This document shows, one piece after another, positions 1 through 64,000 of a stretch of 64,000 nt of DNA. The position numbers and the translations under genes were made by a program. The DNA comes from Lepus europaeus. Taxonomy: Eukaryota; Chordata; Mammalia; Lagomorpha; Leporidae. The stretch spans positions 78,016,462 to 78,080,461 of the forward strand of contig NC_084834.1 in NCBI RefSeq assembly GCF_033115175.1, in the 5' to 3' direction. Below the pieces are notes generated by a model. The model was not told the origin of the DNA, ran no database searches, and saw only the letters and a list, made by a program, of their open reading frames with translations. Every line of letters begins with the position of its first letter. Positions within the stretch are counted from its first letter, which is position 1.

Positions 1-96
1 AGAGAATTAGCAGAGCTCTTTCAGTAGCTTACTATAAAGAGAAGAAAATTTTGAATTTTGTTCTAAATAAATTTACTGGATAAAAAGGAAATTCCA

Positions 97-452
97 GGCC
101 AGTGCCGTGGCTCACTTGGCTAATCCTCTGCCTGTGGTGCTGGCACTCCGGGTTCTAGTTCCAGTTGGGGCGCCGGGTACTAGTCCTGGTTGCTCCTCTT
201 CCAGTCCAGCTCTCTGCTGTGGCCTGGGAGGGCAGTGGAGGATGGCCCAAGTGCTTGGGTCCCTGCACCCGCATGGAGACCGGGAGGAAGCACCTGGCTC
301 CTGGCTTCGGATCAGCACAGCGCTGGCCGAATGGGAGTGAACCAACGGAAGACCTTTCTCTCTGTCTCTCTCTCACTGTCTATAACTCTTTCTCTGTCTC
401 TCTCTCTCTCACTGTCTAACTCTGCCTGTCAAAAAAAAAAAAAAACAAACAA
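97..452 (+). mobile_element. CSINE (rabbit C repeat)
   Basis: Full-length young-type copy: GTGGCTCACTTGGCTAATCC head, CTGGCTCCTGGCTTCGGATC body, (CT)n tract, then an A-tail. The overlapping open frames are SINE translation only. Confidence 0.9.
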
Positions 453-1204
453 ACACCCAGGTCCTAAAATAAAGTATCTGAATATAAAAAAATAAAATTT
501 TCTTTTAAAATTATATTTAACAAAACACAATTATATTTGTGAAATAATTCTTAATATATAAACATTTTATTTGAGGTAGTGATATGATGTAAATAGGCAG
601 GCAGCTAAGTTTAGCCCAAGTGGCCTAGAATCCTTGCAGTCTTGCATGTTACCTCTTTATCTATTTAACATGTCACCAACCCAAGAAATGTCATGATAAT
701 ATTAAATTCCATCAACAGAAATGCTCTTCAATTCCCAGATGGTTTCGCACACGCTAAAGCACCACCCCTTACCTAATAAAAGAGACTGAGAATGGGGAGA
801 GCCCTCTTTTCTCCACAGACCATGGTTGGAGGGGCTGGAGGTGCTATTCAGGCTCCCCACACACAAACTCTCCCCCCCCCCCCATAACCCTCTTGCCTAA
901 CTATGATGTGCATTTCTCTGTGTGGGGCAGCCACCCACATTTGAATGCTTTCTCTCTTAAATTAATCCTGTTCTTAAGATGTCTCTGCTTGGATTTATCT
1001 CTGGGAGAGGCAAGAACCTAGAGTGGAAAATTCAAATGCTCATGCCAACATCAGTAGAAAGGGAAAGCAGTTGGTTTAAGAAGTCACCAAAATAAGAAGA
1101 TAGAGAATACTAATGAGAGGTCAAGAAATATGGAAGATAGAGTGTGAGTGGAGTCATGGTGTTTGAAGAGAATACTTGAGCAGTTTCCCAGAAATATTGG
1201 AAGG
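453..1204. other. Flank without a recognised gene
   Basis: AT-rich sequence with no supported exon. The only notable item is an interrupted poly-C run near 868-884. Confidence 0.5.
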
Positions 1205-1640
1205 CACTAAATTCGTTCTCTGTAGCTGCCATAACAAAATGACCACACAATTAGTGGTTTATAACACCAAATGTGTCATCTTATGGTCCTGAAAATCGAA
1301 ATATCTACAATGATCAAGCTAGGCTAAAATCAAAGTATTGGCAGGGTGCAGTCATTTCTGCAGTCCCCAGGGGGGACTCAGTTTCCTTGCTTTTTCCAGC
1401 TTCTATCTTCAAAGGTGGGTTGAGTCCTCATATTACATTACTCTGACCAATTGTTCTGCTTCCTATTCCACTTTATGGACCCTGGTGATTAAATGGGGCC
1501 CATATTTTTTCTATCTTAGGGTCAGCTGACTAGCAATCTTAATATCAGGTACAATATTAACAGATATTCATAGGTTCTGGGAATTAAGCCATGGACATAT
1601 TTGAGGAGCCATATTTCTGCTCACCACCATCATGTATCCA
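1205..1640 (-). mobile_element. Ancient interspersed repeat, LTR-like, family uncertain
   Basis: TAGCTGCCATAACAAAATGA opens it, followed by TTTCCTTGCTTTTTCCAGCT and TAAATGGGGCCCATA. This is a common mammalian repeat pattern, seen again near 26650 and 62985. I cannot name the family with confidence. Confidence 0.45.
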
Positions 1641-1671
1641 CAGGTTCAAGAGGTGCAATAAACCTAAAGCA

Positions 1672-2335
1672 GGCAGCTGTCTTTGTGGCATAGTGGTAAA
1701 GCTGTTGCTGACCATGTCAGCATCCCTTGTCAGAGTGACAGGGTTCATGTTCCAGCTGCTCCACTTCCAAGCAGCTTCCTACTAATGCACCTGGGAAGGC
1801 AGTGGAAGATGGTCCATATACTTTCCCAGCCACCCACACAGGAGAACAGGACAGAGTTTTTGCCTTCTGGCTTTGCGTGGCATAGACCTGGCTGTTACGG
1901 CCACCTAAGAATTGAACCAGCATGGCCGGCGCCGTGGCTCACTTGGCTAACCCTCTGCCTGTGGCGCCGGCACCCGGGGTTCTAGCCCCGGTTGGGGTGC
2001 CGGATTCTGTCCTGGTTGCTCCTCTTCCAGTCCAGCTCTCTGCTGAGGTCTGGGAGTGCAGTGGAGGATGGCCCAAGTGCTTGGGCCCTGCACCCGCATG
2101 GGAGACCAGGAGGAAGCACCTGGCTCCTGGCTTCGGATAGGTGCAGCGTGCCGGCCACAGTGGCCACTTGGGGGGTGAACCAAGGGAAAAAGGAAGACCT
2201 TTCTCTCTGTCTGTCTCTCTCTCTCTCACTGTGTAATTCTGCCTGTAAAAAAAAAAAAAAAAAAAAGAATTGAACCAGAAGATGGAAGGTCAGTCTCTCT
2301 TTCTGCCTTTCAAATAAATAAATAAATAATTTAAA
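1672..2335 (+). mobile_element. Older CSINE, split by a younger one
   Basis: The 5' part is 1672-1920. The element resumes at 2279-2335 and ends in (AAAT)n. The gap is filled by another CSINE flanked by AAGAATTGAACCAG at 1907-1920 and 2265-2278. Confidence 0.85.
1924..2264 (+). mobile_element. Young CSINE nested in the older copy
   Basis: Full head, (CT)n tract and A-tail, bounded by an exact 14-bp target duplication derived from the older CSINE. Confidence 0.92.
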
Positions 2336-2384
2336 AAAATTCTTGTGGGTTTGGGCATAACTTAAAGTTTATAAGACTAATGTA

Positions 2385-2695
2385 TTTTTAAAAATTTATT
2401 TATTAAAAGGCAAAGTGACAGAGAGAGCGAAAGATAACCTCCATCTGCTGGTTCACTCCCAAATGGTCACAACAGCCAGGGCTGAGCCAGGGTGAAGTCA
2501 GCAGCCAGGAATTCCAGTTGCATTTCCCAAGTGGGTGGCAGGAACTCAAGTACTTGAGCCATCACCAACTACTTCCCAGGCACATTAGCAGGGTACTCAT
2601 CCAGAGCACAGTAGCCAGGAGTAGAACCAGCACTCCAATAAGGGATGTAGGCATCTCAAGAGGTGGCTTAACCATTGTACAATGTCTGTTCCAAG
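2385..2695 (-). mobile_element. CSINE, old subfamily
   Basis: Inverted copy starting with an A-rich tail (AAAATTTATTTATT) and a GACAGAGAGAG tract. It shows many substitutions. Flanks share AGACTAA.GTAT, a likely target duplication. Confidence 0.8.
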
Positions 2696-3059
2696 ACTAA
2701 AGTATCTTTTCAAATGATGTCACAAGGACCTTCTTTGTGGCATACTGAAAAGTTGGATAGCATAATAATGTTCCTTCAACGAGAAGAATTAGTTCAATAA
2801 ATTAAGGTACCTCAGTTGAACATGAAGCCACTTAATACTATACCTGTATGTTTAAACCTATGCTTACCATAGCTTAGTAAGTAAAAGAAAGTAGTTTGTC
2901 AAACAGCAGATACAGACACAGTTTAAGATTTTTTCTGTTTAAACATACATATTCGTGTGAGCACAGAAATAAGATTAAAAGAATATTCAGTGAAAACACT
3001 ACTATAGAGAATTTCAGCTTATTTATATTTTGTTGCATTCCATGTTTATTTTTGTTTTT

Positions 3060-3090
3060 TTAAAGACTTATTTATCTGAAAGGCAGAGTT

Positions 3091-3136
<46 letters not shown>

Positions 3137-3329
3137 TCCAATTGCTGGTTCACTCTCCAAATGACTGCCACAGACAGCACTGGACCAGGCCAAAGCCAGG
3201 AGCCAGGAGCTTCAGCTGTGTCTCCCATGTGGGTGCAGGGACACAAGCGCATTAGCAGGGAGCTGGACAGGAAGTAAAGCAGCTCAGACTCAGACAGCTG
3301 TACCCACTACATCACAACGTCAGCCCCTG
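3060..3329 (-). mobile_element. CSINE with a long (AG)n tract
   Basis: Inverted copy, with a (GA)n microsatellite at about 3096-3132 from its (CT)n tract. It ends near CAACGTCAGCCCC. Confidence 0.85.
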
Positions 3330-3932
3330 CATTCCATGTTATTTTAAAAATATTTTCATTGTGTGTAACAATTTCAGATTTACTAAAAACTGTTAAGATA
3401 GCATGGATTTCTCATATAATCTGCACCAAGGTAGCCCTATTATTAGGGATCGTAATCTCTAATATTAACCAATAGTAATACATTAACTAAAATTGACATT
3501 TTATTTAGGTTATTTATTTATTTATTTTTTTGCCTAATCATTTTCTTTTGTGTCCATTTAAGATACATTAGACTTAGTTCTTGGGTATCCTCAGACTCCT
3601 CTTGGTTGTGACAACTCTGAAAAGCACTGGGCAGGTGTTTTGTAAGATGCTCCTCTATAGGAATTCTTGTGCTGTATTTCTCATGGTTTGATTGGGGTAA
3701 CAAGTTTGGAGGAGGAAGACCAGAGAAGTGAAATACCATTTTCATCATATCAGACATCTGTATTACCAATTAGTGCCAGTCATAACCCCGGAAGTACACA
3801 ACCCTGAATGCTATGATCTTCAATGTTGAAATTCCCAAAAGTCAAAATTGCTAATGAGAAAAATCCCTGAAGTTTAAAAATCCCTGAAAATCAAAACCCC
3901 CCTAATTACAATCTCCAAAGATTAAAAGTGCC

Positions 3933-4190
3933 AGGGCCAGCACTGTGGCGCAACGGGTTAACGCCCTGGCCTGAAGCACCGGTATCCCATATGGATGCCG
4001 GTTCTAGTCCTGACTGCTCCTCTTCTGATCCAGCTCTCTGCTGTGGCCTGGGATAGCAATAGAAGATGGCCCAAGTCCTTGAGCCCCTGCACCTTCGTGG
4101 GAGACCTGGAAGAAGCTCCTGGCTCCTGGCTTTGCATTGGCACAGCTCCGGCTGTTGCGTCCAATTGGGGAGTGAACCTTTGGATGGAAG

Positions 4191-4236
<46 letters not shown>

Positions 4237-4288
4237 CTCCTCTCTCTGTGTAACTCTTTCAAATAAATAAATAAGCCTTTAAAAAAAG
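3933..4288 (+). mobile_element. CSINE
   Basis: GGGCCAGCACTGTGGCGCAA head, long (CT)n, and AAATAAATAAATAAG tail. Confidence 0.88.
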
Positions 4289-4379
4289 AAAACACCCTCT
4301 GTCAGAAAACAAAAAGAATTCTTAAACCAGAGAATAATTTTATGATCTACAGCCCTCAGGTTGTACATTGTATCTCTAG

Positions 4380-4890
4380 ACTTGTTCATCCTACAGATCT
4401 GCTATTTTGTATCCTTTGACTTACATATCCACATTATCTCCCCTCACTTTCCCATCTCCTATCCTGATATTTGCTATTTTGTTCTTCATCTCTGTATATT
4501 TCAATTTAAAAAAAAAAAGATTCCATATTCAACTGAGATCATACAGTATTTTTTCTTTCTGTGCCTGGCTTATCTTAGCAGAATGTCCGCTATGCTCACC
4601 CATATTGTGGAACATAGCAAAACCTTGTTCTTTTTAGGGCAGAATCCTATTCAGTTATATACAGCGTCTTTATCTATTAATCTGTCAATGGACACTCAGC
4701 TGTCTCCACATCTTGGCTATTGTGAAGAATGCTGCAGTGAGCCTGGGAGTGCAGATGTCTTTCCAAGGTGGTGATTGCATTGCCTTTGGGTATGTGCCCA
4801 GAAGGGAGACTGCTGGGTCAGACAACAGTTCTATTTTTAATTTCTTTAGAACCTCCATATGGTTTTCTATAATGACTGCTCAGTATTTTA
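4380..4890 (-). mobile_element. Old LINE-1 3' fragment
   Basis: On the - strand this reads as degraded L1 ORF2 end and 3' region. Typical phrases are an ATTCACAATAGCCAAGAT-type stretch and a polyA-like border near 4505. Old and interrupted by stops. Confidence 0.6.
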
Positions 4891-5499
4891 AAAGACAAAC
4901 AAAATAGTTTGCAACATTTAAAAGATTTCACATATAAATTCAGATTTCTGGCTTTTTTTTTTTTTTAATTAGGATCTTATGCCATTAGGTTCACCTCCTT
5001 TCTTGGAACTTATATTGATTAAAGAGGACCTGCATTCTCAGGTTTGTGGCACTTGCTTCCCAGATAGCTTTTCTCACTTGTTACCATCCAGTCCTTATAG
5101 ACAATACAGGTTTGCAATCCACACATGACCTCTTATCTTGGCATAAGCTACAAACATTCTTAAATATTTCTATTTAAATGTCCTGAAGACTCCCCAGAAT
5201 CCACATATTCAAAACCAAACTTACTACTTTTTTCTAAAATTAACATTCTTCCTGTATTCCCTAAGTAATCCAAATAATGGAATCACACCTTCCTCCTCCT
5301 GCCTCCTCCTGCCCACAGCTTTTCCAGTCATGTGCAGAAACTCTGACAGGCTCAGGTGTTCGCTTTCATTGTTCCCAACACTTTAAAGTCCGTTGCCTTC
5401 CTGACATCTGGAAACCTCTACCTACTTTCCAAAACGAAGCAAAATCATTTAGTTTCTGAAATTAAGTCCTCTGCCTCAAGGAACCCTTAGTTTCTCCTT

Positions 5500-5660
5500 T
5501 TCATGTTCAGGCACCTCAATGACATTGTATGTTGTCTGGCACATACTTCCAGCTCTCCTGCTAGGCTAGGGATGCCTCAGGGGCAGTGATCATGCTTAGT
5601 CATCTGTATATCACCTAAGACAAAATGCAAGGACTTTAATAAATGTGTCAAACACATTAA
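5500..5660 (+). mobile_element. L2-like 3' end fragment
   Basis: It has the pattern of an L2 tail: CTGGCACATA, CTAGGGATGCCTCAGGGGCAG, then a TTTAATAAATGTGTCAA ending. Old and diverged, named by memory. Confidence 0.45.
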
Positions 5661-7043
5661 ATTATACAAATCAATGAAAAGATTGCTTCATATTTCACCT
5701 GCTTAAATTTTCTGTATGCCTTCAGTCCTTGGTAAATTTTTTTTTTTTTTTTTGGTGTTTACTTTGGATTGGTTCTAGAATCTTTAAATTTTGTACCATA
5801 TGACTACAAAATCAAATGGCTATGTCAAAAGAAAATGAATTGACTCCACAATTTAAGTGAGGATTTAAAAAAAAAATTACCTGGTTTTAAATATCTAAGG
5901 ATGCCTGGTATTCTGGAAAAAAATCTATAATTATTTATAAAAAAAGATCCCATAGGGGCAACTGAACAGCTGTCGAAAGATCTGGCACATCACGATGCCA
6001 GCCTGAATTTAATGACCTACATGTGAAGGGCTACATATCCAATTACTAATCCTCACTCTGCTACTCTTTGCCCTGATATGGAGGCAGCTGAAAAAAGATG
6101 CCCTACTAACGGATCAGAAATGGATCCAGACTTCACTGCCAATGTTCAGCTAACAGAGAACTTTTAGATTTGAGATGAGAGAAAAAGAGAGGTACCACAA
6201 CAATGTGACAGCTGGCAGTTCTTAAAATAAAATTTGAGGGTTTAATGCAAGAATGAATTTTTTGTTTTTGTTTTACTAAATTCAGGAAAGTTCCAATTCT
6301 TTTAGAGAACCTCAAATTTTCAATTTAACTTTGTGTTCATGGAAGTCTTTAAACACATTCAAGTATGTCTTCAAACATACTACACTTCATATTTCTTTCC
6401 ATACTCAAAAGGTAGTCTTCTCCTAAAAGATTCAAATCTCATTCTTAACCTTCACTGCCTACAATAACTACTTATTAGAAGTGGGGCCAAGAAAAATAAA
6501 TAATAAAGTAAGTAGAAAAGGACAAGATGACTCAGTCTATATATAGCACAAAGATTATATAAGGCCAAGCACTGTAAACAATGAAATGTCACCCGATATT
6601 TTGCAAAACAGCACAGGAAAAAAAATAGCTCAAGAAATGAATGGCGAGTAAAGTACATGGCCATCTTACTTCAGCCATTTTTTCAAAGGAGGTTTGGAGG
6701 AATTCTACATTTAAGCCCATTGTACCGTGAATCTGACTCATTTTTTTAAATTTAATTTTCCACCTCAGTTATGTAAAAACACGGGATACTGGTAACACTT
6801 CCAATACATTAGAAATAATTTAGTTAAGAGACACTTTCCTCTTCACCACAGAAGTGCCTCTCCTGTTTCCCTTTTTCAATTTTTATAAGGGGTTACCTTA
6901 GTCCCCTTTCAACAGATATACAAACGAATATAAACCCACAGGTACACAGTTACCTCCTGAAGCGGGAACTACACACACACTGTAACCACTCCTAATCTCT
7001 TTACTCCAGACCTGCCCCCTTTAAACCCCTCCTCTTTCTCCCA
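5661..7043. other. Upstream flank of the CpG island
   Basis: AT-rich with poly-T and poly-A runs. No exon of MTTP or any other gene is recognised apart from the candidate donor near 6953. Confidence 0.5.
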
Positions 7044-7060
7044 TTGCAGGCCCGAAGTTG
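6954..7060 (-). other. Candidate non-coding first exon on the - strand (MTTP long transcript)
   Basis: Reading the - strand out of the CpG island, TTCAGGAG|GTAACT gives a strong splice donor at 6954/6953. Human MTTP has a transcript whose first exon begins next to TRMT10A (recalled). The right boundary given here is a guess. No MTTP coding exon, including the signal-peptide exon, was found between 1 and 7000. Low confidence. Confidence 0.3.
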
Positions 7061-7800
7061 GCGCACTTCGATGACGTACGACGTATCCGCCGTCGTAGCC
7101 GCCACCACGCCCCTGCCTCTGGGAGTTGAAGTTTCCGACGGAGGATTCCTGAGCGGTGTCGAGGAACACTCCAGAAAGGCTTATCTCTGCGAGCTTTCCT
7201 GTTCCCCATCAACACCTCAGCAAGGTAACGCTCCGGTAACTGTGGCTGGTTTTCGCCTGCTCTTTGATAGCTTTGGACGCACAATAAGCGCAAGCCATGC
7301 TGTCCTCGACTGGCAGCAAGGGCTTCCGGGGGAAAGGGGAGTGGGGCCGAGAAACTGCTAGTAGTGCTGCTGTTGCCGAAGGAAGTGACGTCAGATTGTG
7401 TGCGCCCGCGGCCTGTGTGGCCGCTCTCTGACTCGCTGGTTGCAACTTAGTCCCGCCTCTCGAACGCGTCCGCTGGCGCGCAAGTCCGAGGCGTGGACTG
7501 CAGAGTGGGCGAGGCTCTGCCTCCCGGCTTGGCGGGGTTACGTTAGGCGTTTGTTCCGAGAGTGGGGAGCCAGCCCCTAGCGTGTAAGGGCGTGATTTTG
7601 TAAAGGATGACAAGAGGAGGAGGCCCGGGCCCTGGAGGGTGGGAAGACTACTTGGGATTCTGCCACTTCGTGGCTAGTGACGGGGGCAGGTCGCCCACCC
7701 CTCTGATCCTGCTTTAGCTTAGTTTTCCCCTGAGGGAACGTGGCGGAGTCCCGGGGGAAGTCGTCGCGGGTGCTGCTAACCCCGCTGTGGTGCCCCAAGG
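7044..7800. promoter_or_regulatory. CpG-island bidirectional-type promoter of TRMT10A (and probably an upstream MTTP exon)
   Basis: This is the one long CpG-dense, TATA-less stretch beside a gene in an otherwise AT-rich window. Visible elements: TGACGTAC near 7072, CCACGCCCC near 7106, a GGAAGTGACGTCA composite near 7381, and several GCGC/CGCG runs up to 7780. It sits upstream of the first TRMT10A coding exon, so the transcript must begin with a non-coding exon here. CAAG|GTAACG at 7221-7230 is a good + strand donor candidate, but the start site is not determined. In human, TRMT10A and a long MTTP transcript start about 100 bases apart on opposite strands (recalled). That supports a shared promoter here. 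No housekeeping-type promoter is visible for C4orf17. Confidence 0.8.
7386..7393. promoter_or_regulatory. Consensus CRE palindrome next to an ETS-type site
   Basis: TGACGTCA is a perfect CREB/ATF palindrome. It overlaps GGAAGTGA, an ETS-like core, inside the CpG island. This pairing is common in TATA-less housekeeping promoters. Binding is inferred from sequence only. Confidence 0.6.
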
Positions 7801-9728
7801 ACGATTTTTAAGGACATAGAGGTGTTAGCTTTATTTCGTTGAAAGCCTCTAAGTTTAAACATTGAGAGTTTTAAAAATACTTTAATTTTTATTGCAGAGC
7901 TGCCAAGAGGGTAAAAACATCTCTTGCTTAGTCAAAACAAAACAAAAAACTTTCCCCCTTTGGTCCCAATCCTTCGTCCAGATTAAACATCAGCTTTCGC
8001 TGCGGCAGATTTGCCTAACTCGTTTTGTAAAGGGTAATTCCTCCGCTCTCGCTGTCAAGTCGTTGATCCATTCTGCAGTTATTCTTGATTCGCTTGGATC
8101 TTTGTGGAAGAGACTTACCAAGACGGTTTATACCATGCACTACAACTCATGCAAAGGTTTTTAACCTTTTCGCTTTCATTGATTTGTGATGTGTCTACCC
8201 AGCCTTAAGCTTTGCTAAGAAACGGAAACCCAGGGAATGGTGAGCTAAGTGTTTTTTACACTTCATCGTATCCTCAGCAAATGGCCTGAGTCATCTATTG
8301 GGTTCTTAGCCTTATAAACCCTATCTCTTATGAATGCACCACGGGATTTTAGAAAAATCATTTGCTAAAGTAGAATTTCTCACCTATTTATATAATTGCT
8401 TTAAAATGCCATTCTTAAATAGACGTAAAACTTGGTTTAATGAGTGAAAATACGTTATGAGCATCAGTGCATGCGAGGGAAGAACACAGAACACTTTGCA
8501 TGGAGATTTTGTAAATTATGGCCCACACGAAAATAATCAGAAAGCAAGTATACTTAGTAAAATACTAAACTGCTTATTACTTAATCCAAAGAAGCTAGTA
8601 CGTAATGAAATGTTTTAGTGTAGACAGTTGGAGTTGGTAAGAAAGTATGCTGTGAACAATAATTTATAATCAAGCTAGCTAACAAAATGCTTTTGCTGTA
8701 TTCTACTTAGGTCTCAGTGGATCTGGCTTGTTAAATAAAGCTTAAAATTCTCTTGGTATGGTGTGTCTTATTAATTGGAAATAGTTTTAGAATATTCATG
8801 GTGGTGATGTTGACTAGCTCATGAACTTTCCTTGTATTTGATACACTGCTTAAAAGCATTACTGTGTAGGTCAAATTAAATGTAATGAGACTTCTTAGGA
8901 AAGGCTAAAGCTCCCCCTGGTGTACATAAGCTATAACACATTTCTTAGCTTTAATTTTTTTTCACACTATAGAGCTTATCAACTCTTGGAGTATTTGAAT
9001 ATCGCCAGGAACTGGCTTACAATGATGCCTGTGATAAACAGAAATGTGCTCTCCTGGAATATTATTTCGTGAAGAGAGTACTTTGTTTCCCATGAATATT
9101 AATTGTGTTTTTAAGTTTACAAAGATCAGTGAGTCTTAGGTTTTCTCTATCCTCATTCTTTGGATACATGCAATGCTGAAATTTTTTTAAGGTAGTGTGT
9201 ATGGAAAGTAAGTAAAGTAAAAATCCTGGAAATCACAATATATGTTTTAAAATGTTCTTCCTTCTAATTGTTTTAGCTTACTGAATTAACCCTGTCTCCA
9301 TTTTCTTAAACACCTACCTATTTTTAGACTTAAAAAAATGAGTACATTCAAAGGTATACATTTGTGCTAATTAGTTTTCTGCTTGTGTCTCTCATTCTGT
9401 ATCCAAGTCTTAACTGCCTCTCCATTATTTTTCTGTTCTTTCTCTATCTGCATCCTGGTCAGATTGTCAGGGTATCTTCTAACTAATCAATTATCTCTTG
9501 GACTCCAGGTAATCTGGAGTTTTTCTCATCTATTGAAATTTTTATGTCTTCATTACCTAGTTTTCATATGGTTTCTTTTTCATGGATTCTTGTTTTCCTT
9601 TTTTTTCCCCCCTAATGCCTGGTTTTGTGTCACAATTTCCTGTTTCTACTTTTACAGTTCTTATTTCTTTTGATTTCTTTGAAACATTCCAGCCAAATAT
9701 TTTAAAATCACTTTAAGATTGTACTATT
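7801..9728. other. TRMT10A intron 1, 5' part
   Basis: Unique-looking AT-rich intron after the CpG island. No clear repeat or exon is recognised. 9380-9720 is T-rich and may be an old repeat. Confidence 0.5.
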
Positions 9729-10060
9729 AGAGACTGATGCTGTGGTGTAGCAGGTAAAGCTGGTGCCTGCAGTGCCAGCATCCCATATGGGTGCCAGTTT
9801 GAGTCCCGGCAGCTCCACTTCCAATCCAGCTCTGTGCTATGGCCTGAGAAAGCAGTAGAAGATGACCCAGGTGTAGGCTCCTGCACCCGTGTAGGGGACC
9901 TGGAAGAAGCTCCAGGCTCCTGGTTTCGGATCGACCCCAGTTGTTGCAGTCATTTGGGGAGTGAACCAGTGAGTGGAAGAACTCTCTGTGCCTCTGCCTC
10001 TGCTTCTCTGCAACTCTGCCTTTCAAATAAATAGATAAATCTTTTTTTTTTTTTTTTAAA
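9729..10060 (+). mobile_element. CSINE
   Basis: GACTGATGCTGTGGTGTAGC head, CATCCCATATGGGTGCC, tail with AAATAAATAGATAAATC. It is in TRMT10A intron 1. Confidence 0.85.
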
Positions 10061-11529
10061 GACTGTGCTATTATCGCCAATTTGTATAGTGTGGACTTGT
10101 TTCCTGATTTTTTTTTTTCTTAGTGCTTTTTGTAATTTTAGTTTGAAGATGCATCTTGAATGAAATTATCACCTCCCCTCTCCTACCTATGTCTCTGCAA
10201 CTGATTCAGATCCACAAGATTTTGTGATGGTTCCCACCCAGGATCCTGTTGCATGTTGCAGTATGCTGAAGATGTAATGTGGATAGTTCAGATTCTAGTC
10301 ATGCAGTTTTACAGGTTGATGTGTCACTTCATGGTTGCATAAGGTTGTGACAGAAAGGCTGTATCTGCCTTCCTTCAGGCCTACCTATGTGCTCGGTGTC
10401 TTGGGAGCCATAGTGTTTCAGGCTTTTTCATGGAACAAGGAGGCCCACCCCTTGCTGGTCTGTTTACTTCTCTCTCATCCCCTGCCTGTTATTATTAACA
10501 TTATTATTGTTAGTCTCCTCCCTTTGTTAAAGTTAGGGAGACTTAAAAGCTGCCTTTGCCCAGCAGATCCAACAGGAACGCTATCCACCCACTTCTTGTT
10601 TCTGGTTTTGAGTGACACTGTGCCCTTTTTATTTCTCCTTTTATATTTCATCTACAATTTCATGTATTTTGAGTCAGGATGCTTCAAAGCATGAACTTTT
10701 GGCAACCACCTCTAGAAAGTCTGTTTGAATTTTTAAATTTAGTGGCATAGCTATAAAAATGGACAATTTTTTCTTGTCTTGTTACTAAAGAAAGCAAAAA
10801 CCATCCAATAAAACCAATGCTTAAATTATGCTCATTAAGGTTTTGTCCTATTAGCTAAATTGTGGAGTTTTCTTTTAGATGTTAGCTGCTTTGCATAGAC
10901 TTGCTGACTATCTCTATAAGAAAGAAGAGTCGGAATTTCTCTTAACGCCAGTAGAACATTTGGTGGCATCATGTTTAGGGATAAATAACAACTATGTTTT
11001 TAAGTTTTAGTGCTAAGTCTGTTAAAGAAAAAAAATCAGTATCTCTAGCCTTTGCCTTATCTGAAATCAAATCTAGTTCTAGTCAGTAGATACAAAGACA
11101 TTTGTGGTGAAGTCTAAATAAAGATATTTGAGATGACCTTGAACAGTCCACAAAACCAACTGATTACAGACTCCTCTTCTATGTCCATGTTTTGTTTTTT
11201 TAGTCATGACTGATTGTGGACTATTTACAGTTGCATGTTTACAATGAAATATATTGGAGAACACAGCCAAATTCATAGTCTGCATTGTCCAAAGTTTGTA
11301 AATCTTAAAACTTCTGTCCAAAACCTATCCTAAATGTATAACCACATAGTGAATAACACTCTTACTTCCCTTGTTCTGCAGCATTACAGAAGATGACAGG
11401 AAAGATGCTTTCCAGCTCTGTAAAAACCTCTCTCCTATAAAAACTGTATTTTTATTATATGAAATGTGAAAAATCAGAAAACCATGAGTAACAATTGAAC
11501 ATGTTTGTGTGTTTGCTTTTTAAAATAAG
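10061..11529. other. TRMT10A intron 1, middle part
   Basis: No recognised exon or young repeat. T-rich segments may be old LINE sequence. Confidence 0.4.
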
Positions 11530-11745
11530 TGGATGTAATCTGTATAATATATATTTATATATTACTTACATGCATAAATTTACATATATGATATGTAAAT
11601 ATATAATTATACATATATAATATATTGTTTACATATATAAATTACATGTATATTTACATTATATTACATATAATATATAGACATATATTATATAATGATA
11701 TAATAGTAATGTAATGTATGCATAACATACATATTAATCCACTTA
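11530..11745. repeat. AT-rich (TA/TATATT) microsatellite
   Basis: About 200 bases of alternating TA with ACATATA variants. It can form hairpins and is probably length-variable. Confidence 0.8.
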
Positions 11746-11922
11746 TTTGGTTTTCTTATTTGTATAAACATTTTCCCTTATCATAAAATAGTTTTGGAAG
11801 CATGATTTTTCCTGACTGCTTAGTATTCCTGGCCCGTGTTAGATGAACCATAATTTATGTGCTCTCCTTTTGGTGACATTCAAGTCATTTCTAACATTTC
11901 ATTATTAAAAAATAACACCCTA

Positions 11923-12240
11923 GGGTCCAGCGTTGTGGTGTAATGGGTTAAACTGCTGCCGGTGATGCTGGCATCCCATGTGAGTGCTGCTTTGGGTCCC
12001 AGCTGCTCCACTTCTCATCCAGCTCTCTGCTAATGTGCCTGAGAAGGCAGCAGAAGATTGCCAAAATACTTGGACACCTGCTACTCACATGGAAGACTTG
12101 CATAGAATTCCAAGCGTCAGGCTTTGGCCTGGTTCAGCCTTGGATGTTGCAGCCATTTGAGGAGTGAACCAGTTGGTGGAAGATCTCTCTCTCTCTCTCT
12201 AACTATGCCTTTCAAATAAATAAATAAATAATTTTTAAAA
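11923..12240 (+). mobile_element. CSINE, older
   Basis: GGTCCAGCGTTGTGGTGTAA head with substitutions, (CT)n, and AAATAAATAAATAA tail. About 390 bases before the first coding exon of TRMT10A. Confidence 0.85.
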
Positions 12241-12640
12241 AGACACTGAAGTGTATATACTTGTACATATTTGTTTACATTTGTGATTAATTTATGGACC
12301 ATAAGGAATTAAATTACTGGACCAAAGGGTCTTAATGTTTTAAAGCCATTAAAACATGTGTGTGTGTTGCCTTCTGGAAAAATTGTACCATTATCTCCAG
12401 TGGTATATGAAAATACCCCATTTCTTCAGGCTTTACCAACATTGTCAGTGAATGGTCTTAAATGATATTTAAACAGTCTTTGCCAATACATAGATTGAAT
12501 TGTCTAAATTTGCATTTCTATTCATTATTGATATGGTTGAACTTTAATCATCTCTGTTAGTCATTTGGGTTTGTTTACTTTTTTGTGTATCTTAAATTGT
12601 TCATGTCAGAAGTTGGTTTTCCATTTTTCAGAGGCACCAA

Positions 12641-24688
<12,048 letters not shown>

Positions 24689-25492
24689 TGTTACCTGTTC
24701 TTTTAGGTCAGGGAAAAATTAGGAGAAAGTAAAGTGCTTCCTATCCTAGGATATTCAGATTGGAAGAAAATTTATTTTCTCATTTCTGTTGCTAATTTCA
24801 AAATTATTTTAGGGTTAAAGGATAGTAAAATGTTCTTTAAACTCTGTAAGAAAGAAATTTTTGTTTTTGCAAAAGAAGAATTAAATACATAGGTTTTTCT
24901 TTTTTATAATTTTTTTTTTAAAGCTTCCCAAGTTTCTAGAGAATCGTATGTGGTTAGCATGCCTTAATTCTCTTTCATTTACTGGATTGCAGTCTTCCGA
25001 ATGTTCCTTCTGACCTTTGAGTTTTCTTAGTTCATGTTCATATCTTTGTCTTTCTGATCTGTTGCTCCTTATTTGTGGGGGCAGGTACTCATTCAGGATC
25101 TTGTGTATGGGAGGTTACCCTCCACATGCAGGTTTTTTATTTACTTTAGTCATGAAAAAGAAAGTGTTTTCAGAAGTATCAGCTTGATAGACTCAACAAT
25201 TCATTTCGTTTGGACTATAGAACCCATATGTGTTTCTTCTTTGTGATGCCTTCTCATGGTTTTGAAGTAATCATTGAAGAGAATCTCTTTAATACCTCTT
25301 TTGCATTCCTATTATGGTGATAAATTATTTTAATTACAAAATTCAATTTTTGCAAGCTAGATTATTTTATAAGGCTGCTACTTTTGAGGGATCAATTTTG
25401 GCTTTACCTGAATTTAAAATGAAATAGCTCTTAGCAGCTAACATTTCTTTTTACAGATTTTTTTTACAAAGTATTTGTTGGCTCTTAAAGTG

Positions 25493-25498
25493 AATAAA
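25493..25498 (+). terminator. Candidate TRMT10A polyadenylation signal, proximal
   Basis: AATAAA lies about 800 bases after the TRMT10A stop, in AT-rich sequence and before the next SINE. This is the nearer of two candidates. Choosing between them needs RNA data. Confidence 0.4.
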
Positions 25499-25790
25499 GC
25501 TTAAATGTGCTTCAGCCTCTTATATAATAATATTTAAATTAATGTACATGTATATTTCTTAAAAATAATGACACACATATGAAAATATGCAAATTATTGT
25601 ATTCACATCTTTCCATATCATGTATGGTTCTTAGTTATTGGTGGATAATAGGATTGATTTGTATCATTTATGTGAGCAGTTGTGTTGAAAGCACTGAGAC
25701 CAATTTGAATTTCAGTAAGTCCAAAAATTCCTAAATAAGCATTTGCATGGAAAGATTGTACTGGAGGATGTAGCAAAAGGGTGCTGTTTC

Positions 25791-26111
25791 GGGGCCAGCA
25801 TTGTGGCACAGAGGGTAAAACTGCCTCCTGCAAGGCTGGCATCCCACATGGACACCAGTTCATATCCTAGCTGTTCCACTTCTGATACAGGTCCCTGCTA
25901 ATGGCCTGGGAAAAACAGTGGAAGATGGCCCGAGTATTTGGGCCCCTGCCACCCATGTGGGAAACCCAGATGAAACTCCTAGCTCCTGACTTCAGCCTGT
26001 CCAGGGCTGACTGTTGCGGCCATCTGAGGAGTGAACATGTGAATGGAAGACCTCCCTCTCTCTCTATTTCATTGTAACTCCGGCTTTCAAAAAACAAAAT
26101 AAATTAAAAAG
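25791..26111 (+). mobile_element. CSINE
   Basis: GGGGCCAGCATTGTGGCACA head through a CT tract and an A-rich end. It lies between the two candidate TRMT10A polyA signals. Confidence 0.87.
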
Positions 26112-26436
26112 GGGTGTGTGTGTGCCGTTTCACTTTCTAAACAGGGATTAAACAAGTTACCTTTCAGGTGAAGTGCTTATTCTTGCTCACAGCAACAGTA
26201 GCATTTCAGGAGACTTTGCTGAGTTTGGGTAAAATAAGTCTCTGTTCCTATTTGTTTCTTAATGTACGAATACTGCATTTTAGAAAGTATGTAACTAGCA
26301 GTATATATAAATTCTATATTAACTTACATATACATTGAGTAGAAAGATTTTTGGATTTAATATTGCTGTTAATTATCTTTTATTTTTTGTTCCTTTATTT
26401 TTACTAATTGTTATGCATTTTAATGAAAGATATGTA

Positions 26437-26446
26437 AATAAATAAA
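26437..26446 (+). terminator. Candidate TRMT10A polyadenylation signal, distal
   Basis: Two overlapping AATAAA hexamers occur about 1.75 kb after the TRMT10A stop. If used, the 3' UTR would contain the CSINE at 25791-26111. Confidence 0.35.
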
Positions 26447-26649
26447 GACGAGCCTTGCAATCCTAAAGAACAGAGCTTATGTCTTAAGATATATATTTCA
26501 AAGGTTCAGATTTTTTGGAGTGTGATTTACCAACATGGAATATTATACCTTTTATTTTGTATGAAAAAGGCCACTGCTTAATCATGAAGGATGAGGAAAC
26601 ATCATTACAGACATTGCATAGTTTTCCACTAATTATAAAAATACCTGGA

Positions 26650-27110
26650 TTAATTTCTTAATGGCTCTGTAACAAATCACCACAAACTGGGTGGCTTAAA
26701 GCAACAGAAATTTATTCCCTAACAGTTTTCAAAGTGTCACAGGGCTATGCACCGTCTGAGTGCTTGGGGAGTAATCCTTCCTAGTCTCTTCCTAGCTGTT
26801 GGTGGTTACCATCACACCCCAGGGTTCCCTTACTTGCAGCTGCAACTCTGTTGTCTCCGTTGTTTGCAGTGGTCTTCTGTCCTCTGTCTTCAGTATCTGT
26901 ATCTGTGTCCAAATTCCCCTCTCCTTGTAAGAAAATCAGCGTTGGATGAAGGTTGACCATAATCCATTGTGATTTCATCTTAATTTAGGATTACATCTAC
27001 ACAGCCCCTGTTTGTAAATAAGTAGCAGACACAGATGCTGGATGCTAGGAATTGACATTGTTTGAGGGAACATGATGCTACCCACTGCAGGCCCAGATCT
27101 AGGCTGTGGC
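26650..27110 (-). mobile_element. Ancient interspersed repeat, family uncertain
   Basis: CTGTAACAAATCACCACAAA then TGGGTGGCTTAAAGCAACAG and AATTTATTCCCTAACAG. It is the same repeat type as 1205-1640. The 69-aa open frame inside is not supported as a gene. Confidence 0.45.
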
Positions 27111-27811
27111 AAAAGATCTAACTGATTTATAAAGTATTTAAAGCATTGGTTTAAAAGATAAGGGTTTTTTTTTTTTTTCTCACTTCCATGTGTCTTTTCC
27201 TCTCAGCATTGTTTTGGTTTATTTAGGTACTTTAGGAAGTATTAAAGTAACTTGTGTTGGTAAATTTAGTACTTAAGAAAATGCAGCAAAAGGGACATAT
27301 GCCTAGTGAAATAATAGGATTTATCCTCATTTACTTTCTTTAATAATCCTGTGGTCTTCATAAAGCAAACTCATTTTTAAGGGAAGGAGCATTGTTCAGT
27401 TGGATGCACCAGATACCATTGTGTTCATATCTTGTAGCATTTGAAAATGATAAGAACAGCAATACAGCAACAACAACAAAACAAAAAGAATGCAATTCTT
27501 AGGAAGAAATGTCTTTTAGGAGGCCAGATAACAATGATGAAACCAACCAATTACTGGCAATTACAATGTAAAGTGATACTTCACTGCATAGATGGAGAGT
27601 CCTTGAGATGATACAGATAAAGAGCAAGAATTGTCCATAGAGCACCAAGAACATGTACAGACAACAGGTGTTAAATGAGATTGGTAATAAAAAGAGATAA
27701 GTGATTAGAATTAATGGCAGCAAAGGCCTATAGTAGTAAACTTGGATCTCAATTTGCATATAGCTGTTTATCTGTTTTCTTAGCTCATTGCCAGATACAT
27801 TGAACATTTTT
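27111..27811. other. Intergenic sequence without a recognised gene
   Basis: AT-rich, with a CAACAACAACAAAACAAAA simple stretch near 27467. No exon recognised. Confidence 0.4.
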
Positions 27812-27885
27812 TCAAGATTTTTTTTTTTTTTGAAACAACAGGGAGAGATTTATCTTCTATCTGCTGATTCTCTCCCCAAATGTAC
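27812..27885 (-). mobile_element. CSINE fragment
   Basis: Poly-T then CAGGGAGAGATTTATCTTCT and ATCTGCTGATTCTC, a decayed tail-side piece directly left of the Tigger element. Confidence 0.5.
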
Positions 27886-28311
27886 ACACTCCTGGTCATA
27901 GATCTATTCAACCACCCATACCAATGTGCACACACCCAAGAAATTTATAGTACTGGCTAAGCATTCCTGATCCTAAAATCTGAAATCCATAATGCTCTAA
28001 AATCTGCCACATTTTAGCACCAACATACTACAAGTGGAAAATCCCACAGCGGATCTCATGTGACAGGTCATAGGCAAAATGCAGGCATACAACCAATACA
28101 GCATATTCAGCATTCCTAAGGGGAAAGGACTCCCATTCCTCCACTGTGATTTATCTTCTGTGTACATGCCCAGATTCCCCTATGCAGCATGTGAACAAAG
28201 GGTAATAAAATGGCATGTGTTCAGGCCAGACATTCCCTAAATCCACATGCATTACTCACTGTGCTTTTGTTTACTCTCTGTTCTATGATAGAAACATGTT
28301 GAAAATGTCAG

Positions 28312-28677
28312 AGACAGGCGTGTGGTTCAGCAGTAAAGTCACTGTGATGCCCACACCTTTATCTGAATACATGGTTTCGGTCCTGGCTGATCTGCTCTGT
28401 TTCAGTTTTCTGCTAAGGCATACCCTGGGAGGCAGCAGATGATGGCTCAAGTACTTGGATCCCTGCCACCCAAGTGGGTGATGCAGATTTAGTTCCAGAC
28501 TTTGGCCTGCCTAGCCCTGGTTTTTGTGGGCATTTGAGGAGTGAACCAGTAGTTGGAAGATTTTCTCTCCCTCTCCCTCCCCGCCTCCCGTGTGTGTGTG
28601 TGTGTGTGTATGTGTGTATGTGTGTCTTCCTTTCAAATGAAAGTTTTTCTTCCAAGTAAAATTTAAAAAAAAAAAAA
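28312..28677 (+). mobile_element. Old CSINE inside Tigger
   Basis: Diverged head (CAGGCGTGTGGTTCAGCAGT), CCCAAGTGGGTGATGCAG, then a (TG)n/(CT)n tract and poly-A. Confidence 0.7.
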
Positions 28678-29570
28678 AGAAAAAAGAAACATTGTAAAGG
28701 CCCGAAGGTACTTCTGTGGTTAACAAGTGATAAGAAAAGGAGGAAGCATTTATCTATGCGCAAAATATCAAGTTGTGAGAAAATTGGACAGCAGTGTGAG
28801 TGTGAAATGTCTTATCGAAGAGTATTGGAATGAACACCGTATATGACCTAAAGAAACAGGATAAACTGCTGAAATTCTTTGCAGAAACCAACAAGCCAAA
28901 GTTAATGAAAATTAGGAAAATGCTGCATAGAACTATAAATCAAGATCTTATCCAAGTATTCAAAGGCTGAATCCATTAGTATCTCAGTGAACACATGCTC
29001 CTTAATGGTATGCTGGTCAGGAAAGAATAAAAATCTGTCATGAATTGAAAACTGAAAGGGACTGGATATTCAACAGGCTGGTTGTGGCATTTAAGAAAAG
29101 ACATACTATTAAATTGTTCAGGATTTGTGGTGATAAAGCATCTGATGATCATAAAACGGCAGAAGAAATTCATTTCTAAGTTTGCCAAGGTTATTGCTTA
29201 CGGAAATACATTGCCAGAACAAGTGTATAATGCCAATGTACATCACTGTTTTGGCATTATTACCCCAGAAAGAGGCTGACTACAGTTGATGAGACAGCAC
29301 TATGGGAACTAAGGATGCCAAGGACAAAATAACTGTGCAGCAGGCACGAATAAATGTAAACTTGCTAGGCAAGCAAAAGCTTGCATCCTTGCTGTTTCAA
29401 AGGAGAAAATTTCTTAGCAGTCCCTTATTATGCTAATAAAAAAGGCAGGGATCCACCAAAGGGTGTCTTTTCTGATTGTTTTCACATTGTGTGCCAGCAG
29501 TTTGTTCTCACTGCAGGGAAGTGGTACTGAATGATGACTGCCAGGTTTTGTTATTTTTAACAACTGTCCT

Positions 29571-29905
29571 GGCCGGCGCCGTGGCTCACTAGGCTAATCC
29601 TCTGCCTTGTGGCGCCGGCACACCGGGTTCTAGTCCCGGTCAGGGCACCGATCCTGTCCCGGTTGCCCCTCTTCCAGGCCAGCTCTCTGCTGTGGCCAGG
29701 GAGTGCAGTGGGCCCTGCACCCCATGGGAGACCAGGAGAAGCACCTGGCTCCTGCCATCGGATCAGCGCGGTGCACCGGCTGCAGCGCGCCTACCGCGGC
29801 GGCCATTGGAGGGTGAACCAACGGCAAAAAGGAAGACCTTTCTCTCTGTCTCTCTCTCACTGTCCACTCTGCCTGTCAAAAATTAAAAATAAATAAATAA
29901 ATAAA
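29571..29905 (+). mobile_element. Young CSINE inside Tigger
   Basis: GGCCGGCGCCGTGGCTCACT head, AATAAATAAATAAATAAA tail. Target duplication AACAACTGTCCT on both sides. Confidence 0.93.
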
Positions 29906-30053
29906 CAACTGTCCTGCTCATCCTCCAGCTGAAAATGTCATCAAAAAGAATGTTTATGCCATCTACTTTCTCCTATATGTGACCTCATTCTTATAGTCAC
30001 GTGACCAGGTTATCCTTGGATCAATGAAAAGTAAATGTAAAAGCACTTTCTTG

Positions 30054-30391
30054 GGGGCCGGCGCTGTGGCTCACTTGGTTAATCCTCTGCCTGTGGTGCT
30101 GGCATCCCATATGGGCTCTGGGTTCTAGTCCTGGTTGCTCCTCTTCCAGTCCAGCTCTCTGCTGTGTCCCGGGAAAGCAGTGGAGGATGGCCCAAGTGCT
30201 TGGGCCCCTGCACCTGCATGGGAGACCAGGGGGAATCACCTAGCTCCTGGCTTCAGATCAGTGCAGAGCCGGCCATGGCGGCCATTTGGGGAGTGAACCA
30301 ACGGAAGGAAGACCTTTCTCTCTGTCTCTCTCTCTCACTGTCTATAACTACCTGTCAAATAAATTAAAAAAAAAAACAAACAAACAAAAAA
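30054..30391 (+). mobile_element. Young CSINE inside Tigger
   Basis: GGGGCCGGCGCTGTGGCTCA head, A-rich tail. Flanks ACTTTCTTG on both sides. Confidence 0.9.
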
Positions 30392-30591
30392 AACTTTCTT
30401 GAACAACATGCTAGCAGCACAAAGCAGCGGCATCGGTGTGGAAGGTTTTCAAAAGGACTTTAGCATAAAGGATGCCATGTGTTCTGTTGCCAGTCCTTGA
30501 AACATGACTGAAGACAGTCATGCATGCCTGGCACAGCCTCTGGTTTTTGAATATGTCCAGTGATGATGACACACAAGGTAGTGACTGTATT

Positions 30592-30926
30592 TGTTTTTTT
30601 TTTTTTTTTTCTTTTAAGGTTTTGTTTATTTGGGAGGCAGAGTTACAGAGAGGGAAAGACCGGAAGGTCTTCCATCTGCTGGTTCATTCCACAAATGGCC
30701 TCAATGGCCAGAGCTGGCCAGTCTGCAGCCAGGAGCCAGGAACTTTCCCTGGGCCTCCTACTTGGGTGCAGTGGCCCAAGCACTTGGGCTATCCTCTGTT
30801 TTCTTCTAGGCCATAAGCAGAGAGCTACACTAGAAGAGGAACAGCTGGGACACGAACCAGTGCCCATTTGGGATGCCAGCACCATAGGCCTCTGCCTGTG
30901 ACCACTACCCCACAGCGCTGGTCCCC
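30592..30926 (-). mobile_element. CSINE inside Tigger
   Basis: Inverted copy. Flanks AAGGTAGTGACT and AAGGTGGTGACT are a near-exact target duplication. Confidence 0.9.
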
Positions 30927-31144
30927 AAGGTGGTGACTTTCAAAGATTCTAGTTGTCAAGTGAGAAAAAGATTATGTCTGACCTCCTTACATTTTCAAAT
31001 AAATAAATAAATAAACAAACCTATAGAGTTCATCTGCAGGCTGTAAGAAGTGTTTATTGATAATGAGGCTCCAGGTGTTGATTCATTGACTAATAGTGAA
31101 ATAGCTAAAAAGGGTCTGAATCAAAGGATGATAAAAATCACGAT

Positions 31145-32400
31145 GGTATTGAGTTGTAGATTTAGAAAACATTGGGGAAATCCTGCAAGACATTGGCATA
31201 GGCAAAGAGTTCTTGGAAAAGACCCCAGAGGCATAGGCAATTCAAGCCAAAATTGACAAATGGGATTACATCAAATTGAGAAGCTTCTGCACTGCAAAAG
31301 AAACAGCAAAATGAAGAGGCAACCAACAGAATGGGAGATATTATTTGAAAACTAAGTAACTGATAAGGACTAATAACCAGAATATATGAAGAGCTCAAGA
31401 AACTCAACAACAACAAAACAAACAGCCCAGTGAAGAAATGGGCAAAGGACTTAAACAGGCACTTTTCAAAAGAGGAAATCCAAATGGCCCAGAGAGACAT
31501 GAAAAAAATGCTCAGGATCACTAGCCATCAGAGAAATGCAAATCAAGACCACAATGAGGTTTCATCTCACCTGTTTGAATGGCTTTCATACAGAAATCTA
31601 CAAACAAATGCTGGTGAGGAAAAGGTACCCTAATCCTCTGTTGGTGTGAATGTAAACTGGTGCAGCTACTGTGGAAGACAGTATGCAGATACCTCAAAAA
31701 TCTGAATATAGACTTAGTATATGACCCAGCCATCCAACTTCTGGGAATTTATCCAAGGGAAATGAAATCACATGAAAGAGTTATCTGTACCCCCATGTTT
31801 ATTGCAGCACAATTCACAATAGCTAAGATATGGAATCAATCCAAATGTCCGTCAACTGAGACTAGATATAGAGATTATGGAATATGTACACCATGGAATA
31901 CTACACAGTGTTAAAAAAAAAAAAAGAATCCTGTTTGCAACAAAATGGATACAACTGGAAAACATACTTAGTGAAATAAGCGAGTCCTAAAAGGACAAAT
32001 ACCATATTTACTTCCTGATCTGTGGTAACTAATAGAGCACCTAAAAGGTAATCTGTAGAATTGAAATTGACACTCAGATGTGATGACTTTGAACAGTGCT
32101 TATCTCAATTCTTGAGGAACATTTTTTTTTCCATAATATTTGTTGAACTCTTTACTTAGTATAGAGTTAATCTTATGTGTATAAAGTAAATTGGAAATAA
32201 ATCTTAGCAAAAAAGAAAAAAAGAAAAAAAAAAAAGACTGGGAATAGGAGAGGGAGGAGGTAGAAGAGTGGGAATGGAGGTGGGAGGGCAGGTAGAATGG
32301 GAAGAATCACTGTGTTCCTAAAATTGTATTTATGAAATGCATGAAGTTTGTATACTTTAAAAGGTTTTTAGGGGAGAAATAAAGGGAATTCACTCCCCCC
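31145..32400 (+). mobile_element. LINE-1 3' end (ORF2 terminus and rabbit-type 3' UTR)
   Basis: The ORF2 C-terminal remnant ([20 protein letters not shown] near 31433) is followed by typical L1 3' sequence. A rabbit-type UTR follows, with a purine-rich G tract near 32240-32310 and ending GAAGTTTGTATACTTTAAA. It is inserted in the Tigger transposase, splitting the LNQ...NSEDDVN region. Frameshifts and stops make it inactive. Confidence 0.85.
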
Positions 32401-32639
32401 AATAATTAAATAAATTGCAAAAATTCACAGTGAAGATGATGTTAATGCTGCTATGCTATTGAAAAAAAGTGCCTGTGGCCGACATGGTGAAAAAGTGTGA
32501 AGCACTTATTGAAAGGCTATCATGGTGTGCATTCATAACAGAACAACAAATCATGTCAGTTTATAAAATCAAAGGAAATTGGGAGAAAAACCATTGTTAA
32601 TGAAGAAGATGACTCTGGATGAAACATTTTTAAAAGCCA

Positions 32640-32868
32640 TCCACAGTCCCAGCTGTTCCACTTCTGATCCAGCTCCCTGCTAATGCACCTGGGAAGGCAG
32701 TAGATGATGACTCAAGGGCTTTGGACCCCTACCACCCAGGAGGGATACCCAGATGATGTTCTGGGTTCCAGCCCTGATTGTTATGGCCACTGGGGAGTTG
32801 AACCAGAGATGGGCAATCTCTCTCCCTCTTTCTCTTCACTCTGCCTTTTGAATAAATAAATTTTTAAG
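32640..32868 (+). mobile_element. 5'-truncated CSINE inside Tigger
   Basis: Starts in the body (CCAGCTGTTCCACTTCTGAT) and ends GAATAAATAAATTTTT. It splits the Tigger C-terminal coding relic. Confidence 0.8.
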
Positions 32869-33510
32869 CCTTGTGCAGAATGCCTGTTTATTCCTAGAGG
32901 GCCCACTTCTTTGGTCCCTTAACTGCACCTGATATTTCTTCTCTACAGTAACTTTTGGTCAAAACACAGCAGTAGACCAAGACCAAAAGCCTGTCATTAT
33001 TTAACAGCTGACAAAGTATTCTGTTGATGCTATCCTGCTGCTTCATTAACCTGAACACATAAGTTTTACTGTTAAGTCCTTAATTTGAATTAATGTTAGA
33101 AAATGATTACTTACCTGTAGCATGTAAGTCCGGAGTTAGGCATGATGGTGATGCCACAAAACCCTAGACTGTCCACATGGGTGACTGAGTCAGTGAGTGA
33201 TACTTTTGCTTTGTGGTGATTCAGCGTGCGCAAAGTTTGTTTTATGTATAACATTGTTCAAAATATTAACTTTAAGCTATGTGTTTTAAGGTATATATGG
33301 AACATAAATGAAGTTTGTGTTTAGATGCCTCATTTTGTATATATAAATATTCAAAATATAAAAAAATTAAAATCAGAAATACTTTGGTCCAAAACATTTT
33401 GGATAAGGAATATCCACCTGTTTCTCTTGTAAGTATTGATACAAACATTCTAAATCATTGGTTGACTAATTGGTAGACATATCTAAGCCATACTCTGAAT
33501 GAATAGAAGC

Positions 33511-34230
33511 CATGGCCCAATACGGGGCATGATTGCGGCCATGGTGCAGCCAGGCCAGGCCCAGGGGCTCCGCATGCGCAGCTGCCCCTGAGCGCCCCCA
33601 CAGCTGCCCAAACCATGTGCAGCCGAGCCCGTGAACTAACCCAACCCACTGATCCAGAGCCAGCCAGCAGGTGTCCCAGGGGTGGCGGTGCAGGGAGAGG
33701 CCCGATGCGCATGCACGTGGCCCTGGCCACTGCCATGGCGGACAGCGGCCCATGGGGGGCGTGGTGGTAGCAGCTCTGGCCCCTGGAATGGGCAGTAGTG
33801 GCCCAGGGCCCCGCGTCTACTTCCAGAGCCCCCCGGGGCTGCTGGCGAGGGCCTGGGTGGCACGGACAACAGGGGCCCTGTGCGGTGCCAAGGAAGGGTC
33901 ACTGTGAAGCGCACCTGAGTCCAGGAGGTGCAGGGCCGGCTGCAGCACTTGCAGGAGGACTTCATCTACAACCTGCAGACACTGGAGGAGCGGGACTGTG
34001 AGCTGGAGCATGTGCACAGCTGCCGCCATGATGCCGCTGTGCCCAGGGCCGGCCACGAGCAAACTGCTGTCACGCAAGGAGGGGGAGTAGATCCTGGAGC
34101 AGCTCGCGTGGCTGCCACAGCCTCCTGGCAAGAGGACCATTGGGAACCAGGCTGCCAATGATGATGCCGGCAGCCTCTTCTCCAGCAGGCCCCACGAGAG
34201 GGGCAAAGAAGATGGCGCAGAGAGGAAGTA
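33511..34230 (+). pseudogene. Chimeric processed retrocopy: PPP1R14B-like plus CCDC57-like
   Basis: GC-rich island-like DNA. ATG at 33735 opens a frameshifted PPP1R14B N-terminus: MADSG start, GPRVYFQSPPG, and VTVK ending at 33909. From 33922 to 34062 the sequence instead resembles an internal CCDC57 coiled coil (VQGRLQHLQEDFIYNLQTLE, then ERDCELE). A stretch at 34063-34110 (KEGE, stop, ILEQLAWL) could be PPP1R14B EEWILEQL or CCDC57 KEEEW. No introns, several frameshifts and an in-frame TAG show it is dead. PPP1R14B is a PP1 inhibitor of the cytosol. Identities are from memory. The LTR-like unit follows directly. Confidence 0.65.
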
Positions 34231-34590
34231 AGGTGGGCGGAACCCAAAGTTGCTTACCACCAAAGCTGATTGGCCACGCAGCATCAGGGGAAGTGACAAC
34301 AACTGATGACGAGTGTATAGACATATGGCTAGTCCTATAAAAATCTCCCCGTAAAATGACCTTTTAAGTGACTGGTTGGTCCTTATGCCCTGCCCCAATG
34401 ACTGCAGTTTGTGCTTTAAAAGGCTTTGCTATGTGCGCAATAAATGAATTCATGCTTGACTTGACTCCCCACTGCGTCTGATTGTCTGATTGTCTCCAGG
34501 ATCGGGAGGCTGGGGAACAGGTGAGCGGCGCACTTACCTTTCCTCAGACCCAGTCCATCCTCGTTTGGGTGGACTAAGACCCTGCAGCCC
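34230..34590 (+). mobile_element. LTR-like unit at the 3' end of the chimera
   Basis: The order fits a retroviral-type LTR: a CTGATTGGCC inverted CCAAT box near 34265, TATAAAA at 34336, AATAAA at 34439 about 100 bases later, and a TGACTTGACTCCCC region with repeated GTCTGATT. TG/CA ends and target duplications were not resolved. No gag, pol or env sequence is visible. Confidence 0.5.
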
Positions 34591-34697
34591 AAGAATATTT
34601 TAAATATTTAAAAATTACCTAGAAAATTAGTTGTTATCCAACACTGGCACTGAGTAGAAACTAGTTCCATTTTAGCTCGTAAGTTAGAGATAATTTC

Positions 34698-35032
34698 TTT
34701 TTTCTTTTTTTTTTTTGACAGGCAGAGTGGACAGTGACAGAGAGAGACAGAGAGAAAGGTCTTCCTTTGCCGTTGGTTCACCCTCCAATGGCTGCTGCGG
34801 CAGGCGCACCGTGCTGATCCGATGGCAGGAGCCAGGTGCTTCTCCTGGTCTCCCATGCGGGTGCAGGGCCCAAGGACTTGGGCCATCCTCCACTGCACTC
34901 CCTGGCCACAGCAGAGAGCTGGCCTGGAAGAGGGGCAACCGGGACAGAAACCGGTGCCCTGACCGGGACTAGAATCCGGTGTGCTGGCGCCGCAAGGCGG
35001 AGGATTAGCCTAGTGAGCCGCGGCACCGGCAC
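34698..35032 (-). mobile_element. CSINE, young type
   Basis: Inverted copy with TTTGACAGGCAGAGTGGACA and CCGCGGCACCGGC. Flanked by GAGATAATTTC on both sides. Confidence 0.92.
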
Positions 35033-35366
35033 GAGATAATTTCAAATCCTTTTCTTTTGAGGAGAGGCGAGCATTTTTCCTCACTAGTCCAACAACTTTG
35101 AAGAACTATAGATTACAAAAGTCAGCTCAGATGTCAAAATTCTCAGTTTTTTCGTGTTTTCCTCTTCCATTTGTTTTCCTCTAACAGAGTTTGGAATCAG
35201 TGTGAGACTGTAACTGCTTAATTCTGGTTATGGATGCTTTTCCTTGTATCAGAACCCTAGCCTTATGTAATAATAATTGGGCTGGAAATGAAATATACCA
35301 AAAACATATTTCTTTTACATGTCACATTAAAATTAACTACAAATAGAAAAACTGTTTCAATTAAAA

Positions 35367-35372
35367 TTTATT
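35367..35372 (-). terminator. Candidate C4orf17 polyadenylation signal
   Basis: TTTATT on the + strand reads AATAAA on the gene strand, about 125 bases past the C4orf17 stop. It is a normal position for a short 3' UTR. Confidence 0.6.
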
Positions 35373-35494
35373 TGAGGCATTATCTATAGGTGTTTTGTGA
35401 TTTACATGTGCCAACATAAAGAGGACCACTTTGTAACAATGTTAAGCTCTTTGTGAAAGAATTTTCATGGTGTAGAACTGCTGCTGTTTTATGT

Positions 35495-35682
35495 TCAAGG
35501 GTAAGATGCTCTTTGGGGACAGATGTTGTATCCTTGTTGTACACTCCTTGCTGACCCTAGTTTTATTGATCCACCGTCCTGAGTGTTAGGCCTGGGAGGA
35601 GACTTGGGCTTGCTGAAATATTCAACAACTGGAATTTTCATCTTACTTCTTCTTATAAATAACTGGGACTTACTCTCAGCCC
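35495..35682 (-). CDS. C4orf17: C4orf17 last coding exon
   Basis: Acceptor TTTCTAATGCAG. GG completes Gly, then [20 protein letters not shown], the [11 protein letters not shown] motif and CPQRASYP, then TGA at 35497-35495. A human-like ending (S-T-H-R-R) would follow if the stop codon were a Ser codon. Confidence 0.93.
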
Positions 35683-36804
35683 CTGCATTAGAAAGAAATT
35701 TAAACAAGACAGTAATTGAGACATGAAATATAACTTCTGTCATGTCTTATAGCAAATGATATACACATATACATATATGAAGTTTAGGTGAATCAGATAC
35801 TCAAAATTCATAACAGAAAATATTGTCATCGTCCTTCCTTTAATGCGCTATTTGTTCTCTAACATGTTCTTTCACTCTTATAGGCAACCATAACTTGGGT
35901 AGTAAAGATCTAGAATAGGTGATAGGTAAGGGTGGTAGACAAGGATGAGACCAGTGAGAGAAAAGAGGTCTATGTTCCTGACAGATGAAATGATAGAATA
36001 GACAAACAAGTTAAAACAAATTAGTGTACATATATGACTTTTGCAAGACCTACATGGTTGTGCCCAAGTAGGAGGAGGGATTTGGGGAGATGCTGAATAT
36101 CAACAATGGAGAAACATGGGTATGATCTGGGATATTTTTACACACAAAAAAGTCCATGTGTCTAAACGGTAAAATATATGTGGAACCTACAGATATACAT
36201 GAAGTTGAATAATAGAAAAGCATTACTGTTAACGATTTTTTAGTTCTAGCGTAGGGAATTGGGTAGGGAAGGCCAGACACAGTATGTTGTACTTGTAGTT
36301 AGAGTGGTGAAGTACTTCCTAATTTCTAAAGTACACTTATTGCCTGTTAGCATAAAGAGCCTTCTTTGGATTTGATTAATCCCTCTGGAACCTGCTGGGA
36401 TACAGAGTGACTGTGAGGGAACTCTAATTGATAACTATAATATGCCTGGTACAAGTGGAACTTGTAGAAATAACAAGACAGATTTTTGAGGCTTATAGAT
36501 ATACTTCGTGTTTATTCTATAGTTATTACTGTGCTTGTTTTAAAAGAAGGAGTAGATGTTTGTTTAGCCTAGTGGTTAATATTTGTGTCCCACACATTTG
36601 ATCCCCAGTTCTAGATCCCTATTCTGGCTTCCTGTTAATGCAGACTCTGGGAGCCAGTACTGGTTATACAAGTAGTTGGGTTCCTGCCACCATTGGGTAA
36701 CCTAGATTGAGTTCTCAGCTCTTGGCTTTGGCATCAGCCCAGCCTCAGACCTGGCCATTGCAGGCATTTGGAGAGTGAACCAGTGGATGGAGCTTTCTCT
36801 CTCA

Positions 36805-36868
<64 letters not shown>

Positions 36869-36884
36869 CTCTCTCTCTCTCTCC

Positions 36885-36925
<41 letters not shown>

Positions 36926-39900
36926 ACCAGATATAGGCTGGGATGGGCCTCTGGGAGTTGGACAAGCGAGACACAAAAAACTGCTCTTTTCTTTTGCATT
37001 TCAGGTGTTTCATAGGGCACCTGCTTGTGGTTGATTGCCATTTTGCTCTTCTCGTTGATTTTGTTGCCAGTGAAATCATTTAGTTCCGTGACAGTTGAGC
37101 TGTGAACAACCAAAACTCTGAGACCCTTGCTTTTTTGTTAGGTTGATGCATGTGTTCCCTTCTTATTGAATTAGCATGGCAGAACCTATAGCTCCTGTTG
37201 TCCTGCTCCTTTGCTTCCCAAAGATTGTGTCCCTGATAAAGCACTGTGCCTATCAAAACAGTGGTAAAGTTACCTCAAGTTTATCTCTAGGAGAAATTCA
37301 ACAGATGCTGCCCCTTGAGAGTTGTGCTGGAAATCACTATTGTACTGTTTTCCCTTTAAAAACACAGATCCTTAAAATTTAGGCTTCTAAATAATTAGTA
37401 CTTACTGGTTTTCTTATATCAACTCAGTAATTATCACAAACTCTACTTAACCTTTTGATGCTTCCTTATTTCCTTCAGGTCCTTGATTTAACACCCTAAA
37501 TTAATTGGAGAAAGAAAAATGAATTTCAAAAGTGTTTTCTAGACTACCTCATTGCATATGTATCTTAAATATGCTATCCAAATTCTTTGTTTTTAATGCA
37601 AATAGTATTTAAATTATCTTCCCAATAAAAATTAATTTTCTTTGATTAATATCACTAACATATCATATGTTAGTTGCTAAGGTAGAAAAAAATGACCCTT
37701 ATTATCTTCCAGTTTCTGATTTTATGAAAACTCCAAGGTAGAGACAAATTGCAACTCAAAAAATTTTTCTGTCTTAATGCTTTCTACAGTGACATGTTTT
37801 GTGAATATTTATTTTCTCTGACTTAATGCTTTGCTTAATTTTCAACATTAAAGCATAAGATTTTCTCTTTCCACTTATACATTCTCTCACTATAATGTTA
37901 TAATACACAAATATGTATTTATCTCCTATTATTGAAATTACAGGGTTAAGAAAAATTTCTCCTGAAATAATGTCCAATTCTCTTAGTAGTTACTTTTTCT
38001 TTCTGGAAGCCCCCAGGAATATGCCAGAGAAAATTAAGTTAAACAATGATTTTCATCTTGCATTATTCTACATCAAAATGGATACCAGTGTGGGATGAAC
38101 AAATTAGAAAATAACCATAAAAATACAATTTAATTTCCTTTTGTGCTTCTGTTTTTAGTTAAATTAAAAAAAAAAAAAGAAAGAAAGCCTGTATTTTCTT
38201 AGATTTTAGGTGACTGCTCATGCAATGCCCCCAGCAGCATGGGAATTTCCTCAAAGAGATAGACAGTCATAGTCTCTACAACCTATTCTGAACAGTAAGA
38301 TTGAGAACAATTTTCATATTACACTTCTGAGAATAAAAGATAACAAATGTGTCGCGGCTGTTCACTGGATAAAAAGGAGACTTAACAGCTCAGCATGTTT
38401 TGCATTCTGAGGGACAAACACAAGAGATTCTAAAGTCTTCATGTGCCCTCGTCCCTCTAGAAGGCCATTAAATCTAATTTACCTGGTTGGTTGATGTGTT
38501 TCGCTAGGTCTGGTCAGCACTTTTGGTTTTGCAGGTGAATTTGAGGGTGATTTAACCATCTTTGGCCTCCCATTCTCTGTGGCTGGTTCAACCATGGTAT
38601 TTCTTCTGTGATGAGGCAACAAGTTCACCTCAGCCAGCTCAGAATGAATCACGGCTGAGACCCACTCTTTTTCTGATTTAAAAGGGAAAAGGAAGTTGAA
38701 GTGGGAAGTGGAGTTGTCATTATTATTTCCCCTAGAAGCACAAGAGTAGTTCTTTCATCTAGCATCCCAGTGTGAAAGAGCAGTAATCTACTATCTGGGT
38801 TAGGTACCTTTGTATGTAGAGATTTCAGCATAAAAATTGGTTTACTTCAACCTAGTTTCTATTGACCTGTGACACTGTAGGGCGCCCAGAGTAAATAACT
38901 CACTGTGGTACTTGGCCCTGAATTGCAATGGAATTATTCTAAAATACTGAGTACAAAAGCCAGCTTTATAGGCTACTGTCAAAAATATAACAGTAGTCAC
39001 ATAATATGTTTATCTATACAAATGTAATAAGTACAATGGGGCACGTTAAAATACAGACTAATAGTTAAATAAGTGGTTGTAAGCATATCAAGAAGGATTA
39101 CATCAAAGTACCCATTGAAATTATGTCTTGTGAATTTTATTGATTATTCCTGTTCTTTCTTACCATTTTTCTGTGGTTTATCTGTACTTTTCTCTCAACC
39201 ATAAGCATTTATTTTTTGTGTGATGCATTAAATGTTACATTCTTTTAAAAAGGAAACAGACTAATTGCTTATCAAGTACTGCTCATTGCCTGAAGAGTCT
39301 TCCTGAATTTCTAGGGTAAGGTGCTATATCAAAATGTCTCTCATTGTAAACAGTAGCATGTCCCCGCACACACGGGTCCCTCCTAACACTGATTAGCGCA
39401 GTGATTCCTGCAGTGGCCCCCAGACCAACATTGTCAATATCACCTGAGAACTTGTTAAAAATGCAAATTCTATTGCCGGCTTTGGGGCACAGGGGGCTAA
39501 TTTGCCACCTATGGTGCTGGCATCCTGTATGAGTGCCCACAGTCTCGGCTGCTTCACCTCTGATTCCACTCCTGCTAATGAGCCTGGGAAAGTAGCAGAA
39601 GATAGTCCAAGTTCTTGAGCCCCTACTCCTTTGTGGAAGACCCATATGGAGTTCCAGGTTCCTGGTTTAAGCCTGACCAAGGCTTAATCTTTGTCTCTCC
39701 CTCTCACTGTTAACTCTGCCTTTCAAATAAATAAATAAATCTTTTTTAAAAAAATGCAAATTCTCAGGCCCCACCTCCAAGGTTTTGCCTTAGTCTGAAG
39801 ACCAGGTTGATTTGACAATGGCTACTCTGTCACTTAGGCTGTCCTGCTTGAGAATGGCAAATGTTTTCATGAAACAGGCCATGAGAGGCAGAAGGGAGGC

Positions 39901-42569
39901 TGGGAAGTGACTGAGCTGATGGATTGAGGTGGGGTGGGGTTTGTTGGAGAGGGAATTGGCAGAACTGTCTGGATCTACTGCCATCCACCCCTAAGGAAAG
40001 AAGCTGGTTCTGCATTCAGGGTTCACAGCAGGCCAGGGCAAGTGCTCAGGAAAAGCCAGAGTGCACGGACTTTGGGAAAGCACAAACCAGCTGTGGATGA
40101 ACATAAGGCTGCCCTAGACACAAGTGTTTCATGTTACTCAAATGAATTCAGTGTGAGGCACGGTGAAGTTGGGGTTCATGAGTGATGAGCATGCTTGCAC
40201 GTGAATAATACAGGCCTGTGATGATTCTGATACTGAAACACTGCAATATTCTGATATTGTAACATTATCTTTGAAAAATCCAAGGTAGAAAAACATCACT
40301 ATGCGCGTCTTCCCAGTTTCAGGTCAGTGTTTGTAGATACTTATCTTAATCTCACCTTTTGTATTTGCATGAAGCAGCCACTGGAGAACTTCTGCCAGAG
40401 AATCCGTATGTAAAATGTCACAGAGCTTTGCCAGGATCTGACAAGGAAGATGAGAGTTACATGGGGAGCAAGTAAATGGTACCTGCTTCTAAGGTTCCTC
40501 ACGTCACTGTATATGATACACAATTAAGTCAACTAGGATTTCAGCCTGGAAGCTAGATTTCAAATAGCACACTGCAGAGTTTTGGCAAAACAACGTTCCT
40601 ACTACGTGAGATAACTTAGCTTTAGGCAGTGCAGTGTTTTTTCTTGTTTTGTCTGTTCAATACCAGTCCCTTCTGGTAGCACCATTTCCTTCTTTTGGGG
40701 AACTGATCCTTTCCCACTGCACCATGGGGTCGATGGGTATCTGGCAATCACAGAACTGCTCTCCACAGTTTAGTGGAGAGGGATGGGATCGGAGCTGAAT
40801 TCAGCATTGCACCTCAGTTCCTTGAGCACAGTGCTTAGCCTAACAGGATAGGAATATTGCTACCATTGGTCATTCAGAGTCCTCCCTTGAGACTTTTAAT
40901 TTTTTTTTGTAGTTTATTTCTTTTTTTTCTAACTTTTATTTAATAAATATAAATTTCGAAAGTACAACTTTTGGATTATAGCGGCTTTTCCCCCCATAAC
41001 CTCCCTTCCACCCGCAACCATCCCATCTCCCACTCCCTCTCCCATCCCATTCTTCATTATGATTCATTTTCAATTACCTTTATATACAGAAGATCAACTT
41101 AGTATATACTAAGTAAAGATTTCAACAGTTTGCACCCACACAGATACACAAAGTATATAAAGTGCTGTTTGAGTACTAGTTATACTGTTAATTCACATAG
41201 TACAACAAACTAAGGACAGAGATCCTACATGGGGAATAAGTGCACAGTGACTCCTGTTTTTGATTTAACAATTGACACTCTTATTTATGACGTCAGTAAT
41301 CACCCTAGGCTCTTGTCATGAGCTGCCAAGGCTATGGAAGCCTCTTGAGTTCACAAACTTTGACCTTGTTCAGAGAAGGCCATAGTCGAAGTGGAAGTTC
41401 TCTCCTCCCTTCAGAGAAAGGTACCTCTTTCTTTGATGGCCCATTCTTTCCACTGAGATCTCACTCACAGAGATATTTTATTTAGGCCATTTTTTTTAAC
41501 ACAGTGTCTTGGCTTTCCAAGACACTGATCTGAATGCCATAAGGGCTGATTCTGAGGCCAGACTGCTGTTTAGGGCATCTGCCATTCTATGAGTCTGCTG
41601 TGTATTCCGCTTCCCATGTTGGATTGTTCTCTCATTTTTAATTCAGTTATTATTTTTTCAACTTTTATTTAATAAATATAAATTTCCAAAGTACAATTTT
41701 TGGATTATAGTGGCTTTCCCCCCATAACCTCCCTCCCACCCGCAACCATCCCATCTCGTACTCCCTCTCCCATCCCATTCTTCATCAAGATTCATTTTCA
41801 ATTACTTTTCTATATAGAAGATCAACTTAGTATATACTAAGTAAAGATTTCAACAGTTTGCACCCACAGAGAAACACAAAGTATAGAGTACTGTTTGAGT
41901 AGTAGTTTTACCGTTAGTTTACATAGTACAATACATTAAGGACAGAGGTCCTACATGGGGAGTAGGTGCACAATGACTCCCATTGTTGATTTAACAATTG
42001 ACACTCTTATTTATGACGTCAATAATCACTCTAGGCTCTTGTCATAGCCAAGGCTATGGAAACATCTTGGGTTCACCAACTCCGATCTTATTTAGACAAG
42101 GCCACAGTCAAAGTAGAAGTTCTCTCCACCCTTCAGAAAAAGGTACCTCCTTCTTTGTCTATCAGTTATTATCAGCAGACACTACAGATTTTTTTAAAAA
42201 AAAATCTAGACTACAGGCTGAGTGTAGGTAATAGAGGAGATAGAAATATGAAACACTTAATCCTATTAAAAGTGGACCATAGGCTGGCGCCGCAGCTCAA
42301 TAGGCTAATCCTCCACCTGCAGCGCCGGCACACCGGGTTCTAGTCCTGGTTGGGGTGCCGTATTCTGTCCCGGTTGCCCCTCTTCCAGGCCAGCTCTCTG
42401 CCAGGGCCCGGGAGTGCAGTGGAGGATGGCCCAAGTGCTTGAGCCCTGCACCTGTATGGGAGACCAGGAGAAGCACCTGGCTCCTGGCTTCAGATCAGCA
42501 CAATGCGCCGGCTGCAGCGCGCCGGCCATTGGAGGGTGAGCCAACGGCAAAAAGAAGACCTTTCCCTCA

Positions 42570-42600
<31 letters not shown>

Positions 42601-45600
42601 CACTCTGCCTGTCAAAAAAAAAAAAAAAAAAAGTGGACCATAACAGTCATGAAAATAAAGTACAAGGAATTATTAGGTAAGTACCTATAATGAATTTTCC
42701 AGTTTGCACTTTATTGTGCCTGCTGCTGGGGTTTAGACTTATCTGGAATTCCTATGTATGTACTGTACTTCAGTCCTACATACTCATCTGCCTATCAGAT
42801 GCATCCATTTATATATAGAATACAAAAGTACTTTAGACAGAAAATAGCTAAAATAAATCCATATTTCTTTCTCTAAAACCCACTGCAAGCTTACTATTTT
42901 TCCTGATTCCCATGTCAGTGAATTGCACCAGCACCCATGAACTGTCCAAGCCAGAGGCTGCGATTCCTCCTGGACAACTGTCTTCCCATTTCCTACCAGA
43001 TACTGCCAAACAACAGATTCATTAAATTCTACCTTCTTGTTGCTTCTGAGATCTCTCCATTTCTCTTTATCCCCATTGCTTTGATTCAGTCTAAAGGAAC
43101 AGCAATTCTTGCTGGCATGCTGTAACGCCCTTTCTTCTAGTCTACCTCAAACCTTGAATTATTTTTAACTCAATAAACATTTGGGCCAGACATTGATCTA
43201 GGTACTGGAGATATAGAAGTGACATGTAAGTGCTGAAAAAAAAAATAACTACTTTGGTCTAATAATATGTATAATGTTTGGTATAATAATATAATAACAT
43301 TAAATATGAACTCAAATATAACAGGTATACTTTAATCTTACATTAAGTTGAAGATAATGGCAAAAATAGAAAAAGAGTCCTCTAGTGTTCTAGGCCACTG
43401 TGTCTCTATTGTAATTGATACAGTGACTGCACATCATTCCTAGCTGCTTCTAACTCATAGATCACTCACTGACCAAGCATATCCTAAAGAACATAATTAT
43501 CCTCTTGGTGAAAGGAAGTTGAACATGAACTTCTGGGAAACCCCCCTCAGTTCCCTTTGTTATGGATAGCTACATAGGTGTACAATGTACCAGAGTAGCT
43601 TCCAATCCCTTGTGGTATTTGTTTCTGCATCTTGGGGCATGGAAAACCAGGCTGTTAAACCAGACTTCTGAGTGCCAGGGAAACTATGGCTGTTCCGAAC
43701 GGCCCCAGTACAGTCTGGATCAGAGAAATAGAAAAGTACCTATCCACTTAGTATTTTCTGAGTGACCCAACCCTTGGGAATTTATTAAAGTCATTCTCTG
43801 AAATCCTGAAAAGAAGTTGTCTTCCAAGATCTCCTGATTTCTTGGAGCAGAGTAGCCCTAAATCCTCAAGGTTACTTCTTGTTTCTTTTGTCATAAAGCT
43901 AACTGAACAGTAGTATATGAGATCCCCTGTATTATCATGGCTGGAAAAAACTCAGAACAGAATACCATAGAAGTTTCTGTAGTTGAAAAGTCTTCTTCCA
44001 ACTCCAGAAAATGGATTCTCAGCATTGGAAATATCCAGCACCATCCAGCAAAGATTCTGAAGATGCTAGCCCTGGTACCTCCCATAAAAGCTGTCCTCTG
44101 CCATCCTATCTTTTGCAAGACTTTTCAATTCTAACAATAAGTTTTCCAGAATGTTTCCAGAACTTCAGTTCTGAGTGCCTGTCCTGAATGTATTTCGTGA
44201 AGTGGTAGAATTTATTCTTGATATTCTCCTTTGTCACTGACATTATTCTAGAATGACAAGTCTGTGCGCTCTAAGGCTCAGAGCAAATTTTAGTAGATGT
44301 GGTGCTTCCTTAATCAGGCTATGAGATGGAACTTTTTCATTAGTTCACACTAGGAGGAAGCTCACCTCTCACTGGACATATGGGATTAGGAATCAAGATT
44401 AAGGATCCACCCTCAGTTTGCAAGTGCTGTGACTTGAAAGGGTGTGTACAAAGAACATGGATGGGTACTTGTCTAAAAAGACCTTTCCTTCTTGAATCAC
44501 AAGATCAGATCTGGCAAGATTTAGTGACGCCAAATCTCTGTGACGAGTGGCACTAGAGAGCATAGGAGAAATAAAAAAATAAACTGGGGATGATGAAACA
44601 GCAGACGGGAGATCCTTCTATGTCTCTGTCTTTCTGTGTCTCTGTCTTTCAGATAAATAAATAAGCTAACATTTAAAAAATTAAATATAAATTTTTTTCT
44701 GTTTAGCACTTCAAAATGGCATTCCATTGTATTATCCTTTATGTGTTTTTTTTTTTCCTTAAAGATTTCTTTATTTGAAAGGCAGAGTGACGGGGTGTCA
44801 GGGGTAGAGATAGATAGAGACCTTCCATATGCTGGTTCACTCCTCAAATGGCTAAAATGGCTGGAGCTGGACTAGGTTGAAGCCAGGAGCCTGGGAACTC
44901 CAACCAGGTCTCCCAAGGGGTGGCAGAGACTCAAGTGCTTGGGCCATCATCTGCTGCATTCCCACATGTATTAGAAGGGAGCTAGATTGGAAGCAGAGCA
45001 GCTGGGACTTGAACTGGCATTCCAATATGATATGCCAGCGTTGCAAGCATCAGCTTAGCCCGCTGCACCACAATACTGCCCCCCACCTCCCACTTACATG
45101 TTCCTAGTGAAAAGTCTGCAGTCAGCTGTTGGGAGAGGAGGACCAAACTGAGCACAGAACAGTGTTTTAGAATTCAGCCTAGTATAACCTGACATTGTGC
45201 AGATCCTAATGGTCCTTGTCCTGAGGCCAGTGCCTACAGGTGGAACCCCATGGAAAACCATGGTCCCAGGTGATCAGACTTACGACTTGGCCTACATCAC
45301 CTTTAACAGGCTGTGAGTCCACCATAAGCAGCCAGAAATGCATAGCAGCATGGTCGTTGGAACTACTCCCATGCTGCTCTGGTCTCGGGAGGCTGTAGGT
45401 TACAGCCAATGTAGCATTGAGATGCTGAGGCTATGGGATTGCCTACCCCATTCCTTCCCTGAGCAGCAAAAACCTAGAGTAATTATTCAATTGGGGGAAG
45501 GAAATGAGGTGTGTGCTAAGTCCATTGCGTAGGAACCTTGGGCCCATCTTTCCATGGTGAGGCCCAGACCTACGCAGAGTTACATGCCTGGGTATTGGCA

Positions 45601-48600
45601 TTGTTGTATAGTGGGTTAAGCCTCTGCCTGCCATGGCAGCATCGTATACGGACACTGATTTGAGTTCCAGCTGTTCCACTTCTGATCCAGCTCCTTGCTG
45701 ATGTGCCAGGGAAGGCAGCAGAAGATGGCCCAAATCCCTGGGCCCCTGCATCCACATGAGAGACCTGGATGAAACTTCTAGCTCCCAGCTTCAGCCTTGC
45801 CCAGTCCTGGTCATTGCCACTGCAGCCATTTGAGGGGTGAGCCAGCATCAATTTCTCTCTCTTTCTCTGTCTCTAACTCATGAATAAAAATGTTAAAGAG
45901 AAAAGACTTCTAGGCCTGGACACGGGCCAGTGACTCTAGATGAGGTGTTTGGGCCTACCTCAGCCCCAGGAAGAGGCTTGCAAGGAAGGACTACCCCATT
46001 GTAGGAACTTCTTAAGTTCATTTGGAACAACACAGCAATTGCAGATTTGTATCCTCATGTTGTTGCCATGTTATGGATTTAATCAACCTCCCTCTTACTT
46101 TTATTTCCTGGTCCAGATAGTTAGGTATGCGAACGGTGCTCTCTTTGACTTCCACCTTGGTAGGCATCACCTCAGAGGAACAGGATCCAGCAGCGGAGTA
46201 CACCCTTGGGGGTGATGGTGGCTTTGTGACCTTACTTTCTTCCTAAATCAAGAGTATAATAAAAATCCATGCATTTATATCCACTTCTATTTGCATGAAA
46301 ATTAAATGTAAGATGAGTGAGAAGTATTGTAATTACTTAGATGCATGAAAGTGAATAGAGATTATTTTTAATCCCCCCAAGCTCTATCACATAGTTTTAA
46401 TTGGAGACAAGAACAAATAGCAATGTATATATTAACTTTTAGTAAGGCATTGAAAACCTTCGTTTAAGCACCGAGATGGTGATTTTTAGATGTTAAATGT
46501 GTTACCTTTATTTGTATTGCCATTGCAGATAACAACCATCCCATGACAGATGAGATCTGCCATTGAGTTGTAAAGATTTCTCTTTAATGACCGGGAAAGG
46601 ACAGCTGAGAGGTTTTATGCTTTGACTGTAAAGCAGTTATAGGGTGCACATTGCTACTTCCTTCCTCTGCTAAGAGGATGGAGAAAAGCTGTTTTCTAGT
46701 TCCAAGAGGTAAAAACACTGTTTGCAATTAAAAAACAATTTTAAAAAGGTGGGGGTTTTGAGGGCTTGAAGTCCAGGAAGAGTTACAGAAGCCTTGGGTC
46801 TGTGTTGAAAACAACCTGCAGAAGTATCACTATGTTGCTAGATCTGTATATTTGAAGTACATGAAACTTGTCTAACTTAAATAAAATTTTTAAAAAGTGA
46901 CTGATACTTAAAGGCATTCAGAAGAGAGTGAGTCAATACCTAGGACTGTGATGATCATCACTGACAGAACACATATAGTGAGGATAAAGCTGGAGTTTAT
47001 GTACAGCCATTGTTTTTTAAACATTTATTATGCAGACTTATTTTGGGGAGGAATAGTAAATAATTATTTTGTCCAAACTTCCCACTAAACATAACTAAAA
47101 AGACTAACTAAAAAAATTTTTTTTAAATTAAAAAACCAGAGTGAATAAAAGTGTGAGCAGGAACTAGGAAGCCTGTGCTGTAACAAGTACAATGGCCATT
47201 TTTACCCTGAGGTCATTGTCTGATCCCATAAAATGGGAGCTTTCTTTGTGACAAGTCTTTTAAGGGTCTGAGTGACAGAGCCCAAATAAAGGCCACCCAA
47301 GGGCTACATCCTCAAGGTGAAGATGACCTACAAGTGAAGTAGTCTGAAAAAAATACAGCCTGGGATCAAGGTTTACACTTGGTTTAGTTTGGTCTAGATG
47401 GATAAGGCCTCTGGTTTTCTATATAAGAAAGCACAAAGTTTGGGAAGGAAGAGTTTGGGCTTCAGATTCTTAAAAATAATACTTCATACATATGTCCAGC
47501 AACTGAGCCAGGAGTTAAAGAAGAAATTTCAATAAGAATTACAGAATATTTTGCACAATGCTAATGAAAATGCTTCATAGCAAAAAATGTGAAAGTATCT
47601 AAAGTAGTCTTTAGAGAATTGATAGTTTTTTGTTTTTTTTTTTTTTGACAGGAAGAGTGGACAGTGAGAGAGAGAGACAGAGAGAAAGGTCTTCCTTTTG
47701 CTGTTGGTTCACCCTCCAATGGCCGCCGTGGCTGGCGCGCTGCAGCCGGCGCACCGCGCTGATCTGAAGCCAGGAGCCAGGTGCTTCTCCTGGTCTCCCA
47801 TAGGGTGCAGGGCCCAAGCACTTGGGCCATCCTCCACTGCACTCCCTGGCCACAGCAGAGAGGCGGCCTGGGAGAGGGGCAACCGGGACAGAATCCGGTG
47901 CCCCGACCGGGACTAGAACCCGGGGTACCGGCGCCGCAAGGCAGAGGATTAGCCTATTGAGCTGCAGCGCTGGCTGAGAATTGATAGTTTTAAAATACAT
48001 GTAAAAGGGGTCTTCAAAAAGTTCATGGGAATGTATATTATGAAAAATTATGCATGGATTTCAAAATGTTTTTTTGACTAAAATAAAGTTTCCCTTTAAA
48101 AAAAAAAACTATTTGAAAGGGAGAGTGACAGAAAGAAAGGGAGAGAGAAAAGAGAGAGAGAGGGAGAGAGAAAGAGAGAAATCTTATTTCACTCCACAAA
48201 TGGCTCCAATAGCCATGGCTGGACCAGCAGTACAAAGCTCATCCGGGTCTCCCACATGGATGGCAGGGGCCAAGTCCTCAGGCCACCATCTGTTGCATTG
48301 CCAGACACTTTTAGCAGGGAGCAGGAGAGGAAGCAGAGCACTCAGGACTGGAACTGGTGCTCTGATATGGGATGCCAGCATTGCAAGCAGTGACAATCCA
48401 CTGTGCCACAATGCTGTCCCTAAACTTATCTTTTAATTTCATTTTTCCACAAGCTTTTTGAAGCCCCCTTGTATTAGAAAGATAGAAGAAGTTAGAAGTA
48501 CAATAATGTGTGTGAATAGAAAGAGAAAAGTAAGCGCAATCTAAATTAACAAAATAGAACAAATATAAAACATAGAGGATCAAAAAAATTACAAAAATTA

Positions 48601-50917
48601 CTTGATATGCTAATAAAGTTGATATATTTCTGTTGAAACTAATCAAGAAACAGCAATATGAATTAACAAAATTAATATCTAAAATATTGTTTCTTACATG
48701 TCCTACAGATATTTTTAGAAGAATATAAGGATGTTTTGTATAACCTTGTCAATAAATTTGAACATTTAGCTGAAATGAACATTTTTATAAAAATAATATA
48801 TTATAAACTGACTCAAGAATAAATAGAAAATATGAACAATTCCATAACAAAATAGATTTCAAAGCAAAGGACATTATCAGAGATGAAAACAATAATTTCA
48901 TAATGAATGAAAAGTCATTTCATCAAGAAGACTTAAATCTAAACAGTTATACTCTTGACAAGAGAGCTGCAAAAATATTAAAAATTGCTACAAATGAAAA
49001 TGAATAGAAATTCACAATTATGGAAAGAGATTTTAATACTCCCTTCTCAATAATTGATAGAAAAAGTAGACTTCCAATCTGTATGGCTATAGAAGACTTG
49101 AACAACGGTATCACCCAGCTTTCCTTAATTGATACTGTATTGCATTCTACTCACCAGTAGCAGAGTGAAAATTCTTTTCATGGGCACATTAAACAGTTAT
49201 CAAATTTAACCATATTGTAGGTCATATATCCAATCTCAATAAATTTTAGAAGTTTCAAGTGTACAAATAATATTCTCTATTAACAGTGGAATTGAATTGG
49301 AAATCAATAACATAATGGTATTTGGAAAGTCCCCAAATATTTGGAAATTAAATGCCATAATTTAAAGTTTCTCATGAGTCAAGGAATAAACTTCAAAGGG
49401 AATTAGAAAGTATTTTGAATAGAATGAAAATGAAAACTCAACATAGCAAAATTTAGAGGATGCAGCCAAAATAGTGTTTTTTGGAAAATATAATAACACC
49501 TGCTTACATTAAAAAGGAAAATGTCTCGGGGCCAGCGTCGCGGCTCACTAGGTTAATCCACCGCCTGCAGCGCTGGCATCCCATATGGGCTCTGGGTTCT
49601 AGTCCCGGTTGCTCCTCTTCCAGTCCAGCTCTCTGCTGTGGCCTGGGAAGGCAGTGGAGGATGGCCCAAGTGCTTGGGCCCTGCACCTGCACGGGAGACC
49701 AGGAAGAAGCACCTGGCTCCTAGCTTCGGATTAGAGCAGCTCCGGCCATAGCGGCCATTTGGGGAGTGAACCAACAGATGGAAGACCTTTCTCTCTGTCT
49801 CTCTCTGTCTCTGTCTCTCTCTCGCTCACTAACTCTATCTGTCAAATAAATAAAAGATCAGCTGCTCTTAAAAAAAAAAAAAAGGAAAATGTCTCAAATC
49901 AGTGACTTAAGCTTCTACTTTATGTATCAGCCAAAGTCAATGAAGTGATAGAAATAATCAATGAAATTAAATGTCAATTCTTAAAGAAAATCAATAAAAC
50001 TCATGAACCTCTAGCTGGCAATATCGGGAAAAAAAAAGAATATTAGGAATTACCAATTTCAGGAATGAGATAATGTACACCTCTGAAGACAGTAAGATCA
50101 TGGAAAAGGAAAGGTTATGAAAAATTTTATTTCACTAAATTCAACAAGCTAGATGAATGGAAAATTCCCTGAAAAATACAAGTTTCTGAAGCTCCCTAAG
50201 AAGAAATAGATAACCTGAATAGCCTATATTTATGGGAAAAAAAAAACAAAACAACTAAAACTGTTGTTTATAACTTTAACCTAAGGAAAATTCCAGGTCT
50301 ACACAGCTTCACTAAAGAATTTTTCTAAACTTTTAAGGAATAAGTATCAATTCTACATAAAACCTTCTAGAATGATTAAAAAGGTTTTCTTAACTTATTC
50401 TGTGAAGCCAGCATTAGGTTGATATCCAGATCAGAAAAGAACATGATAAGCAAATGACGAATATTCCTCATGATCATAGACACAGGAATGCCCAACACTA
50501 TTTCATGAAATTTAGTATATAATAATGACAAAACATCATTGACCAAGTGGGATTTTTACCAGAAATTCAAAGTAGGTTTAATATATTAACAGACCAAAAA
50601 TGCAAGATAAAAAAGATCATCTCAAATTAACACAGAAAAAACATTTGGCAAAATTTATCACCCCATTGCTGATAAATCTTTCAGCATACATATAAAGAGC
50701 ATCTATGAATAATGTAAGCTATCTGATGATGAAAGTCTGAATGTATTCTACCTGTCATCAGGTACAAAGCAAGAATGTCTGCTCTCATCACATGTGTTCA
50801 TACAATACATAAACATCTGCCTGATGTGGGAGACATGGATGGAGTCCAAACTCCCAGCTTCAGCCTGGCCCAGCCTTGACTGTTGTGGCAATTTGGGGAG
50901 TGAACCAGCAGATGGAA

Positions 50918-50955
<38 letters not shown>

Positions 50956-53900
50956 CTTCTCTCTCTCTCTCTCTCTCTGTTTTAAGTGAATAAATAAATC
51001 TTAAAAAAAATACAAATTTGGGTCTCATTTATATAAACTTGAGCTCTTCAAAAGACACCATTACAAGAAAAAAAGCAAGTCTCAGATTCAAAGAGAATAT
51101 TTTCAAAATGTACATGTAACAAAAGATTTATATCTAGAACCTATAAAGAACTTTTACAACAAAAGAGCACAGCAACCCAATTTTAAAAGTGAGTGAAAAG
51201 GGCTGGTGTTATGGCATAGTAGGTTAGGCAGTTCATTTCCTGCAACACTCTATTGGAATGCTGGCTGGAAAATCACAGTTAGGTATCACTATATACACAT
51301 TAGGTTGACTAAAATTAAAAAGACTGTTAACACCAAGTTCTGGAAGGGTGTTAAAGGAAACACCTATGGTTATATTATTGCCAGTAGGAACGTAAAATGG
51401 CATAACCACTTTGGAAAACAATTTGGCTCTCTTCCTTCCTTCCTTCCTAAGGTTTTATTTATTTATTTGAGGCAGAGTTACAGACAGAGGGAGGCAGAGA
51501 CAGAGAGAAAGGTCTTCCATCTGTTCATTCACTCCCTAATGGCCAAAACAGCCAGAGCTGGGCCGATCTGAAACCAGGAGCCAGGAGCTTCTTTCCAGTC
51601 CTCCATGTGGGTGCAGGAACGCAAGGACTTGAGCCATCTTTTGTTTTCCCAGGTCATAGCAGAGAGCTGGATCAGAAGAGGAGCAGCTGGTTCACAAACC
51701 AGTGCCCATATGAGATGCTGACGCCACAGGTGGAGGCTTCGCCCAGTATGCCACAGCACTGGTCCCCTGGCTGCCTCTTAAAACTTTAAACATATAACTG
51801 CTACCAGACTTAGTCATTCCACTTTAGGTATTACTCAAGAGAAAAGAATGCATATCTATGCACAAAGACTGGTATGCCAGTGTTTAATTTGGTTTGTCAA
51901 AAAATGATAACCTAAATGTTCCTCAGCAGGTGAATCAATATACAAATTGTGGGAATATCATACAATGGAATATTATTCAGCAATGTAAAGGAATAAACTA
52001 TTTACTGATATATGCAACAAGGATAAATCTTAATATAATCACGCTGAGTTAAAGAAACCAAATACATCATTCTATTTATACAAAATCAAAGTATTCCGTG
52101 GTAATCTTTAGGATAGAACCAGATAAATGTTTCTATTTGGAGAGTCAAGATCATGAAGAAACTTTGGGGCGATAGATATCTTCATTCCCTTGATCTCAGG
52201 GGTAGTTTCTTAGCTGTGTATGTATTTGTCAAAACACTTCAAATTGTGCATGTTGAATATGTGATTTTATATCATTATTTATATTTAAATAAAGCTATAA
52301 GATATGGTGACTTCAGAAAGGCATGTGAAGAAAAAGAGAGGAAATGATGGAAATCCAATTAAATAGATAACAGAAGTATTTCTTTACCTGTTTGATTACT
52401 AAGGGATTCTCACTGGAAGTTTTGAAGCACTCTTTGATTTTTCTACTGGGCTCTGAAATGAAATTGACGGAAAATGTATTTAGATTAAACTGAAAAAAGA
52501 ATTTCCAACACATGGTGCTGAACAGATCAGATTATGTCTGAATTTAAATGAAGGAAAACCTAGGAATCTGCTTATAAACATTAGGAAATTTATAGACAGA
52601 ATTGCATTCTAACAATGTAGTAAAAGTATGTTGATATTAAAAATGAATTCTATGTTCACAGTGACTCCTGTTGCTGACTTAACAATTTGACACTCCTGTT
52701 CATGGTGTCAGTAATCTCCCTAGGCTCTAGTCATGAGTTGCCAGGGCTATGGAAGCCTTTAGAGTTCGCTGATTTTGATCTTATTCCGATAGGGTCATAG
52801 TCAAAGTGGAAGTTCTCTCCTCCCTTCGGAGAAGGGTACCTCCTTCTTTGATGGCCCCGTTCTTTCCACTGGGATCTCACTCACAGAGATCTTTCATTTA
52901 GGTCTTCTTCTTTTTTTTCTTTTCCATGGTATCTTGGCTTTCCATGCCTACAATACTCTCATGGGCTCTTCAGCCAGGTCCGAATGCCTTAAGGGCTGAT
53001 TCTGAGGCCAGAGTGTTCAAAATGATGATGTAAAATGCTTTCTTGACCTGGTGAAACTGATTTTAAAATTACAAATTTCAGACTAAGATATGATTTTTTT
53101 TTTCCTATTTTCTTGTGTACATAACCACTACTTCCTCTGCTTAAAAGACTCCAGGCAAAGGCATTTGGCACCAGAGTTAAGCTGCAGCTTTAAATTCAGA
53201 TCATGTCAGGGTGCCTGATTCAAGTCCTGGCTCCTTTGCTTCCAATCCAGCTTCCTGCTAACCCGCCCCCAGGACACAGCAAGTGATGGCTCAAGTACTT
53301 AGGTCCCTGCCAGCCACATGTGAGATCCAGAGAGAGTGCCAGGCACTAGACTTTGGTTTGGCTTAGACCAATTGTTACAGGCAGTTGAGGAGTGAACTAG
53401 CAGATGAGTCTGTCTCTCTCTCTCTCTCTTTCAGCAAGAACATTTTATGATTACTTAAAAATCACTGCTGCTATTTTTTTTTTTTTTTGACAGGCAGAGT
53501 TAGAGAGAGACAGAGAGAAAGGTCTTCCTTTTCTGTTGGTTCACCCCACAAATGGCTGCTATGGCCTGTGTGCTTCAGCTGGCACGCTGCGCGGATCCAA
53601 AGCCAGGAGCCAGGTGCTTCCTCCTGGTGTCCCATGCGGGTGCAGGGCCCAAGCACTTGGACCATCCTCCACTGCCTTCCCGGGCCATAGCAGAGAGCTG
53701 GACTGGAAGAGGAGCAACCGGGACAGAATCTGGCGCCCCAACCAGGACTAGAACCCGGGGTGCCGGCGCCACAGGCAAAGGATTAGCCAAGTGAGCTGTG
53801 TTGCCGGCTATTGCTGCTATTTTTTAACAGCTGTATAGATCTCCCCTCCCTGCCCAGTGGTTTGCAAAATGTCTAAGGAAGCATTTCATCAGTACAGAGG

Positions 53901-56900
53901 GACTCACCAGAATGAGGCCGTGAGGGCACTTTGACCCAGTTTGGGGCAGGTGATACTCCTGAAACTCCTCTGCCAGGGATCTCCTGGACTGTGGTACTGA
54001 GTGGCTCACTGTACTTGGCAACTGGTTTCTCTTCTTTCTCTGTGTGGTTACTCCGGCCAACACCCCACAAGGTTCTCAGTGCAATCTCATCATCATTCAC
54101 AGTGCAGATTGGAATATTATTCAAACCTCAGCAAAGATAAAAAAAAGAAAACATCAAATGACCAGAATTAGATTTTTGGCAGATTTCCTTTGAAGGATCA
54201 GAAATTTCCCAATCAAAATTACAAAATATTTGTAAAATGTTGGACTTCAAATTGTGTACACTGCAGTTAGGAAGATGTTCTTTGAAAATCAGTGTAGCCA
54301 ACTTGGTTTGCACCCCTGCTTCCTGCCATCTGGTCATCTTTGAGAGGCACACCTCTTTGGCCATGGTCTAGGAGTCAAGCGGAGTAGACCTGCTCTTTTC
54401 CCAGACTCTTCACTTCCCAGGTCCAGCCAATGACAAAAGGGTATTGTGTTAGCCCGCTTCAGGAATGTCGGACTTCAATTGCTGAAAGCATCCAGAAGAC
54501 CCCAATGTAACAGGCTCTTCTAAAAGAGGTTCACTTTTGTGCAGAAAGGTTAAAAGCTGTTGGTGCTAGGGATAGGCAGTGGGGTCAGGTAGATTGTCAG
54601 GGAACAGAGGAAGGAGAACTTGGAGCACAGGCCTTCTTCCTTATGTCAGACATTTCTTGTTTATTCACTCTACTGCAACAAATACTTGATTTTCTTCAAA
54701 TACAGGATTTGGCTCAAATAGTAAACGACAGATCCTCTTTTTAAAAACTAATGATACTCCTTTTATTATGGCCTTGTTTAAATAAGGTCAGAGTTTGTAA
54801 ACTCAAGAGGCTTCCATAGCCTTGGCAGCTCATGACAAGAGCCTAGGGTGATTACTGACGTCATAAATAAGAGTGTCAATTGTTAAATCAAAAACAGGAG
54901 TCACTGTGCACTTATTCCCCATGTAGGATCTCTGTCCTTAGTTTGTTGTACTATGTGAATTAACAGTATAACTAGTACTCAAACAGCACTTTATATCTTT
55001 GTGTATCTGTGTGGGTGCAAACTGTTGAAATCTTTACTTAGTATATACTAAATTGATCTTCTGTATATAAAGATAATTGAAAATGAATCTTGATGAAGAA
55101 TGGTATGGGAGAGGGAGTGGGAGATGGGAGGGTTTGTAGGTAGGAGGGTGGTTATGCGGGGAACAACCACAATAATCCAAAGTTATACTTTTGAAATTTA
55201 TATTTATTAAATAAAAGCTTTCTAAAAAATAATAATAATGCTATTCCTAAGTCATGTGGAATTGGACAATTTAGGAAATGAAGATGTGCAGGGCATTGCT
55301 CTCTGTGAATTAGGGGGTTGTGAAAAATCCTAGGAGATGGTTGCTTTGTCTCCAAGAAGAGGGGACACAAACTTCTGGACGGTGTTTTTCATAGATGCTC
55401 TTTCTGCCAAATCTCCCGTAGCACTGCTAGTCCCCCCTGCTTCTTATCTGTCTGCTCAGATAACATTAACAAGGTCTTTGCTGACAGTACTGTCTAATGT
55501 GCCCTCCACCACTCTGTCCCCTGATGTTCTCTTATATTTTGCAGTTTTGTCACTTATTGTGTATCTGCTTGCACGTTGCTTGTCAGCTACAGTACGATAT
55601 GAGCTTCCTAAGAGCAGGGACTTTTTTTGTGTATGTTTTGATTTCTGCTGTACTCTCAGTGCTCAGAACAGTACCTGACAGAAAATAGATGCTCTATGAT
55701 TATTTGTTGAATGAATGAATCACAGAGCCAAATAAAAAGCTTGTGTTAAGTCCAGTACATAGAACTGGTAAAATGTGAGGAGAGCATTGCTGGAATCTGC
55801 TGTGAGAGGAGCCAGCAGGCCCTGCATTTATGCAGCTGAGAACTGCTTCAGTGGAATATACCAGGGGATGCAAGAAATTCTCTCTCCCTCTCCCTCTTTT
55901 GCTCTGACTTTCAAATAAATCTTTCTTTAAAGAGAGGCTGAAAAAAATAAAATTCCTTGGCATAATGTACTGAACCTAAGTCTGGCCTCTGATCCACTCA
56001 CTTCTCCTTCCGCAGTCCCCAGCATTACTTCCCTCCTCCTCACATGTTCCCTAACAGGCAACTTGATCTCTGGCACAGTTTCCATGTGCTCTAGGCTGTG
56101 GGGCACTTGCTGCTCCCTTCTCTTCGTTTGTACATTTAACCATGATGTAGGCATTCTTATCACGGTCATTTCACAGAGCACCTTGATCCTCCAGGCAGTC
56201 CAGCTCCTGAGACTAGACTTTTGTTCGTATTTTCACTCCAAATGCATGTCCGCTCAATCAATGAGTAGATGGATAAAGGAGTGAATGAATAAAGAGGCGA
56301 TCAATATCCATGCCTCTAATTATCACACCTATACTGGTGACTCCAGAATGTACATCTATGCTCCTGGCTTCCCATTTGAGATCCAGCCCCTTCCATTCGG
56401 ATGCCTGCTATAACTACACAAGCAGGACGCCTACCACCCAGCAGACTTCATCATTGACTGGAATGTACACTTCTTGGCTGTTGTATCTGCCACATGTAGA
56501 ACAGGAGATGGTATGTATTAGATATCAAACACCTGCAGAGTGAAATGACCTCACCTTCTTCCTCTCAGTTTTCCTGTTTCATCCAAAGCAACGCATGTTC
56601 AGCCATAATACTTGAAGATGCATGGGAGGGAGAAGGACTTAGTCTATTATTTGTTTCTTTTCTTCATTCTCTATACCTATCAGTCACTAGGACCTTTCTT
56701 TTTTTTTTTTTTTTCTCTACAACCTGTCTCCAGCATTCTCTTTGCCATTGTTCCATCTCATTGCTGGCAGCAAAGCAGAGACACAAGTCCTCATGGGTCT
56801 GGACAGGTATGGCAGCCTCTTAATTATCTCTAGCTCCAGGCCCTGCTATTCTTCCAATAAAGAATGCCTGATTTTTGTCATCACAGTGATTTTTAATCTC

Positions 56901-58426
56901 ACTTTTTCTGTCACTCTTGTAATACAACACTTTTCCATTTGTAGGAGTTTACCATAACCATTTAGCAAGTGATGCTGCTTTCAGGAATATGTAATTCAGG
57001 GATGAGGGTGAGGGTCTGTTTTGACTATACCCAACAGCTGATGTTGACATGCTTCTTTGGGAGAAGATACCACTCACTTACCCATCCTGGCTGAATTGAC
57101 TGGGTCCCTCTACCAAGTGCACACCATTCTGCTTGTTTCCATTCCTTCCTAATCTTGAGAAATCTTCCTCCCAAAACGATCAATATCCTTCCCTCTGCTT
57201 TTTCTGCTTTCTTTAGAGCCAAAAATACGTGTACAAGGTCTGTATTTTTTTTATTCCTGAAACTATCTAGAAATTGCCTTTCTCAGAAGGGAGATAACTG
57301 CCATTAATGTCTGATTCCCACGAAGTTTATGGTACAAAGTTAGAGCAAGAGAAGGAAGAGAGGGAAAAGAAAGGAAGGAAAGAAATGAGGGACAGAGGGT
57401 GGGAGGAGGCAAGGGAGGCAGGGTAAATATCAGGGTGATATTTAGCAGGGAAACACTGGCATGGCCATGCAGGTGATTAAAATGTTGAAACACTTTTATA
57501 ATAATTGGTCAGTGCTGCTCTGACCTTCCCGAATGACCCTCGTTGGCTTGGTCACCTTAGACTAAAGATTAGGTCCCTGTCCTAGAAATCAAGTAGTCCA
57601 AGTGTTAGGTAGGAAGTCAGAAATGAGCTTATGTGTGTGTGACAAAGGCCTAAGGAATTGACATTGACATCTAGGTCCAGCATCCACATCTCAAAGTCAT
57701 CCCGACAACCTTCCAGGTGCAGCCCAGTATCTGCACTTCAAAAGTCCTGCACAGATCCTGATGACCTTCCAGGGGGTCCTGCCCCTTCTACCTGATAACC
57801 ATCCTACCTCTAAGGCAGGGTGAAGTCAGCCAGGCTTCCCCTGTCTGATAACTTCAGGGGGAAAACTCAGAAAGGAATTTTTCATATTTACATCCAACAA
57901 GTCCTTTGTTTAGGAGGAGAAGAAGGAGAAGGGGAGGGAAGGCAAGACCCATCCCCTTAAAAGCCCCAGCCTAAATGTAAACTATGCACTCTCAGGTTCT
58001 GTCTGGAGAGATGCCCATCTGTTCTAATAAACTTTGCTATGTTGCTTTCCCCTGCTGTCTGTCTCATGCCTGAATTCTTTCTTGAACGAAGACAAGAACC
58101 CTTTGCTTCTCCAGTAACACAAGGATCAATGTTTGCCAGAGTAGGCTTGCAGGCCATTGCTCTAGTCATACCTGGTCCCAGTTGCCAATGTCCTTGCCTT
58201 ACCAGCAGTTAAACACCTGGAATGGCAGCCTTGTGTTTACCCACCAGAATTATCATGTAGCCCAAATGGAGAGGAGACACATCCTCAGATCTTAAGTCCC
58301 CTTACCTTTGATGTGGCAGACTCTCCTAGGGTGAGGGGTGTGCCTGACCAGAAAGCAATTTACATTTCTGGCCTGGCTGCCTTTGCTCTCAAACTGAAGA
58401 GCAGATGCCTGAGGTTTGCAATTCAT
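35495..58426 (-). CDS. C4orf17: C4orf17 orthologue, uncharacterised protein, eight coding exons
   Basis: Coding exons in transcript order: 58426-58306, 54126-53908, 52452-52388, 46242-46099, 40437-40356, 38672-38483, 37495-37452, 35682-35495. All internal borders are AG/GT and the phases close over 1053 nt, giving 350 aa plus stop (human about 359). Matching landmarks are [105 protein letters not shown] and the near C-terminal CPQRASYP. No catalytic motif, signal peptide or membrane segment is visible. The protein is basic with Pro/Ser-rich stretches (KPPSPP, SPPRPN). Its function is not established; human expression is mainly testicular as I recall. It is convergent with TRMT10A. The rabbit frame stops about five codons before the human end. 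Start choice: the first ATG aligns with the human Met. Confidence 0.93.
36545..36926 (+). mobile_element. Old CSINE ending in (TTTC)n(TC)n
   Basis: Diverged head at AGGAGTAGATGTTTG. The tail tract has expanded to about 125 bases of TTTC then TC repeats at 36800-36925. It lies in the last C4orf17 intron. Confidence 0.8.
36800..36925. repeat. (TTTC)n(TC)n microsatellite
   Basis: About 14 TTTC units, then about 30 TC units with a few interruptions. It is a long pure-pyrimidine strand, a candidate for H-DNA (triplex) structure and length variation. Confidence 0.9.
36930..37120 (-). other. Unexplained open relic on the - strand
   Basis: The - strand reads [20 protein letters not shown], then [20 protein letters not shown] and on, without a stop until the SINE. 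It lies in an intron of C4orf17 and is not one of its exons. It may be a retrocopy fragment or chance. Not identified. Confidence 0.3.
37452..37495 (-). CDS. C4orf17: C4orf17 coding exon 7 (44-nt small exon)
   Basis: Acceptor TTAATTTAG. G completes Arg, then [14 protein letters not shown] plus one base. Donor AAAG|GTTAAG. It aligns with human VSSQGSEENKEVPK at equal length. Without it, exons 6 and 8 would be out of frame and hit a TGA at once, so it is needed. Confidence 0.85.
38483..38672 (-). CDS. C4orf17: C4orf17 coding exon 6
   Basis: Acceptor TTTAAATCAG. AA completes Glu, then [20 protein letters not shown] and [20 protein letters not shown], ending THQPT plus two bases of Arg. Donor CCAG|GTAAAT. 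It is shorter than human where the human protein repeats a PPTVK-like unit. Confidence 0.9.
39472..39753 (+). mobile_element. CSINE with target duplication
   Basis: Starts GCCGGCTTTGGGGCACAGGG and ends AAATAAATAAATAAATC. Flanks ATGCAAATTCT at both ends. Confidence 0.9.
40356..40437 (-). CDS. C4orf17: C4orf17 coding exon 5
   Basis: Acceptor TTCCTTGTCAG. It encodes [20 protein letters not shown] then LLHANTK plus one base. Donor AAAG|GTGAGA. The exon is 82 nt. This helical-looking, well-conserved block may be the folded core of the protein (inference). Confidence 0.92.
40912..41645 (-). mobile_element. Rabbit L1 3' UTR, copy 1 of a tandem pair
   Basis: On the - strand this is an L1 3' UTR and tail. 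The + strand reads TTTATTTAATAAATATAAAT, then CCCATAACCTCCCTTCCACC. It contains a C-rich/G-rich G4-type tract near 40990-41050. It lies in the C4orf17 intron upstream of exon 5. Confidence 0.8.
41648..42180 (-). mobile_element. Rabbit L1 3' UTR, copy 2 of a tandem pair
   Basis: It repeats the order of the copy about 730 bases to the left: TTTATTTAATAAATATAAAT, TTTTTGGATTATAGTGGC, ATTTATGACGTCAATAATCA. Only a modest number of differences is seen by eye. Confidence 0.8.
42284..42632 (+). mobile_element. CSINE, young type
   Basis: GGCTGGCGCCGCAGCTCAAT head, poly-A tail. Target duplication AAAAGTGGACCATA on both sides. Confidence 0.93.
42640..44584. other. C4orf17 intron segment without an identified gene
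   Basis: No C4orf17 exon here. 43550-44130 has overlapping open frames on both strands (for example [20 protein letters not shown] at 43937), but I recognise no family. It may be an old retrocopy or chance. Confidence 0.4.
44585..44683 (+). mobile_element. CSINE 3' fragment
   Basis: ATGATGAAACAGCAGACGGG, then a CT tract and CAGATAAATAAATAAG tail. Confidence 0.65.
44752..45084 (-). mobile_element. CSINE, old type
   Basis: Inverted copy from AAAGATTTCTTTATTTGAAA to CACCACAATACTGCCCCCC. Confidence 0.85.
45591..45903 (+). mobile_element. CSINE, old type
   Basis: GGTATTGGCATTGTTGTATA head, TTCCACTTCTGATCCAGCTC, CT tract, ATGAATAAAAATG tail. Confidence 0.8.
46099..46242 (-). CDS. C4orf17: C4orf17 coding exon 4
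   Basis: Acceptor TTGATTTAG. It encodes [20 protein letters not shown], then [20 protein letters not shown] and NYLDQEIK. Donor AAA|GTAAGA. The exon is 144 nt, phase 0 at both ends. Confidence 0.93.
46720..46905 (+). mobile_element. Possible L1-like 3' tail
   Basis: The ending GTATATTTGAAGTACATGAA then AATAAAATTTTTAAAAA resembles other L1 ends in the window (32340 and 60750). Low confidence. Confidence 0.3.
47632..47974 (-). mobile_element. CSINE, young type
   Basis: Inverted. Flanked by GAGAATTGATAGTTTT on both sides, an exact target duplication. Confidence 0.93.
48098..48424 (-). mobile_element. CSINE, old type
   Basis: Inverted copy with a long (GA)n purine tract at 48120-48180. Confidence 0.82.
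49527..49878 (+). mobile_element. CSINE inserted into old L1
   Basis: GGGGCCAGCGTCGCGGCTCA head. Flanked by AAAAAGGAAAATGTCTC on both sides. Confidence 0.93.
50806..51010 (+). mobile_element. 5'-truncated CSINE in old L1
   Basis: Starts in the body (ATCTGCCTGATGTGGGAGAC), then (CT)n and GAATAAATAAATC. Confidence 0.8.
51200..51268 (+). mobile_element. CSINE 5' fragment
   Basis: GGGCTGGTGTTATGGCATAG head only, then returns to L1 sequence. Confidence 0.6.
51445..51768 (-). mobile_element. CSINE in old L1
   Basis: Inverted copy from AAGGTTTTATTTATTTATTT to GCCACAGCACTGGTCCCC. Confidence 0.87.
52388..52452 (-). CDS. C4orf17: C4orf17 coding exon 3
   Basis: Acceptor TTTCATTTCAG. AG completes Glu, then [20 protein letters not shown] and Q. 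Donor CAG|GTAAAG. The exon is 65 nt, is nearly identical to the human peptide as I recall it, and ends in phase 0. Confidence 0.93.
52650..53010 (-). mobile_element. Rabbit L1 3' UTR fragment
   Basis: Shares CTCCCTAGGCTCTAGTCATG, GCCAGGGCTATGGAAGCC and TCTTTCCACTGGGATCTCAC with the copies at 41-42 kb. It sits between C4orf17 exons 2 and 3. Confidence 0.75.
53180..53432 (+). mobile_element. Old CSINE
   Basis: Diverged head, TCCTGGCTCCTTTGCTTCCA, and a CT tract without a clear A-tail. Confidence 0.65.
53473..53810 (-). mobile_element. CSINE, young type
   Basis: Inverted. Flanks TGCTGCTATTTTT on both sides. It lies about 100 bases from C4orf17 exon 2. Confidence 0.92.
53908..54126 (-). CDS. 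C4orf17: C4orf17 coding exon 2
   Basis: Acceptor CTTTGCTGAG. GT completes Gly, then [20 protein letters not shown] and on to KVPSRPHS plus one base. The donor is TCTG|GTGAGT. The exon is 219 nt and has no internal stop. Confidence 0.92.
54745..55236 (+). mobile_element. Rabbit L1 3' UTR and tail
   Basis: Complement-oriented relative of the 41-kb copies: CTTCCATAGCCTTGGCAGCT, ATTACTGACGTCATAAATAA, then AATTTATATTTATTAAATAA at the end. Confidence 0.82.
55107..55132 (+). other. G-quadruplex motif in the L1 3' UTR
   Basis: Five GGG runs separated by 3-4 bases (starts 55107, 55113, 55119, 55126, 55130). G-rich 3' UTR tracts are a known feature of mammalian L1s. The complementary C-rich form occurs at about 41020-41050 and 41740-41775. 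Confidence 0.7.
55430..55722 (+). mobile_element. L2 LINE 3' end
   Basis: GAGCTTCCTAAGAGCAGGGA, AGTGCTCAGAACAGTACCTG, then ATTTGTTGAATGAATGAAT, the typical L2 tail. Confidence 0.65.
55850..55937 (+). mobile_element. CSINE 3' fragment
   Basis: CT-rich tract and TTTCAAATAAATCTTTCTTT tail only. Confidence 0.55.
55980..56960 (+). mobile_element. L2-like internal fragments
   Basis: Pyrimidine-rich sequence with TCCTCCAGGCAGTCCAGCTC and CTTCTTCCTCTCAGTTTTCC resembles decayed L2. No exon recognised. Low certainty. Confidence 0.35.
57630..58140 (+). mobile_element. Candidate solo ERV LTR
   Basis: Begins near TGTGTGACAAAGGCCTAAGG. It has a TTAAAA box near 57957 and AATAAA at 58026, then CCCTGCTGTCTGTCTCATGC and a gammaretroviral-style GAACGAAGACAAGAACCC end. 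No internal viral genes. It lies in C4orf17 intron 1, on the opposite strand and about 170 bases from coding exon 1. Confidence 0.5.
58306..58426 (-). CDS. C4orf17: C4orf17 coding exon 1
   Basis: ATG is at 58426-58424. It reads [20 protein letters not shown], then [20 protein letters not shown], plus one base of Gly. The donor is AAAG|GTAAGG. The human internal Met of HIMARN is Gln here, so the upstream ATG is the plausible start. Any 5' UTR exon further right was not identified. Confidence 0.9.
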
Positions 58427-60311
58427 GCTCCTAGCTTGCTAGTTTTCTCCTCTCCACTGTTGGCAGAAAACGTTCCTGGGATTGAACGTGACTGGCCTCA
58501 CATCCAGCTGTGCTCAGATCCTGTAATCACAGAATGACAATTGAGGTCCTTGTTTCCTTATCCATCATACTGGTCTCCATCTTCTTGTTTGTACTGAATT
58601 ATTTCTCATATTTAAGCAATGTGAAGCTATTTTGCTTTCAGATCAAATTTTAGTGAACATTGAAAACAGCATAGGCACACGTGGAACACAAAAAGATTTT
58701 CCTTGGAGAAATCTTATTCATGAAAAACAAAGTGTGCTTTTAATGGCATTTAAGATCACTTCATTGGCTTATCAACAAGAAATTATAGTTATTATTGATT
58801 TTGATATAGTAAATTAAAATAATGGTTTTAAAACACAACACCCACAAATATGCTATAGATTAAATTAACTCTGAGTAGTTTTCACATTGTCCTTTAAGAA
58901 AGCCAGCATCTTAACTCTGTACCATCTTCTTAGAGTGCGGTAAGACCTGAGGGAGAAAAACAATCCACAGAATACTACATCTACAAAGGATAAACTGCAG
59001 GATCTTTGCCTTGTTGTTTACAAAACTCAATGTTCTTTCAATCATCAGCGAACATTTATTAGACACCTGCAGAGTCCCTGGGTACTGAAGACAGTGTTGC
59101 TGTTGCAGATGCCCTAGCTTGGAATGCACATCACTCAGACCCTCCCATGGCTTCTCCCTTCCCTGTGTTCATTACTCTATCTCTAGGACAGGGCCTTCAA
59201 AAGGCCTCCTAACCTCCTCCCTAAAGGAGTGTCCACAACCAGCCCAGCCTCAATTACTCTCTAACCTTTTCCCTCCTCAAGCTGTCCTCATGGTGTGTAT
59301 TGCTCCCTGACTTTTAAAAAACACTTCTTTGTTATTTTATTCTTCTCTCAATAGGATATAATAATCAAGCAGACAATGCTATAGCCCAGATTTTTACCTC
59401 CATATTCCTGGTATTTAGAACTTGGTCTGCCACATAGTATATGCTCAGCAAATATTTATTAATTGGGAGAGAAATGTTTTCCAGAGATTAAATATTTTAT
59501 CCCAAAATCTCAGCATATTATATTTATGTCATTTCCTCAAAATTAGATTTTTTCCTTTAAAGATAATATTCTATGTCCTTAAAACGGACTTATTTGGCTT
59601 TGTCTTGAGAAGATGCATTTAAAGATCATTAAATAATACCTAAATTTATTGTAATGATGAATTGAAAATGATACCTGAGGATACAAAGCAGATACTGGTT
59701 GATAAGAACTCAAGTCTGTTGACACCTTCCCAGCCTTACAATGGGTCCAGACTAAGTTTTTCTTGGTTTCCTTAAATCTTTGTACTCTTGCTGGGAATTT
59801 TTAATTGACAGATAACAGCTTAACGTCCAATATTTCCAAAAGAATACAGCTTCTCCCTCCAGTTTCTCCCACTCTCACTCCATGGAGCCTGTGTTGCTCC
59901 CTGATTAAGATGCCCTACATAGCTTAGCAACGTGGAAACATTCCTTGAGAGAGATCTGAGTTCCAGAACCTCTTCAGCCCTTAGTTCTCTTCAGTTACCC
60001 ACAGGTCAACAAAATATGTGGCAGAAATCTGGCGTTTACCAATTTTTGACATATAGTAGAATCGTATCAAACACAAGATAAAAAAGAAAGAGAAAAGAAA
60101 AAGCATGGCAAATCACAGTGATAATTCCTCCCACAATTCAGCTTCAAAAACTTGCCATGTGACGTAATCAAACCCTGCTTTATCATGTACAGCCCTTGTC
60201 TACTCCTAAGGAACCGTGGTTTTTCTACTTATTGTTGAATTATTTATTTAGTGGAGGCTTAAGTGATTATAAAGTGAATTGAAATTATGTGATTGTAAAA
60301 ACCAAGAGAAA
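58427..60311. other. Upstream region of C4orf17
   Basis: It should hold the C4orf17 promoter and any 5' UTR exon, read on the - strand. There is no CpG island or clear TATA, which fits a tissue-restricted gene. It includes an L2-like piece. Confidence 0.4.
59100..59465 (+). mobile_element. L2 LINE 3' end
   Basis: CTCAAGCTGTCCTCATGGTG-type tract through TCTGCCACATAGTATATGCT and CAGCAAATATTTATTAATTG. Confidence 0.55.
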
Positions 60312-60662
60312 GGCCAGCACAGCAGCTCACTAGGCTAATCCTCCGCCTGTGGCACTGGCACCCCAGTTCTAGTCCCGGTCGGGGTGCCGGATTCTGTCCC
60401 GGTTGCCCCTCTTCCAGTCCAACTCTCTGCTGTGGCCCAGGAGTGCAGTGGAGGATGGCCCAAGTGCTTGGGCCCTGCACCCCATGGGAGACCAGGATAA
60501 GCACCTGGTTGCTGGCTTTGGATCAGCGTGGCGCGCCGGCTGCAGCGCACCAGCTGAGGTGGCCATTGGAGGGTGAACCAACGGCAAAAGGAAGACCTTT
60601 CTCTCTGTCTCTCTCTCTCACTGTCCACTCTGCCTGTCAAAAAAAAAAAAAAAAAAAAAAAG
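60312..60662 (+). mobile_element. CSINE, young type
   Basis: GGCCAGCACAGCAGCTCACT head, long poly-A tail. It seems to sit beside L1-like tail sequence. Confidence 0.9.
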
Positions 60663-60803
60663 AGAAAAGTAAGAAAGGAAGGAGAGCAGAGGATGAGAGA
60701 GAGGAAGGGAGGGACAGTAGGGTAGGAAGTATCATTATGCTCTTTAAAACTATATGTGTGGAATATATGAAATTTGTTCTCTCTATATAAATTTTTTTTA
60801 AAA
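60663..60803 (+). mobile_element. L1-like 3' tail fragment
   Basis: Purine-rich stretch, then GTAGGAAGTATCATTATGCT and GAATATATGAAATTTGTTCT, as in the L1 end at 32290-32360. Confidence 0.45.
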
Positions 60804-61755
60804 ATGATGATAAGATATGAATGATTTTAAAATTTTCTCAGTCATTGTGAATGAAACACACTGTTCTAGTCATCAGGATGTTTGAGCCAGTGATTTGTCC
60901 AACAGCTTTGAAAAACTGTTGAAATATCAAGTTAAAAATCATAGAAAAATACACACATATGTATGTATGTACTTATTACTTCCAGGAATGTATTTATTGG
61001 TGCTTTCCATTATTTTTCCTTTTCAGAATACACATGGTTTTGAATTTCTAGTAACAATCTCTGCAAGTAGTGTAGGTAACTTCTGAAAGGCAAATACTAC
61101 TAAAAATAATACAAGGATAGAGCTCAATTTAGTCTATTTGCTGACTGGCCCTAAGCAGTAAAGGCTTACAACTTCTGTATGCCTCTAATTCCCTTATGAT
61201 TGATACCTCACTGCTTTAATTTATTTTATGGTGGATTTAATTGATTTTCTAAGGTAATTTTGATGTTTTGAGATTTTCATTCCATACTTTGTACCAGTTA
61301 GGAAATTTCTTTACATAGCTAACAGCAAAGACCAGAAATAGTGCTTTAATCAAAATAAACACATATTTACCGTCACATAAAAGAGCAAGAATCCAGAATT
61401 GGTTTGGATACTTCGTTGTGTCTTTATGGACTTCACTTTACTGTTGTCCATCTTTCTTAATATTTGGTTTCCATTTTTGAAATTATCTCTTGTTCAAATA
61501 GTTCCTGAAATTTCAGCCATCCAAGATGTCTTCTATACTTTCAGACATCACATCCATTCTCTAAGCAGGAAACAAGAGGGAAAGATAGATCTTGTCAGGC
61601 AAGGGCACCTGCTAGCTATTTGCTCCATTTGTAAGTCTTTCCATGAGTCCTAGAAAATAATGTAGGTTGCATCGGTCACCTCTAGCCACAAGAGAGAACA
61701 GAAAATGTAACTTCTTCAGAGGGAACACTGCCATCCCATTCTAAAGTAGGGGTTT

Positions 61756-62024
61756 GGGGTTGGATTTTTTGTGTAGTGGTCAAGGTGCCTCTTGGAATGC
61801 CAGTATCCTATATTGACATGCCTGAGCTTGAGTCCTGGCTCTGCGCTCTGCTTCCAATTCTACATTCCTGCTAATGTGCACCCTAAGAGCTGGTGCTGAT
61901 GTCCCAGGTAGGTGGATCCCTGCCAGCTACATGGAAGACTTAGATCAAGTTCTAGGACCCTAATTTTAGTCTGGCTCAGTTCCTGCTGTTTGAGAACATT
62001 TGGGAAATGAATTGGTGAATGTGA

Positions 62025-62071
<47 letters not shown>

Positions 62072-62101
62072 CAAGTAAGTAAAATAAATAAATAAAATTT
62101 A
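61756..62101 (+). mobile_element. Old CSINE with target duplication
   Basis: Diverged body, pure (CT)n of about 40 bases near 62027-62065, and AATAAATAAATAAAATTT tail. Flanks AAAGTAGGGGTT and AAAATAGGGGTT. Confidence 0.8.
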
Positions 62102-62520
62102 TAAAATAGGGGTTCTGCTATGAACAATAGAGGGAGGGAGAAAATGTGTATTGGGTTGGACACAACACTCTACCCAAATCCTGACATCAGCATGAACCCT
62201 GTTTAAGAAAGATCTACACTCTTGTGTGATTGTGCCTTCTCTTAAAGAGGGCAATTAAAAGCAAACATCTGTGTGGCTATGTAGCTGTACTTCTGCCATA
62301 TTACCTTTATGAAGACCCATAGGGGTCCTTTATGTCTCTTTATAAAGAAAAATGACAAGCTCACTTACCTGGGAATAGTTTGCATTAATTCTGTCAAAAC
62401 TAAGGGACAGAAGGGGCTCTGCTGTACTGCTCAGGGCAGCCTAAGTATCCTTATTGCCTCAGATTCTCTGGAGATTTCTTGTAATATGTGTATAAATTTA
62501 TGAATGGCAATTAGTGATTT

Positions 62521-62563
62521 TTATTTATTTATTTATTTATTATTGACTGACAGAGTGGACAAT

Positions 62564-62609
<46 letters not shown>

Positions 62610-62895
62610 TCTTCCTTTTTCCGTTGGTTTACCCCACAATGGCCACCGTGGCTGGTGCACTTCAACTGGCGCACCGCGCTGATCCGATGGCAGGAGCCAG
62701 GTGCTTCTCCTGGTCTCCCATGGGGTGCAGGGCCCAAGGACTTGGGCCATCCTCCACTGCATTCCTGGGCCACAGCAGAGAGCTGGACCGGAGGAGGAGC
62801 AACCGGGACAGAATCCGGCGCCCCGACTGGAACTAGAACCCGGGGTGCTGGCGTCACAGATGGAGGATTAGCCTAGTGAGCCGCAGCGCCAGCCA
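62521..62895 (-). mobile_element. CSINE, young type
   Basis: Inverted. (GA)n tract at 62560-62604. Flanked by CAATTAGTGATTTTTA on both sides apart from one edge base. Confidence 0.92.
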
Positions 62896-62984
62896 ACAAT
62901 TAGTGATTTTTAAAACATTGTCTTGGTTAATAGTGGGCAGGAAATGTCACAGATTGTTGATTATCCACACATATTTTGAGGTTC

Positions 62985-63140
62985 ATTACAGACTGAGTTA
63001 TGTCCCCTAAAGAGTCATATGTTAAAGCACCAAACCCTGATGTGACTATTTGGAGATAGGGCTTTGAAGAAGGAAATTAAGGTTAAATGCAGTTATAAGG
63101 TAGGGCCCTAGTCTGATACAACTGATATCCTTACAAGAGA
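62985..63140 (+). mobile_element. Ancient LTR-like repeat fragment
   Basis: GAGTTATGTCCCCTAAAGAG, then TGTGACTATTTGGAGATAGG and GAAATTAAGGTTAAATGCAG. It is the opposite orientation of the 1.2 and 26.7 kb repeats. Family uncertain. Confidence 0.45.
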
Positions 63141-63760
63141 AGGCAAATGTATTTATAATTATTGTATAATCATCATGGATTGTCTCATTATTATACAATG
63201 TCTCTATTTCTGTATTTGAATTAGCATCTATTTTGTTGATATTAGTGTAGCCATTCTAGGTTCCTTGTGGGTTTTGTTTACCTGATACATCTTCTACTTT
63301 CAATCTCTTTGTATGTTTCCAAATATAAAATGTGTCTCTGGTAGGTAGCATATAGTTTGATTATATTAAAATATCTCTTCTTTTTCCCTGCATTATTTAA
63401 TTCATTCACAGTTATTATTATTGACATAGTTAGATTTACATTGACCATTTTACTTATTGTTTCTCTGTGTCTCATGTCTTTTTAATTTGTGTATTCTCCC
63501 TTTACTTTTTTTTGTATTAAATGAAATAACAGAAATATTTCTTTAATAATTTTTTCTCACAATGTTTTTTTTGTTTTATCCTTACTGGTTGCTCTGGGAC
63601 TTACTATAAATCTAAATCAATACAGCTTCAGATTTGTACTAAATCCTTATAAGATGTGCAAACAGTACTTCTATTTATATACTTTTTTTCATTTTTGTGG
63701 TACTACTGTTATACATGCCCCATCTAGAAGTGTTAAAAACCTGTTATTGTACTGTTATAA
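63140..63760 (-). mobile_element. Old LINE-1 fragment
   Basis: TCTCTGGTAGGTAGCATATA and TTCAATCTCTTTGTATGTTT resemble an antisense L1 ORF2 middle. Very decayed. Confidence 0.45.
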
Positions 63761-64000
63761 TTATTACTTTATATGACTTATGTCCTTTAAAGATGCTTAA
63801 AGATGAGGAAACACATGTAGTCTTTTCTCATGTTCACAGTAGTTAAGTCTGATTAAAACACAGGCTCCTGTAAGACTCTGGTCATATTTTTACCAGTAGA
63901 TCAATATATAGCCTCATTTTTTTGTGTGTTTCTGTTAAAGACATCTTGCTCATTACAAACTACCAGTCTTGAGTACTAAAATCATGGGCAATACCACTAT

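What the first reader, a model, noticed from the sequence alone, without database searches (positions are those of the whole stretch)
33511..34590. GC-rich chimera of two host genes with an LTR-like 3' end
Seen: a PPP1R14B-like start (MADSG, RVYFQSPPG, VTVK), then a CCDC57-like coiled-coil piece (LQEDFIYNLQTLEERD), then a unit with TATAAAA, AATAAA and a GTCTGATT repeat. There are no introns, and frameshifts are present. Inference: this could be a non-autonomous LTR element that captured spliced host RNA, or an L1 template-switch product landing beside an LTR. I know of no described rabbit family like this. It is the strongest novelty candidate in the window.
Basis: partly seen in the sequence, partly recalled or inferred. 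Interest (0 to 1): 0.72.

Follow-up and report, generated by a model that had tools for sequence, protein, structure and literature searches.

The report
Retroviral LTR carrying host gene scraps
A relic of an ancient retrovirus in what looks like rabbit DNA seems to carry decayed pieces of two ordinary animal genes inside its terminal repeat, but whether it is one of many copies could not be checked here.

Summary
Gene names rest on human proteins that I recalled; 0 of 300 shuffles reach either score. Two things are new. First, a 6-bp direct repeat, GCCCAA (33515-33520, 34587-34592), brackets 33521-34586, which ends ...CCCTGCA and begins TACGGGG: 5 of 7 terminal-repeat matches, but TA instead of TG. 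By chance: repeat plus CA end in 413 of 40,000 placements, with 5 of 7 in 11. With no second LTR inside, it reads best as a 1,066-bp solo LTR whose U3 holds the host pieces, not as an L1 product beside an LTR. Second, a weaker CCDC57 match (aa 1-20, 34028-34087; 1 of 300 shuffles reaches it) lies after aa 40-72: permuted order, as template switching or a back-spliced RNA would leave. Family or one-off is untested: the genome search did not complete (11 tries), and the collections that could be searched are viral and prokaryotic. Host-gene capture by LTR elements is known; its place in U3 is unusual. Nothing suggests a function today.

The parts
33515..33520 (.). 5' copy of the 6-bp target-site-like repeat GCCCAA
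33521..34586 (+). whole unit, 1,066 bp, read as a solo LTR (begins TACGGGG, ends CCCTGCA)
   Evidence: no internal LTR copy
33521..33734 (+). GC-rich leader, origin not identified
   Evidence: no Pfam family
33735..33909 (+). piece resembling PPP1R14B aa 1-59, two frameshifts, one in-frame stop in the MADSG frame
   Evidence: recalled human protein
33910..34008 (+). piece resembling CCDC57 aa 40-72, one stop codon
   Evidence: recalled human protein
34028..34087 (+). weaker resemblance to CCDC57 aa 1-20, in another frame and after aa 40-72 (permuted order)
   Evidence: 0 of 400 shuffles of 34013-34233; 1 of 300 shuffles of 33521-34233; best of 177 tiles elsewhere in the window 45 against 48
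34088..34233 (+). not identified; a PPP1R14B-like EWILEQLTRL here is not significant
   Evidence: 145 of 400; 200 of 300
34269..34273 (-). ATTGG (inverted CCAAT box), 67 bp upstream of the TATA box
34336..34342 (+). TATAAAA
34439..34444 (+). AATAAA polyadenylation signal
34476..34491 (+). two GTCTGATT units, GU-rich, placed as a downstream polyadenylation element would be
   Evidence: role inferred
34587..34592 (.). 3' copy of the 6-bp target-site-like repeat GCCCAA

Best explanation
A solo LTR of an extinct endogenous retrovirus or LTR retrotransposon, about 1,066 bp, inserted by integrase (6-bp duplication GCCCAA) about 9 kb downstream of the last TRMT10A coding exon. Its long U3 carries pieces of two host genes, PPP1R14B and CCDC57. 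Shown: the gene resemblances (against recalled proteins), the LTR signals in order, the flanking repeat. [quoted passage not shown] U3 is copied to both ends, so they then sat in both LTRs; this copy inserted and later lost its interior by LTR-LTR recombination. The pieces are now decayed and non-coding.
For: GCCCAA exactly abuts both ends of 33521-34586 and the unit ends in CA; repeat plus CA end in 413 of 40,000 random placements, with at least 5 of 7 terminal matches in 11 of 40,000; edge shuffles 355 and 4 of 20,000 (the terminal-match cut was set after seeing the case). ATTGG, TATAAAA, AATAAA, GU-rich stretch and CA end in LTR order and spacing. No repeat of the 5' end within the unit, so no pair of LTRs. 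The joined flanks read as one AT-rich sequence. Host matches: 122 and 114 against shuffle maxima of 67 and 31. No A-rich tail.
Against: The 5' end is TA, not the canonical TG; the terminal repeat agrees at 5 of 7 (5 of 9) positions only. My first control used 6 of 9, which the case does not reach. A 6-bp repeat with a CA end alone is a 1% event. Other short repeats exist at the edges (GAATA, AGAA). No second copy was seen, so family membership, true ends and the place of U3 are unproven. An alternative start at 34234 (TGGGC...GCCCA, 5-bp perfect terminal repeat, 358 bp, end 34591) fits LTR ends better but has no flanking duplication.
Confidence: 0.5

Rival explanations
1. The 3' LTR is short (for example 34234-34591) and the host pieces lie in the interior of a truncated provirus or non-autonomous LTR element whose 5' LTR was lost. 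Host capture between the LTRs, as in known ERV gene capture.
For: TGGGC at 34234 and GCCCA ending at 34591 form a perfect 5-bp terminal repeat, with a purine-rich stretch just upstream. Interior capture is the published form (PMC4299795, passages).
Against: No duplication flanks 34234-34591. Needs loss of the 5' LTR, and then the GCCCAA repeat at both outer edges is a coincidence (about 1%).
Confidence: 0.2
2. The whole unit is a catalogued lagomorph LTR family with a long U3, whose resemblance to host genes has simply not been remarked on, so only the origin of its U3 would be new.
For: LTR anatomy. Repeat libraries were not available here, and none of the ten paper searches could show its consensus.
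Against: None direct; compatible with the best explanation.
Confidence: 0.35
3. One-off: an L1-made chimeric retrocopy of two mRNAs (template switching) that landed next to an old LTR.
For: Two host-gene pieces joined end to end with frameshifts.
Against: No A-rich tail at the end of the host part or of the unit; 6-bp repeat at the outer edges instead of a longer L1-type duplication.
Confidence: 0.1
4. The gene resemblances are chance matches of GC-rich, Leu/Glu-rich translations to proteins that I recalled wrongly.
For: References are recalled; the Pfam and PDB searches with window pieces were empty.
Against: Scores far above shuffles; the reversed proteins and the reverse-complement DNA scored 54 and 48 (PPP1R14B), 42 and 30 (CCDC57) against 219 and 124. 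A third protein recalled in the same way, TRMT10A, mapped exon by exon, and PDB named two of those exons.
Confidence: 0.06

Closest known systems
Host-gene capture by endogenous retroviruses (crocodilian KIT-ligand and nectin3 captures, PMC4299795, passages seen)
   Same: An LTR element has taken up host mRNA sequence.
   Different: There the host gene sits in the provirus interior as a reading frame; here short broken fragments of two genes appear to lie within the LTR itself.
LTR-mediated retrocopies by template switching (review PMC5408686, passages and section 2.2 seen)
   Same: Multiple switches among mRNAs in a virus-like particle give partial, chimeric copies bounded by LTR ends.
   Different: Those copies lie between two LTRs; here there is no second LTR.
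circRNA-derived pseudogenes (circRFWD2 in mouse, described in PMC5345220, passages seen)
   Same: Exon order is permuted, and the review reports 39 of 42 copies without poly(A).
   Different: Permutation here rests on a 20-residue match to a recalled protein; no exon boundaries are known.
SVA-type composite retroposons (recalled)
   Same: Composite of unrelated parts ending in LTR-derived sequence.
   Different: No poly(A) tail, ends past the polyadenylation site at a CA, 6-bp repeat.

Membership tests
Endogenous retroviral solo LTR | short direct repeat of host DNA abutting both ends | tested here: met
   GCCCAA twice, exact; 413 of 40,000 by chance with a CA end
Endogenous retroviral solo LTR | termini TG...CA with a short inverted repeat | tested here: inconclusive
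   3' CA met; 5' is TA; 5 of 7 inverted-repeat positions
Endogenous retroviral solo LTR | promoter, polyadenylation signal and U5 in order | tested here: met
   ATTGG, TATAAAA, AATAAA, GU-rich, CA; no test of activity
Endogenous retroviral solo LTR | same sequence present elsewhere as LTR pairs or solo copies | not testable with these tools
   no other copy in the 64-kb window; the genome search not answered in 11 tries
ERV class II (ERVK-like) | 6-bp target duplication (recalled as typical) and related pol | tested here: inconclusive
   6-bp repeat; no coding interior to place
L1-made processed pseudogene | A-rich tail | tested here: not met
   34587 onward reads GCCCAAGAATATT
L1-made processed pseudogene | longer target duplication (recalled 7-20 bp) | tested here: not met
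   longest shared word compared at the edges was 6 bp; the base before and the base after differ
Provirus with captured gene between two LTRs | LTR at both ends | tested here: not met
circRNA-derived pseudogene | exon order reversed across a known back-splice site | tested here: inconclusive
   CCDC57 aa 40-72 precedes aa 1-20; exon ends unknown

The most novel reading that the evidence does not exclude
A lagomorph LTR family whose U3 is built from host exons, including a CCDC57 segment read across a back-splice junction, so that reverse transcription of a circular RNA supplied part of a retroviral promoter region and was then multiplied as an LTR.
Probability: 0.1. Interest if true: 0.75.

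Novelty: new variant of a known kind. Interest (0 to 1): 0.45.

Why it matters
Captured host genes are known inside proviruses. If host exons can enter the U3, they are copied to both LTRs and spread as promoter-side DNA with every insertion, seeding the genome with CpG-rich gene starts. A permuted exon order would give a dated case of a circular or end-to-end-switched RNA entering an LTR element. Both points can be settled by one search of a lagomorph genome.

Tried and rejected
Rejected: 34234-34591 as a stand-alone solo LTR (perfect 5-bp terminal repeat, no flanking duplication); GAATA and AGAA as target duplications (no CA or TG beside them); a return to PPP1R14B at 34088 (EWILEQLTRL; 145 of 400 and 200 of 300 shuffles reach it); the CCDC57 piece as a continuation of PPP1R14B (score 24 against a shuffle mean of 23.3), although a frameshift-aware alignment ran on through it; CCDC57 aa 21-39 anywhere in the unit (252 and 266 of 300).

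Led nowhere: Pfam on nine pieces in both orientations; PDB on two pieces (empty; two hits at E about 0.7); Rfam on the window; plasmid and phage records (none); viral contigs patterns (three contigs that share only the simple GTCTGATT repeat); the search for related loci in viral contigs (101 candidates, 0 confirmed) and genome contigs (492 candidates, 0 confirmed); one genome contigs pattern. These collections hold viruses, plasmids and prokaryotes, so emptiness says nothing about rabbit copies. Ten paper searches listed no description of this element; two of them showed 15 of 825 and 12 of 90 papers, and several others were likewise cut, so this is weak.

Mended on review: I first took the terminal-repeat agreement as 6 of 9 and used that cut (4 of 20,000). 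It is 5 of 9 (5 of 7); one search repeats the control with the right cut.

Full report
Setting. The window is mammalian. A TRMT10A gene lies on the + strand: seven tblastn pieces of a recalled human TRMT10A fall between 12641 and 24685, and two of these exons, given as window translations, find TRMT10A (4fmw, named RG9MTD2) in the PDB. One short interspersed repeat family has 31 merged places in the window, the query included; I take it for the lagomorph C repeat, from memory. The finding lies about 9 kb downstream of the last TRMT10A coding piece and just upstream of one such repeat (34701-35035).

The observation. The unit is GC-rich (0.61 against 0.377 upstream) with a CpG observed/expected ratio of 0.44 against 0.08 in the 1 kb upstream and 0.45 in the 1 kb downstream, which contains the SINE. 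tblastn with recalled proteins places PPP1R14B and CCDC57 here (E 7e-12 and 5e-10 for the window) and gives no other PPP1R14B or CCDC57 match in the window better than E 0.29. The PPP1R14B match needs two frameshifts; 44 of 59 residues agree. Scores exceed every one of 300 shuffles. Several differences are A to V or R to C, as CpG decay of non-coding DNA gives (inference). The two pieces meet at 33910, in the same frame. The apparent continuation of PPP1R14B into the second piece is not significant alone (24 against a mean of 23.3), while CCDC57 scores 125 there against a shuffle maximum of 51.

A second CCDC57 piece. Aa 1-20 of the recalled CCDC57 match 34028-34087 with 11 of 20 identities. 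tblastn gave it E 0.53 for the window. Against shuffles of 34013-34233 no one of 400 reaches its score of 48; against shuffles of the wider 33521-34233, 1 of 300 does; over 177 tiles of the rest of the window, both strands, the best score is 45. It is therefore a good but not overwhelming match, helped by lying beside another CCDC57 piece. If real, the CCDC57 order is 40-72 then 1-20, with 19 bp between. A reverse transcriptase that ran off the 5' end of one CCDC57 RNA and jumped to another would produce this, and so would one that read across a back-splice junction. Nothing matched aa 21-39.

The ends. The unit 33521-34586 is abutted on both sides by GCCCAA and ends in CA. Its start, TACGGGG, agrees with the inverted end, TGCAGGG, at 5 of 7 positions; the canonical TG is absent. 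In 40,000 random placements in the window a 6-bp repeat abutting a CA end within the same tolerance occurred 413 times, with at least 5 of 7 terminal matches 11 times; letter shuffles of the two edges gave 355 and 4 of 20,000. The terminal cut was chosen after seeing the case. With the element taken out, the flanks join into a plausible AT-rich sequence with one GCCCAA. ATTGG 34269, TATAAAA 34336, AATAAA 34439 and GTCTGATT 34476/34484 stand in LTR order. No part of the 5' end recurs further in, so there is no pair of LTRs.

Reading. A duplication at both outer edges without an inner LTR means a solo LTR; everything from 33521 to the start of R would then be U3, host pieces included. Because U3 is duplicated at each round of reverse transcription, host pieces in U3 would have been in both LTRs of the parent provirus. 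This is an inference from one copy; copies elsewhere would test it, and the genome search that could show them did not complete in 11 tries. A 6-bp duplication is what I recall for class II (ERVK-like) elements; there is no coding interior to check this.

Known ground. A review describes template switching between LTR-element RNA and cellular mRNA, possibly several times, giving partial copies (PMC5408686, section 2.2). ERV capture of host mRNA is published (PMC4299795, passages), within proviral interiors. circRNA-derived pseudogenes are described in mouse and human, mostly without poly(A) (PMC5345220, passages). I found no paper on this chimera in ten searches of an open-access library (numbers in Tried and rejected), which is weak evidence of absence.

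Function. None is likely now: frameshifts and stops break both gene pieces. In the past the GC-rich U3 may have served as promoter-side DNA (speculation). The verdict is a new variant of a known kind, with moderate interest that rises if a family with the same junctions is found.

Noticed in passing
window 12641-24685, + strand: Seven pieces of a TRMT10A gene; two exons confirmed by PDB entry 4fmw.
   Followed up: partly
window, 31 places, e.g. 34701-35035, 17227-17562, 47635-47974: A dense SINE family, 68-96% identical to the copy at 34701-35035, taken from memory for the lagomorph C repeat.
   Followed up: partly
window 33817-34428, - strand: A 203-codon frame open on the opposite strand of the unit; no Pfam family, probably chance in GC-rich DNA.
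   Followed up: partly
window 33521-33734 and 34088-34233: GC-rich parts of the unit with no identified source; they could be further captured host sequence.
   Followed up: partly
window 6996-7673: Several long overlapping open frames on both strands, as a CpG-rich gene start would give; it lies about 5 kb upstream of the first TRMT10A piece.
   Followed up: no
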